From contig NZ_JAFICC010000008.1 of NCBI RefSeq assembly GCF_017833415.1, positions 1 through 64,000 on the forward strand: a DNA stretch of 64,000 bases. Reading direction: 5' to 3'. A program made the position numbers and the translations under genes. The notes beneath the pieces were generated by a model. The model worked only from the letters and a program-made list of their open reading frames with translations, ran no database searches and had not been told where the DNA came from. Shown piece by piece: positions 1 to 64,000 of the stretch (position 1 is its first letter; each line of letters opens with the position of its first letter). This stretch comes from Flavobacterium sp. 1355. Lineage in GTDB: Bacteria; Bacteroidota; Bacteroidia; Flavobacteriales; Flavobacteriaceae.

Positions 1-199
1 TGAGAAGGTCAATAAAAGAATCCTGCATTTCTATGTGTTTTTAAAATACAAATATCTAGATTTTAATATTTCCCCACAACAATATGTATTGATCCTAAAT
101 TACGGGATTCAAATAAACTAAAACTTAATAAATGAAATTCTGTTTGTTTATATCAGGGTTTTAGAATTATATTAAATCTTTAAGAATTGGGTTTTACGT
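1..199. other. Non-coding edge of window
   Basis: This AT-rich stretch lies downstream of the response-regulator gene on the minus strand. I see no open reading frame, stable hairpin or tRNA-like structure in it. It may hold the upstream region of a gene to the left of the window. Confidence 0.4.
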
Positions 200-613
200 T
201 TAAAGATCTATCTTTTTCTTAAGATATTCAAGCATGTCCTGAGTGATTGGTTTAGAAAGAAAGTCTATAATGATAGGGTATTTTTTTGCTTTAGCTAAAT
301 CATCGGGATCAATTGTGGATGATAAGACTATTACACTTGCTTTATTGAATTCAGAATAGTCAGATGAAGTAAAATGATCCAGAAATTCCCAGCCGCCCAT
401 AACGGGCATATTCAAATCTAAAAAAATCAATTCTGGTTTTTTATTTGCTTTATTTTTATTGTTGTTGTATTTAAGAGTATTAAAATAATGCAATGCTTCT
501 TCGCCATTTTGCGCTGTAATAATTTCTTTTGAAAATGAAGATTTTGAAATTACTTTTTTGCATAGCATTAACGTAATTGGATCGTCGTCAATGCATAAAA
601 TTTGCTCAAGCAT
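200..613 (-). CDS. Single-domain response regulator (REC only)
   Basis: A stand-alone receiver domain of 137 residues with no output domain. The acidic pocket is visible as IDDDP near residues 8-12, the phospho-acceptor lies in LIFLDLNMP (about residues 62-70), and the conserved Lys is in LSKPIT near the C-terminus. Such proteins pass phosphate or act by protein contact rather than by binding DNA. The gene starts 5 bp after the stop of the histidine kinase on the same strand, so the two form an operon, and the kinase is the likely partner. It resembles the Rcp1/CheY-like regulators found beside PAS kinases in Flavobacterium. Its downstream target is not visible here. Confidence 0.9.
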   Translation of the reverse strand: MLEQILCIDDDPITLMLCKKVISKSSFSKEIITAQNGEEALHYFNTLKYNNNKNKANKKPELIFLDLNMPVMGGWEFLDHFTSSDYSEFNKASVIVLSSTIDPDDLAKAKKYPIIIDFLSKPITQDMLEYLKKKIDL

Positions 614-618
614 ATTAA

Positions 619-2331
619 TTAGTTTTTAAATGTTATTGTAAATGTTGTTCCTTTATTGACTTCACTGTCTATATTTATTGTTCCGCCCATTGTTTCTACC
701 TGAGATTTTACCAGATACAGACCTAATCCTTTGCTGTCAGGGTAGTTGTGAAATCTTTGGTAAAGCCCAAATACCTTATCTCTGTTTCTCTCTAAATCAA
801 TTCCGATCCCGTTATCTTTGAAGGTTATAACCGCTGTGTTGTCAATTTGTTCGGCCGTAATTGAAATTTTCAGCTTTCTGTTTTCAGATTTGTATTTGAT
901 TGAATTGGTGAGCAAATTAAGTAAAATGCTTTCTATATAGGCTTTATTAATGTTAAGTACCGGAACTCTTTCGAATTTGAGCTTGATAATTGGTTTGTGT
1001 AATTCTATTTGAAATGATAACTGACTAAAGACATTTTCAAAAACTTCTTTCAGAGAAACTTCTTCTTTTTGCATTGAAGGGTTGTCTTTGATTATGATCA
1101 CTTTTACCAAATCATTAATTGTTTCATTTAACAAATGGGTTGATTTACTAAAACCAGTCAGAATTTCCTGAAGTTCCGGGTTTTCAATCGGAATATCTTC
1201 TATAAGATTGAGCAGCCCAATTAAGTTAGATAAGGGAGCGCGCAAATTATGCGATGTTATATAAGAAAACTGTTTTAAGTCTTTATTGTTTTGTGTTAAT
1301 TCGCGTATAAGATGCTCTTTTTCTGCTTCGAGTTTTTTCTCATCAGTAATGTCTCTTTGTATAGAAATCCAGTGTGAAATTACTCCTTCATTATTAAAAA
1401 TGGGAATCATTGAAAAACGAACCCAGTATTCTTCTCCTTGTTTTGTGTAACTAATAGCTTCTATTAGGCATTCTTCTTCATTTTTGATTGCTCGTAATAA
1501 TTTTTTTAATTCCTCAGAATCAGAATTTGGGCCTTTATTAAAAATATTAGTTGATTTTCCAATAATTTCGTTTGGCTGATAACCTGACATTTGTGAGAAT
1601 GCAGGGTTTATGTAAACTATTTTAGGAATTCTTCCATTAGCAGAATTTGCTTCCGTAATTAATATCGAATCTTTAGATTGTGTGATTACCGTTTCTAAGA
1701 GTTTTAATCGTTGTTCTTCTTCTTTTTGTTTGGTAATATCCTGAATGGCACCAATCATCCGGATAGCTCTCCCGTTTTCATCTTTTAATAAAAAACCCCG
1801 GTCCAAAACATATTTATACGATCCGTCTGCACATCTAAAACGATATTGATCCTGCCATTTTTCGGTTTTTTGCTCAATAAAGGAATAAAGTTTAATAGAC
1901 ATCCTGATACTGTCTTCGGGATGGATTTTGTCAAACCACCATTTTGATGTGTTTCCGACTTCTTCCTGTTTGTATCCAAAAACACTTTCAATTCCTTTAT
2001 TCCATCCAATGCTGTCTTCTTGTATTTTCCAGTCCCAAATCGTATCGCTTGTTGCTTTTGCTACAATATCATATTTTTCGTTAGACTCTTTTATGTCTTC
2101 ATTAGTTTGTCTTAGTTTTTCAAAAACAACAACATTTTTATTTTCATTTTTTGACAATATGTATCTAAAGATGAGTCCTGTTACGAGAATGAACGTAATG
2201 TCTTTTATGAAAAATAAATAAAAATTTTCTTTGGAGGTGATAAATGTGGAGAGTAACTTATGGCAGATTATAGCCATAAATAACGAAATGATAATGTAAA
2301 TTAGAGTAATTTGGACAGTTTTACTTTTCAT
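619..2331 (-). CDS. Membrane-anchored PAS-PAS sensor histidine kinase
   Basis: A hybrid-free histidine kinase of 570 residues. Two hydrophobic segments at about 8-30 and 40-58 form the membrane anchor. Two PAS/PAC modules follow, at about 85-200 (PAS_3-like, ending in GAIQDIT) and 210-330 (ending in SIQRDIT). The H-box is TSHNLRAPL with His361. The ATPase domain has the N-box around Asn472/Asn476, a DNGIG G1 box at 506-510 and GLGLYLVK at 535-542. It probably senses a cytoplasmic signal through the PAS domains and phosphorylates the adjacent REC protein. The ligand cannot be inferred. The gene is divergent from typA. Confidence 0.92.
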   Translation of the reverse strand: MKSKTVQITLIYIIISLFMAIICHKLLSTFITSKENFYLFFIKDITFILVTGLIFRYILSKNENKNVVVFEKLRQTNEDIKESNEKYDIVAKATSDTIWDWKIQEDSIGWNKGIESVFGYKQEEVGNTSKWWFDKIHPEDSIRMSIKLYSFIEQKTEKWQDQYRFRCADGSYKYVLDRGFLLKDENGRAIRMIGAIQDITKQKEEEQRLKLLETVITQSKDSILITEANSANGRIPKIVYINPAFSQMSGYQPNEIIGKSTNIFNKGPNSDSEELKKLLRAIKNEEECLIEAISYTKQGEEYWVRFSMIPIFNNEGVISHWISIQRDITDEKKLEAEKEHLIRELTQNNKDLKQFSYITSHNLRAPLSNLIGLLNLIEDIPIENPELQEILTGFSKSTHLLNETINDLVKVIIIKDNPSMQKEEVSLKEVFENVFSQLSFQIELHKPIIKLKFERVPVLNINKAYIESILLNLLTNSIKYKSENRKLKISITAEQIDNTAVITFKDNGIGIDLERNRDKVFGLYQRFHNYPDSKGLGLYLVKSQVETMGGTINIDSEVNKGTTFTITFKN

Positions 2332-2472
2332 TACTCAAATATAGTTAAATTAACCATAATTAAACAACATTTAAATTTGAAATTGGCCCTTAAATTTACA
2401 TTGATTTAAAGAACTAATTCCTTGTCTATACGCAAACTATCGCAGAAACGTTTTTTATATCAAAATAAAGTG

Positions 2473-2480
2473 TACCTTTG
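2473..2480 (+). promoter_or_regulatory. -7 element of typA promoter
   Basis: The octamer TACCTTTG fits the Bacteroidota -7 consensus TAnnTTTG and lies 19 bp upstream of the typA ATG, giving a short leader. No clean -33 TTTG is evident; a T-rich stretch sits at the right distance. Confidence 0.6.
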
Positions 2481-2499
2481 CACCCATTAAAAATCTCAG

Positions 2500-4296
2500 A
2501 TGGAATCTATTAGAAACATTGCAATTATTGCCCACGTCGATCACGGTAAAACCACTTTGGTTGATAAAATTATGTATCACTGTCAATTATTTCGTGACAA
2601 CGAAAACACAGGTGATTTAATTCTTGATAATAACGATTTAGAGCGTGAGAGAGGTATTACTATTACTTCTAAAAACGTATCAGTTCAATATAAAGGAACA
2701 AAAATCAATATTATTGACACTCCTGGCCACGCGGATTTTGGAGGAGAAGTAGAACGTGTATTGAACATGGCCGATGGTGTATGTTTGCTAGTGGATGCTT
2801 TTGAAGGTCCGATGCCACAAACTCGTTTCGTATTACAAAAAGCGATTGACTTAGGTCTTAAGCCTTGCGTAGTTATTAATAAAGTTGATAAAGAAAACTG
2901 TACTCCTGAAGAAGTTCACGAAAAAGTTTTTGACTTAATGTTTGAATTAGGTGCTGAAGAATGGCAGTTGGATTTCCCAACAGTTTATGGTTCTGCTAAA
3001 AACAACTGGATGTCTGATCATTGGGAAAACGTAACTGACAATGTTGAAGCATTATTGGATATGGTTGTTGAAAATGTACCTGCTCCTAAAGTTTCTGAAG
3101 GAACACCACAAATGCTAATTACTTCTTTAGATTTCTCAGCTTTTACAGGTCGTATCGCTATTGGTCGTCTTGAAAGAGGTATTCTTAAAGAAGGTATGCC
3201 AATCTCATTAGTAAAAAGAGATGGTACTGTATCTAAATCCCGTATCAAAGAACTTCATACTTTTGAAGGACTTGGTCGTAAAAAAGTACAAGAGGTTATT
3301 GCCGGAGATATTTGTGCAATCATTGGAGTTGAAGGTTTTGAAATTGGTGATACTATTGCTGATTTTGAAAATCCTGAAGGTTTAAAAACGATTGATATTG
3401 ACGAGCCTACTATGAGTATGTTGTTTACAATTAATGACTCTCCTTTCTTTGGTAAAGAGGGTAAATTTGTAACTTCTCGTCATATTAGAGAAAGACTGAC
3501 AAAAGAATTAGAGAAAAACTTAGCTATGAAGTTAGGTGAAACTGATTCTGCGGATAAATTCATGGTTTTTGGCCGTGGAGTACTTCACTTATCTGTTCTT
3601 ATTGAAACAATGAGAAGAGAAGGGTATGAATTACAAATTGGTCAGCCACAAGTTATCATCAAAGAAATTGATGGTAAAAAATGTGAGCCAATTGAGGAAT
3701 TGACAATCGATTTGCCAGAAGCACTTTCTGGAAGAGCGGTAGAGTTCGTTACTATGCGTAAAGGTGAAATGCTAAGCATGGAAACTAAAGGTGAACGTAT
3801 GATTGTGAAATTTAATATTCCATCACGTGGAATTATTGGATTGCGTAACCAATTACTTACAGCTACTGCTGGTGAAGCTATTATGGCACACCGTTTTATA
3901 GGATATGAGCCTTACAAAGGAGAAATTGCCGGACGTAACAAAGGTTCATTGATTTCTATGGAAAAAGGAAAAGCTATTCCTTATTCTATCGATAAATTGC
4001 AAGATCGTGGTAAGTTTTTTGTTGAACCAAATGCAGAAATTTACGAAGGTCAGGTAATTGGAGAAAACTCTCGTGGTGATGATATGTGTGTGAACGTAAC
4101 TAAAGAGAAAAAACAATCTAACGTTCGTTCTTCTGGAAATGATGAAAAAGCAAGAATTATTCCACCAATCATTTTCTCTCTTGAAGAAGCTTTAGAGTAC
4201 ATTCAGAAAGATGAATATGTAGAAGTTACTCCAAAATCTATTCGTTTAAGAAAAATTTATTTAACTGAAACTGATAGAAAAAGATATAAAATCTAA
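2500..4296 (+). CDS. typA: Translational GTPase TypA/BipA
   Basis: A ribosome-associated GTPase of the EF-G family that acts in stress adaptation and 50S assembly. The protein has 598 residues, the usual length. G1 is AHVDHGKT (11-18), switch I contains RGIT (51-54), G3 is DTPGH (73-77) and G4 is NKVD (127-130). The EF-G-like domains III and V and the BipA-specific C-terminal domain are present, with characteristic strings such as [10 protein letters not shown] and SRGIIGLR. It is a single-gene unit with its own promoter, closed by a terminator about 20 bp after the stop. Nothing is unusual. Confidence 0.98.
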
Positions 4297-4317
4297 TTAT
4301 ATTTTAATTTTCAATAT

Positions 4318-4360
4318 AAAAATCCCAAATTCCAATTTAAGGACTTTGGGATTTTTTTTA
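4318..4360 (+). terminator. Intrinsic terminator after typA
   Basis: An inverted repeat AAATCCCAAA / TTTGGGATTT with an AT-rich loop, followed by a run of T on the plus strand. It lies just after typA and before the convergent T9SS gene. Confidence 0.85.
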
Positions 4361-4424
4361 TGTTCAATGTTACTCAATTTTAAACCTTGGAATTTAGATT
4401 TTTAAAATTGAAATTTAAAGGGAA

Positions 4425-6773
4425 TTATCTTTTAAGACTAAAATGGCCTTTCACATTTTTACCATTTACAAAAAGTAAAGTAAACCAATAATCATCAGAA
4501 GGTAATTGTTGTCCGTTAAATTGTCCGTTCCAACCCGGACTTTTTTGATTCATTTGTTTTAATAATTTACCGTAACGGTCAAAAATAGAAATAGTATAAT
4601 CAGGCAGCATATCTATATTTTTAATATACCACACGTCATTAAAACCATCAGCGTTTGGTGTAAAATACCTCGGATAATCCAAAACGTATATTGTAAATGA
4701 ATTGGAGAGGCCGCAACCATTTTTGTCTCTGGCAATTGCATTATAAATTCCCGGATTCACATTGGTAAATAAGGGTTCATCCTGAAAAACATTTCCGTCT
4801 ATCGAAAATTCATAATTTCCCACTCCTGTGTATTTTATCAAAATAGAGTTTTCAGTAGCAGAAAAGTCTTTTACAAGGACTTCTGTGATAAATGCCGTTG
4901 CGGACAGAATAATATTAAAAGTTTTAGTTTTCTCACAACCATTTGCATCTGTAACAGTTACCGTATAAACTCCCGGAGTAGAAACTGTAATAGAGTTACC
5001 TGCATATCCTGTTGTCCATAAGTATTTGCTAAAATTAGAATCTACCGTTAATTCAATTTGATCATCTTTGCATAAATATTTAGTTTCATCCTCAAAATTT
5101 GGAGGATCAAAAGTATTTATAACAAGAGTAATTGGAGTGATCCCATAACAATCGGCCCCATTTGTGGCGCGGGCATAAATAATTTGAGAAAAAGCTGTTG
5201 TGTTTTTAAAAATATTAGGCAATCGATTTGCTTCTGTCAAAGCATCATTTTCAGTTAGGTAATAATTTAGAATTATACCATTCGGGATTCCGGCTATTTT
5301 TGGAGTGATTTCAGTATTTAGGTCAAATTCCTTTATTCCATCCTGAGTATTATCAGAATCACATTTCACTATTGGGTTTTGAGCAGGTATCGTTGTGCTT
5401 GAAATTTGCAATGTAATTTCTGCAATTTTAAAACAGCCATACTTGTTTTCTATTCGGGCAAAAACGATTTGGCCATTACTCTTATTGCTATACATTTCAG
5501 GAATTGCAATTTTATTTGTTTTGGCTTTAGCATCTGCCAAAGATTCGTAATACCCATTGTTGGTAATTTCCGGGACATTATTCTTTACAATTTCTGCAAC
5601 TTTTGTCAAATTAAAAACTGAAATTCCATCTGCATTATCATCACATTGTAATAATGTTGTATTAGTTGACAAAATTTCAGGAGCAAATTCAATTTTAATT
5701 TCCCCTTCAGAGGTGCACGAAGTTCCGGATAGTGTTATCTCTACTTTATAATCTCCTGTAGTTTTAGCAATATAAACTGAGGCTGTTTCAGAAGGAATTT
5801 CTACATAGTTGTTTGAGGCATCTTTTTTAAACCATTTAAAAGTATTGACAGCAGGATCTAACTTTGTATCTAAAATTACATTTTCTCCATAACAAGCGGG
5901 GTTGTTATTGGCGACAGTTCTGTCTTCTCCAAAACTCACTTTAGAAAGAAAACTTCCGGCTTCTATGAAGACGGCAGAATTGAATTGTCTTGTTAAGTCA
6001 TCGGCAATTACCAGCTTAAGATGATATTTTTTATTTGGTATTACTTCTGTTTGTGCGTTCATTACAATAGTCTGTCCTGCATAATTTACCGGACTTACAG
6101 CAGTATTATAACCATTAAAATAATTTTCATTTAAGGCATCACACTCATATGTCTCTCCTTTTTCAGTAGTAATTGGATTAATTTTGGGATGAACGGTGGT
6201 CGAGGAGACAGGTGTTGTAGTGTTTGGTAATACAGCCAGATTTTTGTACGCATCGCTGCTGCCTGATTCTTTTATTAAAAAAGCAAAACCATCTGAAAAT
6301 TCACAAGGATAATACCACTGGTATTCATTAGAAGCAAAAATATAATTAAAGCTGATGGCATTGGTCAGTGACACAAAATCAAATTCTAAGACTGTTGCCT
6401 GTGTACTTCCGGAATTGCCCAATGCTGTGTTTAAATCAGTATCACCGTTCCAGTTACGATTTGATACGCCAACCGATGTTGCTTCTGTAAATGGGCCTTC
6501 AGCATTTTTGGCCGGTGATGTGGATAAGACTAAACCATTGGTAAAAGGAAAATTTGCTGTTCCTGAACTGAATGAAGCGTAACTCGATTCATTAACTTTG
6601 GGATTGCCAGATGCGCTGATATTTTCTATACTAATACAGGAACTATTAATTAAAACATTTTGAACTAATTCTAATGCTGATTTTGTATCATCAACAACGA
6701 TATTTTGACTGTTCATCTGTATAAAAGAGCAACAGATGAACAGCCGAATTAGAATATTTTTTAAATAATTCAT
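4425..6773 (-). CDS. Choice-of-anchor L protein with type-B T9SS sorting domain
   Basis: A secreted protein of 782 residues. A signal peptide spans residues 1-22, ending near NSQN. A choice-of-anchor L-type domain follows at roughly 40-275, with FASNEYQWYYPCEFSDGFAF as its landmark, then several Ig-like or SprB-like repeats with paired Cys (about 285-690). Residues 700-782 are a CHU_C/gliding-motility C-terminal domain (FTPNADGFNDVW, WNGQFNGQ), the signal for export and surface attachment through the type IX secretion system. It is probably an adhesin or matrix protein. No enzymatic motif is visible. It stands as a separate minus-strand gene just downstream of the ABC exporter. Confidence 0.9.
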   Translation of the reverse strand: MNYLKNILIRLFICCSFIQMNSQNIVVDDTKSALELVQNVLINSSCISIENISASGNPKVNESSYASFSSGTANFPFTNGLVLSTSPAKNAEGPFTEATSVGVSNRNWNGDTDLNTALGNSGSTQATVLEFDFVSLTNAISFNYIFASNEYQWYYPCEFSDGFAFLIKESGSSDAYKNLAVLPNTTTPVSSTTVHPKINPITTEKGETYECDALNENYFNGYNTAVSPVNYAGQTIVMNAQTEVIPNKKYHLKLVIADDLTRQFNSAVFIEAGSFLSKVSFGEDRTVANNNPACYGENVILDTKLDPAVNTFKWFKKDASNNYVEIPSETASVYIAKTTGDYKVEITLSGTSCTSEGEIKIEFAPEILSTNTTLLQCDDNADGISVFNLTKVAEIVKNNVPEITNNGYYESLADAKAKTNKIAIPEMYSNKSNGQIVFARIENKYGCFKIAEITLQISSTTIPAQNPIVKCDSDNTQDGIKEFDLNTEITPKIAGIPNGIILNYYLTENDALTEANRLPNIFKNTTAFSQIIYARATNGADCYGITPITLVINTFDPPNFEDETKYLCKDDQIELTVDSNFSKYLWTTGYAGNSITVSTPGVYTVTVTDANGCEKTKTFNIILSATAFITEVLVKDFSATENSILIKYTGVGNYEFSIDGNVFQDEPLFTNVNPGIYNAIARDKNGCGLSNSFTIYVLDYPRYFTPNADGFNDVWYIKNIDMLPDYTISIFDRYGKLLKQMNQKSPGWNGQFNGQQLPSDDYWFTLLFVNGKNVKGHFSLKR

Positions 6774-6788
6774 AGTATAACAAATATA

Positions 6789-7625
6789 CTACAAATCTCT
6801 ACTTTTTAATAATTTGTAAGAAAAATAAACAAAAATAAATGTCCAGATCACAACAATTAAAACAGAAAGGGAATGTACACTAAAGTCGTAGTTGGTGTCG
6901 ACACCCATTTGTGTTCCAATATTTTTAACTACCGATAATCTTTGAGCAGGATTAACTATTAGGTTAGACATCGCTTCTAAAGGCAGAAATTGCATAATAT
7001 AATCGCCTGTTTTGCTATCAGGGAATATTTTAAAAACCAAAAGCCCTTTGATAATTGCTTCTAAAATACTCCAAACCAAAAGAAAACCTAAAGCAAATGC
7101 TGACCGTTTTACTAAAATCCCTAAGAATAGGCATAAAGAAAAGAATCCTGTTAATTTTACAAAAAACGCTAAAAGGTATTCCAGGTCTGAAAAAATTATA
7201 CCGAATTCGTTGTATGACGAGAAACTTAATCCTAATATTAAACTCATTACAAAAACAAAAACGGTAGAACAAAAAGCAAAAACCACAACGGTTAGAAATT
7301 TTGAAAGTATAAATTCTTTTTTGCTTAAACCATCAATTAAATTTTGTTTTAAAGTACCATAACTGTATTCATTTGCCATCATGGAAACGATAACGATAGC
7401 CAGAAAAAATTTCAGCCAGGCAGCAACATAGGTATTAAAATGCCATATAAAAGGAAAGTTGAAAATTCCCATGTCGGCCAAATGAAACTTAAACGGGCCA
7501 ATGTCAAACTTTATCGAAGCAATTAAGGCAATGAAAGAAAGTAAAATGAAATAGGTTAAAGTAAGAACTCGGCTGGCTTTGTTTTTCCAGATTTTTTGTA
7601 TTTCTATAGATATAAGTCTTTTCAT
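6789..7625 (-). CDS. ABC-2 type transporter permease
   Basis: An integral membrane protein of 278 residues with six predicted membrane segments and an N-terminal cytoplasmic amphipathic start (ISIEIQKIWKNKASR), the layout of ABC2_membrane/BcrB-type permeases. Only 3 bp separate it from the upstream ATPase gene, so the two make one transporter. The substrate is unknown; the family exports peptides, antibiotics or lipids. Confidence 0.88.
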   Translation of the reverse strand: MKRLISIEIQKIWKNKASRVLTLTYFILLSFIALIASIKFDIGPFKFHLADMGIFNFPFIWHFNTYVAAWLKFFLAIVIVSMMANEYSYGTLKQNLIDGLSKKEFILSKFLTVVVFAFCSTVFVFVMSLILGLSFSSYNEFGIIFSDLEYLLAFFVKLTGFFSLCLFLGILVKRSAFALGFLLVWSILEAIIKGLLVFKIFPDSKTGDYIMQFLPLEAMSNLIVNPAQRLSVVKNIGTQMGVDTNYDFSVHSLSVLIVVIWTFIFVYFSYKLLKSRDL

Positions 7626-7628
7626 GGC

Positions 7629-8540
7629 TTAATTGTTTTGGATAGTGGTGTTTTTGGTTAATTCTAAAAATTGAGCTTCTAAACTATTTTTGCGTTTTAC
7701 TAAATGACTTAGTGCAATATTTTTAGAAAACAGATACACATTCAGTTCAGACGCTGATAATTCGGATTTTAAATACACCAGAATTTTTCCGTCTTCTTCT
7801 GCAATTTTGTCAACAGCTAAGTGTGCTTTTAAAGCATTTTTCAGCGCTTCATTATCATTAGACTGAACTTCAAAGAAACCTTCATTAGAAGACATTCCGT
7901 CAACAGAACCTGAATATAAAATTTGACCTTTTCTTAAAACAATTACATCCGAGCATACTTTTTCGACTTCATCCAATAAATGTGATGCCAGTAAAATAGT
8001 CGTTCCCTGTGAGGCAATCTGTTTTATGATATCTCTAATCTGATGAATTCCCTGTGGGTCCAAACCATTTGTAGGTTCATCAAGAATTAAGATTTCAGGG
8101 TCATTCAAAAGTGCCGATGCGATTGCCAGACGTTGTTTCATTCCTAATGAAAAAGTACTGAACTTGCTATTCTTTCTCTCTGTTAAGCCAACTAACTCAA
8201 GCTTTTCTTCTATTTTAGAATATTTAATGCTTTTTATTTTACAAACCAGTTTCAGGTTTTCTTCGGCTGTCATGTAGGGGTAAAAGTTGGGTCTCTCGAT
8301 AATGGCGCCCACTTTTTTTAAGGCTTCATGCGTCTGCAATTGTCCGTTAAACCAGCGATAATTGCCAGAAGTATGATTTACAACATTCAGGACAATTCCC
8401 AGAGTAGTTGATTTTCCACTTCCGTTTGGGCCTAAAATGCCATAAACGCGGCCTTTTTTTATTTCAAAAGATACATTTTTCAAAGCCTGAATACGGCCGT
8501 ATCTTTTATTAAGATTTTCGATTGTAAGTATGGTTTCCAA
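7629..8540 (-). CDS. ABC transporter ATP-binding protein (BcrA-like)
   Basis: An ATPase of 303 residues. Walker A is GPNGSGKST (37-45), the signature is SLGMKQRL (131-138), Walker B is LILDEPTN (151-158) and the switch His is His187 in LLASHLLDE. Residues 215-300 form the C-terminal extension usual for ABC-2 drug or peptide exporters. It is the first gene of a two-gene operon with the permease. It is divergent from the next gene, with a promoter region of about 110 bp. Confidence 0.95.
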   Translation of the reverse strand: METILTIENLNKRYGRIQALKNVSFEIKKGRVYGILGPNGSGKSTTLGIVLNVVNHTSGNYRWFNGQLQTHEALKKVGAIIERPNFYPYMTAEENLKLVCKIKSIKYSKIEEKLELVGLTERKNSKFSTFSLGMKQRLAIASALLNDPEILILDEPTNGLDPQGIHQIRDIIKQIASQGTTILLASHLLDEVEKVCSDVIVLRKGQILYSGSVDGMSSNEGFFEVQSNDNEALKNALKAHLAVDKIAEEDGKILVYLKSELSASELNVYLFSKNIALSHLVKRKNSLEAQFLELTKNTTIQNN

Positions 8541-8630
8541 ATTATTTCGGTTTTAATTTTTAGTATGACGAATCAAATGCAGTATTGTTACGTTAAATTT
8601 TATTTATGTGTCTAAAATTATAATTTACTG

Positions 8631-8638
8631 TAAATTTG
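8631..8638 (+). promoter_or_regulatory. -7 element deciding the start of the 8656 gene
   Basis: TAAATTTG matches TAnnTTTG and lies 17 bp before the ATG at 8656. An upstream in-frame GTG at 8608 would precede the transcription start, so the ATG at 8656 is preferred. Confidence 0.6.
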
Positions 8639-8655
8639 TATTAAAGATATTCAAA

Positions 8656-9708
8656 ATGAGCGAACCTTTAATGGTTTTAAAAAAACCGTCTTATCCATTA
8701 ACGCAAACCCTTTTAAGTTATTTAGAACGATACGAACGAATTTCAAAAGTATCTGTGTTCTATGATGATTTATTGCGGTTTACGGGCTCTATAAATGTTT
8801 ACGATAAAAATGATACCGACACCTTATGGATTCGGGTTTATTACAATGAATTTGAAAGAAATGAAATTGATTTAAACTTAAAAAAGATTTATTCGCTCCT
8901 GCATTCTGACGGTAATAGTGAGATTATTCAGTTTCTGAATATTGATGCAATTGATTATTGCACTTTCGGAAACTCTAAACCTTTCCGTATCAAAGTACGA
9001 AATATTCTTAATGACAATTATGTTCATTTCTATATTAAAAAAGCCGATGCATCGAGAATTTACGGATTAGAACTAGAAGATATTCTTTCGCCTGATAAAA
9101 TCAATTTTCTGGTGTATAACGACACCCTGATAGAAGAGCACATTATCGGGATTCCAGGTGATGTTTTTATGGATACGTTATTGGACTCGTGTACAGAAAC
9201 CGAAAAAGCTCAAATTGCAAAAGAGTTTGTTAAATTTAATGAACGTTGTATGATAAGGCTTTTGGGAGATATGAGAGCATATAATTACGTAATTGTCCCA
9301 ATTCATGATTTTGATCAGGTGGTATACAAAATCCGCCCGATAGATTTTGACCAGCAATGTTATGAAGGAAATTTTAAAGTGTATCGTCCTCAGTTTTTTA
9401 AGGAAAACTTCCCGATGATCCAATTGATTAAGGAAAAACTCGAAGAACGTTCAATCCTTCAGTACAAAGATGAAGAAAGAGCCATTTTGGCAAAACGAAT
9501 CCATTCTGCCGAAAACAGGATCAAAAAGTTATTGAATATAATGTGTCACGATACTATTTCGACACAAGAACACTTGGATCAGCTGAAGATGGAATTGTAC
9601 CGATATACAAACGATATGAAGTTTAAAAATGCCAAATCAATGGGACATATCATGCATGCGGCATTTGAGTTTATTACACGTAACTTTAAAAATACCAATT
9701 TGGTTTAA
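8656..9708 (+). CDS. Uncharacterised protein with kinase-like motifs
   Basis: A cytosolic protein of 350 residues without signal peptide or membrane segment. I do not recognise a named family. GDMRAYN at 204-210 followed by IRPIDFDQ at 226-233 resembles the catalytic loop and metal-binding DFD of aminoglycoside-phosphotransferase-like kinases (pattern HGDxxxxN ... IDFD). FYIKK (125-129) could be the beta-3 Lys. The first His of the loop is replaced. Function is therefore open: an atypical kinase or a pseudokinase. It starts at 8656 rather than 8608 because the promoter lies between them. A lipoprotein gene follows 15 bp later and may be co-transcribed. Confidence 0.6.
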   Translation: MSEPLMVLKKPSYPLTQTLLSYLERYERISKVSVFYDDLLRFTGSINVYDKNDTDTLWIRVYYNEFERNEIDLNLKKIYSLLHSDGNSEIIQFLNIDAIDYCTFGNSKPFRIKVRNILNDNYVHFYIKKADASRIYGLELEDILSPDKINFLVYNDTLIEEHIIGIPGDVFMDTLLDSCTETEKAQIAKEFVKFNERCMIRLLGDMRAYNYVIVPIHDFDQVVYKIRPIDFDQQCYEGNFKVYRPQFFKENFPMIQLIKEKLEERSILQYKDEERAILAKRIHSAENRIKKLLNIMCHDTISTQEHLDQLKMELYRYTNDMKFKNAKSMGHIMHAAFEFITRNFKNTNLV

Positions 9709-9723
9709 ACTAAACAAAATATT

Positions 9724-10584
9724 ATGAAAAAGCCTTTTATATTAGCCCTTTCAATTGTTTTATTAGCTTGTCAACAGCAATCTGATTCAGACTTAAAGGA
9801 GCTTTATTCACTACCAAAAAAATTAAAAGAAGTTTCGGGGATTACATATTTTCCGGAAACAAATTCGATTTATACTTTGGAAGACAGCGGAAATGAAAAC
9901 GCGATTTATGCCATAAATTCAAAAGGAAAATTAGAAAAGACAATTACCATCTCAAATGCAGCCAATGTTGATTGGGAAGATATTACTAAAGATAAAAAAG
10001 GTAATATTTATATTGGGGATTTTGGAAACAATGATAATGAGAGAAGGGATTTATGTATTTATAAAGTTGCCAAAAATCAATTGAATCAGGATGTTGCAAA
10101 AGCGGAATATAAAATTTCTTTTTCTTATCCGGAGCAAACCGAATTTCCTCCAAAGAAAAAAGAGCTGTTTTATGACGTTGAAGGTTTTTTTGAGAAGGAT
10201 GGTTATTTTTATCTTTTTACAAAAAACAGAAGCAAAGGTTTTGACGGAACAGCTTTTATTTATAAAATTAAAAATGCTCCGGGAACTCAAAAAGCAGTTA
10301 AAACAGGAGAATTTAAAACCTGCAGTAATTACAATCATTGTGTTCTGACAAGTGCTACCATAAGTCCGGACGGAAAAAAAGTAGTTTTGTTAAGTCACGA
10401 CAAAATTGTTTTGTTTAAGGATTTTAAAGGAGATTTATTCCACAAAGGCACACAAACCGAAATAAGCCTGGATCACTTTTCACAAAAAGAAGCCATCGTT
10501 TTTAAGGACAACAATACATTGTTGGTTTCTGATGAAAAAACGAATAAAATAGGAGGAAAGGTGTACGAGTTTAAACTTAAATGA
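9724..10584 (+). CDS. Lipoprotein, SdiA-regulated/beta-propeller-like
   Basis: A protein of 286 residues with a lipoprotein signal (lipobox VLLAC, Cys16). Repeated blocks such as SGITYFPETNSIYTLED, WEDIT and GNIYIGDFGNN are typical of six-bladed beta-propellers of the SdiA-regulated or NHL type, which usually bind ligands or sit in the envelope. CSNYNHC near residue 200 has two Cys that could form a disulfide. It is probably attached to the periplasmic or outer-membrane face. It lies directly after the kinase-like gene and faces the large Omp85 gene tail to tail. Confidence 0.7.
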   Translation: MKKPFILALSIVLLACQQQSDSDLKELYSLPKKLKEVSGITYFPETNSIYTLEDSGNENAIYAINSKGKLEKTITISNAANVDWEDITKDKKGNIYIGDFGNNDNERRDLCIYKVAKNQLNQDVAKAEYKISFSYPEQTEFPPKKKELFYDVEGFFEKDGYFYLFTKNRSKGFDGTAFIYKIKNAPGTQKAVKTGEFKTCSNYNHCVLTSATISPDGKKVVLLSHDKIVLFKDFKGDLFHKGTQTEISLDHFSQKEAIVFKDNNTLLVSDEKTNKIGGKVYEFKLK

Positions 10585-10591
10585 TTTTTTA

Positions 10592-10750
10592 GGTTCTGAG
10601 ATGCTAAGGTTCTGAGGGACTAAGACACTTAAAAGTAAAAAAAGTTTGCCACTAATTTCACGAATTTACACCAATTATAGATTAGTCTAAATTCGTGAAA
10701 TTCGTGGCAAAAAAACTTAGAAGTTCAGAATCTTAGAACCTCAGAACCTT
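10592..10750. repeat. Nested inverted dispersed repeats between convergent genes
   Basis: The outer arms read AGGTTCTGAGATGCTAAGG on the left and the reverse form (CTTAGAACCTCAGAACCTT) on the right. The inner arms read TTTCACGAATTTA and TAAATTCGTGAAA, flanked by TTGCCAC and GTGGCAA. The whole gap can fold into one long stem. Similar arms recur at 32638-33012, 40475-40550, 50469-50530 and 61808-61912, so this is a dispersed family. It sits between two convergent genes and may also stop transcription from both sides. Confidence 0.75.
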
Positions 10751-10753
10751 TTC

Positions 10754-13700
10754 CTAAAAACTATATGCCGCTCCAAAAATAACTCTTCCTACTTCATCAG
10801 GAGATTTAAAATAAGAGATTCTTGCAGTGATTACATTTATGGCATTCAGCCAAAGTCCACCGCCGTAATCCTGATGCCATTTTCTGGAATCTTCACCATC
10901 AAGCCAGACTCTTCCATAATCAAAACCACCAAGAATTCCGTACGTAAACGGTACAATCGTTTTTCTGATTTTACCCAGACTTAAACGCAAATCAGAACTT
11001 TGAGAAAAATAAGAACTTCCTAAAAAACGCTCGTTTCTGTATCCTCTCAAATCAGTATCGCCACCCAGTGTTGCACCCTGATAAAATTCATAGTTATTAT
11101 TTAAAATTGCTTTTCCTTTAAGAAACGTAGCCAGAACCAATTTTCCATTGTGGTCAATTTTATGCGTAAATCCTAAAACGCTCTCAAGAGTTGGGAAATT
11201 TTGTTTGGATTCGTCTAAATCAGTTGTCCAGGTTCCGGCAATCATAAAATAAACTCCTAACGTTGGCTTTGCCGCAAAATCAGAATTTTTAAATAAATAT
11301 TTTATTTTTAAACTTCCATAATTCCTGGTGTCAAATACATCTGGATTCACAATTCCTGGGATATCAATAAACCTATTGTCAGTTTCTTCAACCGTCATTC
11401 TCTGAAAAATAGGCTGTATACTAAACTCACTGCCATATCTTCCTACATGTCTGATAGCACCAGAAGCATTAAATTTTCTGATACGAACACGGTTATAGTC
11501 CATTCCGACTTCATCATTATCGTATACCGTTTCATTTCCATAACCAAAGTAATTCATGGCAAAATTCGGAGTTGTATATAACGATTCAACATCTATAACC
11601 CATTTACCTAATAAACCGGGAAAATGAGCTGCATAATTAAATTCTAATCCACCAGTGGCGAAATAGTAAAAAGCATTTAAAACGTGTCTTTGCGTGTATG
11701 GGTTTTGTTTGAAATTATTAACAGTATAATTCAAATTAACGCCAACCTTTACGCCATCATCCGGGTTAAATCCAATATTTGGCAGCCCTGAAATTACATT
11801 GTATTTAGGCTTTTCATAGTTATACAGATTGACATCATAATCGTCTGTTAATTGTGTCTGGGTTTTAGAATCCAGGTTATAAGTATTTTCTTTTGATTTG
11901 AAGTCGTACACAATAACTTTTTTTCCGTTTTCGATATTATAAGTATCATTGTTCTGACCACCAATCAAACGAATTTTAATTTTCGATTTTTCGTTACCTT
12001 TTACTTCAAAAACGTCATTATCATCTAAACCATAGATCCATAAATTTCGGGTTTTTGCATCTGTCACATTTTTTGTATACAACAATTCTTCGCCTTCTTT
12101 TTTCATTCTGAAAACCTGAATTTCGATACCATTTTTAGTATTATGATTCAAAACAAACTTGTCTTTCTTGTCTGTTCCGGCAATCATAATTGTTTTGCTT
12201 AAAACGTCAGAATAACGTTTTGCATATTTTTGAAGCTCTTTTTTTCTGTTTTTTAATTTTCGTTTGATTTCGTCAATAGTTTCGTCCTGGACTTCTTTTG
12301 GTAAATTTTTAAAAGCAGTATCAATATCGCTATCAGATAAATTTTCCTGAATAAACTTAGCCTGTTCAACCCAGTCTTTTTCGTCGGCAGTTTTTAAAAA
12401 TGCCAAATCCATCGGATAAGGTTCTCTGCTGAGCCACTTTACGTTATCAATTTTGTTTTTAAAAGTACGCATATGGCGCAATGCCGGAATATTCATTAAA
12501 ATAGAAAGCAAAGCCCCATCGTATTTTACAAACGCCTGATCCCTGTCACGCGGAATTGGTTTGTAGATCACCTTACCATCAGTCTTATATTCTGCCCAGC
12601 GCCATTGGTCACTGTGTCTGTCCCAGTCACCGATCAGCATATCAAACAAACGGGCTTTCATATATTCTTTTTCGTCGACACTGTATTTTTCATCTTTATG
12701 AAGATTCAGCATCATATCATCTGTTCCAATTATGTTAGTAGGGTTTCCAAAATTTTTGCCATCAAGATGATTATCTGCCGGTCTTTCTTCTACCATATAC
12801 AATTGGTCTCCAAAACTGGCATTAAACTCTTTTAAACCATTTTGTCTTGGTATATAATATAAAACAGGATTGGTATGTCGAAGTCCTATTTTATCAGACA
12901 TACTTCCAATAGCAAAAGAAGCGTATGGATGTGAAGTAGTATAAAAATCAAATAAAAAATCCTCAGCATACGTATCCTCAAAATCATTTACTATATACTG
13001 ATCCTTAAAAGCAACTGACTGCAAAAAGACGGTAGCACTTTTTTTCATGGCGCGCATGACATATTCACGACCTTTGCGATCAGACATTCTTAAGGAAACT
13101 GACTGATGTCCCCCGCCTTCGCGAATAGGTTTCAGGCCGCCCATCAAAGTATCTATGGTAGCCGTTCTGGCATTAATTGGCAAGCTGTAATATTCTCTAT
13201 AGTGCTGACCGAATAAAAAGTTGTGAAACAGGCTCTTATTGGTCATTTTTTTAGAATAAATTGAAGTTGTTATATTCGAAGGAAATTTATTCGAAATATC
13301 TTCTGCCCAATTGATTTCTTTAGCTTTTATGATTTCTTTTTCAAAAAGAAGTTTTTCTTTGTTGTTTTCATTTCCAAAAAAAGAAACTTTGGCATCGCCG
13401 CTTTTATATAAAGTTAAGGTGCTGTAACCATTTCCGCCATACGAAAAATCGAACGGATTGATAGCCCGCGCTGCCTCTGATTTTGATCCGGCACCACTAA
13501 TGATCTGCTGGATATTTTCTTTGCTGATGTATTGTAAATTATGATCATGTCCGGATACAACAATTACATTTTTCTGTTTTTGCAAAAGTGTTTTAATCCT
13601 TTTAGCATAAATCGTATATTGTTTATTTTGAATATCCTGTGGGCTTACACCCGTTGTTTTTCGTAATAAATTGATAAAAGATCCGATTATAGGCAATGGA

Positions 13701-14488
13701 ATTTTTTTCTCTAATGGAAACAATTGTTTTTCTAATGAAAATTGTCCGCCATGAGTACCGTTACTTAATAAAGGGTGATGCAGGGCTAAAACGACTGTTT
13801 TCTCCTGATTTTTGTTTAAGATATTTTCCAGTTCTTCAAAAAACGCTTCACGTGTTTTAATCTCACAGTTGTCATTAATTGTCGGGTGATTGTCCCATTC
13901 CTCCAGAAACCATTCACTGTCGATAGTAACTAAGGTTGCAGTACTGTCAATTTTAACATCTTCGATAGGACAGGATTTTCTTGGCAGGAATGCTTTTTTG
14001 TCGTTCAGGTATTTCGTAACAAAATCAGCCTGAAGTTCAAGGCCTTTAATGCCGTTGTACCAATCATGATTACCAGGAATGAAAACTGTTTTTCCTTTAA
14101 ATCCTTTTGTTAATTTTAACTGGCTGGTCAATTTTGTTTCGGCCAGAGCCTTATCTCCGTCATTTTTATCAGCCGGAAAACCTTTCGGATAAATATTATC
14201 TCCCAGAAACAAAAGAGTAGATTTTTTGTTTGCTTTTTTAAGCTTTTGGTGCAATAATTCAAGGGTTTGCTGAGACTGTTCTTCATCTGCATTTCCTGCA
14301 TCTCCGACCAAAAAGAGAGTGTGAGCAATTTTTATGGTATCTGTAGCGTTTTCACTTTCATTATTGCTAACATTTTTTCCGTACTGTGCTTTGTGTGTTG
14401 CACAGGCAGTAAGTAAAAATATAAGGGGTATAACCAAAGAATTGGTTTTAATCTTGGTAATAAAATGATTATCCAAAAACAATTTCAT
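10754..14488 (-). CDS. Metallophosphoesterase / kinase-like / Omp85-barrel fusion lipoprotein
   Basis: An outer-membrane protein of 1244 residues. The signal ends in a lipobox (LLTAC, Cys29). Residues 55-380 are a calcineurin-type metallophosphoesterase with Asp63, GDN (96-98), GNHD (139-142), HH (237-238) and GHDH (313-316). Residues about 440-690 look like a protein-kinase-like fold: a Gly-rich turn GGGHQS (458-463), a beta-3-like YVMRAMKK (476-483), a catalytic-loop-like IGDWDRHSDQW (619-629) and a metal-site-like PRDRDQAF (646-653). Residues about 900-1244 form a beta-barrel with the Omp85 signature LRGY (1147-1150) and a terminal Phe. Phosphatase and barrel are well supported; the kinase reading is inference from motifs. 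Only 26 bp separate it from a divergent HD-Pycsar gene. Confidence 0.85.
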   Translation of the reverse strand: MKLFLDNHFITKIKTNSLVIPLIFLLTACATHKAQYGKNVSNNESENATDTIKIAHTLFLVGDAGNADEEQSQQTLELLHQKLKKANKKSTLLFLGDNIYPKGFPADKNDGDKALAETKLTSQLKLTKGFKGKTVFIPGNHDWYNGIKGLELQADFVTKYLNDKKAFLPRKSCPIEDVKIDSTATLVTIDSEWFLEEWDNHPTINDNCEIKTREAFFEELENILNKNQEKTVVLALHHPLLSNGTHGGQFSLEKQLFPLEKKIPLPIIGSFINLLRKTTGVSPQDIQNKQYTIYAKRIKTLLQKQKNVIVVSGHDHNLQYISKENIQQIISGAGSKSEAARAINPFDFSYGGNGYSTLTLYKSGDAKVSFFGNENNKEKLLFEKEIIKAKEINWAEDISNKFPSNITTSIYSKKMTNKSLFHNFLFGQHYREYYSLPINARTATIDTLMGGLKPIREGGGHQSVSLRMSDRKGREYVMRAMKKSATVFLQSVAFKDQYIVNDFEDTYAEDFLFDFYTTSHPYASFAIGSMSDKIGLRHTNPVLYYIPRQNGLKEFNASFGDQLYMVEERPADNHLDGKNFGNPTNIIGTDDMMLNLHKDEKYSVDEKEYMKARLFDMLIGDWDRHSDQWRWAEYKTDGKVIYKPIPRDRDQAFVKYDGALLSILMNIPALRHMRTFKNKIDNVKWLSREPYPMDLAFLKTADEKDWVEQAKFIQENLSDSDIDTAFKNLPKEVQDETIDEIKRKLKNRKKELQKYAKRYSDVLSKTIMIAGTDKKDKFVLNHNTKNGIEIQVFRMKKEGEELLYTKNVTDAKTRNLWIYGLDDNDVFEVKGNEKSKIKIRLIGGQNNDTYNIENGKKVIVYDFKSKENTYNLDSKTQTQLTDDYDVNLYNYEKPKYNVISGLPNIGFNPDDGVKVGVNLNYTVNNFKQNPYTQRHVLNAFYYFATGGLEFNYAAHFPGLLGKWVIDVESLYTTPNFAMNYFGYGNETVYDNDEVGMDYNRVRIRKFNASGAIRHVGRYGSEFSIQPIFQRMTVEETDNRFIDIPGIVNPDVFDTRNYGSLKIKYLFKNSDFAAKPTLGVYFMIAGTWTTDLDESKQNFPTLESVLGFTHKIDHNGKLVLATFLKGKAILNNNYEFYQGATLGGDTDLRGYRNERFLGSSYFSQSSDLRLSLGKIRKTIVPFTYGILGGFDYGRVWLDGEDSRKWHQDYGGGLWLNAINVITARISYFKSPDEVGRVIFGAAYSF

Positions 14489-14514
14489 AATTTCGTGGTA
14501 TAAAAATATTCTTT
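14487..14514. promoter_or_regulatory. Overlapping divergent promoters
   Basis: Only 26 bp lie between the two start codons. TAATTTCG (14487-14494, plus) and TATTTTTA (14500-14507 read on minus) are one-mismatch versions of TAnnTTTG, so the two promoters must overlap each other and the ends of both genes. This layout lets one regulator act on both genes or makes them compete. Confidence 0.4.
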
Positions 14515-15693
14515 ATGAATCTAATAGAACAATCCGAGGATTTCGTCAGTAATTTACTCAAAGATAAACTTTCTAATTTATATTCTTACCATAATTTTAA
14601 CCATACTTTTAATGTTGTAAATGCTGTTAAAAAGCTTTGTAACAAAGAAAATGTTGATGGTCACGAAAAAGAAATGCTATTAGTGGCAGCCTGGTTTCAT
14701 GATGCGGGTTATATAAACGGATTTGAAGATCATGAGAATGAGAGTGTAAAAATTGCTGCAAAATTCTTAAAAGAAAAAGGACAATCTGATGAATTTATAG
14801 TCGGGGTTTCAAAACTTATTATGGCAACTTCAAAAACGTATGTGCCGCAAAATAAGCTGGAATATATTATAAAGGATGCAGACTTTGTTCATATAACAAA
14901 TTTAGAATATGAGTCTACCGGAGAATTACTCCGATATGAACTAAAAAACACAATGAATATTTCTATGTCTTCTTTAGAATGGGCTCAGGAAAATTTGAAT
15001 TTTCTGGTAAATAAACACCGATTTTACACGGATTATGCTTTAAGGAAATGGCAGCCTCTAAAAGAAAAAACGATAGCACTTGTTCAAAAAAAGATTAATA
15101 AGGAAGAAATAAAAAAAGCTAAAGATCTGGAAGACGAGGAAAAAAAGAAAGATAAAGCAGAAAAGCCGGATAGGGGTATAGATACTTTATTTCGCGTTAC
15201 ATTAGGAAATCATACCCGTTTAAGCGGAATTGCCGACAGTAAGGCAAACATCCTTTTGTCTGTAAATGCTATTATTATATCAATTGCACTTTCGTCCATT
15301 ATCCCAAAATTAGACAGCCCAAAAAATGCACATTTAGTAATTCCGACTTTTATCATGCTGATGTCGAGTGTTATTACTATAATTTTTGCAATCCTTTCAA
15401 CAAGGCCAAAAGTCACTTCAGGATTCTTTACCCGCGACGATGTTGAGGCAAAAAAAGTAAATCTTATGTTTTTTGGAAATTTCTACAAAATGCCGCTTGA
15501 AGATTATGACTGGGCAATGAATGAAATGATGAAAGACAGGGATTATCTGTATTCTACAATGATCAAAGATTTATATTATTTAGGATTAGTGCTCCAGCGC
15601 AAATATAATTTGCTTAGAATTGCCTATAACCTTTTTATGGTTGGGATTATTATAACTGTGGTTTCGTTTATAATCGCTTTTAAAAGTATATAA
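14515..15693 (+). CDS. HD phosphohydrolase fused to Pycsar-type transmembrane effector domain
   Basis: A protein of 392 residues. Residues 1-180 are an HD domain with His30, the His62-Asp63 pair, His73 and Asp121, a full metal set. A Lys/Glu-rich helix (185-218) links it to a C-terminal region that matches the Pycsar effector family (PycTM): LFRVTLGNHTRLSGIADSKA with Asp241-Lys243, then membrane helices at about 245-262, 275-295 and 368-390. In Pycsar defence, PycTM proteins respond to cyclic pyrimidine mononucleotides made by a neighbouring cyclase and damage the membrane. No cyclase gene is seen in this window. The HD domain might hydrolyse the signal nucleotide or be a sensor; this is inference. 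Confidence 0.85.
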   Translation: MNLIEQSEDFVSNLLKDKLSNLYSYHNFNHTFNVVNAVKKLCNKENVDGHEKEMLLVAAWFHDAGYINGFEDHENESVKIAAKFLKEKGQSDEFIVGVSKLIMATSKTYVPQNKLEYIIKDADFVHITNLEYESTGELLRYELKNTMNISMSSLEWAQENLNFLVNKHRFYTDYALRKWQPLKEKTIALVQKKINKEEIKKAKDLEDEEKKKDKAEKPDRGIDTLFRVTLGNHTRLSGIADSKANILLSVNAIIISIALSSIIPKLDSPKNAHLVIPTFIMLMSSVITIIFAILSTRPKVTSGFFTRDDVEAKKVNLMFFGNFYKMPLEDYDWAMNEMMKDRDYLYSTMIKDLYYLGLVLQRKYNLLRIAYNLFMVGIIITVVSFIIAFKSI

Positions 15694-15695
15694 GA

Positions 15696-15719
15696 AAAGC
15701 TCAACTATTTAGTTGAGCT
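15696..15719 (-). terminator. Terminator overlapping the GAF-gene stop
   Basis: AGCTCAACTA / TAGTTGAGCT forms a 10-bp stem with a short loop that includes the GAF gene's stop codon. On the minus strand it is followed by TTTTCTT. It may also serve the convergent HD-PycTM gene. Confidence 0.6.
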
Positions 15720-18078
15720 CATCTAATAAATCCTGATAGGTAATTTTCTTTTCAGTTGCGTTTGTGATATTATTTATCACTTTTACGCGAATTGCTCTTA
15801 ATCCCGAAACACCCTGTAAATCTTCAACTTCAAATTGCTCAATAGAAGGCTCTAAGACTTTCTTGTGCTGTAAATATTTGATGTATTTCAAATACTCTGC
15901 CTCCTCACTATTTTGAGAATATACGATTGTGATTTTTTCTTTTTCGGTAATTCTTTCGCGGCTGCCTTTTATGTGTGCTTTATCAATACGTTTTTTAACT
16001 ACCTCATATCTCGCATTATAAGTTCCGTCAACATCAAAACGTTTTTCATCCATTCTAAAACGGATAGAAAGCGCAGAACTAAATACCAAAATCAATGACG
16101 TGACATCCAGCTCATACGGAAGAGACTCTTTCAGTTGATGATGTTCCAATTCCATTTCGCACAAAGTCTGCAATTGCCACAAGCGCAGATTGTGCAGGTA
16201 CATAATGTCAAAAGGTTTTGTTGGCGCAATCGAGGCCCCTATATATAAGTTATGTTCGACACCATCGGTTTTGAAACGCTCATAATAATGCGGATAAATC
16301 TGCTGAGCTTCAACTTGTTTTTTATCCAGAACAGAAGCCAGTTTTTTGTTAATGATAGACATCGCATTATCAAATTTCTTTCTTTCCTGATAAAACATTC
16401 CTGTTTTTTCGTCCAGACTGGCAAAGTATTCTTCTTCCAGTTTCTGGTTTATAGCTGTATCTTTTGTGTTTTTTAGAATCGGATGAATTTCTTCTTCGAT
16501 ATAACGTTGGATATATTGCTCCGTATCTGCCTTTAAAGGCTGGTCTAATTCATCATGAAGCGACTCTAATTCAAATTTGCGCTGCTCCAAAAGCATCAGA
16601 TTGCTATTTGGTTTCTGATTTTCAAAAATTTTCAAAATCGTACTCAGCTGATTTTTCAGATCTCTTCTTACTGTATCATTTCTGTGCTCAGAAGAACCTT
16701 TGATGTCGATTTGTCCGTATAAAGGGAATACATTCTTAAATACAATTTCCTTAAAAATATAATCTTTGGCAGGATTTGTATTTTGAAAATAATTTTGTGA
16801 TTCTTTTTTAAATTTCCAATATACACTTGGGTGAATTGTAGTGTATTCACGCTGAATAATTGCTTCGACCTGATGCTGCATATCAGTATTATAGCGGTCA
16901 ATTGTATCGGTAAGATAAGGCAAAACCAAATCGAGTTTTGTTGCATTTATAGTATTTAAAGCCCTTGGTATTTCTGAAACCAATTCTACAACACCCAGCA
17001 AATGTCCGTCCTTAATAACCGGGGCAAATACGCAACTGTGTATATTTTGTTTTAGCAAATGTTCGCCAAGCCTTTTATTTGGTGATTCCTCTGTAAATTT
17101 AAGTACATTAGAAATTACAAAAGGTTCTTTGTTGTCTAATAAATTTTCAAAAGAACATCCAAAAAAAGCATTTTTGCATTCTACTTCCTGATCTGTCAAA
17201 AGCAGGAAACTTTGCAGCTGATTATCATACTTAACCGGTCTTATAAACTTTTCCTCCTCAGAATTATAAATGATAAAACCTACTTTTAAATCTGGAATTT
17301 TGAATATTGATTTAAAAATGTTTTCGATAATATCATTTGAGGCAACCGTTTTGGTATCCGGTTTTAAAAGATTGCTTTTTAGGTTTGAAATAGCACTCTC
17401 AGTCGTAGCATCAAACAGAGAAACAATTCCGAAACCTTTTAATGTCCAGCTTCCCGGAGGAAATTTAGATTTCCAAAGCTCAATATCATTATAATTATCG
17501 ATTAATAAATCAATATCATCCTGTGTAAGCGAAACTGAATCTTTTGACGGATTAATTTCCATAAAATCAGCATTGTACAGAATGCGATAATGTTTTTCTA
17601 TTCCATTTTCGTCTGGAATGTCATAGAAAAATATTTTATTAAAATCGATATTTTGTTTGTAATAGCTGCTCAAAATCAGGCAGCAGTTATTGATATAGAA
17701 TTGGTGATCATCAAAATCACGAATTTCCATATAAAACTCATCACCCGCATTTCGTAATATTTTCTTGAAACGTTCTGTATAATTAAAAGATATATTCTGA
17801 AATGGAATTGTAATTGCTTTTATTTCATTGTGAGTCAAAGCTGTAGGAAATAAATCTGCAGCAATGTTTTTGATTAAAGCCTCATTTTTTCTTATAGTAG
17901 CTAAGTCCCGGATTCCGGTTCTAAATTCCGGAAATGCATCGATTTCTTTTAAAATGGCTTTTGCGTAGTTAGATCGGTAATCAACATCTGATAAAGCAAT
18001 TTGTTCAAAAGACTCAATTAATTTATGAAATGAAATTATTGTTTCGAAAGGACTTTCTTTTGGTACATGACGATCCAT
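15709..18078 (-). CDS. GAF-domain protein, large soluble
   Basis: A protein of 789 residues without signal peptide or membrane helices. A GAF domain is recognisable at roughly residues 265-395 (CSFENLLDNKEPFVISN, then CVFAPVIKDGHLLGVVELVSE). The rest is helical with charged stretches (about 500-620 probably coiled-coil) and matches no family I can name. No kinase, cyclase or DNA-binding motif is visible. It is tail to tail with the HD-PycTM gene and is transcribed alone. It could be a sensor or scaffold. Confidence 0.75.
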   Translation of the reverse strand: MDRHVPKESPFETIISFHKLIESFEQIALSDVDYRSNYAKAILKEIDAFPEFRTGIRDLATIRKNEALIKNIAADLFPTALTHNEIKAITIPFQNISFNYTERFKKILRNAGDEFYMEIRDFDDHQFYINNCCLILSSYYKQNIDFNKIFFYDIPDENGIEKHYRILYNADFMEINPSKDSVSLTQDDIDLLIDNYNDIELWKSKFPPGSWTLKGFGIVSLFDATTESAISNLKSNLLKPDTKTVASNDIIENIFKSIFKIPDLKVGFIIYNSEEEKFIRPVKYDNQLQSFLLLTDQEVECKNAFFGCSFENLLDNKEPFVISNVLKFTEESPNKRLGEHLLKQNIHSCVFAPVIKDGHLLGVVELVSEIPRALNTINATKLDLVLPYLTDTIDRYNTDMQHQVEAIIQREYTTIHPSVYWKFKKESQNYFQNTNPAKDYIFKEIVFKNVFPLYGQIDIKGSSEHRNDTVRRDLKNQLSTILKIFENQKPNSNLMLLEQRKFELESLHDELDQPLKADTEQYIQRYIEEEIHPILKNTKDTAINQKLEEEYFASLDEKTGMFYQERKKFDNAMSIINKKLASVLDKKQVEAQQIYPHYYERFKTDGVEHNLYIGASIAPTKPFDIMYLHNLRLWQLQTLCEMELEHHQLKESLPYELDVTSLILVFSSALSIRFRMDEKRFDVDGTYNARYEVVKKRIDKAHIKGSRERITEKEKITIVYSQNSEEAEYLKYIKYLQHKKVLEPSIEQFEVEDLQGVSGLRAIRVKVINNITNATEKKITYQDLLDELN

Positions 18079-18231
18079 CGTGGTATTTTTTTAGAGTACA
18101 AAATTAAGCATAAATTAAGAATGTACGACATTTTGCTATTTCTTTCCTTTATAGTTATATAGACATGCTAAACCCTGGTGCTTATGTTATCCAAGTCTTG
18201 TGGAAACTTCGCTTTAGGGAAAAATAATAGA

Positions 18232-18264
18232 AAACCTCAATAACGAATTGTAATTGAGGTTTTT
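18232..18264 (-). terminator. Terminator after the Rrf2 gene
   Basis: AAAACCTCAAT / ATTGAGGTTTT stem with an 11-nt loop. Read on the minus strand it follows the Rrf2 stop and closes the ndh-rrf2 unit. Confidence 0.75.
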
Positions 18265-18288
18265 TATGAGATAAAATAATATTTAAGT

Positions 18289-18795
18289 CTATTTATTAAA
18301 GACATTTAACTGAAACCAATTTTTTGTTTCATCAATCATTACTTGTCCATATTGTTTACGGATAGTGTTGTACACCCATTGCAGATTTTTTTCTCTTAAA
18401 GAATCTTTTATTTTGTTCTCAGTTTCGATCATTGCCAAATGTATGGCACAATACTGATCTTTTTTCCAAGGCAGATTTTGCTTATCCAATAATATACAAT
18501 TGTCTCTAATGTTGTCACATTCAAAAAATGAAATCTCGCCTTCTACAGCAAGAACAATATCTAAAAATGTAATATCTTCGGGCTTTCTGCAAAGCTTATA
18601 ACCGCCTTTGACACCTATATTAGATTTTACAATTCCGGCTTTTTTTAATTTAGTAAAAGCTTTGGCTAAATAAGTTTCAGATATATTTTGAAAATTTGCC
18701 AAATCGCGCACGGTAATCGTATTGCCCTCAGGATTATCTATTAAATAGACCAAAGAATGTATCGCATATTCAACATTTTTTCCTAAAGTTGGCAT
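18289..18795 (-). CDS. Rrf2-family transcriptional regulator
   Basis: A winged-helix regulator of 168 residues, typical for the family. The N-terminal HTH contains TVRDLANFQNISETYLAKAF. Cys93, Cys100 and Cys116 (CDNIRDNC ... QYC) are placed where Rrf2 sensors such as IscR/NsrR bind an iron-sulfur cluster, although the spacing differs from both. It lies 39 bp downstream of a type II NADH dehydrogenase gene on the same strand, so it may tune respiration in response to NO, redox or Fe-S state. The exact signal is inference. Confidence 0.88.
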   Translation of the reverse strand: MPTLGKNVEYAIHSLVYLIDNPEGNTITVRDLANFQNISETYLAKAFTKLKKAGIVKSNIGVKGGYKLCRKPEDITFLDIVLAVEGEISFFECDNIRDNCILLDKQNLPWKKDQYCAIHLAMIETENKIKDSLREKNLQWVYNTIRKQYGQVMIDETKNWFQLNVFNK

Positions 18796-18834
18796 AGCAA
18801 TAATTTAAATGTTTCCATAATTGTAATTTAAATG

Positions 18835-20061
18835 TTATACAGCGTTTTGACTAACATTTGGAACTTCAGGAAAAGAATCTTCCAATGCGGTTTGAACATC
18901 ATCTGCCGGATAAATTAGTTTTGTAGTAACTTCCATTTTTATATTTTTTCCTTCAATACCGCTAACAGACAGACTGCGTTCCCAACCAGTAGTTAACATT
19001 CCGTCTTGCTGACCCAAATCGACGCAGGTTACATAATCTGAGTAATTGTAAGGTTTCAATGGTTGGGCAAATAAGGCATTAACAGCATTATGTCCAGCCC
19101 ATTTCCCCAAAAACATTGAGAACTGGCAGGCCATAAGTGAGCTGTTGCCTTCATCATCAACGGGAATATTGGCAACATCTCCGGCTGCAATTACATTTTT
19201 ATATGTTTCTAACTGAAGGTATTTATTTACATGAAGACGTCCCAGTTTATCCTTTTCTCCTTTAAAGAAACTGCATAGCGAACTTGCTACTAATCCAACA
19301 GTAGAAATTACTGTCTGAGAAGGTATAAAGGTTCCGTCGCTTAAAGTTGCTCCATTTGAAGTTACCGCAGCCAGTGAAACGTTAGTGATAGAAGTCACAT
19401 CTTTAGATTTTAAAGTTTCTAAAACATATTTCTGTGCTTCAGGAGAATAATAATTCCCTACCTGATTTGCTTTTTCTATAAGCACAACTTTAAACTCAAT
19501 TGCATCCTGAGAATATCTGCTCCATATTTTCAATGCCTTTTCTTTAATTACTGTTGCTACTTCAAGTCCGGTTAATCCGCTTCCTGCAACTACAAAAGTA
19601 GCAGCGCCTTCGCCATCAAATTTTTTACTTGCCAATTTTATTAAATGGTCTTCCAGTCTTTGAGCACCGTTAAAAGTATCTACATTAAAAGTCTTCTCTA
19701 TGCCCTCAATATTTATTGCTTTTAAAACGCTTCCTGAAGATAATATTAAATAATCATAGCTTAAAATTCTTGATCCGCTCTCGGTTGCAATTGTTACAAG
19801 ATTTTCATCAGGATTGATAATTTCTGCTTTACCATTAATAAATTTAATTCCTAATGGTTTAAAATATTTATTAAGCTCAACTCTTAAACCCTCTAGTGAA
19901 ACCTCATACAATCTTGGGCGAATCGTTAAATATTCATCCATGTTTACTACAGTTACCTCAATTTGATCTTCCTTCTTTAATTCGCGGCTTTGTCTAATTG
20001 CGCTTAAAGCACTCCAAAATCCAGCAAATCCACCTCCAATAATTAATAATTGTTTTTTCAT
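18835..20061 (-). CDS. Type II NADH dehydrogenase-like FAD oxidoreductase
   Basis: A two-dinucleotide-binding-domain flavoprotein of 408 residues. The FAD Rossmann motif is GGGFAG (9-14), the NAD(P)H motif is VAGSGLTGLEVA near 163-174, and the FAD-ribityl site is AAGDVAN near 290. It would transfer electrons from NADH to quinone at the membrane surface without pumping protons. Overall features fit the Ndh/COG1252 group. It is transcribed towards the Rrf2 gene. A palindrome at 20081-20095 lies just upstream of its start. Confidence 0.85.
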   Translation of the reverse strand: MKKQLLIIGGGFAGFWSALSAIRQSRELKKEDQIEVTVVNMDEYLTIRPRLYEVSLEGLRVELNKYFKPLGIKFINGKAEIINPDENLVTIATESGSRILSYDYLILSSGSVLKAINIEGIEKTFNVDTFNGAQRLEDHLIKLASKKFDGEGAATFVVAGSGLTGLEVATVIKEKALKIWSRYSQDAIEFKVVLIEKANQVGNYYSPEAQKYVLETLKSKDVTSITNVSLAAVTSNGATLSDGTFIPSQTVISTVGLVASSLCSFFKGEKDKLGRLHVNKYLQLETYKNVIAAGDVANIPVDDEGNSSLMACQFSMFLGKWAGHNAVNALFAQPLKPYNYSDYVTCVDLGQQDGMLTTGWERSLSVSGIEGKNIKMEVTTKLIYPADDVQTALEDSFPEVPNVSQNAV

Positions 20062-20080
20062 TTTTTTTAATAGATAATTA

Positions 20081-20095
20081 CGATAATATTTATCG
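20081..20095. promoter_or_regulatory. Palindrome upstream of the NADH dehydrogenase gene
   Basis: CGATAA-TAT-TTATCG is a perfect 6+6 palindrome 20 bp before the start codon. The adjacent Rrf2 regulator is the obvious candidate to bind it, but this is inference. Confidence 0.4.
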
Positions 20096-20291
20096 CAAAT
20101 TAAGCAAATTAAAACTATAAAATAAAATTAATCTTACAAAATTAAATAATTATTATTTTTATTATAACCAAATACTTATAAATCAAGCGATAAGTATTGT
20201 GTTCAAGTTTTAATCCTATGATTTAAAAAAGAGGTTAGAAGTTTTCACTAAAGAGAATTCTAATTGCTTTGGATATGGAAAATGACTTATA

Positions 20292-20330
20292 TAAAAAAAC
20301 GGCAATTACTACTGTAGTTGCCGTTTTTTG
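20292..20330 (-). terminator. Terminator after the nucleoid-associated gene
   Basis: CGGCAATTAC / GTAGTTGCCG forms a 10-bp stem (one wobble) flanked by A and T runs on both sides. On the minus strand it ends the gene at 20363-21421. Confidence 0.85.
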
Positions 20331-20362
20331 TTTTAAGTAAGTAATAGAAAATGAATAACTTC

Positions 20363-21421
20363 CTAGCTTTTTTCTTCTTTATTGAAATACACTAAGTAGT
20401 AATACATTTGTTTTTCTTCATCCCAGCCTTTTTCAACAAATTTTTCTGCGCTTTCAGGATTGATAAAATCCATTTTGATCTGAATGTGTGTATCCAGATT
20501 AATGACATTTTTGATCGATTTTCTTGCGTCAGAAACCGCTGCGTTGGCAATTGGAAATGAGGTTACATCTTCGATGCTGTATTTTTCTCCTTTATCAACT
20601 TTATAATTTTTGAATTCAGGAATTAAGTCAGGATTATCCAATACTTCATTTAAGAAATTTTGTTCTTCAAACTGATCATTTTTAGCAAAATAATTCACAG
20701 ACCGGTTCATAAACATTACTTCTTCTTTTTTGTCTTCTGCCGGTAAAACAACATCTTTTGCGAAGTTTTGACAGAATTTCAAGTATTTTTTTGTGATGAA
20801 ATTTTCGTCTTCAAAAGCATCAACAGACAAAAAGTGCTCTAACCAGTAGCGGGCATCATAACGGTTACTGTCTACAGTCAGAATTTTATATCCTTCTTCT
20901 TTTTTATAATTAAAAATCAAACATCCTTTATCAAGTTTGCTTAGGTTAATCCCCTGCTGCAAAATCATTTCAAGGTTACTGTCTTTTTCTTCAAACTGTA
21001 AAAAGTCAGACTGCAATTCGCTTTTAAAAATTCCGATAGCGTCCACTACATTATTATCAATGCTTAAATTTGTCAAATACGTTACATAAACCTCTCCGTT
21101 TTTTATGTGCGGATGATTTGACTGCTCAAATAAATGTGTTGTAATTTTTTTTGAGATCTCTTGTAAATTCCCCGGATTGCTAAAAATCTCAGTAGCGTAC
21201 TTAAACATGTCGTTATAGTCCAAATCCACTTCGTGTGCAAACTGATAATAGTTTTCTTCTTTTTCTCTAAAAGGCTTAAAAAAGTATTCTTTTATCAAAG
21301 GAACAATTTCGTCATTTAAATTAAATGGCTGTTCTGATAAAAAAATGGCTTCGTTTCTGCTTTTGTTCCCTACGCGGTGTATCGCAAGCGTCTCGATGTG
21401 GGTGTTGAATAGGTTGATCAT
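20363..21421 (-). CDS. Nucleoid-associated protein (37-kDa/NdpA family)
   Basis: A protein of 352 residues of the NA37/YejK family. It begins with the family-typical MINLFNTHIETLAIHRVGN and has a long acidic middle. Members bind nucleoid DNA in Enterobacteria, and their role in Flavobacterium is unknown. It is closed by a terminator and preceded by the inverted-repeat-bounded four-helix-bundle gene, which may have inserted upstream of it. Confidence 0.8.
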   Translation of the reverse strand: MINLFNTHIETLAIHRVGNKSRNEAIFLSEQPFNLNDEIVPLIKEYFFKPFREKEENYYQFAHEVDLDYNDMFKYATEIFSNPGNLQEISKKITTHLFEQSNHPHIKNGEVYVTYLTNLSIDNNVVDAIGIFKSELQSDFLQFEEKDSNLEMILQQGINLSKLDKGCLIFNYKKEEGYKILTVDSNRYDARYWLEHFLSVDAFEDENFITKKYLKFCQNFAKDVVLPAEDKKEEVMFMNRSVNYFAKNDQFEEQNFLNEVLDNPDLIPEFKNYKVDKGEKYSIEDVTSFPIANAAVSDARKSIKNVINLDTHIQIKMDFINPESAEKFVEKGWDEEKQMYYYLVYFNKEEKS

Positions 21422-21427
21422 ATTTTT

Positions 21428-21455
21428 AAGGTTCAGAGATACAGAGGTTCAAAGG
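21428..21455 (+). repeat. Left inverted repeat of the four-helix-bundle element
   Basis: A 28-bp arm starting AAGGTTCAGAG and ending GAGGTTCAAAGG. It pairs with the arm at 21898-21925. The same word family occurs at 41410-41450 (GGTTCTGAGG ... GGGACAAAGG). Confidence 0.7.
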
Positions 21456-21463
21456 GACAAAGG

Positions 21464-21823
21464 TTATTTTCTGTCTTTTATTTTTCGAATAAAAGAACTT
21501 AACATTCGTTCTATCTCTCTACTTTCTCCATTTATTTTGTTAAATTGATTTTCGTTGATATATTTTAAATTGAATGAAATTTCCAGCTGAGTCTGTATTT
21601 CAAATAATGAAGAAATTGAAATATTTAAAAATCTCAGATAATCACTATTTCCATCTCTGCCATAACCTTCTGCAATATTGCTTGGAATTGATATGGAACT
21701 TCTTCTAATTTGTGAAGATAGACCATAAATTTCTTCTTTAGGAAATGAATTTGTTAATTGATAAATTTCAGTTACAAGATTCATTGATTTTTGCCAGATT
21801 AAAAGGCCTCTAAAAGTATTCAT
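21464..21823 (-). CDS. Four-helix-bundle protein (23S rRNA IVS-type)
   Basis: A protein of 119 residues with the family landmarks FRGLLIWQKSMNLV, SSQIRRSSISIPSNIAEG and YLRFLNISISS. Members were first found in intervening sequences inside 23S rRNA genes, and related proteins (bAvd) serve diversity-generating retroelements. No rRNA gene and no reverse transcriptase is near, so this is an orphan copy. It is enclosed by two 28-bp inverted arms about 500 bp apart, which makes it look like a small mobile cassette. Its activity is unknown. Confidence 0.85.
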   Translation of the reverse strand: MNTFRGLLIWQKSMNLVTEIYQLTNSFPKEEIYGLSSQIRRSSISIPSNIAEGYGRDGNSDYLRFLNISISSLFEIQTQLEISFNLKYINENQFNKINGESREIERMLSSFIRKIKDRK

Positions 21824-21897
21824 GTTTTTGTGTTTAAAAAATTAAGCACAAAACTAAAAATATTCCTACATTTTAAATCAAAGATTTAAAATAAAAA

Positions 21898-21925
21898 CCT
21901 TTGAACCTTTGTTGCTCTGAACCTT
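21898..21925 (-). repeat. Right inverted repeat of the four-helix-bundle element
   Basis: CCTTTGAACCTTTG ... CTCTGAACCTT is the reverse complement of the left arm at 21428-21455 with a few changes in the middle. Further CTTTGAACCTTT copies follow up to 21937. Confidence 0.7.
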
Positions 21926-21937
21926 TGAACCTTTCCT

Positions 21938-22477
21938 CTAATTCCAATTCTCCTCAAATCCGTAATCTTCGAAACTGTCGTCACCTTCGAACATATCAAG
22001 ATCATCTTCGTCTAAATCATCTTCAAATTCTCCGTAGATATCATCGTGCATATCTGCTTCGAAGTTTTTTTCAGTTGCTTCATCAGGCATTTCTCCATGT
22101 GCGAATAAAGTTTCAGGATAAATTGCGCCAGCAGATTCTTCTTCAATAGCGGCTAATTCAACTAAGAAAGTCCACATACTGATGAAATCGTAAACGTAGA
22201 TAATTTTGGTGTTTTCTTTGTCTAAAATAGAAGATAATGGGTAATCGCTCATAGTACGCTGTTCTCCCGGAACATCACCTGTATCAAAAAGCGGAATTTC
22301 ATCCTCCTGATTCCAGGTATCGTCGCAAGTGTAAAACGAAGCTACTTCTGATCCGTCAAAACCGAAAGCGTTGAAGATCGCATTATGTAAATCTTCCAGA
22401 GTATCATCTTCAAGAATTGCAATGTCTCTAAAAATATCTTCTTCGGCGTCTAGAATTACTCTAAATTTATAAACCAT
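21938..22477 (-). CDS. IS1096 passenger TnpR-like / pRiA4b ORF3-like protein
   Basis: A protein of 179 residues. The N-terminal half (MVYKFRVILDAEEDIFRDIAI, TLEDLHNAIFNAFGFD) matches the plasmid pRiA4b ORF-3/IS1096 passenger family. The C-terminal 50 residues are strongly acidic (DDLDEDDLDMF). Despite the family name, no transposase is near and the gene stands alone, as it does in many Flavobacterium genomes. Its function is unknown. Confidence 0.75.
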   Translation of the reverse strand: MVYKFRVILDAEEDIFRDIAILEDDTLEDLHNAIFNAFGFDGSEVASFYTCDDTWNQEDEIPLFDTGDVPGEQRTMSDYPLSSILDKENTKIIYVYDFISMWTFLVELAAIEEESAGAIYPETLFAHGEMPDEATEKNFEADMHDDIYGEFEDDLDEDDLDMFEGDDSFEDYGFEENWN

Positions 22478-22569
22478 AATCTTTGTTTTTATTGAGAGGT
22501 CAAAGGTAAAATATAAAAAACGAAATACGAATTATGAATTACGATTTGTTGAAAAGATTTTTCTTTTAT

Positions 22570-22735
22570 CAGGCTGAGCGAAGCCGAATGTAAGGCTGAG
22601 CCTAGTCAAATGTCAGGCTGAGCAAAGTTGAATATCAGCTGAGCGAAGTCGAATGTCAGGCTGAGCGAAGTCGAATGTCAGGCTGAGCGAAGTCGAAGCC
22701 CGGTTCCAGTTAACAAGCCTTCGACTTCGCTCAGG
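22570..22735. repeat. Tandem 22-bp repeat array with terminal inverted copy
   Basis: About six degenerate copies of CAGGCTGAGCGAAGTCGAAT stand head to tail. The last unit (22683-22698) is perfectly complementary over 16 bp to CTTCGACTTCGCTCAG at 22719-22734, giving a strong hairpin. The outer copies have diverged more than the inner ones. The array lies between the gene at 21938 and the HPP gene. Confidence 0.9.
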
Positions 22736-22760
22736 AAGACAGTTGTGTTCGGGAAAATTA

Positions 22761-23360
22761 CTATTTTCGAGCCAGTCGTTTTCTGATCTTATGATAATGT
22801 TTATGATAAGTGCTATGGCTCGGATAGCTTCTGCTTGAAGTCATATTATTAAAAATCAAAGCCGTCAGAAACAAAATCAAAACGCCAACCAAAACAGGAG
22901 ACAATACATACATATAGCCCAAAGCCTTTATTTTGTCAGAACCGATAACAGCAATAAGAGCTGTTGCGCCCCCGGGCGGATGCAGGGTTTTGGTTATCTG
23001 CATTAAAATAATGGCAAGAGAAACCGCAAGCGGGGCCGCAATCCAGATAATATCCGGAGCCAGTTTGTGAACTGTAACCCCTATAAGTGCCGAAACTAAA
23101 TGTCCGCCAATTAAATTTCGCGGCTGAGAAAAAGGACTTTGAATAATGCCGTAAACCAAAACGCTGGAAGCTCCAAAAGAGCCAATTAAGTAAACCGCAT
23201 CATTGCCAGAAAAATGTATAGACTGAATATAAGCCAGAATTCCGATGCCGACAAAAGACCCTAAGAAAGACCAAAAATGCTCTTTATAATCTACTAAAGT
23301 TTCTTTATAAAGAATGTAACGTGTTTTGCGATATCCTCTTTTTATTTTTTGAACAGGCAT
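22761..23360 (-). CDS. HPP family membrane protein
   Basis: An integral membrane protein of 199 residues with about four or five helices and the diagnostic LHPPGGATAL motif near residue 127. Some family members in cyanobacteria and plants take part in nitrite transport, but the substrate here is unknown. It is transcribed after the ClC gene with an 83-bp gap, so the pair could be one transcription unit. Confidence 0.88.
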   Translation of the reverse strand: MPVQKIKRGYRKTRYILYKETLVDYKEHFWSFLGSFVGIGILAYIQSIHFSGNDAVYLIGSFGASSVLVYGIIQSPFSQPRNLIGGHLVSALIGVTVHKLAPDIIWIAAPLAVSLAIILMQITKTLHPPGGATALIAVIGSDKIKALGYMYVLSPVLVGVLILFLTALIFNNMTSSRSYPSHSTYHKHYHKIRKRLARK

Positions 23361-23443
23361 GGTAACTTACTATTTGTTGTGGTATTTTTTGTCACAGGTT
23401 TAAAAGATTACCCTGTGCAATTATTCAGAATCAGTATTATGTT

Positions 23444-24724
23444 TTATTTTATTAAGCCCGGAGAATAGGTATAAACCGTGTGAGGATAAATCATTTTTGC
23501 TGTGTATTTGGAAATCAGGCAAACAGCCAAAATCGGAAAAAACAAAGTATAATCATTCGTCAGGCCGCAAACCAAAAATATTGCTGTAAACGGTGCATGA
23601 ATACTGGCGCTTAAAACTGCCGCCATCCCGATAATCATAAAATTCACCGGAATTACATCTACATGAAAGAAAGTATTTAAAATTGATGCCAATAATAATC
23701 CTAAAAATGCTCCAATAAAAAGGCTAGGGGCAAAAACACCGCCATCACCACCGGAGGCCAATGTAATCGACGTCACAATAGGTTTTAAAAGTAAAATTCC
23801 AATAAAAGTAAAAGCCAACGTTACAGTCAGCGGAAGTTCTGAAGAATGAGCAAAAATGCCTTTTATAGCGTGGTATCCTTCTCCGTATAATTGCGGAAAA
23901 ACAAAAAGCGAAATACTTAAAACCGCTGATCCTAAAATGATTTTATAATAATGAGTATCGATTTTTCCGAATTGAGATTTAAAGAATAAAACACAACGCG
24001 TTAAATAAACCGAATTTATTCCGGCCAAAATTCCCAAAAGAATAAAATACGGAATCGCTTTTAAATGCCACGTTGTTATGGAAACAGCAAATAAAGGTCC
24101 TTCTTTTAAAATAGTAAGCAAACCAAAAGCAATTGAAACAGCAATAACATTCGAAATAATAAAAGCACGCGTCACTTTTCGTGAAATAACTTCAAGAGCA
24201 AATAAAATTCCCGCGATCGGACTGCTGAATAATGCAGTAACCCCTGCCGCAACACCTGCACAGATTAATTCGGTTTTGTATTGGCGAAAAACGTTTTCTT
24301 TTTGTTGCGCTACAGAGCCAATTGTAGCAGTAGCCACAACTGTAGAAACTTCGATTCCGGTTGATCCGCCAAAAATAACAGTCAATAATCCGTTTATAAA
24401 GTGCGATGGGATTTTATAAGAAGGCAGGTTTTTTGAGGTTGATCCGGTACTTTCAAAAACCTCTTTGATGCCTTTGTTTTCTTTCTTTTTAAAAAGGTAT
24501 TGTCTCAGAAAATAAATGACTGATAAACCAAAAACAGGAAAAATGATATAAAAAACAGGATTTACCGAGACTTCATGAAAAAAGATCTCTTCGTAATATT
24601 CAGTGATTTTTTTTAGCGAAATTCCGAGAAAGGCTGAAAGGAAGCCAATTAAAATAGAAACAATAACTAATTTTCGGAATTTAATGAATTGATGATTCTT
24701 TTTGATTTGCGCCGTTTTGTTCAT
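23444..24724 (-). CDS. ClC-family anion channel/transporter with altered filter
   Basis: A membrane protein of 426 residues with the ClC fold. The gating Glu region is GIEVST (123-128) where the family usually has G(K/R)EGP. The C-terminal filter GGDGGVFAPS (325-334) fits GxFxP. The first filter segment, normally GSGIP with the chloride-coordinating Ser, reads NKGIK (83-87). It therefore keeps Glu125 but lacks the usual Ser-Pro signature, so ion selectivity cannot be assumed. No CBS domains are present. Confidence 0.88.
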   Translation of the reverse strand: MNKTAQIKKNHQFIKFRKLVIVSILIGFLSAFLGISLKKITEYYEEIFFHEVSVNPVFYIIFPVFGLSVIYFLRQYLFKKKENKGIKEVFESTGSTSKNLPSYKIPSHFINGLLTVIFGGSTGIEVSTVVATATIGSVAQQKENVFRQYKTELICAGVAAGVTALFSSPIAGILFALEVISRKVTRAFIISNVIAVSIAFGLLTILKEGPLFAVSITTWHLKAIPYFILLGILAGINSVYLTRCVLFFKSQFGKIDTHYYKIILGSAVLSISLFVFPQLYGEGYHAIKGIFAHSSELPLTVTLAFTFIGILLLKPIVTSITLASGGDGGVFAPSLFIGAFLGLLLASILNTFFHVDVIPVNFMIIGMAAVLSASIHAPFTAIFLVCGLTNDYTLFFPILAVCLISKYTAKMIYPHTVYTYSPGLIK

Positions 24725-24959
24725 CAGAAGTGAATTTGGATTCGCATTTTTTTTATGCGGATTACAAAATTAAGAATCAAAATCGGTTTAAAATAGGAAA
24801 TCTTCAATTTAGTATGTTAAATTCAGTATAAACAAGAAAATTCTTTCAGTGTATTTTTTAGTTACATACTGATTATATATTGTCACAAAAGTGGAAACAA
24901 TAAAGTTTAAATAAGAAAGCCCAAAACCTCATAACCAGTTCCTGAGAACTTATTAAAAC
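24725..24959. other. Intergenic region upstream of ClC
   Basis: TAATTTTG read on the minus strand (24765-24772) is a good -7 element for the ClC gene. A small CGCAT / ATGCG stem (24743-24759) lies in its 5' leader. I see nothing resembling a known riboswitch. Confidence 0.45.
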
Positions 24960-25637
24960 TCAAAATTGGGAATTAATTCTAATAGAAGCTTTCACTAACG
25001 CTATTGCTTTTATACTGCTCAGTGGGAATTCTACAGGCTGATAGTCTGAATTTTGAGGCACAAGCCTAACAAACGAATCCTGATCTGATTGTTGTATATA
25101 TCTGGTAAAAAAGAAATCATCTCCATCTTTACTGATGTAGATCAGATACATTTCACCCCAAATAATATTTTCCGGATTATTTATTTTTTTATAGGCTAAG
25201 ATATCGCCGCTTCTTAATAAAGGATACATGCTGTTGCCTGCAATGTATAATGCACCATCACAATCTGTAATTTTGGGTATACCAATGTATTCTAACGGAA
25301 CTTGATTTTTATTTTTCCCAAATAAATCTTTAATACCTTCAGCTGTACTAATATCATAAAGCGGAATGTTAAAATTGCCGTCTTCACTATCTTTTTTCTG
25401 ACTGTAATAAATATCTTCTTCAGTCAAAGTATTAATCTTTAGCATATTTCCGTTGCCGGTAAGAAGCCATTCGGCATTAAGATCTGGATAATAATGTAAT
25501 ATTTTACCTGCTTTATCAGTGCCCATATTACTGCTATTGTCTAAGAATTTATTCGAAAAGCCTAGCTGTCGGCAAAATTTATATCGAGTGATCCCTTTGT
25601 GGTCAATAAACTCCTTCACTCTTTCGGTCGCTCCCAT
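24960..25637 (-). CDS. Phage-type repressor, HTH plus S24-like domain
   Basis: A CI/LexA-like repressor of 225 residues. The N-terminal HTH lies at about 1-55 (FIDHKGITRYKFCRQLGF). The S24 domain at about 90-215 has the Ser of the GNSMYP motif (Ser136). The catalytic Lys expected in the VKR-type motif is replaced: the segment reads FFTRYI (Thr178-Arg179). Self-cleavage is therefore unlikely as judged from sequence. Divergent from it is a small HTH gene, with two palindromes between them at 25653-25696. No other phage genes are adjacent. It is probably a domesticated or stand-alone switch. Confidence 0.85.
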   Translation of the reverse strand: MGATERVKEFIDHKGITRYKFCRQLGFSNKFLDNSSNMGTDKAGKILHYYPDLNAEWLLTGNGNMLKINTLTEEDIYYSQKKDSEDGNFNIPLYDISTAEGIKDLFGKNKNQVPLEYIGIPKITDCDGALYIAGNSMYPLLRSGDILAYKKINNPENIIWGEMYLIYISKDGDDFFFTRYIQQSDQDSFVRLVPQNSDYQPVEFPLSSIKAIALVKASIRINSQF

Positions 25638-25652
25638 GAAATAAAATTATTT

Positions 25653-25664
25653 GTAAAATTTTAC
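25653..25664. promoter_or_regulatory. Operator-like palindrome O1
   Basis: GTAAAATTTTAC is a perfect 12-bp palindrome 16 bp upstream of the repressor ATG. It overlaps the place where the repressor's own -7 element would lie on the minus strand. Confidence 0.65.
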
Positions 25665-25676
25665 GTTAAAAATTTG

Positions 25677-25705
25677 TTTGCTTGTAAGATTTTACACTAC
25701 CTTTG
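25677..25705 (+). promoter_or_regulatory. Promoter of the Cro-like gene
   Basis: The -33 TTTG (25677-25680) and -7 TACCTTTG (25698-25705) are separated by 17 bp, a full Bacteroidota promoter. The start codon at 25743 is 37 bp downstream. Confidence 0.7.
25683..25696. promoter_or_regulatory. Operator-like palindrome O2
   Basis: TGTAAGATTTTACA shares the same core with one mismatch pair. Its centre is 31 bp from the centre of O1, about three helical turns. It lies between the TTTG at 25677-25680 and the TACCTTTG at 25698-25705, so a bound protein would block the rightward promoter. Confidence 0.7.
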
Positions 25706-25742
25706 TCCCGTGTTTAGTACAAACAATTTAAATTGTAAAAAT

Positions 25743-25937
25743 ATGAAAACTAAAGCAAGTTATAATCAAGATCTATTAAAGATTATTCACGAAAAGTATG
25801 GTTTTTCTTACGACTATATCAGGAAGAGTATTAGAGGCGACCGGGTTGGTTTAACAAGTGATATAATAAAGAACGAATACAATGTGCTATATCGCGAAGT
25901 AAAGAATGCGATAGAAAGCAGATTTAGAAAAATATAA
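25743..25937 (+). CDS. Small Cro-like HTH protein
   Basis: A basic protein of 64 residues. YGFSYDYIRKSIRGDRVG fits the second and third helices of a phage-type HTH. I chose the ATG at 25743 because the longer frame (from 25599) would start upstream of the promoter at 25698-25705 and cross the operators. It is divergent from the repressor, as cro is from cI. There is no sequence-level match I can name. Confidence 0.7.
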   Translation: MKTKASYNQDLLKIIHEKYGFSYDYIRKSIRGDRVGLTSDIIKNEYNVLYREVKNAIESRFRKI

Positions 25938-26523
25938 TACCTCCAGAATACCAGCCAATCTCCCTATAATAATTTCCAATTACAGAGCATTTTTTACAAT
26001 TTAAATATTAAAGCTACGGATGAAACTCAAACCGAGGTTTGCAAATCCTGCTATTAGTGATTTTTGATGCCCTGTTTGTAAAAACGGAGCGTCAAAAACA
26101 TGCTTAAGTGCTTGTACAGTAGTATAATGGTACAAACCTGACAGTATAAAAAAAGATTGTAAAATTATTGGAAAAAGCAACAAGCGACTATCTCAAATCT
26201 TTGGATAAAATACCATTTCGCCGCTGTTATTTCTTAAAAACAAAAAAATCACTGTAGTATAAGCGGCAGCAAACTGCCCGTTTGACTGCGCGATGGCATA
26301 AAGAAACAAATATCTTTTAACATTATCAAATTATAATATAGAAAACATGAAAAAATAATATGAGTAAACGGTATAAAACGCCATAAGGCGGTATATAAAC
26401 ATCAGGTCTGTTGCAGCAGCGAAAATAAATGCTGCAAATTACTCAGGACAACCCTGCAGGATTCAAATAACATATTGGCTTACAAAAAAAGAGCTTAAAA
26501 TATTAAATTAAAAAAAGAATAAA
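25938..26523. other. Hairpin-rich non-coding region
   Basis: This 586-bp stretch lacks a convincing gene. It holds four inverted repeats: CAAACC/GGTTTG (26028-26041), a 17-bp stem with a 4-nt loop (26061-26098), TTGTAC/GTACAA (26112-26135) and GCAGCAAAC/GTTTGACTGC (26263-26291). The last 20 bp are shared with the sequence before the second surface-protein gene. A small minus-strand reading frame at 26001-26183 crosses the first two hairpins and is not credible. Confidence 0.7.
26061..26098. repeat. Long perfect-loop hairpin
   Basis: TTTTTGATGC at the left pairs with GCGTCAAAAA at the right, and the inner CTGTTT pairs with AAACGG, with a GTAA loop. There are 17 positions per arm, with two wobbles and one mismatch. 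There is no T-run after either arm beyond the stem itself, so it does not look like a simple terminator. Confidence 0.75.
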
Positions 26524-26905
26524 ATGAAAAAGAAATTTAAACTCTTTGCATTTATTGCATTAATGACAACGTATTACAGTAATGCCCAAATGGGTATCAA
26601 TACCAAATTTCCGGATGCGAGTGCGGCACTTGAGGTAAAATCTCCCGACAATACAAAAGGCGTATTAATACCACGCTCTACAACAGCACAAATAAACGCC
26701 ATTCCGTTACCGGCAGAAGGGTTAATTGTGTATGACACTACACAGCACTGTTTCTTGCAGAACGCAGGTACATCGGCCATTCCTAAGTGGGTGCCTTTGG
26801 TAAATGCAGCAGATAACGGATTGACAACAGCAGGCGGTAAAATGCAACTGGGTGGAACATTAACAAAACCTACTGCTTTGACAACTACGGCAGCCAATAC
26901 TCTGG
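26502..26905 (+). repeat. Direct repeat copy 1 (surface-protein 5' cassette)
   Basis: About 404 bp, from 22 bp before the ATG to codon about 127, are nearly identical to 27522-27925 (offset 1020 bp, about ten differences). Similarity stops abruptly after AATACTCTGGC. Confidence 0.9.
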
Positions 26906-27489
26906 CTATACAAGGTCTGGTAAATAGTACAGATAGTGCTGATTCGCCTATAGTGTTAACAGCAGATGGTACACTCAAAAAAAGTTCTTTTCCTGTTGCT
27001 AACGTTGTGCCTACAGATGTTGGAACGGTTATAGCTATCGATGGAAAACTGGAAGTAGCACAGGAAATTACAGCACTGATGAATGCAGATTTTATTTGTA
27101 CCAATACTGGTGGCCCAATGTCTATTGGTAACATTAATAATGTTATTATAGATAATAAAAATGCATTTATTCATACTGCAAGTTCTAATTCTTTTACAGC
27201 CAAAGCTAATGGAGTTTATTCCATAACTATGAATTTACAGTTGACTGCTGTGGGAGGTGTTCCTGTAATTGGCGTTTGGTGTGACACCGATAATAAATGG
27301 GTTGCCCGTATTAATGGAAATCTAAGTGGGATGCTTAATTTGACTTTGATGACTAGTATTAATTTAGATACGTCAAAAACATACTCTTTTAGAGTTACAA
27401 ATACTGAAGTCACAACAGTTAAGGCTTTTAACACAGGAGGCACTGGAACTGGGCCAATTGCTTTTTTCTCTGTAAAGAGGCTAAAATAA
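26524..27489 (+). CDS. Secreted surface protein, paralogue 1
   Basis: A protein of 321 residues with a signal peptide (1-21, ending YSNAQ). The N-terminal segment MGINTKFPDASAALEVKS, VLIPR and GLIVYDTT is the common start of Bacteroidota surface and tail-fibre-like proteins. A Thr/Ala-rich linker follows (about 95-160). The C-terminal 130 residues form a beta-rich domain resembling C1q/TNF-like jelly rolls (NSFTAKANGVYSITMNLQL, YSFRVTN, FFSVKRLK). There is no T9SS sorting domain. Residues 1-127 are almost identical to the next gene, but the C-terminus is unrelated. Confidence 0.8.
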   Translation: MKKKFKLFAFIALMTTYYSNAQMGINTKFPDASAALEVKSPDNTKGVLIPRSTTAQINAIPLPAEGLIVYDTTQHCFLQNAGTSAIPKWVPLVNAADNGLTTAGGKMQLGGTLTKPTALTTTAANTLAIQGLVNSTDSADSPIVLTADGTLKKSSFPVANVVPTDVGTVIAIDGKLEVAQEITALMNADFICTNTGGPMSIGNINNVIIDNKNAFIHTASSNSFTAKANGVYSITMNLQLTAVGGVPVIGVWCDTDNKWVARINGNLSGMLNLTLMTSINLDTSKTYSFRVTNTEVTTVKAFNTGGTGTGPIAFFSVKRLK

Positions 27490-27521
27490 AGAATATATAG
27501 TAAAATACATCCCCCCAAGAA

Positions 27522-27925
27522 ATTAAATTAAAAAAAGAATAAAATGAAAAAGAAATTTAAACTCTTTGCATTTATTGCATTAATGACAGCGTATTACAGT
27601 AATGCCCAAATGGGTATCAATACCAAATTTCCGGATGCGAGTGCGGCACTTGAGGTAAAATCTCCCGACAATACAAAAGGCGTATTAATACCACGCTCTA
27701 CAACAGCACAAATAAACGCCATTCCGTTACCGGCAGAAGGGTTAATTGTGTATGACACTACACAGCACTGTTTCTTGCAGAACGCAGGTACATCGGCTAT
27801 TCCTAAGTGGGTGCCTTTGGTAAATGCAGCAGATAACGGATTGACGGCAACAGGCGGTAAAATACAACTGGGGGGAACATTAACAAAACCTACTGCTTTG
27901 ACAACTACTGCAGCTAATACTCTGG
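27522..27925 (+). repeat. Direct repeat copy 2 (surface-protein 5' cassette)
   Basis: Second copy of the 404-bp cassette at 26502-26905. The upstream flank (CCCCCC at 27511-27516) differs from copy 1. Confidence 0.9.
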
Positions 27926-28725
27926 CAATTTCCGGACTGCAGGCAGGAACAGCAGCAGATAATGTTCTTGTTGCTGATTCAAATGGGGTTTTAAAAACGG
28001 TATTAAGGTCAAATTTTACAGGAGCTGATAATTTAGGGAATCATACAGCGACCCAGGATTTAAACATGAATACTCAAAATATTACAGCAGCAAAAGATAT
28101 TACTGCAACAGGGACGGCTGCAGCGGCAAATGTAACTGCAAGTACAAAAGCAACTGTTCAGACTGCCGCTATTGCAAAAGGAACAGATGGTTCTAGCCCT
28201 CAAGCAGGATATATTGCTACAGCAGCAAATGCAAATGGCGATATTGTTTGGACAGCTATGGCCGAATCTGCTGGTGCAATTAATGGTGTGTACGAGTTTT
28301 TAGGAACGAACACTATAAATGTTGCAGCTGGTTCTACTGCTGTTGTTCCGATGAACGGAAACTCATTTACATTAACTAAACATTCAAAAGTGCTTATTAC
28401 GTATTCTCTGTTGCCATTACCATCAACTGGAGGAGCACCTGTACAGGGAAGTATAGATTTGATGGTAGATAATGTCAAAACAATATCTTCTTATTATTCT
28501 GCAACTGATGCACCTACGGTTTTAGGCAGACTAGGTAATTACTCCACTGCTCAAAAAATAGTGAGCCTTGCTGCCGGACTTCATACTGTAGGCCTTAATT
28601 TAAAATCTTGGTTTAATACCACTATGACCAATGTTAATCCTGTCACTGCAGGTTATGGAGGTGCTGCAGCAACTGACTCACAAGCTATGGTAGCCAGGAT
28701 TTCAGTTGTTGTTTTTAATGATTAA
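27544..28725 (+). CDS. Secreted surface protein, paralogue 2
   Basis: A protein of 393 residues with the same signal peptide and N-terminal cassette as its neighbour. After residue 130 it has a different linker (DNLGNHTATQDLNMNTQNI, a repeat typical of tail-fibre-like proteins) and a different C-terminal beta domain (about 245-393: GVYEFLGTNTINV, HSKVLITYSL, HTVGLNLKSW). The pair arose by tandem duplication of the 5' part, and the C-terminal ligand module was swapped or diverged quickly. The gene ends at a bidirectional terminator. Confidence 0.8.
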   Translation: MKKKFKLFAFIALMTAYYSNAQMGINTKFPDASAALEVKSPDNTKGVLIPRSTTAQINAIPLPAEGLIVYDTTQHCFLQNAGTSAIPKWVPLVNAADNGLTATGGKIQLGGTLTKPTALTTTAANTLAISGLQAGTAADNVLVADSNGVLKTVLRSNFTGADNLGNHTATQDLNMNTQNITAAKDITATGTAAAANVTASTKATVQTAAIAKGTDGSSPQAGYIATAANANGDIVWTAMAESAGAINGVYEFLGTNTINVAAGSTAVVPMNGNSFTLTKHSKVLITYSLLPLPSTGGAPVQGSIDLMVDNVKTISSYYSATDAPTVLGRLGNYSTAQKIVSLAAGLHTVGLNLKSWFNTTMTNVNPVTAGYGGAAATDSQAMVARISVVVFND

Positions 28726-28785
28726 GGCGAAAAATATATTTTAAGATTTTAAGAAGCTCAATTAAGGGTTTTGTAGAAAATATAA

Positions 28786-28835
28786 AGAAAGGCTTTAGCC
28801 GAAACATATAGTTTTTGCTAAAGCCTTTCTTTTAT
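28786..28835. terminator. Bidirectional terminator
   Basis: AAAGGCTTTAGC / GCTAAAGCCTTT forms a 12-bp stem with A and T runs on both sides. It lies between the convergent surface-protein and glyoxalase-like genes. Confidence 0.9.
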
Positions 28836-28870
28836 TGTTAAAAATGATTAGCTAGCTAAAGCAAAAAGAA

Positions 28871-29260
28871 TTATCTCTCATAAAATTCAATCGGCAGCAA
28901 ATCAGGATCTGCGATAAAAGTAAAACGCTTTTCGGTAGTTTCATCAATTCTAATAGGTTCAGATTCAATGTTTTTTGAGTTTAAAAAAGCAATAGTTTCT
29001 TCCAGATTAGTGACTTCAAAAGCCAGATGACGCAAACCGACAGCTTCTGGTCTCGAAGGCCGTTGCGGCGGATTTGGAAATGAAAATAACTCGACTACAT
29101 ACAGGCCGTTCAAAGCCAGATCTAATTTATAAGACCCGCGTTCTGCGCGGTAAATTTCCCTGATTATTGTTAATCCCAAAACCTCGGTATAAAAGATTTT
29201 AGACTTTTGGTAATCAGAGCATAAAATAGCAATATGATGAATTTTGTTTAAGGTAAGCAT
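28871..29260 (-). CDS. VOC-family glyoxalase-like metalloprotein (YaeR type)
   Basis: A protein of 129 residues. It has the paired beta-alpha-beta VOC fold with metal-ligand candidates His8/His9 (NKIHHIAI), His73 region (GLRHLAFEV) and the C-terminal LLPIEFYE Glu. These are the landmarks of the SMU1112c/YaeR group. The exact substrate is unknown. Its start codon overlaps the stop of the upstream acetyltransferase by one base, so they are co-translated. Confidence 0.85.
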   Translation of the reverse strand: MLTLNKIHHIAILCSDYQKSKIFYTEVLGLTIIREIYRAERGSYKLDLALNGLYVVELFSFPNPPQRPSRPEAVGLRHLAFEVTNLEETIAFLNSKNIESEPIRIDETTEKRFTFIADPDLLPIEFYER

Positions 29261-29835
29261 TAGGATTTTGATTCAGTTTCCTGATTTAATTTTCGAATTA
29301 TTTTTGCCGGATTTCCTACGGCCAGTGAATTGCCGGGAATGTGTTTTGTAACAACAGATCCCGCGCCAATAACACAGCCTTTTCCAATTGTTACGCCCGG
29401 ACAGATAACAGAATTTCCTCCAATCCAGCAATCGTCTCCGATCGAAACAGGCAAAGCATTTTCTAATGATTTTCGCAATTCGGCGTCAAGCGGATGTGTT
29501 GCTGTATAAATTTGCACATTTGGCGCAAAAAATACATTTGAGCCAATAGTCACGGGGGCACAATCTAAAACTACGCAGTTAACATTAAAGTAAACGTTGT
29601 CTCCGCAGGTAATATTGTAACCATAATCACAATGAAATGGGGGTTCTATATAAAAACTTTTTCCTGTATTAGGAATCAGTTCTGCTATAATTTGTTTTGC
29701 TTTTTTTGTCAGGCGATATTCAGTAACGTTTAATCTGTGTAAAAGATTTTTAGCTTTTCGTCGCTCTTTTACCAAAACAGGATCGCCGGCTATATAATAT
29801 TCGCCGGCAATCATTTTTTCTTTTTCTGTTTTCAA
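29260..29835 (-). CDS. Sugar O-acetyltransferase (maltose/galactoside type)
   Basis: A protein of 191 residues with left-handed beta-helix hexapeptide repeats. An N-terminal Mac domain (MIAGEYYIAGDPVLV) is followed by FYIEPPFHCDYGYNI and VQIYTATHPLD, containing the catalytic His of the LacA/Maa family. It transfers acetyl from acetyl-CoA to sugars. It is the middle gene of a three-gene unit with DinB-like and VOC genes. Confidence 0.93.
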   Translation of the reverse strand: MKTEKEKMIAGEYYIAGDPVLVKERRKAKNLLHRLNVTEYRLTKKAKQIIAELIPNTGKSFYIEPPFHCDYGYNITCGDNVYFNVNCVVLDCAPVTIGSNVFFAPNVQIYTATHPLDAELRKSLENALPVSIGDDCWIGGNSVICPGVTIGKGCVIGAGSVVTKHIPGNSLAVGNPAKIIRKLNQETESKS

Positions 29836-29849
29836 TTTCGTGATTTATT

Positions 29850-30308
29850 TTAAAGTAGTTTTTTCAAAATCACAATTTGTCCCAAATGATAAACGTCGTG
29901 CTGAATAATGCCGTGAATGTCTTCATAAAAATTATGATTGTTGTTTGGATCTATTTTATCAAAATCAGCATCATCAAAATCATTAAAAAAAGCCGTCCAT
30001 TGTTCCTGAGATTTTGCAAGACTTTGCAAAGATTGTTCCCAGGCCGGCTCAGATGAATCTATAACAGGAACAAAATAATTGTGATCCGGAGTTGTAATTA
30101 TTTCTCCCTGAACACGTCTCAAAATATTTCTTCTCCACTGTATAAGATGGTTGACAATTTCCCAAATCGTATTTAAATTAGGGTTTATTTTTCTGTAAGC
30201 CTGCTCTGCGGTAATATCTTTTAAAGTATCTGCTAAGGTAACCTCAAGCCACGGATTTCCATTATAAATGGACTGATATAAATTCGAAACTCTTTTGCTT
30301 TCTGACAT
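29850..30308 (-). CDS. DinB-like metal-binding protein
   Basis: A four-helix-bundle protein of 152 residues. His residues that could bind a metal lie in IVNHLIQWRR (about residue 53) and in the C-terminal HGIIQHDVYHLGQ, the His triad of DinB/YfiT proteins. Many members are bacillithiol or mycothiol transferases or of unknown function. It is the first gene of the small operon and is divergent from the TonB receptor. Confidence 0.85.
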   Translation of the reverse strand: MSESKRVSNLYQSIYNGNPWLEVTLADTLKDITAEQAYRKINPNLNTIWEIVNHLIQWRRNILRRVQGEIITTPDHNYFVPVIDSSEPAWEQSLQSLAKSQEQWTAFFNDFDDADFDKIDPNNNHNFYEDIHGIIQHDVYHLGQIVILKKLL

Positions 30309-30418
30309 ATTTGATAGTTTTTAAACGTGAAAGCTAAGATACGAATAAGTAATTTACAACTCATCCTCAAAATTCTACAATTGGGTTATTTATTATTTTT
30401 TAACTTAAAATGTTAAAA

Positions 30419-30426
30419 TACATTTG
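30419..30426 (+). promoter_or_regulatory. -7 element of the TonB-receptor promoter
   Basis: TACATTTG fits TAnnTTTG. It overlaps the TTG that an uncorrected reading frame would use as start, so translation must begin downstream at 30472. Confidence 0.65.
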
Positions 30427-30471
30427 TCACATCAAAATAACAAACACCAAAACCAAATAAAATCGGGAGGT

Positions 30472-32637
30472 ATGACAACCAAATTACTTTTTACAATTAG
30501 CTTTTTATTTTTAACAACTGTATTTTTTGCTCAGAATACAATCTCAGGAAAAGTTCTTGATCAAAAAGGAAAACCCGTTCCGGGAGCGAATATTTATATT
30601 GACGGAACTTATGATGGAGCAACAAGTTCTGAAACAGGAGAATTTTCTTTTGAAACAACCGCAACGGGAAATCAGTTTTTGATTGTAAGTTTTTTGATGT
30701 ACGAAACATTCAGACAGGAAATTGATGTAGCAAATTACAAAGGCCAAACCGTAAAATTAAGAGAAAGTGTAAATACACTCGATGCCGTTGTGATCACTGC
30801 CGGAACATTAGAGTCGGGAGATAAAGCAAGGGTTTCTGTTCTTAAACCTTTGGATATTGTAACCACTGCGGGTTCTGCCGGAAACATTATTGCCGCCTTG
30901 CAGACTTTGCCGGGAACACAAACCGTTGGAGAAGACGGACGTTTGTTTGTTCGTGGAGGTGAAGCCAGCGAAACACAAACCTTTGTTGATGGTCTTCGTG
31001 TTGCACAGCCTTACGGCGCAACCACTAATAATTTACCGACCAGAAGTAGATTTTCTCCATTTTTGTTTAGCGGAATTGCTTTTTCTACCGGAGGATATTC
31101 TGCAGAATATGGAGAGGCCTTGTCAAGTGTTTTACTTTTAAATACTCAGGATGAACCGGATCAAAACAAAACAGATATTGCTTTGATGACAGTAGGTCTT
31201 GGAGTAGGAAACACGCAGAAATGGGAAAAAAGTTCTTTTAGTATTAATACCAATTATATCAATCTGGCACCTTATCAGGCTGTAATTCCTCAAAATGTCG
31301 ACTGGAATAATCCGTATCAGTCTTTGGGTGGTGAAGCAGTATATCGTTATCATTTTACAAACGGTATCTTTAAATTATATGCTGCTTTTGATTCTGAGAA
31401 ATTTGATTTAAATCAGAAAAATGTAAATTTTGCTGATCCGATCAGAACAGATTTGAACAATAATAATTTTTACCTGAATGGCTCTTACAAAGGTGATTTT
31501 GGCACAGGATGGCAGCTTACAACCGGAATTAGTTATGGGTACAGCAAAAACAAAATAAAATATGACATCAATGATGTTGACACCGATGAAAATGCAGCAC
31601 AACTGAAATTGAAGTTAAGAAAGAATATTTCCAATTACTTTAAATTGTCTTTTGGAGCAGATTATTTCATTACCAAATTCAATGAAAATTTTAGGGACAA
31701 TATTTCAATTGATGCGGCAAATGGTTACGATTCAAATATTGCTGCTTTTTATACAGAAGGAGATATATTGTTCTCCAAAAAACTGGCAATGAAGGTAGGA
31801 GTAAGACTTTCAAACAATAATTTGCTTGACGAAACCAACCTGGCACCAAGAGCCTCTATTGCTTACAAAGTGTCAAAAACAAGTCAGTTTTCATTTGCTT
31901 ACGGAGATTTTTCTCAGACTCCGGTTGTTGATTACATTAAATATTCAAAATACCATCAGTTCGAAAGCGAAAAAGCGCAGCATTATATCCTGAATTATCA
32001 GTTTACAAAACCGGGACAGACTTTTAGGGCAGAAGCTTATTATAAAGATTATACAAATCTGGTTCAGTACAATACAAAAGATATTCAATACAATTCTGTT
32101 TTCAACAACAACGGTTCGGGTTATGCAAAAGGACTGGATTTATTTTGGAGAGACAGTAATCTGTACAAAAACTTAGAATACTGGATTTCATATTCTTATA
32201 TCGATTCAGAAAGACAATATAAAAACTTTCCAACAATGGCGACACCCAATTTTGTAGCCAATCATAGTTTGTCAATTGTAACAAAATATTTTATTACAGA
32301 CTGGAAATCACAAATCGGATTCACAAACAGCTACAGTTCAGGGCGTCCTTATAACGATCCAAACCAGACGCAATTTATGAACGGAAAAACAAAAGCTTAT
32401 AATAGTTTAAGTTTTAACTGGGCTTATTTATTAACAACACAAAAAATCCTTTATTTTTCTGTTTCGAATATTTTAGGAACTCAAAATGTTTTCGGGTACG
32501 ATTACGCCAAATTACCAGACGCCAACGGAGTCTACAACAGACAAGCCGTAACACCAAACGCAGACCGATTTTTCTTCGTAGGTTTCTTCTGGACAATCAG
32601 CAAGAATAAAAATGATAATCAGTTGAAGAATCTTTAA
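30472..32637 (+). CDS. TonB-dependent outer-membrane receptor
   Basis: A protein of 721 residues from the ATG at 30472. The signal peptide ends at TVFFAQ. A CarboxypepD_reg-like domain follows (ISGKVLDQKGKPVPGANIYI, about 23-105), then the plug domain (GNIIAALQTLPGTQTVGEDGR, FVRGGEA, FVDGLRV, about 120-240). The rest is a TonB-dependent barrel ending in an aromatic-rich strand (FFFVGFFWTI). It has no SusD partner, so a metal chelate or small peptide is more likely than a glycan. A large gap separates it from the downstream DUF2141 gene. Confidence 0.92.
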   Translation: MTTKLLFTISFLFLTTVFFAQNTISGKVLDQKGKPVPGANIYIDGTYDGATSSETGEFSFETTATGNQFLIVSFLMYETFRQEIDVANYKGQTVKLRESVNTLDAVVITAGTLESGDKARVSVLKPLDIVTTAGSAGNIIAALQTLPGTQTVGEDGRLFVRGGEASETQTFVDGLRVAQPYGATTNNLPTRSRFSPFLFSGIAFSTGGYSAEYGEALSSVLLLNTQDEPDQNKTDIALMTVGLGVGNTQKWEKSSFSINTNYINLAPYQAVIPQNVDWNNPYQSLGGEAVYRYHFTNGIFKLYAAFDSEKFDLNQKNVNFADPIRTDLNNNNFYLNGSYKGDFGTGWQLTTGISYGYSKNKIKYDINDVDTDENAAQLKLKLRKNISNYFKLSFGADYFITKFNENFRDNISIDAANGYDSNIAAFYTEGDILFSKKLAMKVGVRLSNNNLLDETNLAPRASIAYKVSKTSQFSFAYGDFSQTPVVDYIKYSKYHQFESEKAQHYILNYQFTKPGQTFRAEAYYKDYTNLVQYNTKDIQYNSVFNNNGSGYAKGLDLFWRDSNLYKNLEYWISYSYIDSERQYKNFPTMATPNFVANHSLSIVTKYFITDWKSQIGFTNSYSSGRPYNDPNQTQFMNGKTKAYNSLSFNWAYLLTTQKILYFSVSNILGTQNVFGYDYAKLPDANGVYNRQAVTPNADRFFFVGFFWTISKNKNDNQLKNL

Positions 32638-33025
32638 AGGTTCTAAGTTTCTGAGACGCTAAGATTCTTAGGTCTTAACTTTCAAAAGACAGAATTTTAT
32701 TCCGTTTAAGCTTCAAAACAGAATCTAAAAACCTTAGCGTCTCAGCATCTTAGAATCTTAGCAACTTTTAAAAAAAAAACAATTCAGTAGCTAAAATCAA
32801 CAACTCAGTATTATTTAATTTTAAAAGAATAAAATCAGACATACTTTTGAAGTATAAATTAACAATCAGAGTTTTAATCATCAAAATCAGGAGGTACTAA
32901 GCAGCTGAGATTCTAAGAAAAAAGCTTAGCGACTTAGTCACTCAGTTCCGAAGCATCGGGATAAAAACTAAAAAAACTTAGCATCTCAGAACCTTAGAAC
33001 CTTAGCAACTAAAAAAAAAGAAAAC
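32638..33025. repeat. Two successive inverted-repeat elements
   Basis: Element one (32639-32767) has arms CTGAGACGCTAAG and CTTAGCGTCTCAG. Element two (about 32893-33012) contains CTAAGCAGCTGAGATTCTAAG with CTTAGCATCTCAGAACCTTAG. They belong to the same word family as 10592-10750 and 61808-61912. No gene lies in the 388-bp gap. Confidence 0.8.
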
Positions 33026-33433
33026 ATGACCAAAATTATCACCGCAATTATATTATTTGTCTGCAGCTTAATGTCTGCACAAAAAGTAAACCTTACCGTT
33101 TCTGTTTCGGGTTTAAAAAACAATACAGGAATTGTAAAAGTAGGTTTGTACAACTCAGACGAAACTTTTCTTAAAACAACTTACAAAAGCGTTGTTTCTG
33201 AAATAAAAAATAATCGGGCTACAGTTACTTTCATTGGTATTCCGGCAGGAGAGTATGGAATCTCAACCTTTCATGATGAAAACAGCAACGGAATCCTGGA
33301 TAAAAATATGATGGGAATTCCTTCTGAAGATTATGCTGCCTCAAATAATGCTAAAGGATTTATGGGGCCGCCTTCTTATAAAGATGCTAAATTTACTGTC
33401 AATAAAGACTCAAAAATCGAAATTGTATATTAA
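33026..33433 (+). CDS. DUF2141 secreted protein
   Basis: A protein of 135 residues with a signal peptide (1-18, SLMSAQ). It has the DUF2141 features: GIVKVGLYNS, IPAGEYGISTFHDENSNGILDKN and GIPSEDYAAS. The DENSNGILD string could bind a divalent cation. The family role is unknown, but genes of this type often accompany TonB receptors. It is followed by the tetratricopeptide-like gene after 46 bp. Confidence 0.88.
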   Translation: MTKIITAIILFVCSLMSAQKVNLTVSVSGLKNNTGIVKVGLYNSDETFLKTTYKSVVSEIKNNRATVTFIGIPAGEYGISTFHDENSNGILDKNMMGIPSEDYAASNNAKGFMGPPSYKDAKFTVNKDSKIEIVY

Positions 33434-33479
33434 TAAAATTTAACTAACAACTTAAAATTAATAATTAAAAAAATAACAC

Positions 33480-34103
33480 ATGAAAAAAATCATTACCGCA
33501 ATCGCATTATTTGTAGCAGCAATAACTTCAGCTCAAACACAATTTGAACAAGGAATGGGAAAAGCCTTCGGACTTTGGAAAGAAGGTAAAAATACAGAAG
33601 CTTCTGCATTGTTTGAGAGAATTGCATCGGCAGAAAAAACAAGCTGGTTACCTAATTATTATGTGGCTTTAGTGAATACAACTTCCGCTTTTTCAGAAAA
33701 AGATAAATCAAAAGTTGATTTGTTGCTGACAAAAGCACAAGACGCACTGGATGTAGAATTTATAAAAGACCAGAACAATGCAGAATTATATGTTTTACAG
33801 GCTTTGGTTTATACGGCCTGGGTTGTACAGGATCCGATGACGAATGCTCAAAAATATTCGGCCAAAATCATGGAGAATTATGCAAAAGCAAAAGCATTAG
33901 ACCCAAACAATCCAAGAGCTGTTTTTGGTGAAGCCGATTATCAGTTAGGAGGAGCTAAATGGACAGGAGTTGATACAAAACCGTTATGTGCGCAAGTAGA
34001 TAAAGCTGTCGAACTTTTTGGTACTTTTAAACCAGAAACTCAATTCTCTCCAAAATGGGGATTAGAAAGAGCTTTGGAAACTCAAAAAAGCTGCAAGAAA
34101 TAA
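33480..34103 (+). CDS. Secreted helical-repeat (TPR-like) protein
   Basis: A protein of 207 residues with a signal peptide (1-18, AITSAQ). The rest is helical. NAELYVLQALVYTAW and NPRAVFGEADYQLG have the spacing of tetratricopeptide helices. It sits between the DUF2141 gene and the sensor kinase, and may be a periplasmic partner of the receptor or the kinase. I recognise no named family. Confidence 0.75.
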   Translation: MKKIITAIALFVAAITSAQTQFEQGMGKAFGLWKEGKNTEASALFERIASAEKTSWLPNYYVALVNTTSAFSEKDKSKVDLLLTKAQDALDVEFIKDQNNAELYVLQALVYTAWVVQDPMTNAQKYSAKIMENYAKAKALDPNNPRAVFGEADYQLGGAKWTGVDTKPLCAQVDKAVELFGTFKPETQFSPKWGLERALETQKSCKK

Positions 34104-34123
34104 TATCAAAACTAAGGTTATAA

Positions 34124-35482
34124 ATGAAAGAATATAAAAATACATTTGGAGATTTGAGAAGTGGCACAATCATGTGTTTTAAGATTTCTATGGTTTTTAC
34201 AGTTATATTTTCGGCTTTTTTAGGAGCCGATCTATCGGTAAAAAATGTAGCAATTACGTTCTTCTTAAGTTGTTTATATTCTTTCGGACTTGGGTTTGGA
34301 AATGGTTTTCTAAATATTTTGCTGGATAAAAAGTGGGATTGGCTGGAACAAACCAATCTAAGGGTTTACTACGGGATTTTGGTTACTATTTTGTACACTG
34401 TCCCGGCTGTATTAGGCATAAACTACATCGTTTTTGTGGTCATTCAGGGAAGATCCTTAGACAATTTCTTTAGCGAAGATATGTTTCTGGTCAATCTTTT
34501 TTATGTCATTTTATCTTTAGGTGTTTCGACTTTTATGCAGGCGAGAAGTTTTATGAAAAAGTGGAAACAGGCTTCAAGATTTGAACTGACCCAACAAAAG
34601 ATCATCGCCGGAACGGCAAATGCAAAATTCGAAAGTTTAAAAAATCAGATCGATCCGCATTTTCTTTTTAATAGTTTAAATGTTTTAAGTTCTCTGATTG
34701 AGGAAAACCCGGATAATGCACAGCGTTTTACCACTTCTTTGTCCAAGATTTATCGCTATGTTTTAGAACAAAAAGATAAAGAACTGGTTTCTGTAGAAGA
34801 TGAATTGTCATTTGCCAAAACCTATATGAACCTGTTGAAAATGCGTTTTGAAAACAGTTTGTTTTACGAAATGCAGATAAAAGAAATCAATCCCGATGCC
34901 AGAGTAGTACCGTTGTCTTTACAGCTTTTGCTCGAGAATACGGTAAAACATAATATAGTAAGTGAGCAGAAGCCGCTTCACATCAGGATTTTTGTCGACG
35001 GAGATTATCTGGCTATTCAAAATGATTTCCAGAAAAAAGAAGTTTTGCAGGATCGACAGGGAGTTGGTTTGCAAAACATTGTAAACAGATACGCAATTAT
35101 AACAGACAGAAAAGTTGTGATCGAACAAAATGAACAAAATTTTACCGTTAAGATTCCAATTTTAACCAAACAAATTACAGCCATGGATGCAAATGCAGAT
35201 TATAATGATGAAAACAGATCTTATTTCAGAGCAAAAAAGAGAGTAGAAGAACTAAAGGGTTTTTACGGAAATGTAATTTCTTACTGTTGTATAATTCCAT
35301 TTTTAATTTTTATAAATTTAAAATTTTCTCCTGGTTTTCAATGGTTTTGGTTTTCAGCTTTGGGCTGGGGATTTGGAGTTGTAATGCATGCTTTTAAGGT
35401 TTATGGTTACAGTTCAGATTGGGAAGAACGAAAAATAAGAGAGATTTTAGAAAAAGGCAATAATAAAAGGACCTGGAAATAA
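34124..35482 (+). CDS. LytS-type sensor kinase with C-terminal 2TM domain
   Basis: A protein of 452 residues. Four membrane helices lie at about 15-145. The His_kinase motif PHFLFNSLNVLSSL contains His179. The ATPase part shows ENTVKHN (271-277) and GVGLQNI (313-319). The unusual feature is residues 360-445, a 2TM domain (SYFRAKKRVEELKGFYGNVI ... DWEERKIREILEK). The next three genes encode the same domain on its own. Its response regulator is at 36546. Confidence 0.92.
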   Translation: MKEYKNTFGDLRSGTIMCFKISMVFTVIFSAFLGADLSVKNVAITFFLSCLYSFGLGFGNGFLNILLDKKWDWLEQTNLRVYYGILVTILYTVPAVLGINYIVFVVIQGRSLDNFFSEDMFLVNLFYVILSLGVSTFMQARSFMKKWKQASRFELTQQKIIAGTANAKFESLKNQIDPHFLFNSLNVLSSLIEENPDNAQRFTTSLSKIYRYVLEQKDKELVSVEDELSFAKTYMNLLKMRFENSLFYEMQIKEINPDARVVPLSLQLLLENTVKHNIVSEQKPLHIRIFVDGDYLAIQNDFQKKEVLQDRQGVGLQNIVNRYAIITDRKVVIEQNEQNFTVKIPILTKQITAMDANADYNDENRSYFRAKKRVEELKGFYGNVISYCCIIPFLIFINLKFSPGFQWFWFSALGWGFGVVMHAFKVYGYSSDWEERKIREILEKGNNKRTWK

Positions 35483-35775
35483 TGGAGAAAAATTATACGG
35501 AAGCCGAACGTTATTACCAGGCTCATAAAAGAGTAAAAGAAATTAGGGATTTTTATTCGCACCTTGCTGTTTATATTCTCTGCAATCCAATTGTAATTGC
35601 AGTTAATCTTATGACTTCTCCGGGATATTTATGGTGTTTATACAGCGTATTTGGGTGGGCAATACCGATAGCTTTGCATGGGATGAAAGTTTTTAATTAC
35701 GGACCATTTTTTAATAAGGAATGGGAAGAAAGAAAAATCAGGGAAATCATGGAAAAAGATTCCCGGAAAGAATAA
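35482..35775 (+). CDS. 2TM-domain protein 1
   Basis: A protein of 97 residues. It consists of an N-terminal helix (YQAHKRVKEIRDFYSHLA), two membrane helices with a short loop (TSPGYLWCLYSVFGW), and the C-terminal EWEERKIREIMEK tail. The same pattern ends the upstream kinase. It overlaps the kinase stop by one base. The 2TM family function is unknown; it is probably a membrane regulator of the LytS-LytTR pair. Confidence 0.9.
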   Translation: MEKNYTEAERYYQAHKRVKEIRDFYSHLAVYILCNPIVIAVNLMTSPGYLWCLYSVFGWAIPIALHGMKVFNYGPFFNKEWEERKIREIMEKDSRKE

Positions 35776-35819
35776 AATGAATTTAGAACTGAAAGCATTT
35801 TAAAAAATAATAGAGCAAA

Positions 35820-36137
35820 ATGAGAGAAATCATGGAAGTAAATTATAATGAAGAAGACAAATATCTCTTAGCAAAAAAGAAAGTTGAAGGGATAAAAGGA
35901 TTTTATGGAAACCTAATCGTTTTTATTGCTGTAAATTTGGTTTTGATTTTCATTAATTTATACACATCACCCGATTATTTATGGTTTTTTTGGCCATTAT
36001 TCTGGTGGGGATTAGGAGTTGTTTTTCATGGATTGAAAGTTTTTGAAGTATTCCCGTCTTTTGGAAAAGATTGGGAAGAAAGAAAAATCAGGGAGTTTAT
36101 GGAAAAAGAAAAAGAGAATAGAAATAAGTGGCAATAA
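35820..36137 (+). CDS. 2TM-domain protein 2
   Basis: A protein of 105 residues (an alternative start at 35832 would give 101). It has the same helix-TM-TM-helix layout: AKKKVEGIKGFYGNLIV, TSPDYLWFFWPLFWWG and DWEERKIREFMEK. It is most like 2TM protein 1 and the 2TM part of the kinase, so local duplication is likely. Confidence 0.88.
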   Translation: MREIMEVNYNEEDKYLLAKKKVEGIKGFYGNLIVFIAVNLVLIFINLYTSPDYLWFFWPLFWWGLGVVFHGLKVFEVFPSFGKDWEERKIREFMEKEKENRNKWQ

Positions 36138-36153
36138 TAAAAATAAAATAAAA

Positions 36154-36522
36154 ATGGGAAGATTCAGAAGACGCATGTACGAAGATTATCAGCAATATAG
36201 TACTGATGAAAACTTTAATATAGCATGCAAAAAAGTAAAAAGAATTAAAGGATTTTATTCGCATTTAAGAATTTATGTAATTATAAATATTCTGATTATT
36301 ATTGCAAGTATAAACGGAGAAATTTTCGGAGATCACATTCACATTCGTGACGGAGGATTATTTAGCTGGCACACTTATTCGACAGCAGTTTTCTGGGGAA
36401 TTGGTTTACTGGCACACGCACTATCGGTTTTTGGGCGGGATCTATTTTTTAGTGATGACTGGGAAGAAAGAAAAATCCAGGAATACATGAAAAAACAAGA
36501 AGCCAAAAACAAATGGGAATAA
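36154..36522 (+). CDS. 2TM-domain protein 3
   Basis: A protein of 122 residues from the ATG at 36154. A longer frame from 36043 would overlap the previous gene, and its extension is out of character (Lys-rich). It begins with a basic MGRFRRRMYEDYQ. Its loop between the two helices differs from its paralogues (GDHIHIRDGGLFSWHTYS) and contains four His, so this copy may sense a metal or pH. The C-terminal DWEERKIQEYMKK is conserved. Confidence 0.85.
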   Translation: MGRFRRRMYEDYQQYSTDENFNIACKKVKRIKGFYSHLRIYVIINILIIIASINGEIFGDHIHIRDGGLFSWHTYSTAVFWGIGLLAHALSVFGRDLFFSDDWEERKIQEYMKKQEAKNKWE

Positions 36523-36545
36523 CTTTAAATTTTGCATTTTTATAA

Positions 36546-37313
36546 ATGACTACATTAATTATAGAAGACGAAAAGCCGGCAGCAAGGCTGCTTCAGCGAA
36601 AGTTAGAAAAGCTGAACATCGCAGTAGAAACCATGTTGCATTCTGTAGAAGAATCAATTGACTGGTTTTCAAATAACGAACATCCGGATTTAATTTTTCT
36701 GGATATTCAATTGTCTGACGGTTTATCGTTTGAAATTTTTGAAAAAATAGACATTAAAAGTGCCATTATTTTTACAACAGCTTATGATGAATATGCATTA
36801 AAAGCTTTTAAACTCAATAGTATAGATTATCTTCTTAAACCAATTGACGAAGATGATCTTGATGTTGCGGTAACAAAATTTAAATCCCGTTTGCCAAAAC
36901 CGGAATCTGAAAACCGGAATCTACAGCTTGATTTTGAGCAGATCAGAAAAATGCTTTCAAATCCTTTTGAGAAAAATTACAAAAAGCGGTTTACAGTTAA
37001 AATCGGACAACATTTAAAAGTGATTACAACCGATGAAGTAGAATGTTTTTTTAGCGAAAACAAAGGGACTTACATTCATACTTTTGATAATCGTGATTAC
37101 CTGATCGATTCGACTCTCGAAATTCTGGAACAGGAATTAGACAGCAAGGATTTTTTTCGCGTAAGCAGAAAATTTATAGTTCCGCTAAAAGCCATTAAAG
37201 AAATTCAGGTTTATACCAATTCACGTCTAAAAGTGATCTTGCCAACATACAAAGAAGATGAGGTTATTGTAAGCCGTGAAAAAGTTCAGGATTTTAAAAA
37301 CTGGCTCGGGTAA
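36546..37313 (+). CDS. LytTR-family response regulator
   Basis: A protein of 255 residues. The receiver domain (1-120) has Asp53 in LIFLDIQLSDG and the Lys in LLKPID. The LytTR DNA-binding domain (about 150-255) has FFSENKGTYIHTFD and FFRVSRKFIVPL. It is the last gene of the TonB-receptor-associated run and is transcribed with the LytS kinase. Together they form the output of the signalling unit. Confidence 0.95.
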   Translation: MTTLIIEDEKPAARLLQRKLEKLNIAVETMLHSVEESIDWFSNNEHPDLIFLDIQLSDGLSFEIFEKIDIKSAIIFTTAYDEYALKAFKLNSIDYLLKPIDEDDLDVAVTKFKSRLPKPESENRNLQLDFEQIRKMLSNPFEKNYKKRFTVKIGQHLKVITTDEVECFFSENKGTYIHTFDNRDYLIDSTLEILEQELDSKDFFRVSRKFIVPLKAIKEIQVYTNSRLKVILPTYKEDEVIVSREKVQDFKNWLG

Positions 37314-37342
37314 AAATAATTCCATCAGAATTGAATTTCATA

Positions 37343-37387
37343 GAACCATAGGTTCGATTCATTTTGTAGGGCCGGATTTTAATCCGG
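37343..37387. repeat. Two small hairpins
   Basis: GAACC-ATA-GGTTC at 37343-37355 and CCGGATT/AATCCGG at 37372-37387. They belong to intergenic words often seen near terminators in such genomes. They lie between convergent genes. Confidence 0.55.
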
Positions 37388-37446
37388 TTTAAATATGAGA
37401 ACCAATCAATAGAGCCGTAGAATCTATATTAAATAGTATAAAAATA

Positions 37447-37490
37447 AAAAAGGGCTGAAAACTTTAAAAGTTTCAGCTCTTTTTATTTTT
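37447..37490. terminator. Bidirectional terminator after LytTR and heme A synthase
   Basis: AAAAAGGGCTGAAA / TTTCAGCTCTTTTT with a short loop and A/T runs on both sides. It lies between convergent genes. Confidence 0.88.
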
Positions 37491-37500
37491 AATAACCCTG

Positions 37501-38526
37501 TTATTTACTCAATCTGTGCAATGTATACGTCATAGCACTCAAAAGGAAAAACGCCATAATCTGATGAATTAATCCTAACGCCAAAGGCACACTGTAGAGC
37601 AAAGTAAAAACCCCTAGTAAAAACTGAATAAAAACAAAAACGACCAAAGTTTTTATTCCATTTGCCTGAGTGTTGGTAAGTGTGTATTTTTTACTTTTAA
37701 AGAAAAGAAAAAGGATAATCGCGACAACTACATAAGCAAAAGTTCTGTGTACAAACTGAACACCGCTTTTTCCTTCAATTAGATTTTTAACCAAACCCGA
37801 TTGCTCAATAAAGACCGATTCGTGAATAAATTCTCCATCGCTCATTAGAGGCCAGTGGTTATGAATTAATCCGGCGTTTAGTCCGGCAACAAATCCACCA
37901 TAAATGATTTGAATTAATAAAGCGACCAAAGCATATCTTGCAATTGTACGTAGTGGTAAAATTTTATTGATATTTCTTTCCGGATAAATCAGATCTAAAG
38001 CAACCCAAAGTGTATAAGCGAAAGTTATAAAAGCAAAAGTTAAGTGTAATGAAAGTCTAAAATGACTAACATCCGGATTGTCGATTAACCCGCTTCGAAC
38101 CATAAACCAGCCCAAAAATCCCTGAAAAGCTCCCATTGCCAAAAGAACAATGCATTTTTTAATTGTGGGCGTATCTAATTTTTTTCGAATTAAGAAATAA
38201 ACGAACGGTATAAAAAATACCAAACCAATTATACGCCCAATAAAGCGGTGAAACCATTCCCAGAAATAAATAAACTTATAATCTGCTAATTGAAAATCGT
38301 TGTGGATATTGATTTTTTGGTACTCAGGAAATTTTTTATATTCATCAAAAGCAGCCTGCCACTTAGCTTCCGTTAAAGGCGGAAATGTATCGGTTACCAA
38401 ATGCCAGTCAGTCATTGATAAACCCGAATTGGTCAGACGTGTGATTCCTCCCACAACAACCATTAAAAACAATAAAACACAGCCTGATAGTAACCAAATG
38501 ATCACTGATTTGTTTTCTTTTTTCAT
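37501..38526 (-). CDS. ctaA: Heme A synthase (COX15/CtaA)
   Basis: A membrane protein of 341 residues with eight predicted helices. Heme-ligand His candidates lie in EWFHRFIGR (first half), FRLSLHLTFAF, FVHRTFAYV and GLIHQIMAFF. It oxidises heme O to heme A for cytochrome aa3 oxidase. The start overlaps the previous gene's stop by four bases, so it is translationally coupled to it. Confidence 0.93.
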   Translation of the reverse strand: MKKENKSVIIWLLSGCVLLFLMVVVGGITRLTNSGLSMTDWHLVTDTFPPLTEAKWQAAFDEYKKFPEYQKINIHNDFQLADYKFIYFWEWFHRFIGRIIGLVFFIPFVYFLIRKKLDTPTIKKCIVLLAMGAFQGFLGWFMVRSGLIDNPDVSHFRLSLHLTFAFITFAYTLWVALDLIYPERNINKILPLRTIARYALVALLIQIIYGGFVAGLNAGLIHNHWPLMSDGEFIHESVFIEQSGLVKNLIEGKSGVQFVHRTFAYVVVAIILFLFFKSKKYTLTNTQANGIKTLVVFVFIQFLLGVFTLLYSVPLALGLIHQIMAFFLLSAMTYTLHRLSK

Positions 38527-38891
38527 TCTTTTCCAATTAGTTCGATTTCGTTTTTGCCATTTGCTTTAAAAATTCTTTTTAGATAGAATTTAGAAGTAAT
38601 TATGTTTAGTAAAATGCTTGTAGGAAATATAATACTTCCTACAATAATTCTTGAAGTTAAATTTTTAGGATCAATTTTTAAATTTATAATTTGATTTAAA
38701 GCTGGACTTGTCATTATTAAAGCAATTAGAAAAATTAAAGCACATGGGACAATAAGTGACATAAAAAAGTATAGCAATTGATATTTAAAATGTTTTTTTG
38801 TACTGTTTTTTAATTCTTTAAAAAAAATATAATTTGGATATATAATAACTACTGCAAGTAAAATTCTAAAAATTACTTTGTAAACATCCAT
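38523..38891 (-). CDS. Small membrane protein, unknown
   Basis: A protein of 122 residues with three predicted membrane helices (about 7-24, 42-65 and 84-105) and a Lys-rich connection. I do not recognise its family. It overlaps heme A synthase by four bases and touches the CCA-adding enzyme gene, so it lies inside a compact operon. No motif points to a role. Confidence 0.7.
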   Translation of the reverse strand: MDVYKVIFRILLAVVIIYPNYIFFKELKNSTKKHFKYQLLYFFMSLIVPCALIFLIALIMTSPALNQIINLKIDPKNLTSRIIVGSIIFPTSILLNIITSKFYLKRIFKANGKNEIELIGKE

Positions 38892-40321
38892 TACTTTTTA
38901 AGCGTTAGATTCAACTTTGCAGCCCTTTTAATCACAAAATCATAAGCCGCCTGATATTCATTTGGAATATCACCTTCTAAAATAGCTTCTTTTACAGCCT
39001 CTTTTAAAACTCCAATTTCGCGTGAAGGTTTTAAATCGAACATTTCCATAATTTCTTCGCCGGAAATTGGCGGCTGAAAATTACGAACGTGATCGCGTTC
39101 TTCGACTTCAACAATTTTCTTGCGAACTACTTCGAAGTTTTTATGATATTTTTTGAACTTTGCAGGATTTTTGGTTGTAATATCGGCTTCACATAATGTC
39201 ATTAAATCCTCAACATCTTCGCCGGCATCAAAAACCAAACGGCGAACTGCGCTATCCGTTACAATATCCTGAGCCAGAACAATCGGGCGTGAGCTCATAA
39301 TCACCATTTTTTGCACAAATTTCATTTTGTGGTTTAGTGGCATGTGCAAACGTTCAAATATTTTTTTAGCCATTTTTCCGCCCAGAAATTCATGACCGTG
39401 AAAAGTCCAGCCTTGTTTTTTATTGAAACGTTTTGTTGGTGCTTTTCCAATATCGTGTAATAAAGCCGACCAGCGCAGCCACACATCATCAGTATTAGGA
39501 CAAATATTATCTACAACTTCCAATGTATGGTAGAAATTGTTTTTATGTGTATGGCCTTCAATTTCTTCAACCTGATTCAACGCTGTTAATTCGGGCAAAA
39601 TAATATCCAGAAGTCCGGTTTTGTATAATAATAAAAACCCAACAGAAGGTTTATCTGTAGAAAGGATTTTGTTTAATTCATCAACAATTCTTTCACCAGA
39701 AATAATATTAATGCGATCAGCATTTTTTGTGATGGCATTTAGTGAATTCTCTTCGATTTCAAAATTGAGCTGTGTGGCAAAACGAATAGCACGAAGCATT
39801 CGCAAAGGATCGTCAGAATAAGTAATATCCGGATCCAAAGGCGTTTTTATAGTTTTGTGCTCTAAGTCGGCTAAACCATTAAACGGGTCCAGAAGATCTC
39901 CAAAGTTATTTTCGTTTAGCGACAAAGCCAATGCATTTATAGTAAAATCACGACGGTTTTGATCGTCCTTAAGTGTTCCGTTTTCTACAATCGGATTTCG
40001 ACTATCGCGGTTATAAGATTCTTTTCGGGCACCAACAAATTCGATATCAGTATCTTCAAAACGGAGCATTGCAGTTCCGTAGGTTTTGAAAACCTGAACT
40101 TTGGGTTTTTTAGGAAGCAATTCAGATACCTTTAAAGCCAGCTCAATTCCGCTTCCGACAGCAACAACATCAATATCTTTTTTAGAACCGCGGTTTAAAA
40201 GTAAATCACGCACGAATCCGCCAATTACATAACTATCAACATTTAGTTCTTTTGACGCCTGCGAAATGATTTCGAAGATTTTATTTTTTAAAGCTGTTTT
40301 ATAATTTGTTTGTATAGCCAC
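38891..40321 (-). CDS. cca: CCA-adding tRNA nucleotidyltransferase (HD-type)
   Basis: A protein of 476 residues. Nucleotidyltransferase motifs GGFVRD (34-39) and KDIDVV (48-53) carry the catalytic acidic residues. The RRDFTINAL and RMLRAIRFA strings bind tRNA and nucleotide. A C-terminal HD domain (LLHDIGKAP near 285) is present. It adds or repairs the CCA end of tRNA. It is the first gene of a three-gene unit with the small membrane protein and heme A synthase. Confidence 0.96.
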   Translation of the reverse strand: MAIQTNYKTALKNKIFEIISQASKELNVDSYVIGGFVRDLLLNRGSKKDIDVVAVGSGIELALKVSELLPKKPKVQVFKTYGTAMLRFEDTDIEFVGARKESYNRDSRNPIVENGTLKDDQNRRDFTINALALSLNENNFGDLLDPFNGLADLEHKTIKTPLDPDITYSDDPLRMLRAIRFATQLNFEIEENSLNAITKNADRINIISGERIVDELNKILSTDKPSVGFLLLYKTGLLDIILPELTALNQVEEIEGHTHKNNFYHTLEVVDNICPNTDDVWLRWSALLHDIGKAPTKRFNKKQGWTFHGHEFLGGKMAKKIFERLHMPLNHKMKFVQKMVIMSSRPIVLAQDIVTDSAVRRLVFDAGEDVEDLMTLCEADITTKNPAKFKKYHKNFEVVRKKIVEVEERDHVRNFQPPISGEEIMEMFDLKPSREIGVLKEAVKEAILEGDIPNEYQAAYDFVIKRAAKLNLTLKK

Positions 40322-40474
40322 GAATTCACGAATTTTTAGAGTATGTTTATTCTGGAAGAATGAACGACTGCAAATTTACAACATAGAAAATGCCTATTAT
40401 AATCTATTGCTGACTTTTTTAAACAATTTCGCATTTTGAGAGTTGGATTTTTATAAAGTGAGAAAATGTTGCCA

Positions 40475-40550
40475 CGAATTACACAAATTTTCACGAATCA
40501 GAACTTACAAGCAAAAATAAAAATTAGTGGAAATTTGTGTAATTCGTGCT
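40475..40550. repeat. Inverted repeat between divergent genes
   Basis: The arms at 40475-40496 and 40529-40550 pair over 22 bp with one mismatch (CACGAATTACACAAA / TTTGTGTAATTCGTG). As the flanking genes are divergent, it cannot serve as their terminator. It belongs to the family seen at 10648-10712 and 50469-50530. Confidence 0.8.
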
Positions 40551-40616
40551 AAAAAAACTTTTATAACGTCATAAAACAAATCAATTGCAATACCATATTT
40601 TTAGAAATTCAATTTG

Positions 40617-40624
40617 TATTTTTG
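40617..40624 (+). promoter_or_regulatory. -7 element of yaaA promoter
   Basis: TATTTTTG matches TAnnTTTG, 21 bp before the ATG at 40645. It excludes the upstream ATG at 40585 as the start. Confidence 0.6.
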
Positions 40625-40644
40625 AATCAATTAAAAATGCACAA

Positions 40645-41403
40645 ATGAAAATTGTTATATCGCCTGCAAAGTCATTAAATTTCGAAAAAGAATTACCAAC
40701 AACTCAGCATACAGAACCTTCTTTCCTTAAAGAAGCACGTCAGGTTCATAAAGTTTTAAAACCAAAGAAACCGAAAGAATTATCAGAATTAATGTCAATT
40801 TCAGATAAACTGGCCGATCTGAATTGGGAACGCAATCAAAAATGGAAAACACCTTTTACTTCAGAAAATGCACGCCCGGCTGTATATACTTTTGATGGTG
40901 ATGTGTATACAGGTTTAGATGCCTATACAATTCCGTTGGAGAAATTAGATGCTTTGCAAGATAAACTCAGAATTTTGTCAGGCCTTTACGGAGTTCTGAA
41001 ACCACTGGATTTAATGCAGGCTTACCGCTTAGAAATGGGAACCAAACTTCCAATTGGTGAACATAAAAACCTGCATGATTTCTGGAAAGTTCCCGTAACA
41101 AAAGCATTAAATAAAGAGTTGAAAAAAGGAGAGCTGTTTGTGAACCTGGCCAGTAACGAATATTTTTCTGCAGTAGATGTAAAAGCTTTAAAAGTTCCTG
41201 TTATTACGCCGGATTTTAAAGATTATAAAGATGGAGAATTAAAAATGATCAGTTTCTTTGCAAAAAAGGCGAGAGGCATGATGGTACGTTATATTATTGA
41301 TACCAATGCAGAAACTGTTGATGACCTAAAAGGATTTAATTACGAAGGATATCAGTATGATGCTAATCTTTCTAAAGGAAATCATTTGGTTTTTACGAGA
41401 TAG
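40645..41403 (+). CDS. yaaA: Peroxide stress protein YaaA
   Basis: A protein of 252 residues from the ATG at 40645. It starts with MKIVISPAKSL, the family's hallmark, and has RILSGLYGVLKPLDL and NLASNEYF. YaaA limits free iron and DNA damage during hydrogen peroxide stress. It is a single-gene unit, ending near a strong bidirectional terminator. Confidence 0.96.
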   Translation: MKIVISPAKSLNFEKELPTTQHTEPSFLKEARQVHKVLKPKKPKELSELMSISDKLADLNWERNQKWKTPFTSENARPAVYTFDGDVYTGLDAYTIPLEKLDALQDKLRILSGLYGVLKPLDLMQAYRLEMGTKLPIGEHKNLHDFWKVPVTKALNKELKKGELFVNLASNEYFSAVDVKALKVPVITPDFKDYKDGELKMISFFAKKARGMMVRYIIDTNAETVDDLKGFNYEGYQYDANLSKGNHLVFTR

Positions 41404-41409
41404 GTTTTT

Positions 41410-41545
41410 TTGAGGTTCTAAGGTTCTGAGGTGCAGAGGGACAAAGGTTGTTTCTTCACTTTGAGATTATTTAAACACAAAGGCGCAAAGATTTACGCAA
41501 GGTTCGCAAAGTTAAGAAAACCTGAAACCTGAAACCTAAAACAAA
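41410..41545. repeat. Cluster of dispersed repeat words
   Basis: Three different words follow each other: GGTTCTAAGGTTCTGAGG with GGGACAAAGG, then ACACAAAGGCGCAAAG, then CCTGAAACCTGAAACC. Each recurs elsewhere in the window (21428, 51334 and 60668 regions). Confidence 0.65.
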
Positions 41546-41551
41546 AAACAT

Positions 41552-41588
41552 AAAAAAGCCGGGTCACAGGAAATTGACCCGGCTTTTT
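41552..41588. terminator. Bidirectional terminator after yaaA and emrB
   Basis: AAAAAAGCCGGGTCA / TGACCCGGCTTTTT is a GC-rich stem, 14 bp, with A and T runs. It separates convergent genes. Confidence 0.93.
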
Positions 41589-41612
41589 CGTATTATAAAT
41601 AATTATTAAATA

Positions 41613-43202
41613 TTAATGCATCGCATCTGCGGGATTAATTTTGTTCTTTCCTTTTTTAATAAGAAGGATAATAGGGATACAGCATAAAAACATAATTCCT
41701 AAATACATAAAAATATCTATGTAGGCCATTACGGTACTTTGCTTAAGCACAGCATATTCTAATGCCTGATACGATTTCTTAAGCGCTACATCAGCACTAT
41801 ATCCTTTAGACATAAATGCCTGTTGCATGCCCGTAACACGTTGGCTTACTTCATGTTTGGCAGGATCGAGATTATTAATCAAATCAACTCTGTGTTCCTG
41901 GCTGAAACGGGTAATAAAAGTGGTGATAATCGCGATACCAAAAGATCCGCCAAGCTGACGCATCATTCCGGTAAAAGCTGCTCCCTCACCAATTTGTTTT
42001 CCTTTTAATGTCGACAGAGAAAGAGTTGTAATAGGCACAAAAAGTAATCCTAAACCAACTCCTCTAAGAATTAAAGGCCAATACATATGTTCTACACCGG
42101 TATCGGGAGTCATGCGCGTTTGCATCATAAAGGTAAAGAAGAAGAAAATCAAAAATCCTACTCCAACCATATATCCCTGAGGAACACCTTTCTGAATCAT
42201 ATTACCCACAAATGGCATCATAATAGCAGTAGTAATAGAACCCGGAATCAATAATAATCCAGCATCAGTTGCGGTCCATCCTAAGATTGACTGCGTATAA
42301 ATCGGGATAATCAATGTAGATCCGTATAAACCAAAACCAAGAATAAAACACATTACAGTTCCGATTCTTAAATTTCCATCTTTTAAAACGCTTAAGTTTA
42401 CAATAGGATGTTTGTAAGTCAGCTCTCTCCAGATAAAAAGAACCAATCCTAAAACAGTTACAACACTTAAAGTTACAATAAGTGAATCGTTAAACCAGTC
42501 GTCCTGCTGACCGTGTTCCAGAACAAATTGCAATGAACCAATAAAAGCGGTTAATAAAATAATTCCCCACCAGTCAACCTGATTTGCTTTTAATTTCTCT
42601 CCGTATTTTGGACTTCTTACGAAAGTAATCGCCAGAATAGTAGCAATAATCCCCAGTGGAATATTGATATAAAATATATAAGGCCATGAATAATTATCTA
42701 CTAAATAACCTCCCAAAGGCGGTCCAAGAGTTGGTCCCACAATTACACCCATTCCGTAAATAGCCTGCGCCATACCACGTTTGGCCACAGGGTAACTTTC
42801 GGTAATAATAGTCTGGGCGGTTACAAGAAGGGCACCACCACCCATTCCCTGTACAAACCTAAAGGCTACCAACTCCCATATATTACTGGCATTTCCACAT
42901 AAAAAAGAACAGACGGTAAATATTATAATCGAAGCTACAAAGTAATTACGTCTTCCAAATTGCTGAGAAAGCCAGCTCGTCATCGGGATTACAATAACAT
43001 TCGCAATAGCGTATGCTGTAATCACCCAGGCCACATCCGTCAAAGTAGCACCAAGGCTACCTCGCATGTCTGTTAGTGCTACGTTTACAATCGTGGTATC
43101 AACAATTTCCAGCAATGCACAAAGTACTGCTGTAATCGTGATAATGACACGTCTGTAACCGTATTCTACTAAATCGTCGTCTCCTTGTACTGCTGTTGCC
43201 AT
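41613..43202 (-). CDS. emrB: EmrB-type MFS multidrug exporter (DHA2)
   Basis: A membrane protein of 529 residues with 14 predicted helices. It has the DHA2 motifs: DTTIVNVALTDM in helix 1, FRFVQGMGGGALL in the motif-A/C region, and GPTLGPPLGGYL (antiporter motif C). It pumps hydrophobic drugs through EmrA and TolC. It is the last gene of a four-gene operon. Confidence 0.95.
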   Translation of the reverse strand: MATAVQGDDDLVEYGYRRVIITITAVLCALLEIVDTTIVNVALTDMRGSLGATLTDVAWVITAYAIANVIVIPMTSWLSQQFGRRNYFVASIIIFTVCSFLCGNASNIWELVAFRFVQGMGGGALLVTAQTIITESYPVAKRGMAQAIYGMGVIVGPTLGPPLGGYLVDNYSWPYIFYINIPLGIIATILAITFVRSPKYGEKLKANQVDWWGIILLTAFIGSLQFVLEHGQQDDWFNDSLIVTLSVVTVLGLVLFIWRELTYKHPIVNLSVLKDGNLRIGTVMCFILGFGLYGSTLIIPIYTQSILGWTATDAGLLLIPGSITTAIMMPFVGNMIQKGVPQGYMVGVGFLIFFFFTFMMQTRMTPDTGVEHMYWPLILRGVGLGLLFVPITTLSLSTLKGKQIGEGAAFTGMMRQLGGSFGIAIITTFITRFSQEHRVDLINNLDPAKHEVSQRVTGMQQAFMSKGYSADVALKKSYQALEYAVLKQSTVMAYIDIFMYLGIMFLCCIPIILLIKKGKNKINPADAMH

Positions 43203-43205
43203 TTT

Positions 43206-44285
43206 TTATTTCAAATGTACGTCTACATCAACATTCATTCCCGGACGTAATAATTTTACTTTCTTAGGATCGTTTGATTCATCTAAACTGATTTTTACTG
43301 GTAATCTCTGAATTGTTTTTACGAAGTTTCCTGTTGCATTGTCAGGAGGTAAAAGTGAAAAACGAGATCCTGTTGCAGGAGAAAAAGAAGTCACAGTTCC
43401 TTTAAACTCATAATTAGGATAAGCATCTACTTTTAAGCTTACTTTTTGACCCACAACCATTTTGTTTAATTGCGTTTCTTTAAAGTTGGCTACAACCCAT
43501 GCTTCATTATTATTAATAATATAAAATAAAGATTGTCCCGGCTGAACCAATTGTCCCGGCTGAATGTCTACTTTAGAAACCTGTCCATCAATAGCAGCAG
43601 TTACTACAGTATAAGTAAGGTTTAATTTTGCAACCTCAAGCATCGTTTTTGCTTTTTTGATGTTTGCAGAAGCTACTTCCGTTTGTTTGTCAGAAACTTT
43701 AGATTTAGATTCAATTACCGATTTTTGGTAAGAACTTGCTCTTTGTTGCTGTTCTAAAACACGAACCTGATTTTCTGCTTCGTCTTTTGCAGTCTGAGCC
43801 TGCTCAAATTGTTGTTTTGTAATTGTATGTGTTTTGTACAAATTGTTGTAACGGTTAAAATCGTTTGTCAATTGTCTTAATCTGATTTTGGCACTTTCGA
43901 TAGAACCGCCGGCAGATCTCATATTAGCATCAGAAACCGAAATACTTGCATATGCACTTCCTATATCAGCTTTTGCTGCTTCATATTGACCTTCAGCTCC
44001 TAGTAAAGCAGCATTTGCTTCATCAATTTTTAACTCATAATCTCTTTTATCGATAGTAAATAAAGTATCTCCTTTTTTTACAAAATCATTATCTTTTACA
44101 TAAACTTTGCTAATGTATCCTGAAACTCTAGGGATAATAGGATTCATTTTTTTCTCAATTTGAGCATCATCTGTTTCTTCGTGAGCCTGTGAGTGTAAGT
44201 ATTTAGATATTCCGTAAGTTCCGCCCACTAAAATCAAAACGGTTAGTATGATGATGAATTTTTTATTTGTCTTTTTCTTTTCCAT
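43206..44285 (-). CDS. emrA: HlyD/EmrA-family membrane fusion protein
   Basis: A periplasmic adaptor of 359 residues. One N-terminal membrane helix (about 10-28) is followed by a lipoyl half-motif (MNPIIPRVSGYISKVYVKDN), a long coiled-coil hairpin (about 85-220) and the second lipoyl half (IDGQVSKVDIQPGQLVQPGQ). It links EmrB to the outer-membrane TolC. It is spaced 3 bp from emrB. Confidence 0.94.
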   Translation of the reverse strand: MEKKKTNKKFIIILTVLILVGGTYGISKYLHSQAHEETDDAQIEKKMNPIIPRVSGYISKVYVKDNDFVKKGDTLFTIDKRDYELKIDEANAALLGAEGQYEAAKADIGSAYASISVSDANMRSAGGSIESAKIRLRQLTNDFNRYNNLYKTHTITKQQFEQAQTAKDEAENQVRVLEQQQRASSYQKSVIESKSKVSDKQTEVASANIKKAKTMLEVAKLNLTYTVVTAAIDGQVSKVDIQPGQLVQPGQSLFYIINNNEAWVVANFKETQLNKMVVGQKVSLKVDAYPNYEFKGTVTSFSPATGSRFSLLPPDNATGNFVKTIQRLPVKISLDESNDPKKVKLLRPGMNVDVDVHLK

Positions 44286-44296
44286 GAGAGCTATGA

Positions 44297-45619
44297 TTAT
44301 ATTTTAGAAAGATTGAATGATTGTGATAATTGTCCTGATACTGAAAGTAATTCGTAATATTTTTGAATAATGGCTGCTTTAGACAAAGCGGTGTTGATTT
44401 TTGCATTAAGATGTTCAACATCGGCTTCAACCAAATCATTAGTATCAGATAAACCATTATCAAATTTATCTTTTACAAGCCTGTAGTTTTCTGCTGCCTG
44501 TTGAAGCGCTTCGTCATAAACAACACTTTGGTTGATCGCCAGGTTATAATCTTCAATAGATTTCTGAACTTCAACCTTAATACGGTCTGTCATAATTGCT
44601 TCGGTATTTTTCACTTCCAGTGCTCTGCTTTCTGCCTCACGAACATGAGCATTATTTTTTAGAATTCCCGACAAGTCATACGTTAAACCTACACCAAAAT
44701 TCATTGCATATTTTACAGTAATAAAATCTTTAAGATCTAATGCTGTATAACCACCCAGCAAAGCAAGTGATGGATAATAACCTGCTTTTGCAACTTTTAT
44801 ATTTGCCTCACTGGCTTTTTGCTGGAAACGAAGAGCCTCTAAATCTTTTCTGTTTTCAAGTGCAATCGCATCAGACGTTGGAGCATTACTTGTTTTTAAA
44901 CTAAAGAAATCATCTTCGTTAACTTCAATTTTTACGCTCGGATCTAACTTTAATAAAGTGACAAGATAAAAATTAATGTTGTTGATGTTGTTATTAGCTT
45001 CATCAATAGATAATTGTGTTTTAGAAACCAGTAACTGCGCTTTCAACAAGTCATTTCTCGGAATGATTCCGTTTTTCTCCAATTCTGTAAAATCAGTAAC
45101 ACGCTGTTTAGCCTGCTTTTGGTTTTCGTTCAAAAGATCCAGCGTTTTTTGAGCTTCGTATAAAGCAGTATAATAAGTGATTACACGTAGGGCTACATCT
45201 TCTTTAGTTTTAGCCGCATTTGCAGATTCTGCCTCATAAAGATTGTCGTAAGCATCAATACTGCTCTGAATTTTAAATCCTGAAAAAATCGGAAGACTTA
45301 AATTTGCCATACCAAACATAGCACGATCCGGAGAAGCCGTTGGCTCTGAACTTGCTTCGTCATTATGCATGTCGATAGAAGCTTTTCCTAAACGTTGGTA
45401 TTGCCCCTGAATTTTAAGATCAGGATATTGATTGTTCTTAACGGTTTGTAACTCATACTTTTTTGAGTTTACCTTAGTATTGGCAAGCGTAACTTCGTTA
45501 CTCTTTTCCCACGCCATTTTAACGGCTTCGTCTAAGGTTAAACTTGTTTTTTCTTGTGCTTCTATTGAAGATATTCCGATAAAGAAAACTCCAAAGAGCA
45601 TTAATTGACTAATTTTCAT
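44297..45619 (-). CDS. TolC-family outer-membrane efflux protein
   Basis: A protein of 440 residues from the ATG at 45619; the frame could run six bases further to a TTG at 45625, which is weaker. The signal peptide ends near SIEAQ. Two TolC repeat units carry coiled-coil helices (about 25-230 and 235-435). It forms the outer-membrane duct. Its start lies inside the end of the TetR gene, so translation is coupled. Confidence 0.93.
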   Translation of the reverse strand: MKISQLMLFGVFFIGISSIEAQEKTSLTLDEAVKMAWEKSNEVTLANTKVNSKKYELQTVKNNQYPDLKIQGQYQRLGKASIDMHNDEASSEPTASPDRAMFGMANLSLPIFSGFKIQSSIDAYDNLYEAESANAAKTKEDVALRVITYYTALYEAQKTLDLLNENQKQAKQRVTDFTELEKNGIIPRNDLLKAQLLVSKTQLSIDEANNNINNINFYLVTLLKLDPSVKIEVNEDDFFSLKTSNAPTSDAIALENRKDLEALRFQQKASEANIKVAKAGYYPSLALLGGYTALDLKDFITVKYAMNFGVGLTYDLSGILKNNAHVREAESRALEVKNTEAIMTDRIKVEVQKSIEDYNLAINQSVVYDEALQQAAENYRLVKDKFDNGLSDTNDLVEADVEHLNAKINTALSKAAIIQKYYELLSVSGQLSQSFNLSKI

Positions 45620-46238
45620 AAACAAGTAGCGCTTTTATAGTTTGTTGAATGTGCTTTGTAAGACTGTCTTTTATATAATCGTTATATAAAGTTTCTGTTT
45701 TTAAATTCAGAAGTTCCTGAAAAAAAGGTTTATTCATGTGAAAATGAAAATAAGTACCCATAATCGTCGGCGTGATAAGCGGAATAATAATATCTTTTCT
45801 GAAAATCCCTTTAGACTGGCCTTCGTGAATAATTGTTTCCAATGACCTTAGATTTCCTTTTTTCAATTCTGTGAAAACGGCAAGACTGTGTTCTCTTTTT
45901 TTTGTTGTAAGTTCAAAATGTAAAACCCTGAAAATCCCTCTATTGCAATTAATTCGGTTAATGTAAATTTCAACCAGTTTATTTATTTTATCAAGAGGTT
46001 CAAGATTTTGGTGCTGTAAACTTTCGATTTGTAATTTTAAATCAGCTGTTTTGTAGATAATCAAAGATTCGAGCAGTTTTTCTTTAGAACCAAAGTAATA
46101 CGAAACCATGGCAATGTTTATCTTGGCATGTTTTGAGATATCTCGTATAGATGTGCCCTCAAATCCTTTATCTGAAAATAATTTTTCAGCAACCTCAAGA
46201 ATCTGAATTTTTTTATCGTTTAATTCGACTTGTGACAT
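45609..46238 (-). CDS. TetR-family repressor of the efflux operon
   Basis: A protein of 209 residues from the ATG at 46238; a longer frame from 46289 would begin upstream of the promoter and cross the operators. The HTH is at about 15-60 (GTSIRDISKHAKINIAMVSY, YFGSKEKL). The C-terminal ligand domain is not specific to a known drug. It is the first gene of the tetR-tolC-emrA-emrB operon. Two tandem operators lie directly upstream, so autoregulation is likely. Confidence 0.93.
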   Translation of the reverse strand: MSQVELNDKKIQILEVAEKLFSDKGFEGTSIRDISKHAKINIAMVSYYFGSKEKLLESLIIYKTADLKLQIESLQHQNLEPLDKINKLVEIYINRINCNRGIFRVLHFELTTKKREHSLAVFTELKKGNLRSLETIIHEGQSKGIFRKDIIIPLITPTIMGTYFHFHMNKPFFQELLNLKTETLYNDYIKDSLTKHIQQTIKALLVYEN

Positions 46239-46259
46239 AGTAGTGTTTCTAATCGGACA

Positions 46260-46297
46260 CAAAATTAAACACTTGTTTAATTTAAACACTCGTTTAA
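46260..46297. promoter_or_regulatory. TetR operator pair and promoter
   Basis: TTAAACACTTGTTTAA (46265-46280) and TTAAACACTCGTTTAA (46282-46297) are two near-identical inverted repeats in tandem, 17 bp apart. The -7 TAATTTTG read on minus (46260-46267) overlaps the first, so binding would block the promoter. Confidence 0.75.
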
Positions 46298-46350
46298 TTT
46301 TATTTTAACATAATATTAACATAAAACGGTTTCGATAATTTTGGACAAAA

Positions 46351-46381
46351 AAAAGCTGAAACACTTAGTATTTCAGCTTTG
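46351..46381 (-). terminator. Terminator of the trp operon
   Basis: AAAGCTGAAA / TTTCAGCTTT stem with a 10-nt loop and a run of eight T on the minus strand. It is downstream of trpA; the long inverted repeat at 46391-46492 sits between. Confidence 0.8.
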
Positions 46382-46390
46382 TTAGTTTTT

Positions 46391-46492
46391 TTGTCATTCC
46401 GACGAAGGAGCAATCACACTCGTAATTCGACAAAGATTGGCGAATTTGCTTGGGGAGTTTCTAGTGCGATTCCTCCTTCGTCGGAATGACAA
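46391..46492. repeat. Long imperfect inverted repeat (MITE-like)
   Basis: The ends TTGTCATTCCGACGAAGGAG and CTCCTTCGTCGGAATGACAA are perfectly complementary over 20 bp. The next eight positions also pair with few mismatches (AATC/GATT, CAC/GTG). It lies between trpA and its terminator and encodes nothing. Confidence 0.85.
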
Positions 46493-46525
46493 ACTAGGCG
46501 TTCATTAAATATTTATAAGATATAA

Positions 46526-47287
46526 TTATCGAATCGCTCCAACAAATTCTTCAATTTTTCCAGAACCACTTTCACTCAAATGTTTAATAAAAGCACTTCC
46601 GATAATAGCACCTTTTGCATATTTAGTAGCCTGATTAAAAGTTTCTTTGTTTGAAATTCCGAAACCAATAATTTGAGGATTCTTTAAATTCATTCCGGCA
46701 ATTCTCTCGAAATAATCTTCCTGCACGTTTCCAAAACCAGACTGGGAACCTGTAACACTTGCTGAACTTACCATATAAATAAATCCGTTTGAAACGCTGT
46801 CGATAAAACGAATACGTTCGTCTGAAGTTTGCGGCGTAATCAGGAATACATTAATTAATCCGTATTTTTCAAAAATGGCTTTGTATTCGTCAGCATAAAC
46901 GTCAACAGGAAGATCAGGAATAATTAAGCCATCGATGCCAATTTCTGCACATTTTTTACAAAAAGCTTCAACACCATATTGTAACATTGGGTTGAAATAC
47001 CCCATAATAATCAACGGAATTTTTACGCTTTCGCGGATGTTTTTCAGTTGGTCAAAAAGAATTTGTGTTGTCATTCCGTTTTTCAAAGCCTGAGTTGAAC
47101 TTGCCTGAATTGTTGGGCCATCTGCCAGAGGATCACTAAACGGAAGCCCGATTTCGATTAAGTCAACACCATTTTTTTCTAAATCCTGAATAATTTGTAC
47201 ACTGTCATTTAAATTAGGATATCCGGCAGAAAAATAAATTGAAAGTATCTTTTTATCTTCTTGTAATTTTTGTGTTATTCTGTTCAT
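46526..47287 (-). CDS. trpA: Tryptophan synthase alpha chain
   Basis: A TIM-barrel protein of 253 residues. Catalytic Glu45 (LIEIGLPFSDP) and Asp56 (LADGPTIQ) match Glu49/Asp60 of the Salmonella enzyme. It cleaves indole-3-glycerol phosphate and passes indole to TrpB. It is the last trp gene but is separated from trpB by two unrelated genes. Confidence 0.97.
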   Translation of the reverse strand: MNRITQKLQEDKKILSIYFSAGYPNLNDSVQIIQDLEKNGVDLIEIGLPFSDPLADGPTIQASSTQALKNGMTTQILFDQLKNIRESVKIPLIIMGYFNPMLQYGVEAFCKKCAEIGIDGLIIPDLPVDVYADEYKAIFEKYGLINVFLITPQTSDERIRFIDSVSNGFIYMVSSASVTGSQSGFGNVQEDYFERIAGMNLKNPQIIGFGISNKETFNQATKYAKGAIIGSAFIKHLSESGSGKIEEFVGAIR

Positions 47288-47304
47288 TTCGTTTATGTTT
47301 TTCT

Positions 47305-47382
47305 CCTAACAGGTTTCCAATAACCTGTTAGGTATTTCTTAATACTTTATTTCATACCTACAAGGTTTTTAAACCTTGCAGG
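47305..47382. repeat. Two tandem hairpins between trpA and the nitrilase gene
   Basis: CCTAACAGGTT/AACCTGTTAGG (47305-47332) and CCTACAAGGTTT/AAACCTTGCAGG (47357-47382). The two stems share the same CCTNNNAGGTT theme and lie inside the trp operon transcript. There is no T-run after either on the minus strand. Confidence 0.75.
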
Positions 47383-47390
47383 AACCTTTG

Positions 47391-48128
47391 CTAATGGAGA
47401 ACAACACGACTCGTCCAATTATCATTTTGATTTTCTACCAATAATAATCCAGAATCTGAATCATTCATTTGCCCAACAAGTTCTCCTTTGCTATTCCAAA
47501 AAGCGCTTTGACCTGCCGAAGGATATTCCCAGGATTCTCCACTAAAATTCGACATCAAAACATTCATTTTATGTTTCTCAGCATAACTTTGCAAATCTCT
47601 ATATGCGTTCGGAATGCCGTTTGGAGTAAAGAAAATACTGGCAATATAAATTGAAGTTTCTCTTTCGGAAGCATTTTTCGGATGCAGCGGATTATCAATA
47701 TCAGCACAAATGGCAAATGAAATTTTCTGATTTTCAATTGTAACCATTGGATTATAATCAAAAGAAGGCTGGAAAAATTCATCTTCTCCTTCGTGCAAAA
47801 ACTGCTTGGTATAAATCGAAACCGAGTTATCCGGAAAAATTATAAATTCTCCAATAAACAATCCTGATGCTGTCTCAATAGGAGCACCTGCAACAATTAT
47901 AATATTTTCTTCAACAGCCAGTTTTCTTAAATGATCTATTCTGGAATCGTCTATTGTAAAGGCTAGGTCTGCTGCATTTTCTCTTTCGTAACCTGTAATT
48001 GATAATTCGGGAAAAACGATTAAATCGGCTCCTTTTTGTGCAGCTAATTTTATAAGTTGATAATGATCGGATAAATTAGAATGAATATCTCCTCGTTTTG
48101 GTTTTGTTTGTGCCGCTGCTAAAATCAT
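47391..48128 (-). CDS. Carbon-nitrogen hydrolase (nitrilase superfamily)
   Basis: A protein of 245 residues with a complete catalytic triad: Glu41 (FPELSITG), Lys108 (YTKQFLHEGE) and Cys141 (FAICADI). It cleaves amide or nitrile bonds of an unknown substrate. It is transcribed inside the trp operon, after a gamma-glutamylcyclotransferase-like gene and before trpA. A role in tryptophan synthesis is not known for this family. Confidence 0.9.
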   Translation of the reverse strand: MILAAAQTKPKRGDIHSNLSDHYQLIKLAAQKGADLIVFPELSITGYERENAADLAFTIDDSRIDHLRKLAVEENIIIVAGAPIETASGLFIGEFIIFPDNSVSIYTKQFLHEGEDEFFQPSFDYNPMVTIENQKISFAICADIDNPLHPKNASERETSIYIASIFFTPNGIPNAYRDLQSYAEKHKMNVLMSNFSGESWEYPSAGQSAFWNSKGELVGQMNDSDSGLLLVENQNDNWTSRVVLH

Positions 48129-48140
48129 TTTCCTTATTAA

Positions 48141-48461
48141 TTATAAATTCTCAATATAAATCCAGGCAATTGTTCCTGATTTTAATGTTATCTGAACCCT
48201 TTTATAAGAGTTAGATTCGAATAAATCTGCCTTTGCCAAATCTGAGCTAGAAATATCGAAAACAATACCTTTTATATAATCAGATAAATTTTCGCTGGGA
48301 ACAGCTACAAAATAATCCGTCATTCCAAATTCTTCTTCTATCTGAAGGTCTTTTAGTTTGTAGCCCGAAAGCTGATCCCTTGTTCCGGTTAGTACTTTAT
48401 TAAATACCTGCATTTGAATTTCTCTTGATTGTAATGTTCCGTATGAGAATATCTTTTCCAT
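48141..48461 (-). CDS. Gamma-glutamylcyclotransferase-like (AIG2) protein
   Basis: A protein of 106 residues. FSYGTLQSREIQ at the N-terminus is the substrate-binding YGTL motif, and ADLFESNSYKR contains the catalytic Glu near residue 81. Family members convert gamma-glutamyl amines to pyroglutamate. It is a trp-operon passenger between trpB and the nitrilase gene, 13 bp from the latter. Confidence 0.88.
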   Translation of the reverse strand: MEKIFSYGTLQSREIQMQVFNKVLTGTRDQLSGYKLKDLQIEEEFGMTDYFVAVPSENLSDYIKGIVFDISSSDLAKADLFESNSYKRVQITLKSGTIAWIYIENL

Positions 48462-48487
48462 AAATACTATTTTTATATTATTGGTTT

Positions 48488-48553
48488 ACGCTGGGAATGA
48501 GAGCAGCATCTTTTTGTGGCTTTTAGGATAAAAAAGATATAGCGGACAACCCG
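48488..48553. ncRNA. Conserved structured element, Flavo-1-like (copy 1)
   Basis: GGGAATGAGAGCAGCATC ... AGATATAGCGGACAACCCG has the same frame as the element at 60536-60600 (GGGATAGGAGC ... GCGGATAGCCCGAC). A hairpin ATCTTTTT/AAAAAGAT separates the two conserved halves. The pattern recalls the Flavo-1 RNA motif of Bacteroidota, from memory. It lies between trpB and the AIG2 gene; the transcribed strand is unknown. Confidence 0.5.
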
Positions 48554-48588
48554 TTCGTTGCGGCAAAACACCAAAATTATACTTTTTT

Positions 48589-49770
48589 CTATAATTTAAA
48601 ATAATCAATATAAGTATTTAAATCTTTATCTCCTCTACCAGAAAGACTTATTACGACAATATCTTCGGGTTTAAATTTTTTATCATTCAAAACTGCCAAA
48701 GCGTGAGAAGATTCTATTGCAGGAATAATTCCTTCTAGTTTGCAAAGCTCCATTCCGGCTATCATAGCGTCATCATCTGTAACAGAGAAAAATTCGCCGC
48801 GTCCGGATTGTGCCAAATGAGCGTGCATCGGGCCAACACCCGGATAGTCCAAACCTGCAGAGATAGAGTAAGGCTCTGTAATCTGGCCGTCTGTTGTTTG
48901 CATCAAAAGAGTTTTGCATCCATGAATGATGCCCATTTTGCCAAGTTTGCTGGTTGCAGCGCTATGTCCGCTATTTACTCCCAAACCTGCTGCTTCTACG
49001 GCAATGATTCCTACTTTTGGTTCGTGTAAAAAGTGATAAAAAGTTCCGGCAGCATTACTTCCGCCGCCAATACAGGCTATGACATAATCAGGATTTTCGC
49101 GTCCTTCTTTTTCTTTAAGCTGCGATTTAATTTCTTCTGAAATGATACTCTGAAAACGTGTTACCATATCCGGATAAGGATGAGGTCCAATTGCAGAACC
49201 AATAATGTAATGCGTATCAACGGGATTGTTGATCCAGTCGCGGATAGCTTCATTAGTGGCATCTTTTAAGGTTCTTGATCCTGAAAGTGCCGGACGAACT
49301 TCTGCACCAAGCATTTTCATTCGGGCTACGTTTGGTGCCTGGCGTGCAATGTCGATTTCGCCCATATAGACAATGCATTCCAGCCCCATTAGCGCACAGA
49401 CTGTGGCGGTTGCAACACCATGCTGACCCGCTCCGGTTTCGGCAATAATACGCTTTTTGCCTAAACGTTTGGCTACGAGAATCTGACCGATTGTATTGTT
49501 TATTTTATGTGCTCCGGTATGATTTAAATCTTCTCTTTTTAAATAAATCCTGGTGTTGTATTTTTCAGATAAGCGATTGGCATAATAAAGCGGACTTGGT
49601 CTGCCAACATAATCTCTCAGTAATTGATTGAATTCAGACTGAAAATCGGGCTCAGCCATGATTTTTAAATAATTCTGGCGCAATTCTTCTACATTTGGAT
49701 AAAGCATTTCGGGAATATAAGCTCCTCCAAATTCTCCGTAATATCCTTTTTCGTCTACGTTAAAATTCAT
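48589..49770 (-). CDS. trpB: Tryptophan synthase beta chain
   Basis: A PLP enzyme of 393 residues from the ATG at 49770 (a ten-residue extension upstream, crossing into trpF, is not needed). The Schiff-base Lys89 lies in HTGAHKIN, the glycine loop is GGGSNAAG, and SGRGDKD lies near the C-terminus. It condenses indole with serine. It sits directly after trpF (10 bp). Confidence 0.97.
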
Positions 49771-49780
49771 TTTTTGAAAT

Positions 49781-50413
49781 TTAAAAGTTTGCAATTTCAA
49801 ATTTTCGTTTGAAATTGGTTAATAGGTTTTTGTTTTTCAGCCCTGGTTCGATTTCAAATTTACTATTTACATCAACAGCATAAATAGGTAAATTGCTTTT
49901 TGAAATTTCTTCGATAGCTTTTAATTCATTCATTCCGATACCGCCGCTCAAAAAGAAAGGTTTCTGCGAATTGTATTTTTTTAATATTGTCCAGTCAAAA
50001 GTGGTTCCGTTACCGCCCGGTAATTTTCCTTTGGTGTCAAAGAGAAAGTAATCACAAACAGGTTCGTAAGGTTTTAAAACCTCAAAATCAAAATCATTAT
50101 CTGCAGAAAATGCTTTAATAATTTCTGTTTTTTTGCCCACTTTGATTTTTAATTCTCCACAGAATTCAGCCGATTCATGTCCATGTAATTGTACTGCCTG
50201 TAAATCATACTTTGCTACCTTTTCCAGAATTTCTTCCTGGCTTTGATTCACAAAAACACCTGCTTTTTTGGTTGTTTTAAGCAATTCCGGAATTTCTCCG
50301 TTAAAATATCGTGCGGATTTCTCCCAGAAAATAAATCCCATATAGTCGGGTAGGAGTGCGCCTACCTCAAGGATATTATCTGAATATTTCATACCGCATA
50401 TTTTGAGTTTCAT
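49781..50413 (-). CDS. trpF: Phosphoribosylanthranilate isomerase
   Basis: A TIM-barrel protein of 210 residues from the ATG at 50413. The N-terminal MKLKICGMK contains the catalytic Cys7, and the Asp partner is in [18 protein letters not shown] and [10 protein letters not shown] bind the phosphate. It catalyses the Amadori rearrangement of phosphoribosylanthranilate. It is separated from trpC by a 121-bp gap full of repeats. Confidence 0.96.
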
Positions 50414-50468
50414 TTTTTTTATGGTTTTTGCCACTAAGGCGCTAGGCACAAAGTTTTTTTGTTTTTTT

Positions 50469-50530
50469 TGCCACTAATTTTACGAATTAGCACGAATCGA
50501 ATTAGTGAAAATTATTGAAATTCGTGGCAA
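50469..50530. repeat. Dispersed inverted repeat between trpF and trpC
   Basis: TTGCCAC (50469-50475) pairs with GTGGCAA (50524-50530), and inside them AATTTTACGAATTAG and AATTCG have the same words as the elements at 10648-10712 and 40475-40550. A degenerate copy (TTGCCACTAAGGCGC) stands just before it. Confidence 0.7.
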
Positions 50531-50534
50531 CCTT

Positions 50535-51320
50535 TTATTTATCTAATTGTTTAATAAAATCTTTAGCAGCATTTCCTGCGTTATCGGTTTTCATGAAGTT
50601 TTCTCCAATTAGGAAACCTTTGTAACCATAAGGTTTTAATTCGTTAATAGCATCAACAGACGAAATACCGCTTTCTGAAACTTTTACAAATTCATCCGGA
50701 ATTTTCGAAGCCAGTTGTTTGCTAAAATCAAGACTGACTTCAAAAGTTTTTAGGTTTCGGTTATTCACGCCGATCATATCAAGAGTAGGCATAATTGATT
50801 TTTCTAATTCTTCCTGATTGTGTACTTCTAAAAGAACTTCCAGACCTAATTTTTTTGCAAACTCAGATAAAGATTTGATTTCGTCGCGGGTTAAAACTGC
50901 TGCAATCAATAAAATCAAATCGGCTCCATGTGCTTTAGCTTCTAAAATCTGATATTCGTCAACAATAAATTCTTTTCGCAACAGCGGAATATTTACAGAA
51001 GCTCTTGCTAATATCAAATCGTCCAAAGAACCTCCAAAATATTTCCCGTCTGTTAGAACCGAGATTCCGCAAGCTCCGGCATTTTCATAACCTTTAACTA
51101 CTTCTTCAACTGTAAAATTATTGTTTATTATTGATTTTGAAGGAGAACGGCGTTTATGCTCGGCTATAATTCCCGAATTACTTTCTTTTAATTTCTGGCT
51201 CAGAGAAATAGTTTTTCTTTCAAAAAAAACAGAACTTTCCAATTGCGAAACCGGAATGATTGATTTTTTGAGAACGACTTCCCGTTGTTTATCTATTATG
51301 ATTTTATCTAAAATATTCAT
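50535..51320 (-). CDS. trpC: Indole-3-glycerol phosphate synthase
   Basis: A TIM-barrel protein of 261 residues from the ATG at 51320. Landmarks are AEHKRRSPSK, SVLTDGKYFGG, LLRKEFIVDEYQI, IGVNNRNLKTF and VSESGI, which carry the catalytic Lys, Glu and the phosphate-binding loop. It closes the indole ring. It is a monofunctional TrpC, not fused to TrpF. Confidence 0.97.
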   Translation of the reverse strand: MNILDKIIIDKQREVVLKKSIIPVSQLESSVFFERKTISLSQKLKESNSGIIAEHKRRSPSKSIINNNFTVEEVVKGYENAGACGISVLTDGKYFGGSLDDLILARASVNIPLLRKEFIVDEYQILEAKAHGADLILLIAAVLTRDEIKSLSEFAKKLGLEVLLEVHNQEELEKSIMPTLDMIGVNNRNLKTFEVSLDFSKQLASKIPDEFVKVSESGISSVDAINELKPYGYKGFLIGENFMKTDNAGNAAKDFIKQLDK

Positions 51321-51393
51321 TTTGTGATTTTTGCTACAAAGACACAAAGGCGCAAATTTATTAGTGCAAATTCGTGAAATTTGTGTTTGTTTT

Positions 51394-52386
51394 TTATTTA
51401 CTTAATTCTTTTAATATCTGCAATGCTTTCAGTCCTTTTCCAGAAAATAAACTTTCTTTTGCCAGTTCAAAACCTTCCTGCGGACTGCATTTTGTTACAG
51501 TTGAAATTGCCATTGCAGCGTTTGCTAAAACTACATTATTCTGAGCTTCAGTTCCCTTTCCTGAAATGATATTAATAAACATTTCTGCTGATTCTTCGAT
51601 TGTTTTTCCGCCTTCGATTTCTGTTTGGGATAAAAGTCTCACTCCAAAATCGTCCGGTTTCAACATTCCCTCCATATGGCTGGTTATAATTTTGGTTGGA
51701 CCGGTCAGGGAAATTTCGTCGTATCCGTCAAGCGAATGCAAAATTGTAAAATTGACATTGGTGTTTTGATATAAATACGCATACATTCTGGCTAATTCTA
51801 AATTGAATACACCTACCAGCTGATTGTTAGGAAAAGAAGGATTTACCATTGGACCTAACATATTAAAGAAGGTTTTTACAGCCAGTTCTTTTCTTATAGG
51901 ACCAACGTTTTTCATTGCCGGGTGAAACAATGGTGCATGCAGAACACAAATTCCGGCCTGATCGATACATTTTTCTAAAAACGAAGGATCATTGCTGAAC
52001 TTAATTCCCATTTTCTCCATTACGTTGCTTGATCCCGAAATCGATGAAACTCCGTAATTTCCATGTTTAGCTACTTTTATTCCGGCTCCGGCTGCGATAA
52101 ATGAAGCCAAAGTTGAGATATTGAAGGTGTCTTTTCCGTCACCGCCAGTTCCGCATAAATCGATTGTGTTGTAAGCCGACAAATCAACACGAACACACAA
52201 TTCTAACAAAGCTTCACGAAATCCCGAAAGCTCATCAATTGTAATGCTTCGCATCATAAATACAGTCAAAAAAGCCGAAATCTGGCTTGGATTGTATTGA
52301 CCGGTTGAAATATTAATCAATACGTCTTTGGCTTCTTCTTTAGAAAGCACTTCGTGGTTGATTAATTTGTTTAATATTGTTTTCAT
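51394..52386 (-). CDS. trpD: Anthranilate phosphoribosyltransferase
   Basis: A protein of 330 residues. The PRPP-binding motif CGTGGDGKDTFN lies at 78-89. KHGNYGVSSISGSSNVME and RKELAVKTFFNMLGP follow. It attaches phosphoribose to anthranilate. Gaps on both sides (trpC 73 bp, trpG 64 bp) contain dispersed repeat words. Confidence 0.97.
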   Translation of the reverse strand: MKTILNKLINHEVLSKEEAKDVLINISTGQYNPSQISAFLTVFMMRSITIDELSGFREALLELCVRVDLSAYNTIDLCGTGGDGKDTFNISTLASFIAAGAGIKVAKHGNYGVSSISGSSNVMEKMGIKFSNDPSFLEKCIDQAGICVLHAPLFHPAMKNVGPIRKELAVKTFFNMLGPMVNPSFPNNQLVGVFNLELARMYAYLYQNTNVNFTILHSLDGYDEISLTGPTKIITSHMEGMLKPDDFGVRLLSQTEIEGGKTIEESAEMFINIISGKGTEAQNNVVLANAAMAISTVTKCSPQEGFELAKESLFSGKGLKALQILKELSK

Positions 52387-52387
52387 T

Positions 52388-52440
52388 CTTTTTTAAGTTG
52401 CTAAGGTTTTAAGGAACTAAGTTGCTAAGTTTTTTGACTG
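52388..52440. repeat. Dispersed repeat word between trpD and trpG
   Basis: TTGCTAAGGTTTTAAGG followed by AACTAAGTTGCTAAG. It belongs to the same CTAAGGTTCT word family as 10592, 32638 and 61808. It stands as a direct repeat here. Confidence 0.6.
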
Positions 52441-52450
52441 AGACTGTAAA

Positions 52451-53017
52451 TTAGCTCTTAATCCAGTTCTCTAAAATTCTTTTCCCTTTTGGAGTTAAAA
52501 CACTTTCCGGATGAAACTGAACGCCTCTTACATCAAAAGTTTTGTGTCTTAATGACATAATCTGCCCATTTTCGTCTATTGATGTTGCTTCAAGGACATC
52601 TGGTAAATTAGCGTCAACAACCCATGAATGGTATCTTCCCACTTCAAATTCATTTCCTAAACCTTCAAACAAAATTTCATCTGAAACTACTGTTTTCACA
52701 TTTGTTGCAACTCCGTGATATACTTTGTCAAGGTTAGAAAGTGTTCCTCCAAAAACTTCTCCAATTGCCTGTTGTCCTAAACAAACTCCTAAAATGCTTT
52801 TTGTTGGACTGTATTTTTCAATTACCGCTTTTAATAAACCTGCTTCATCCGGAATCCCCGGACCAGGAGAAAGTAAAATTTTGTCGAAAGCGGCAATTTC
52901 ATCAATGTCAAATTCATCGTTTCTGTAAACGGTTACTTCACAGTTTAAATCTTCTAAATAGTGCACTAAATTATAAGTGAAACTATCGTAATTGTCTATA
53001 ACTAATATCTTTTTCAT
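52451..53017 (-). CDS. trpG: Anthranilate synthase glutamine amidotransferase
   Basis: A protein of 188 residues. Cys79 in GVCLGQQAIGE is the nucleophile, and the His-Glu pair is in FHPESVLT. It supplies ammonia to TrpE. TrpG could also serve a PabB partner, since no second glutaminase is seen here. It is separated from trpE by a lipoprotein gene. Confidence 0.97.
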   Translation of the reverse strand: MKKILVIDNYDSFTYNLVHYLEDLNCEVTVYRNDEFDIDEIAAFDKILLSPGPGIPDEAGLLKAVIEKYSPTKSILGVCLGQQAIGEVFGGTLSNLDKVYHGVATNVKTVVSDEILFEGLGNEFEVGRYHSWVVDANLPDVLEATSIDENGQIMSLRHKTFDVRGVQFHPESVLTPKGKRILENWIKS

Positions 53018-53024
53018 TTTGTTT

Positions 53025-53127
53025 TTGTTTCAGGTTTCAAGTTTTTTTTGTTTCAAGTTCCAACAACGTGACCCGAGGCTGAAAGCCGAATGGACGAAGT
53101 AAACCTGAAACGTGAAACTTGAAACTA
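53025..53127. repeat. Inverted GTTTCAGGTTTC-type repeat
   Basis: GTTTCAGGTTTCAAGTTT on the left and AACCTGAAACGTGAAACTTG on the right form long arms around a GAGGCTGAAAGCC hairpin. A copy of the word is at 53610-53645 and at 60668-60731. It lies between trpG and the lipoprotein gene. Confidence 0.7.
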
Positions 53128-53132
53128 TTTTT

Positions 53133-53582
53133 TTATTTTTCCCGAACGTATTTTTCTGTAATGATGCGGTCTATTCCTAATTTTTCTACTTTTTCAATTC
53201 CTTTTTGAGTTAACGTGTCATTTTTAATTTTAACGACAAACTCAAATTTGCCATTTTCCCATTGACGGTTGTTGAAATATTCCAGATTTTCGGTATAAAT
53301 ACTGTCCTTCAAAGTATATTTTCCACCTCCGCCAAAAAACACCGCAGATGTGCTGTCTTTTCCGTTATTCAGATCATGATTAAAAAAAGCAAAATGGGTA
53401 TCATTTATAATTTTAATCATTTTTGTTTTTGAATTGAAAGTCGAGAATGTTGAATCTTTTTCTGTTGTTTCTGCTGATATAAGACGCCAGGTTCCTGTTA
53501 AAGGAATTGTTGTTGATTCTTTTTTAGTTTCGCATGAAGCGAAAAGCAAAATTGCAATAACAAAAGGAATAATATTTTTCAT
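53133..53582 (-). CDS. Lipoprotein of unknown function inside the trp operon
   Basis: A protein of 149 residues with a lipoprotein signal (LLFASC, Cys18). The remainder is beta-rich (GTWRLISAETTEKD, KMIKIINDTHFAFF, GGGGKYTLKDSIYTENLEYF), a layout like small lipocalin-type lipoproteins. It is transcribed between trpE and trpG. No reason for this position is evident; it may have been inserted together with the repeats that flank it on both sides. Confidence 0.75.
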   Translation of the reverse strand: MKNIIPFVIAILLFASCETKKESTTIPLTGTWRLISAETTEKDSTFSTFNSKTKMIKIINDTHFAFFNHDLNNGKDSTSAVFFGGGGKYTLKDSIYTENLEYFNNRQWENGKFEFVVKIKNDTLTQKGIEKVEKLGIDRIITEKYVREK

Positions 53583-53642
53583 TGTTTTTTGGTTTTTTTG
53601 GTTTTGTTTTGTTTTCAGGTTTCACATTCCAACAACTTGAAA

Positions 53643-55043
53643 CTATATTTTCTCCGCCATTTCCAGAGCCGTGTTCAACGCTCTTAATTTATTATAAACT
53701 TCCTGCATTTCGCTTTCTTCGTTTGAGCTTGCAACAATTCCTGCACCTGCCTGGCAATGCAATTGATGATTTTTACTAAGGAAAGTCCGAATCATAATCG
53801 CGTGATTAAAATTGCCTTCAAAATCCATAAAGCCGATTGCTCCTCCGTAGAAATTACGATTTGTTTTTTCATAATCTTCAATTAACTGCATGGCTCTGTG
53901 TTTTGGTGCACCGCTCAAAGTTCCTGCAGGAAAAGTATCTGCAACAACCTGCATGGTAGTGGCTTTTTCATGTAGATGTCCTGTAACTTTTGAAACCAGG
54001 TGAATTACATGCGAGAAAAACTGGACTTCTCTGTATTTTTCTACATTCACATCATGGCCATTTCGGCTCAAATCATTTCTCGCCAGGTCAACAAGCATTA
54101 CATGTTCACTGTTTTCTTTTTTATCCTCAGAAAGTTCTTTTGCCAAAAGTGCATCACGTTCGTCATTTCCGGTTCTTTTGAATGTTCCCGCAATAGGATG
54201 AATTTCGGCTTTTCTGTTTTTTACAATGATTTGAGCTTCAGGAGAAGAACCAAATATTTTAAAATCCCCGTAATCAAAAAAGAACAAATATGGCGAAGGA
54301 TTAATGCTTCTTAAAGCTCTGTAAACATTAAATTCATCACCTTTGAAGCCTTGTGTAAAACGGCGTGATAAAACCAATTGAAAAACATCTCCACGGAAAC
54401 AGTGTTTCTTGGCCAAAGCCACATTGTGTTTGAATTCTTGATCGGTAAGGTTTGAAAATCCTTCGCCTTCTTTGGTGAATTTGTATGAAGCAATATTTCT
54501 GGATTGCAATAGCTGCTCAATTTCTACAATGTTGTTTTTTCCGTCAACACTATGACAAAAAATATAAGCTTCGTTTTTGAAATGATTAATGGCAATGATG
54601 TTTTGATAGACTGCATAAAAAACATCGGGAATTGAGGTTGCATTGTCTTTTTTGGCAATTGTAACTTTTTCGAAATAACGAACAGCATCATAAGAAATGT
54701 ATCCAAACAAACCATTATTGATAAATTTAAAATCGTTTTTCTCTGATTTAAACTGACCTGAAAATTCCTGAATTATTTCCGGAATATTTGATGAACCATC
54801 TACTGGAATTATTTCAGTAGTTCCATCAGGGAAAGTTTTTGTAATTACTTCATTTTCGATTTTGATTGTTGCAATCGGATTACAGCAAACGTAAGAGAAA
54901 CTGTTGTCATTTCCATGATAATCACTACTTTCCAATAATAAACTATTAGGGAATTTATCTCTTATTTTAAAATAAATACTTACCGGCGTAATAGTATCTG
55001 CAAGAATTTGTTTGTAGTGTGTGTTGAGTATAAAAGGTTTCAA
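53643..55043 (-). CDS. trpE: Anthranilate synthase component I
   Basis: A chorismate-binding enzyme of 466 residues. LLES at 36-39 is the tryptophan feedback-binding element. Catalytic regions include GSSPEAQI, HPIAGTFKRT, LVDLARNDL, DTFPAGTLSGAPK and QAGAGIVASS. It converts chorismate to anthranilate with TrpG. It is the first structural gene of the operon, preceded by the leader peptide and attenuator at 55093-55221. Confidence 0.97.
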   Translation of the reverse strand: MKPFILNTHYKQILADTITPVSIYFKIRDKFPNSLLLESSDYHGNDNSFSYVCCNPIATIKIENEVITKTFPDGTTEIIPVDGSSNIPEIIQEFSGQFKSEKNDFKFINNGLFGYISYDAVRYFEKVTIAKKDNATSIPDVFYAVYQNIIAINHFKNEAYIFCHSVDGKNNIVEIEQLLQSRNIASYKFTKEGEGFSNLTDQEFKHNVALAKKHCFRGDVFQLVLSRRFTQGFKGDEFNVYRALRSINPSPYLFFFDYGDFKIFGSSPEAQIIVKNRKAEIHPIAGTFKRTGNDERDALLAKELSEDKKENSEHVMLVDLARNDLSRNGHDVNVEKYREVQFFSHVIHLVSKVTGHLHEKATTMQVVADTFPAGTLSGAPKHRAMQLIEDYEKTNRNFYGGAIGFMDFEGNFNHAIMIRTFLSKNHQLHCQAGAGIVASSNEESEMQEVYNKLRALNTALEMAEKI

Positions 55044-55092
55044 AGTATATAGATTTTAATTTTAATGTATTTTTTGTGTTTCGATTATGACC

Positions 55093-55126
55093 AAAAAAAA
55101 AGGCTTGTCGTGATGACAAGCCTTTT
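55093..55126 (-). terminator. trp attenuator terminator
   Basis: On the minus strand AAAAGGCTTGTC, a 5-nt loop, GACAAGCCTTTT and then a run of T. It is a 12-bp perfect stem with a nine-T tail, 39 bp after the leader-peptide stop and about 50 bp before the trpE start. A terminator at the head of an operon only makes sense as a conditional one. Confidence 0.93.
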
Positions 55127-55153
55127 ATATTTATAGTTTTTTACAATACCATA

Positions 55154-55190
55154 GGAAGCTTTGTTCACGACGTTTGACGTAAATTCTTCC
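55154..55190 (-). promoter_or_regulatory. Alternative pairing segments of the trp leader RNA
   Basis: GGAAG (minus 55190-55186, overlapping the third Trp codon) pairs with CTTCC (minus 55158-55154). The second segment, with ACAAAGCTTCC, can instead pair with AAGGCTTGT of the terminator's left arm, with one bulge. These are candidates for the 1:2 and 2:3 structures. The pairing is my inference. Confidence 0.5.
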
Positions 55191-55221
55191 ACCACCAAGT
55201 ATTGTTTAAAATTGTTCTCAT
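55165..55221 (-). CDS. trpL: trp operon leader peptide (Trp-Trp-Trp)
   Basis: An 18-codon reading frame reading MRTILNNTWWWKNLRQTS and a stop. Trp codons 9, 10 and 11 are consecutive (55197-55189), although Trp is rare elsewhere. The start codon is preceded by an A-rich stretch as is usual in Bacteroidota. It lies between the promoter at 55239-55246 and the attenuator terminator, upstream of trpE. It would sense charged tRNA-Trp by ribosome stalling at the Trp run, as in enteric trpL. Confidence 0.93.
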   Translation of the reverse strand: MRTILNNTWWWKNLRQTS

Positions 55222-55238
55222 TTCTTTTTTTGTTGAAG

Positions 55239-55246
55239 CAAAGATA
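55239..55246 (-). promoter_or_regulatory. -7 element of the trp operon promoter
   Basis: Minus-strand TATCTTTG fits TAnnTTTG. The leader-peptide ATG begins 18 bp downstream, so the 5' leader before it is about a dozen bases. I see no clean TTTG at the -33 spacing. Confidence 0.65.
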
Positions 55247-55342
55247 TAAATGTAATTTGAATTGAGAGATATAAAAATTCAAAAAAAACTTTTCTAAATC
55301 TGAAAATTTGTTAAATTTTAATTTTACCTGCTCTTTAAGTAC

Positions 55343-56623
55343 TTAATTTCCAATTGCAATTGTATTGTTTACATTGGCTCTAAAGTCTGGGCTCCCTTTA
55401 ATATTTGGTGTTAAAAAAAGCTCATTATTTTTCATTTTAGTATATCCAATCCCATTTTCAGGTTTGTTATACCAGTTATCCAATGTAGAATTGATGCTGC
55501 TTGATTCGCTTACAATTCCCCCATTGCAATTATTTACAACTACATTTTTGAATGTAATTTTAGATAAATTCTCATTACTGTTTCCCACGTTTCCTTCTAA
55601 TAAAACAAAAGGAGTAAAGCCCGAAACAATGGTATTGGTTAAGCTAAAAAAGGTATTTTCTCTAATAAAAAGAGATTCTCTTACCAATCCCTGATTGTTT
55701 TCTTCCAGATTTACCAAAGTAATATTGCTTGCAGTTATTTTGGTCATTTTCTTGCTCATATCTGTATTCTGAATTTTATCATAAGAGTCTACTTCAAAAC
55801 ATCTTGATCCCGAAACATCTGACGAAAATGGATGACGGACTGCAATACTATTACTAATATTGATTTGGGCGCCTTGCGTAAAATCAAAATCATCATCTGT
55901 AGTTCGGTAAGAGACTAAATTACTCATATTCAAATCTCCGCCGTAACATTCAAAAGAATCATCATTCGAATAACTGATCTGAATATTATTCAAAATGGTT
56001 TTTCGTCCAATACCTGCCAGAGAAAGTCCGTTAAGTTCTTTTAAAGCACTTAATTTTCTTCCTGCATATTCAATTCTCACATATTTTAAAATTCCGGAAT
56101 TATCTTCTGCATCCTGACCTCCGTAATGATTTAATATTGGATCTAAATCAAAAGGCAATGTGTGCACACCTCCAAGAATATTAATTGGTGCTTTTCCCAG
56201 AATAATAATACCGCCCCAGTCTCCCGGTTTTCTTTCTGTTTTTTCTTTATTTGAAGTAAAAACAATAGGATCAGTTTCTAAACCTTCGGCAATAATTTTT
56301 GCACCATTGGTTATCACAAGTGTCCCGCAGCTTTTATCATCTCCGCGAATTACAGTTCCCGGCTCTATGCTCAAAGTAGCATTGTTGGTAACATACACAA
56401 CACCAACTAATTGATAAGTATTGCGTTTTAATAATTTGGTATCTTTATCTATTATTCCGGCAATTATATTAGTAGCTTCGTTATATTCGTTTGCAGCAGG
56501 CTTAAAATTAGTCCAGTTATTCATCCAGTTATTAGTTCCAATAATTCCTTTTTGCTGTTGCTGAGCGTGAAGAAAAAAACTGCTGAGAAGAGTAATAATG
56601 GCAATTTGTATTTTTGTTTTCAT
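55343..56623 (-). CDS. Secreted beta-helix protein
   Basis: A protein of 426 residues with a signal peptide (1-20, FFLHAQ). Residues about 70-350 are short repeated strands typical of a right-handed beta-helix (ATLSIEPGTVIRGDD, GIVSESSSIN). GDWGGIIILGKAP is a landmark of a Bacteroidota family often mis-named as transporters. There is no T9SS sorting domain. It is a stand-alone gene upstream of the trp promoter. Confidence 0.78.
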   Translation of the reverse strand: MKTKIQIAIITLLSSFFLHAQQQQKGIIGTNNWMNNWTNFKPAANEYNEATNIIAGIIDKDTKLLKRNTYQLVGVVYVTNNATLSIEPGTVIRGDDKSCGTLVITNGAKIIAEGLETDPIVFTSNKEKTERKPGDWGGIIILGKAPINILGGVHTLPFDLDPILNHYGGQDAEDNSGILKYVRIEYAGRKLSALKELNGLSLAGIGRKTILNNIQISYSNDDSFECYGGDLNMSNLVSYRTTDDDFDFTQGAQINISNSIAVRHPFSSDVSGSRCFEVDSYDKIQNTDMSKKMTKITASNITLVNLEENNQGLVRESLFIRENTFFSLTNTIVSGFTPFVLLEGNVGNSNENLSKITFKNVVVNNCNGGIVSESSSINSTLDNWYNKPENGIGYTKMKNNELFLTPNIKGSPDFRANVNNTIAIGN

Positions 56624-56710
56624 AACTATAATTTGATTTCTAGTTTGATTTTTTTAATTACCCAAAATTAGAAGCCATATGTTAATCAAAACTCTGATCG
56701 TTGTTACCAA

Positions 56711-56736
56711 AACGTTACGCTAGTATTAATAACGTT
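56711..56736. promoter_or_regulatory. Inverted repeat upstream of the beta-helix gene
   Basis: AACGTTA (56711-56717) and TAACGTT (56730-56736) face each other with 12 bp between. The repeat lies about 90-110 bp before the start codon and may be a regulator site. No candidate protein is evident. Confidence 0.35.
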
Positions 56737-56761
56737 ATTTTTTTGAAAACTTCATAAAAAA

Positions 56762-56793
56762 GAACCCCTAATAGCATAAACTATTAGGGGTTC
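56762..56793 (-). terminator. Terminator after yceI
   Basis: GAACCCCTAATAG / CTATTAGGGGTTC is a 13-bp perfect stem with a T-run on the minus strand. It ends the marR-nitroreductase-yceI run. Confidence 0.92.
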
Positions 56794-56823
56794 CTGAATA
56801 TTTGAACTAGTAAGTCTGAAATA

Positions 56824-57390
56824 TTAGAATTTTAAAGCTACAGCCAATTCAAATTCGTCACTGATAGTTTTGTCTCCTAAACCTTCAAAGAAACTTCCTG
56901 AACCGTATTTAATATCGTATTTAGTTCTGTCAACTTTAAATGCAGTTGTAGCAGTATTTCCAGCTACAGTGATGTCAAAAGTTACTGGTTTAGTAATTCC
57001 TTTGATAGTTAAATCTGCAGTTACAGTATATACGTCAGTTGCTTTAGCACCGATAGTTTTGAAAACTAATTTTGCAGTTGGGAATTTATCAGTTCCGAAG
57101 AAATCGTCAGCTTTTAAGTGACCGTTTAGTTTTCCTTGGTATTCTCCAGTTAAATCTGTTGCAGTTAAAGAAGTCATGTCAACTGTAAAGCTGCCACCAA
57201 CTAATTTTTTTCCTTTGAAAACTACAGCACCATCTTTAAAGTTTACAGTTCCAGAATGTTCTCCTGTTACTTTTTTACCTACCCATTTGATAGTAGATGC
57301 TTTTACGTCGATTTTCTTTGTTTGTGCGTTTACAGAAACGCTAGCCACTGCTACGAATAATGCTATTGCAATTGTTTTTAAATTTTTCAT
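56824..57390 (-). CDS. YceI-family periplasmic lipid-binding protein
   Basis: A protein of 188 residues with a signal peptide (1-22, VSVNAQ). The rest is a lipocalin-like beta-barrel with family strings: STIKWVGKKVTGEHSGTV, GSFTVDMTSL, LNGHLKADDFF and FKVDRTKYDIKYGSG. YceI proteins bind isoprenoid lipids such as quinone precursors. It follows the nitroreductase gene by 31 bp, suggesting one unit under the MarR regulator. Confidence 0.93.
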   Translation of the reverse strand: MKNLKTIAIALFVAVASVSVNAQTKKIDVKASTIKWVGKKVTGEHSGTVNFKDGAVVFKGKKLVGGSFTVDMTSLTATDLTGEYQGKLNGHLKADDFFGTDKFPTAKLVFKTIGAKATDVYTVTADLTIKGITKPVTFDITVAGNTATTAFKVDRTKYDIKYGSGSFFEGLGDKTISDEFELAVALKF

Positions 57391-57421
57391 GTTGTAAAAA
57401 TTGATTTTGGATTAATAATAA

Positions 57422-58054
57422 TTATAGTGTAATAAATAATTCTTCGTGTGATTTTCTAACTTTTTTGTAATGCTGAGCGTCGTCCTCATCATGTCTGTAA
57501 CCTACAGTTGCGATAACAGCTGCGTTTAAGCCTAATTTATCGAAACCTAAAATTTCGTTGAATGCCGCAGCATTAAAACCTTCCATTGGAGTTGCATCGA
57601 TTTTTAATTCAGCAGCAGCAGCCAGCAAAGTTCCTAAAGCAATGTAAGTTTGTTTTGCTGTCCAGATATTTTTAGCGTCTTGTGATAAGTTAGAAATCAC
57701 GCCATTCATCATATCTGCAAATCCGCCTAATGCCTCAGTAGGAACACCTCTTGTTTCGCTGATGTTTTTAATATAAGCAGCCACAGATTCTGGTCCGGCA
57801 TTTAAGTCGTTTGCAAAAATAAATAATTGAGAAGCATCTGTAATTTGAGTTTGTCCGTAAGCAGCAGCTTTTAATTGCTCTCTTAATTCAGGGTTTTCTA
57901 CTATAACCACTTTATATGGCTGTAATCCGTATGAAGAAGCAGCTAATCTGACAGCTTCTTTTAAAGTATTTAAATCTGCCTCTGAGATTTTTTTTGTTGC
58001 ATCAAACTTTTTTGTTGCATATCTCCAGTTTAGATTTTCTAAAAGTGTACTCAT
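57422..58054 (-). CDS. NAD(P)H-dependent nitroreductase/oxidoreductase (NfsB type)
   Basis: An FMN enzyme of 210 residues. LNWRYATKKFD, SSYGLQPYKVVIVEN and the C-terminal AAVIATVGYRHDED are typical of the NfsB/dihydropteridine reductase group. It reduces quinones or nitroaromatics. The gene begins 4 bp after the MarR stop, so the regulator probably controls it. Confidence 0.92.
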   Translation of the reverse strand: MSTLLENLNWRYATKKFDATKKISEADLNTLKEAVRLAASSYGLQPYKVVIVENPELREQLKAAAYGQTQITDASQLFIFANDLNAGPESVAAYIKNISETRGVPTEALGGFADMMNGVISNLSQDAKNIWTAKQTYIALGTLLAAAAELKIDATPMEGFNAAAFNEILGFDKLGLNAAVIATVGYRHDEDDAQHYKKVRKSHEELFITL

Positions 58055-58058
58055 AATA

Positions 58059-58520
58059 TTAATTTTGTTGGGTTCGGTATTTTTCTAATAATGTATTCAA
58101 TAATTCTAATTCTTCCGGGCTTATATTGTTTGCAAATGCGCGCTCATGCTCATCTACTTTCGGATCTAATTCTTTTAAGACATCCAGTCCTTTTTGTGTA
58201 ATCAGAACCTCGATTTTTCGTCGATTACCAGGACAGACATTTCTTGTTACTAATTCTTTGAGCAATAATTTATCAACCAATCGGGTCGTATTACTCGTTT
58301 TTGCCAACATGCGCTCCTGTATGACACACATATTAGCAGGATTTCCTTTTTGTCCTCTTAATATACGCAGCACATTATATTGTTCTCCTGATAAATCATA
58401 CGGTTTCATCAACTCGTTGAAATTATCCTGAATTACATTTTGCGTGTACATAATGTTTAGAATAACTTTTTTCGCATTATCCATCTTAACTGTACTCTTA
58501 ATAACCTCTTCAATTGTCAT
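58059..58520 (-). CDS. MarR-family regulator
   Basis: A protein of 153 residues. The winged helix is at about 45-115 (LSGEQYNVLRILRGQ, MLAKTSNTTRLVDKLLLKELV, RKIEVLITQKG). Cys64 and Cys97 (NMCVIQE, RNVCPGNRR) could make it thiol-sensitive. Two perfect 16-bp palindromes overlap its promoter. It controls the nitroreductase and probably yceI. Confidence 0.93.
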   Translation of the reverse strand: MTIEEVIKSTVKMDNAKKVILNIMYTQNVIQDNFNELMKPYDLSGEQYNVLRILRGQKGNPANMCVIQERMLAKTSNTTRLVDKLLLKELVTRNVCPGNRRKIEVLITQKGLDVLKELDPKVDEHERAFANNISPEELELLNTLLEKYRTQQN

Positions 58521-58535
58521 AGTCGTAAGTGTATA

Positions 58536-58581
58536 ATTTGTATATACAAATGTATAACTTTTAATAGTTGTATATACAACT
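58536..58581. promoter_or_regulatory. Twin MarR operators over the promoter
   Basis: ATTTGTATATACAAAT (58536-58551) and AGTTGTATATACAACT (58566-58581) are perfect 16-bp palindromes with the shared core TTGTATATACAA. Their centres are exactly 30 bp apart. The minus-strand -7 TACATTTG (58547-58554) overlaps the first, and the second covers the -33 position. Confidence 0.85.
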
Positions 58582-58817
58582 GTTATGTTAATTTTTTGTT
58601 AATACATAAGTTTCTAATTCTTTCTAAAATGAGATTGCTTTTATGCTTACGATAAAATTAATGTATTTTTCGTTTTAAATACCTGATAATTTGATATTTA
58701 ATATTAATTTAAAGCGGAGTAGTAAAGGAATATTTTAAATCTTTTGGAGGAGGTTTTTTTTGTAAGATTAATTTAAAGTGAATCCTAAAGACTTTAAAAA
58801 GTCAGTTAGTTTTTTGT

Positions 58818-60395
58818 TTATTGAAATTCAGACAAGAGAAAACCTTTGGAAATTGCTTTAAAATTTGAAATTTCTTTGGTTATCCAAATCTCATCATGCC
58901 CAAGTTCTTTAGCGATAATTCGTGCCGTTTTTTCTGAAGACTGAATTGCTGCTCTGGCATCTAAGAATAATAAACGAACACGTCTGGCCAGAATATCATC
59001 AACAGTTCTTGCCATTTCATAACGAATGGCCCAGACTACTTCTGCCATTGTAAATTCATGATCAGGATGTAGCTTCTCTGCCAATTCAGGTTCATTTTTT
59101 TGTAATTCGATTATTTTGGGACTATCAGAACCATAAATATAAAGATGATTTTCGCGGTCAAAATTAGTGGTAGATTTATTTCCGTGAATAGAGAGATGCT
59201 CTGTAATACAGTTTTTCTTAATCAATTTGCGCGTACTGATCGCTTTATCTACAATATCTTCGGCAATTTTTCTATATGTAGTCCATTTTCCTCCTGTAAT
59301 GGTTATAAGACCCGTTTCAGAAACGATGATTTTATGACTTCTGGACACTTCTTTTGTGCTTTTGCCTTCTTCTTCGGGGGCTGCCAATGGGCGCAAGCCG
59401 GCAAAAACAGATAATACATCTTTTCTAGTTGGTTTTTTGGCCAAGAAACGTTGTGCAGTTTCCAGAACAAACTCAATTTCGCTTTCTAAGGCAATAGGTT
59501 CCAGACTTTGTTTTTTTATTAAAGTATCTGTAGTTCCTACCACAATACGATCATGCCACGGAACGGCAAATAATACTCTTCCGTCTTTTGTTTTAGGAAT
59601 CATTAATGCATTTTCGCCAGGCAGGAAAGATTTGTCAAAAACAAGATGAATTCCCTGACTGGGTACTATATATTTCTTATAAACGTTATCGTTTAGTTTC
59701 ATTATGGCATTTGTAAAAACGCCGGTAGCATTTATGACAGCAGAACCTTTTATGTCATATTTAGTCCCAGTTTCCTCGTCTAGTGCCTGAACACCAATAA
59801 CCTGGTTTTTGTCATCCTTTACTAAGTTGACGACTTTTACATAATTTAAAAGACAAGCTCCGTTTTCTACAGCAGTCTGCGCAATATTAATGGCTAAACG
59901 GGAATCATCAAATTGTCCGTCGTGATAAATGACGCCATTTACTAAACCATTTTCCTGTATGTTTGGTAGCATTTCAAGAGTTGTTTTCTTTGAAATGTAT
60001 TTGGAACTGCCCAGGCTTAGGCAACCTGAGAGTAAATCATAAATTTTTAATCCGATTGTGTAGAAATAGCCGCTCCACCAATTGTAGTTTGGAATAACAA
60101 ATGATTGATTTTTGACTAAATGATTTGCATTTTGTGCCAATAATCCTCTTTCTTTTAGAGCTTCTCTTACCAAATGAATATCTCCCTGTGCCAGATAACG
60201 TACACCGCCATGAACTAATTTGGTACTTCTGCTCGATGTTCCTTTTGCAAAATCTACTGCTTCCAGTAAAATTGTTTTATAACCTCTGCTGGCAGCATCA
60301 AGAGCAGTACCAAGACCGCTTGCTCCTCCGCCTATTATAATAATGTCCCATTTTTCTGTATTCTGTAATTTAGATAATTGTTCGGAGCGTTTCAT
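58818..60395 (-). CDS. glpD: Glycerol-3-phosphate dehydrogenase, FAD-dependent
   Basis: A protein of 525 residues. The FAD motif is GGGASGLGTALDA (22-34). Substrate-site landmarks are GTSSRSTKLVHGGVRYL, GQFDDSRLAINIAQT and ITGGKWTTYRKIAED. The C-terminal DAO_C domain is complete. It oxidises glycerol-3-phosphate and passes electrons to quinone. It is transcribed alone from a TATGTTTG -7 element at 60437-60444. Confidence 0.96.
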   Translation of the reverse strand: MKRSEQLSKLQNTEKWDIIIIGGGASGLGTALDAASRGYKTILLEAVDFAKGTSSRSTKLVHGGVRYLAQGDIHLVREALKERGLLAQNANHLVKNQSFVIPNYNWWSGYFYTIGLKIYDLLSGCLSLGSSKYISKKTTLEMLPNIQENGLVNGVIYHDGQFDDSRLAINIAQTAVENGACLLNYVKVVNLVKDDKNQVIGVQALDEETGTKYDIKGSAVINATGVFTNAIMKLNDNVYKKYIVPSQGIHLVFDKSFLPGENALMIPKTKDGRVLFAVPWHDRIVVGTTDTLIKKQSLEPIALESEIEFVLETAQRFLAKKPTRKDVLSVFAGLRPLAAPEEEGKSTKEVSRSHKIIVSETGLITITGGKWTTYRKIAEDIVDKAISTRKLIKKNCITEHLSIHGNKSTTNFDRENHLYIYGSDSPKIIELQKNEPELAEKLHPDHEFTMAEVVWAIRYEMARTVDDILARRVRLLFLDARAAIQSSEKTARIIAKELGHDEIWITKEISNFKAISKGFLLSEFQ

Positions 60396-60436
60396 ATGGT
60401 ATTTTGAGGCTTATTCTTGCAGGACTTATTGTTAAG

Positions 60437-60444
60437 CAAACATA
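60437..60444 (-). promoter_or_regulatory. -7 element of glpD promoter
   Basis: Minus-strand TATGTTTG fits TAnnTTTG, 41 bp before the start codon. Confidence 0.55.
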
Positions 60445-60535
60445 AGAAAAGGAATGACAATAAAATTGATTGTTTATCTTAAATAAGACACAAAATTCAG
60501 AGTTTTGAAAAATAGAAAGAATTGTAAGTTGTTTG

Positions 60536-60655
60536 GTAGCGTGAGGGATAGGAGCAAACTGCCGAAGCAGTGCGGATAGCCCGACAGCATGCTGATAAGA
60601 GGGCATATAAGCGTATGGTATTTTTGCCCTCTTATCGGGATGGTGGCACGCCCTT
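60536..60655. ncRNA. Conserved structured element, Flavo-1-like (copy 2)
   Basis: GAGGGATAGGAGC and GCGGATAGCCCGACAG flank an ACTGC-CGAA-GCAGT hairpin. Then GATAAGAGGGCA pairs with TGCCCTCTTATC over 12 bp. The first part corresponds to the element at 48488-48553. From memory it resembles the Flavo-1 RNA motif; its role is unknown. Confidence 0.55.
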
Positions 60656-60668
60656 ATAAAAAATATTT

Positions 60669-60731
60669 GTTTCAGGTTTCAGGTTTCAAGTTTCAAGTTG
60701 ATATGAAAACCTGAAACCTGAAACCTGAAAC
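60669..60731. repeat. Inverted GTTTCAGG repeat
   Basis: GTTTCAGGTTTCAGGTTTCA on the left and AACCTGAAACCTGAAACCTG on the right; each arm is itself a tandem of GTTTCAG. It lies 20 bp after the stop of the minus-strand YeeE/YedE-half gene and might act as its terminator. Confidence 0.75.
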
Positions 60732-60750
60732 AAAAAAAGGATAAGTAAAA

Positions 60751-61230
60751 TTAATGAGGAAGTTTGTCTTTTATTAAGCCATAAACCCATGTTCCTGCAA
60801 TTGCACTTACTAAAGTTACAACGATTACAGTAGCGCCTGTGCCAATTTGAGCGAAAAGCGGGCCAGGACAAGCTCCTGTGATTGCCCAGCCGAAACCAAA
60901 TAATAATCCGCCGTAGATTTGCCCTTTGCTGAATGTTTTTGGCTGAATTTCAATTTTTTCGCCCTGAAGGGTTTTAATATTGAATTTTTTTATGATGAAA
61001 ACAGAAATAACACCTACAGCAACTGCACTTCCAATTACGCCATACATAAAGAATGATTGGAGATGAAACATTTCCTGAATACGAAACCAGCTGATGATTT
61101 CTGCTTTTACGAATACAATGCCGAAAAAGATGCCTACGATTAAATATTTAAGGTTTGAAAATCCTGAATCTTTGATTTGGCTTCCGTTGATTCCTTCTGT
61201 GTCAGTGTTTTTATTTTCTAAATTATTCAT
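60751..61230 (-). CDS. YeeE/YedE-like membrane protein, half 2 (DUF6691)
   Basis: A protein of 159 residues with four membrane helices. The conserved Cys is in GACPGPLFAQIG (about residue 119). It pairs with the next upstream gene, each giving half of a YeeE-type sulfur transporter that carries thiosulfate-like ions by Cys relay. It is the last gene of a three-gene unit. Confidence 0.88.
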   Translation of the reverse strand: MNNLENKNTDTEGINGSQIKDSGFSNLKYLIVGIFFGIVFVKAEIISWFRIQEMFHLQSFFMYGVIGSAVAVGVISVFIIKKFNIKTLQGEKIEIQPKTFSKGQIYGGLLFGFGWAITGACPGPLFAQIGTGATVIVVTLVSAIAGTWVYGLIKDKLPH

Positions 61231-61240
61231 TTTTGAAATT

Positions 61241-61804
61241 TTAAAGTGAAAGAATATAAGGAAGAATCAAAAGTGTCATTGCAAAACCACCAATCATAAA
61301 ACATATTGTTGCGATTAATGACGGCCATTGCAGATTTGATAAACCCATAATGGCATGTCCGCTTGTACATCCTCCGGCATAACGTGTTCCGAAACCTACT
61401 AAAAATCCGCCTACGACAATCATAATGAAGCCGCGAAGGGTGAATAAACTTTCCCATGAAAATAACTGCGATGGAACTAAACCAGTATGATCTGTGATTC
61501 CGTAAGTGGCTAATTTCTCTGATAATTCGGGAGCTATTGCAACCGGATTTGGATTGGATAGGAAATGGGCGCCAATAACACCGCCAAGGAATATCCCTAG
61601 AACGAAGAATAAATTCCAGCTTTCTTTTTTCCAGTCGTATTTAAAAAACGGAATATTTGCCGGAATGCACATCGCGCAAATATGTCGCAATGAAGAACTG
61701 ATTCCGAAAGATTTATTTCCGATGATTAATAAAATCGGAACTGTTAATCCGATTAACGGCCCGGCAACATACCAAGGCCAGGGTTCTTTGATGATTTCTA
61801 GCAT
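61241..61804 (-). CDS. YeeE/YedE-like membrane protein, half 1
   Basis: A protein of 187 residues with four or five membrane helices. Its conserved Cys is in AGGCTSGHAIMGL (about residue 144), the repeat-1 motif of YeeE. Together with half 2 it would form a full sulfur-compound channel. It is spaced 10 bp from half 2. Upstream is the MBL-rhodanese gene. Confidence 0.9.
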   Translation of the reverse strand: MLEIIKEPWPWYVAGPLIGLTVPILLIIGNKSFGISSSLRHICAMCIPANIPFFKYDWKKESWNLFFVLGIFLGGVIGAHFLSNPNPVAIAPELSEKLATYGITDHTGLVPSQLFSWESLFTLRGFIMIVVGGFLVGFGTRYAGGCTSGHAIMGLSNLQWPSLIATICFMIGGFAMTLLILPYILSL

Positions 61805-61807
61805 ATT

Positions 61808-61912
61808 TTTAGGGTCTAAGTTGCTAAGGTTCTGAGTTACTAAGGTTTGAGTTATTAAGTTTAAAGGTTAAAAAATCTTAGAACCTTAGAATCTTAGTAC
61901 CTCAGCACCTCT
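61808..61912. repeat. Inverted dispersed repeat
   Basis: GGTCTAAGTTGCTAAGG and GTTCTGAGTTACTAAGG on the left, CTTAGAACCTTAGAATC and CTTAGTACCTCAGCACC on the right. It is the same word family as 10592-10750 and 32638-33012. It fills the gap between the MBL gene and YeeE half 1. Confidence 0.75.
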
Positions 61913-61914
61913 AA

Positions 61915-63330
61915 TTATTTTAATACTTTACTCTGGCAAACAAAATCTGATTTTGGAATATTGGTTTTTGCAATTGCTCCAAAACCACCGTCAATTTCGG
62001 TAAAATTCCTGAAGCCTCTTGCTTCTAAAATAGAAGCGGCAATCATACTGCGATAACCGCCTGCACAATGCAGGTAAAAATGCTCATTTGGGTTAATGTC
62101 TTTTACCCAGTCATTAATATAGGCTAAAGGTTTGCTGTAAGCATCTTCAATATGTTCAGCTTCATATTCGGTTTCTTTACGAACATCAATAACTTTATCT
62201 TCTTTGATATTAAATTGAGCGGCAAATTGCTCGGCAGAGATTCGGTTTACCGTATCGATTTCAAAACCTGCTTTTTCCCAGGCTTCAAAACCACCTTCCA
62301 AATGTCCGATGATGGTATCAAAACCTACACGGCTTAAACGTGTAACGGTTTCTTCTTCAAGACCGTTTTCTGTAACTAATATGATAGGTTGTTTTACATC
62401 AGCAATCAAAGTTCCGACCCACGGGGCAAAATCACCATTGATCCCGATATTAATAGACTGCGGAATAAACCCTTTATAGAAATCACCGCTCTTGCGGGTG
62501 TCCAAAATTAAGGCGCCGGTTTCTTCGGCAACAGCTTCAAAATCGACTGCTTTTATAGCTTTCATTCCGTTATGCAAAACCGATTCAAAGCTTTCATAAC
62601 CTTGTTTGTTCATAGCCACGTTCATGCTGAAATAGGCTGGAGGAGGCAACAGACCATCAGTTACTTCTGCAATAAATTCTGCTTCGGTCATATTGGCACG
62701 TAAGGCATAATTGGTTGCTTTTTGGTTTCCGATAGTAGAAACGGTTTCCTTGCTCATGTTTTTTCCGCAGGCGCTTCCGGCACCATGAGCAGGATATACA
62801 ATTACATCATCACCTAAAGTCATGATTTTATTTCTGAGCGAATGATATAAAATACCGGCCAATTGATCCTGAGTCATTCCGGCTGCTTTTTGAGCTAAAT
62901 CCGGACGGCCGACATCACCAATAAATAAAGTATCTCCGGAGAAAATAGCATGATCTTTTCCGTTTTCATCAATCAGTAAAAAAGTAGCACTTTCCATAGT
63001 ATGGCCAGGTGTATGCAATACTTTTATTGTGATTTTTCCGATTTTGAATTCCTGTCCGTCCTTTGCAGAAATGCAGTCAAATTCGCAGGCAGCGTTTGGT
63101 CCGTAAACAATTGGTGCTCCGGTTTCTTTGCTTAAATCAACATGGCCTGAAACGAAATCGGCATGAAAATGGGTTTCAAAAATATATTTTAATTTTACCT
63201 GATCGCGATTTAAACGATCTAAGTAAGGCTGTATTTCTCTAAGCGGGTCAATAATGGCAGCTTCGCCGTCTGAAGTGATATAATAGGCACCTTGTGCTAA
63301 ACATCCGGTGTAAATTTGTTCTATTTTCAT
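61915..63330 (-). CDS. MBL-fold persulfide-dioxygenase-like protein with two rhodanese domains
   Basis: A protein of 471 residues. The beta-lactamase fold (1-250) has metal ligands His54, His56, Asp58 and His63 (ETHFHADFVSGH). The first rhodanese-like domain (about 265-360) has Glu/Asn in place of its active Cys (VTENGLEEE). The second (about 370-460) keeps Cys422 in HCAGGYRS. It probably oxidises glutathione or protein persulfides and hands sulfur to the rhodanese. With the YeeE halves it makes a sulfide-detoxification unit. Confidence 0.9.
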   Translation of the reverse strand: MKIEQIYTGCLAQGAYYITSDGEAAIIDPLREIQPYLDRLNRDQVKLKYIFETHFHADFVSGHVDLSKETGAPIVYGPNAACEFDCISAKDGQEFKIGKITIKVLHTPGHTMESATFLLIDENGKDHAIFSGDTLFIGDVGRPDLAQKAAGMTQDQLAGILYHSLRNKIMTLGDDVIVYPAHGAGSACGKNMSKETVSTIGNQKATNYALRANMTEAEFIAEVTDGLLPPPAYFSMNVAMNKQGYESFESVLHNGMKAIKAVDFEAVAEETGALILDTRKSGDFYKGFIPQSINIGINGDFAPWVGTLIADVKQPIILVTENGLEEETVTRLSRVGFDTIIGHLEGGFEAWEKAGFEIDTVNRISAEQFAAQFNIKEDKVIDVRKETEYEAEHIEDAYSKPLAYINDWVKDINPNEHFYLHCAGGYRSMIAASILEARGFRNFTEIDGGFGAIAKTNIPKSDFVCQSKVLK

Positions 63331-63529
63331 GATTGTAATCTAAAATATGGGTCTACAAATGTAACGCTGTTTTCTGATAAAATACGTGACTAATGTTACA
63401 GAAATTTGATTTTTGTGTAAAACAATCAAAAAATAAAACGGGTTAAGTAATTAATACTATAAGTGTAATTTGATAAGCTCCCCATTTTGTAATTTTGTTT
63501 TTTAAGATTCATTTATAAAATCACTTAAC

Positions 63530-64000
63530 ATGAACACAGAAGATTTATTGAACCAAATTGCCTTTATAAAAGAAATCGATAAATTAAAATACATTCAGCG
63601 AAAAACGAAACTATTTAATAGTGAAAGAAATGAAAATGATGCTGAACACAGCTGGCATCTGGCTTTAATGGCGATTGTTCTCGCAGACCATTCAGATGCG
63701 CCGATTGATGTTCTAAAAGTTGTAAAAATGGTACTGATTCATGATATTGTAGAAATCGATGCCGGAGATGTTTTTATTTATGATATGATAAAAAGTCATT
63801 CGAATACTGATGAAGAAAGAATGGCGGCAAATCGTATTTTTGGATTACTTCCAAAAAATCAGGCAGAAGAATTAATTGCTATTTGGGAAGAATTTGAAGC
63901 AGGAGAAACCAATGAAGCCAAATTTGCAAAATCGATGGACAGATTAGAACCTTTGCTGCAAAACACTTCTAATAACGGAGGAACGTGGAAAGAGTTTGGA
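63530..64000 (+). CDS. HD-domain nucleotide hydrolase, 5' part (runs off the window)
   Basis: The first 157 codons are visible; the gene continues beyond the window. Metal ligands His40, His71-Asp72 and Asp137 match the HD domain of the YfbR/HDDC2 5'-nucleotidase family (NDAEHSWHLALMA, VLIHDIVEIDAGD). The likely reaction is dephosphorylation of deoxynucleoside monophosphates. It is divergent from the MBL-rhodanese gene. Confidence 0.88.
   Translation, partial: MNTEDLLNQIAFIKEIDKLKYIQRKTKLFNSERNENDAEHSWHLALMAIVLADHSDAPIDVLKVVKMVLIHDIVEIDAGDVFIYDMIKSHSNTDEERMAANRIFGLLPKNQAEELIAIWEEFEAGETNEAKFAKSMDRLEPLLQNTSNNGGTWKEFG

Follow-up and report, generated by a model that had tools for sequence, protein, structure and literature searches.

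A Bacteroid-trp leader before trpE in Flavobacterium sp. 1355: a predicted ribosome-mediated attenuator, its conserved antiterminator and a lysine counterpart

The DNA ahead of trpE in the window (the whole stretch of 64,000 nucleotides analysed here) very probably encodes a ribosome-mediated transcription attenuator of the RF01692 family, which would couple transcription of the trp operon to charged tRNA-Trp; we put the probability of this reading at about 0.93. The response of the cell to tryptophan is something that we infer from the parts of the switch, from their conservation and covariation, and from the geometry of a folding model. The element is real and ordinary in kind, and the antiterminator and the spacing rule described below refine the Rfam model. 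The switch as resolved here indicates the competing strands, and the reason why drift is tolerated in the stop codon but not in the distance. What would surprise a specialist is a lysine sibling, apparently a natural exchange of the amino acid that one RNA core senses; such a Trp/Lys swap opens the modularity of leader-peptide attenuators to direct test.

The leader, its operon and its family

The features of the locus, with the evidence for each, are as follows.

55246-55239, minus strand: Bacteroidota-type -7 element TATCTTTG (read directly; match to TAnnTTTG)
55221-55165, minus strand: leader ORF MRTILNNTWWWKNLRQTS, 18 codons, stop included, with ATG at 55221 and TGA at 55167-55165
55204-55198, minus strand: outer stem P0, 5' arm CAATACT (fold; partner 55150-55144)
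55197-55189, minus strand: three Trp codons, the putative sensor, codons 9-11 of the ORF (read directly)
55183-55178, minus strand: protector stem P1, 5' arm TTTACG (fold; partner 55169-55164)
55171-55165, minus strand: antiterminator strand 2a, GTCGTGA (partner 55113-55107)
55169-55164, minus strand: P1 3' arm CGTGAA, overlapping the antiterminator strand and the stop codon (fold and alignment)
55161-55156, minus strand: antiterminator strand 2b, AAGCTT (fold; partner AGGCTT at 55123-55118, in the terminator left arm)
55158-55154, minus strand: CTTCC segment (read directly)
55150-55144, minus strand: P0 3' arm GGTATTG (fold and alignment)
55126-55098, minus strand: intrinsic terminator stem-loop of 12 bp, AAAAGGCTTGTC-ATCAC-GACAAGCCTTTT (read directly; terminator scan; alignment)
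55113-55107, minus strand: antiterminator partner TCACGAC, formed by the terminator loop and the start of the right arm (alignment, folds, duplex energies)
55101-55093, minus strand: run of nine T (read directly)
53643-55043, minus strand: trpE, the first gene past the terminator (best match NCBIfam trpE_most, 438.7 bits, below its cut-off of 517.7)
52451-53017, minus strand: trpG-type amidotransferase (TIGR00566, over cut-off)
51394-52386, minus strand: trpD (NCBIfam, over cut-off)
50535-51347, minus strand: trpC (NCBIfam, over cut-off)
49781-50449, minus strand: trpF (NCBIfam, below cut-off)
48589-49800, minus strand: trpB (NCBIfam, over cut-off)

The layout that the first-pass annotation had read from the letters, with a -7 element, an 18-codon ORF with Trp at codons 9-11, a 12-bp terminator, nine T and then trpE, was borne out in every part when the sequence was read directly. 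Past the terminator the NCBIfam matches give the gene order trpE, trpG, trpD, trpC, trpF and trpB. The start of trpE at 55043 (minus strand) appears to be TTG. Between trpE and trpG lies a small lipoprotein-like ORF (53133-53582, minus strand) with weak lipocalin-like Pfam matches, all below cut-off, and upstream of the leader there is an ORF of 426 aa (55343-56623, minus strand) with no Pfam family over its cut-off.

The leader is predicted to fold at -36.7 kcal/mol, compared with -21.4 +/- 3.3 in shuffles (z = -4.68; 0 of 200 shuffles equally stable). Of 209 leaders, 193 have the motif TAnnTTTG, which we take to be the consensus of the Bacteroidota -7 element, no more than 45 nt from the leader start, against 5 of 209 control windows, and 129 of those 193 have TTG 19-20 nt 5' of it, at the -33 spacing. 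The window itself has no TTG 15-25 nt 5' of TATCTTTG; the sole TTG in the 44 upstream bases is 33 nt away.

A terminator scan of 54000-56500 recovers the 12-bp hairpin, with 3 terminator-like sites on both strands compared with 1.4 +/- 1.4 in shuffles, and taken alone is weak evidence for a terminator. It is conceivable that the hairpin is a plain terminator, for example of the upstream gene at 55343-56623, and that the ORF has no role. From 55343 down to 55098 the scan gives this terminator alone on the minus strand, so that the upstream transcript may well end here too. Against this explanation, which we consider highly improbable, stand the promoter element in most leaders, the conserved leader ORF and the covariation of P1 and the antiterminator (below); moreover, without an antiterminator, a hairpin in this position would silence the operon. 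We read the hairpin as the terminator of an attenuator.

Rfam RF01692 (Bacteroid-trp) matches 55241-55115 over its full model (1-131) with 78.3 bits, against a cut-off of 49 (E = 1.1e-9). It is the sole Rfam family over its cut-off within the window, and no second RF01692 match at E <= 0.001 turns up elsewhere in the 5.17-Mb genome. The score lies above the gathering cut-off, a short ORF with Trp codons precedes a trp gene, and the host belongs to the Bacteroidota; by sequence, the element is an ordinary member of a family that is already catalogued. The first-pass annotation could not say whether such a leader had been described in Bacteroidota. As far as the accessible text of the papers goes, it has, as RF01692 (PMC2864571, PMC6414381): the family is listed in a Table 1 as cis-regulatory in Bacteroidetes (PMC2864571), Bacteroid-trp is named before the F. 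psychrophilum trp operon and set against the E. coli leader for comparison (PMC6414381), and strong clues for leader-peptide attenuation are noted upstream of F. psychrophilum amino-acid operons (PMC9723704). The present case resembles that of F. psychrophilum in the flavobacterial host, in the place of Bacteroid-trp before the trp operon and in the clues for attenuation; however, the accessible text of the F. psychrophilum accounts gives no antiterminator and no lysine version (PMC9723704, PMC6414381). Our element is like RF01692 in sequence, first hairpin, Trp leader peptide and position before trp genes, but the Rfam model ends in the left arm of the terminator and pairs neither the terminator nor the antiterminator, both of which are added here.

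At E <= 0.001, RF01692 has matches in 78 of the 121 genus genomes (77 above cut-off), in 275 of the 397 family genomes (241 above cut-off) and in 42 of the 395 phylum genomes (38 above cut-off). Of the 43 genus genomes that lack one, twenty were examined, 14 of these 20 being >=90% complete and <=5% contaminated. The trpD gene is missing in 14 of the 20 and present in 6; among the latter, one contig ends too early and five have a Trp-Trp leader before trpE. Within this 20-genome sample, then, absence of an RF01692 match meant that the trp operon was absent too or that its leader had diverged. The leaders missed by RF01692 (L324, L325, L326, L328, L329) have Trp-Trp codons 131-146 nt before trpE, in other letters (about 101 nt in L326 under a longer reading of trpE), and share a similar layout of stem-loop, antiterminator pairing and terminator, with the pairing energy computed for four of the five.

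A model of the leader core (R1) gives 86.3 bits at the trp leader of the window genome. Further strong copies of the core in this genome were rejected, because the next R1 scores are 42.4 (antisense, at the same place) and 38.7 and lower; weak class-wide R1 matches are, by inspection, mostly ordinary terminators. Among 20 class-wide R1 loci examined, TGGTGG was nearby in 5 and a Trp leader peptide was present in 4 (L272, L273, L286 and L292, where L286 = L085 and L292 = L081 are the same places fetched twice).

Fixed spacing, stems and the antiterminator pairing

We read 216 RF01692 loci, which are part of the family-wide and phylum-wide matches. The run TGGTGG is present in 215 of them and TGGTGGTGG in 210; the one locus without TGGTGG is L078, a Lys leader. 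Among the leaders listed, the leader ORF is kept in relatives, with an ATG in frame ahead of the Trp run in 211 of 215. The first-pass annotation had named a lack of conservation of the ORF or of its Trp run as a result that would refute the attenuator reading; by these counts, together with the spread through genus and family given above, the reading passes that test. The Trp runs of L214, L223, L233 and L241 have no in-frame ATG; in-frame GTG or TTG is present there. Setting aside L078 (no Trp run, Lys leader), L106 (imperfect terminator stem) and L041 (a repeat of L040) leaves 213 distinct Trp leaders, of which 205 have the motif TCGTRA; those outside the 205 are L111, L114, L115, L117, L120, L193, L199 and L201.

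Between the end of the Trp run and TCGTRA lie 17-19 nt in 200 of the 205 leaders, most commonly 18 nt (174 of 205), with 12 nt in two and 21 nt in three. The start of the stop codon, in contrast, ranges from -11 to +41 nt relative to TCGTRA, with +3 the commonest position (149 of 205). In the genus loci L040, L041, L053, L062, L066 and L068 (L040 and L041 are identical) the stop is shifted upstream and TCGTGA falls outside the ORF, whereas L074, L075 and L079 read TCGTGA in another frame and stop +29 to +41 nt past its start. Because the distance is fixed while the stop codon drifts and the ORF frame varies, TCGTGA is kept as RNA and not as codons. L074, L075 and L079 are Trp leaders ahead of a trpB-like ORF.

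These findings bear on the possibility that the RNA senses tryptophan or uncharged tRNA directly, through a TRAP-type protein, a T-box or a riboswitch, and that the ORF is incidental. Systems of these kinds control the trp operons of other phyla, and TRAP binding needs a row of GAG/UAG triplets. The stretch 55241-55093, however, has one GAG and zero TAG triplets, and neither the 11 Rfam matches at E up to 5 nor those over cut-off include a T-box or a riboswitch. With the Trp run and its spacing to TCGTGA conserved as well, direct sensing has very little to recommend it, and sensing by a translating ribosome remains the preferred reading.

The strand GTCGTGA is complementary to TCACGAC, which comprises the terminator loop and the first bases of the right arm, and AAGCTT is complementary to AGGCTT of the left arm. 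Conservation was assessed in an alignment, A1, of 91 of the 213 Trp leaders (<90% similarity, L114 left out) and 7 Lys leaders, making 98 sequences in 96 distinct rows; pairing fractions for P0, strand 2b and GGAAG:CTTCC come from an alignment of 116. In A1, 91.2% of the cells of GTCGTGA:TCACGAC are paired, versus 6-62% in slid controls. Strand 2b (AAGCTT:AGGCTT) is paired in 70.0% of cells, with slid controls at 12-57%, and forms in the window fold, in agreement with the suggestion of the first-pass annotation that a second segment pairs with the left arm of the terminator. The same annotation had proposed a 1:2 stem between GGAAG, at the third Trp codon, and CTTCC. This stem does form in the window fold, but as a conserved stem it was rejected, its 48.6% of paired cells falling within the slid-control range of 34-86%. 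On the alignment, then, the conserved antiterminator is GTCGTGA:TCACGAC, around the leader stop, rather than GGAAG:CTTCC. A literature search over freely accessible main texts brought up no published antiterminator of RF01692.

The antiterminator columns are nearly invariant in A1 and there is little covariation inside the family. Of 500 shuffles, 12 reach its paired fraction, 35 its covariation score, 182 its number of double-change pairs and all 500 its further pair types, a weakness that follows from columns that hardly vary. More divergent leaders were examined by duplex energy, comparing each segment with its own terminator and with swapped ones. In a set of 20 leaders the own duplexes average -10.37 kcal/mol and the swapped ones -7.58 kcal/mol, and 0 of 20000 permutations reach the observed sum; in 12 divergent leaders the values are -10.80 and -6.92 kcal/mol (0 of 20000), and in 11 leaders, including four that Rfam does not detect, -11.98 and -6.22 kcal/mol (0 of 20000), where the permutations ignore kinship, the sets of 20 and 11 were hand-picked for divergence (L326 being left out of the 11), and three terminators in the 20-leader test and six in the 11-leader test were placed by hand, with arm strings read off. 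The pairing is kept with changed letters in L272 (TGTGAAC:GTTCACA), L273 (AACGTGA:TCACGTT) and L201 (GTCGAT:ATCGAC). Several leaders would pair better with terminators other than their own (own terminator at rank 15 for L115, 14 for L247 and 10 for L237, of 20), and 24 of the 213 leaders lie outside the best 5% of shuffled segments for antiterminator pairing. Taken together, the comparisons argue that the antiterminator co-evolves in divergent relatives, with support that rests on hand-picked outgroups.

The terminator stem shows strong covariation, with 97.2% of cells paired, 9 of its 12 pairs changed on both sides and 0 of 500 shuffles as good. The outer stem P0 is paired in 68.6% of cells (slid controls 26-51%). 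For P1 (TTTACG:CGTGAA), 77.1% of A1 cells are paired and 0 of 500 shuffles reach either its paired fraction or its covariation score, although its number of double-change pairs is reached by 267 of 500; when the partner is shifted by -3, the covariation score exceeds that of P1 proper, perhaps owing to the repeated ACG/CGT letters. The outer pair of P1 joins the base before TTACG, usually a silent third codon base, to the base after TCGTGA. In the 135 leaders that carry TTACG and TCGTGA in their usual arrangement this pair is T-A in 76, C-G in 51, A-T in 4 and a mismatch in 4, and is thus standard in 131. By parsimony on a TrpE tree of 133 of these leaders there are 9 standard-to-standard changes and 4 pair-breaking ones; the protector stem covaries, with about nine double changes.

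A folding model of the switch

In E. coli trpL, a leader peptide with product codons, a protector stem, an antiterminator and a terminator form a switch in which a stalled or a terminating ribosome chooses the outcome. Our element shares all four parts with the enterobacterial leader: the ORF holds codons of the product (WWW), an intrinsic terminator stands before the first gene, and an antiterminator that excludes it can be formed in silico. It differs in that the stop codon of the leader and the conserved antiterminator strand share bases, and in that the pairing extends into the terminator loop and right arm.

We propose the following scheme. When tryptophan is scarce, a ribosome stalled at the Trp codons would cover TTTACG and so free GTCGTGA, which could then pair with TCACGAC in the loop and right arm, while AAGCTT would pair with the left arm; the terminator would not form and trpE would be transcribed. 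When tryptophan is plentiful, the ribosome would reach the stop inside GTCGTGA and mask this strand, and the terminator would form. In an untranslated leader, GTCGTGA could be hidden in the P0/P1 hairpin.

The scheme was put into a masking model that assumes a ribosome edge 13 nt from the A site and that speaks to folding geometry only. Over the 205 leaders, the median antiterminator probability is 0.22 for free RNA, 0.97 with a ribosome stalled at the first or the last Trp codon, and 0.00 with a ribosome at the stop, this last near-zero value being largely by construction. With a stalled ribosome the probability exceeds 0.5 in 200 of 205 leaders at the first Trp codon and in 205 of 205 at the last. 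The suggestion of the first-pass annotation that stalling frees the antiterminator thus finds support in the model, although the conserved pairing that would be freed, GTCGTGA:TCACGAC, is one that it had not spotted. Two results sit less easily with the scheme. Free RNA (short of the full terminator) favours the antiterminator (>0.5) in 87 of 205 leaders, including the window at 0.95; with such a value the untranslated RNA is not clearly off at equilibrium, and shut-off without translation would depend on the order of folding. The late stops of L074, L075 and L079, at +29 to +41, misfit masking by a terminating ribosome.

A further alternative is that translation of the leader governs translation of trpE, by reinitiation or by masking of the start site, and not transcription. 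In the accessible text of one study, leader ORFs may through reinitiation increase translation downstream, in Bacteroidetes too, with a distance peak in Bacteroidetes of 11-14 bp (PMC4833913). Here, 121 nt separate the leader stop from the trpE start, and a strong terminator with nine T lies between them, so that we give translational coupling hardly any weight in comparison with attenuation of transcription.

A lysine version before aspartokinase

The search with the core pattern also matched sites without RF01692, which proved to be Lys-codon leaders before aspartokinase (L153, L251-L255). L078 in genome G072 is a Lys leader too, and gives a second RF01692 match there at 46.2 bits, below the cut-off; G072 has both versions, Trp (L074) and Lys (L078). 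When named genomes were scanned for the Lys form, 20 loci emerged, 13 from Chryseobacterium, 3 from Myroides, 2 from Flavobacterium and 2 from metagenome-assembled Flavobacteriaceae. The Lys loci from all the searches are:

L293-L312, L078, L153, L251-L255, L314, L319: Lys-codon version of the core before aspartokinase (some are the same place fetched twice)

At least five were fetched twice (L078 = L300, L153 = L307, L251 = L294, L253 = L302, L255 = L299), and the sets are therefore not additive.

We consider it likely that the Bacteroid-trp core is a reusable cassette, in which Lys codons in place of Trp codons, at the same 18 nt, give a lysine-sensing attenuator of aspartokinase (and of lysA in some genomes) in Chryseobacterium, Myroides and some Flavobacterium-like bacteria; the core would set the distance and the pairing, and the codons upstream would choose the amino acid. 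The leader peptides read KKxKKQ[YN]LR[RPQ]TS in 19 of the 20 loci and KVKKQYLRPTS in L307 (Myroides guanonis), and every one of them ends at this core. In the 20 loci, 18 nt separate the last Lys pair from TCGTGA, the same as the commonest spacing of the Trp run. Aspartokinase (MKVLKFGGTSVG) begins 86-153 nt past the leader stop in 19 of 20, L297 having only 101 nt left. The scan pattern fixed the core and the Q codon, whose conservation is accordingly by construction; the Lys codons, the terminator and the aspartokinase were not in the pattern. A Lys run alone is weak evidence, because AAA is common in such genomes, and it is the fixed place of the Lys codons and the gene behind them that carry the case. 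In the masking model, the medians of the 20 Lys leaders are 0.14 free, 1.00 stalled and 0.00 at the stop. The Lys form presumably derived from the Trp form.

A lysA-like motif comes next in 5 of the 20 loci (L293, L300, L305, L307, L311) and is absent in all seven Chryseobacterium loci with >=5.9 kb downstream. The gene that comes next in L305 is identified as lysA by TIGR01048, over cut-off. For the aspartokinases of both L305 and L296 the best match is lysine-sensitive aspartokinase 3, below the cut-off of that model.

The RF01692 model covers the lysine version poorly. Of nine Lys loci scanned, one reaches the cut-off of 49 (L304, 49.1 bits); L293 has 46.9 and L311 38.9, and the other six have no match at E up to 0.5. 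In these nine loci the Rfam search at E up to 0.5 gave no lysine riboswitch. By its score, the Lys leader of L304 (107-230, minus strand) would be named a Trp leader by Rfam, a warning that an Rfam name alone can misname the amino acid sensed.

Lysine genes of Thermus have a lysine leader-peptide attenuator, and a lysine riboswitch is also known; the Lys version resembles both in being a leader RNA that would control lysine genes. Our literature search, judged largely by titles, brought up no description of the lysine version in print, and no paper on the Thermus attenuator.

A search for a third amino acid on the core in 296 genomes of the order gave 39 sites in 38 genomes, of which 27 are Trp, 6 Lys and 6 apparently unrelated by inspection, and 148 genomes around Chryseobacterium gave 7 sites, 5 Lys and 2 coding noise. 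No third amino acid was recognised in these 296 + 148 genomes with patterns that demand the full core and would miss diverged versions. Two further leaders of the window genome, both on G000:C11, stand before other amino-acid genes. The same architecture is not claimed for these his and ilv leaders, their antiterminator pairing being no better than in shuffles (fractions 0.376, 0.142). The first is a His leader, MISIQLHHHHFHYCSQAMC, with a terminator before hisG (L330, about 1324-1441), which scores 30.8 bits against the His_leader model, below its cut-off of 49; the second is a leader MMQISIIITSVVVVNVFSTSASGMV with a terminator before ilvD (L331, about 1285-1410).
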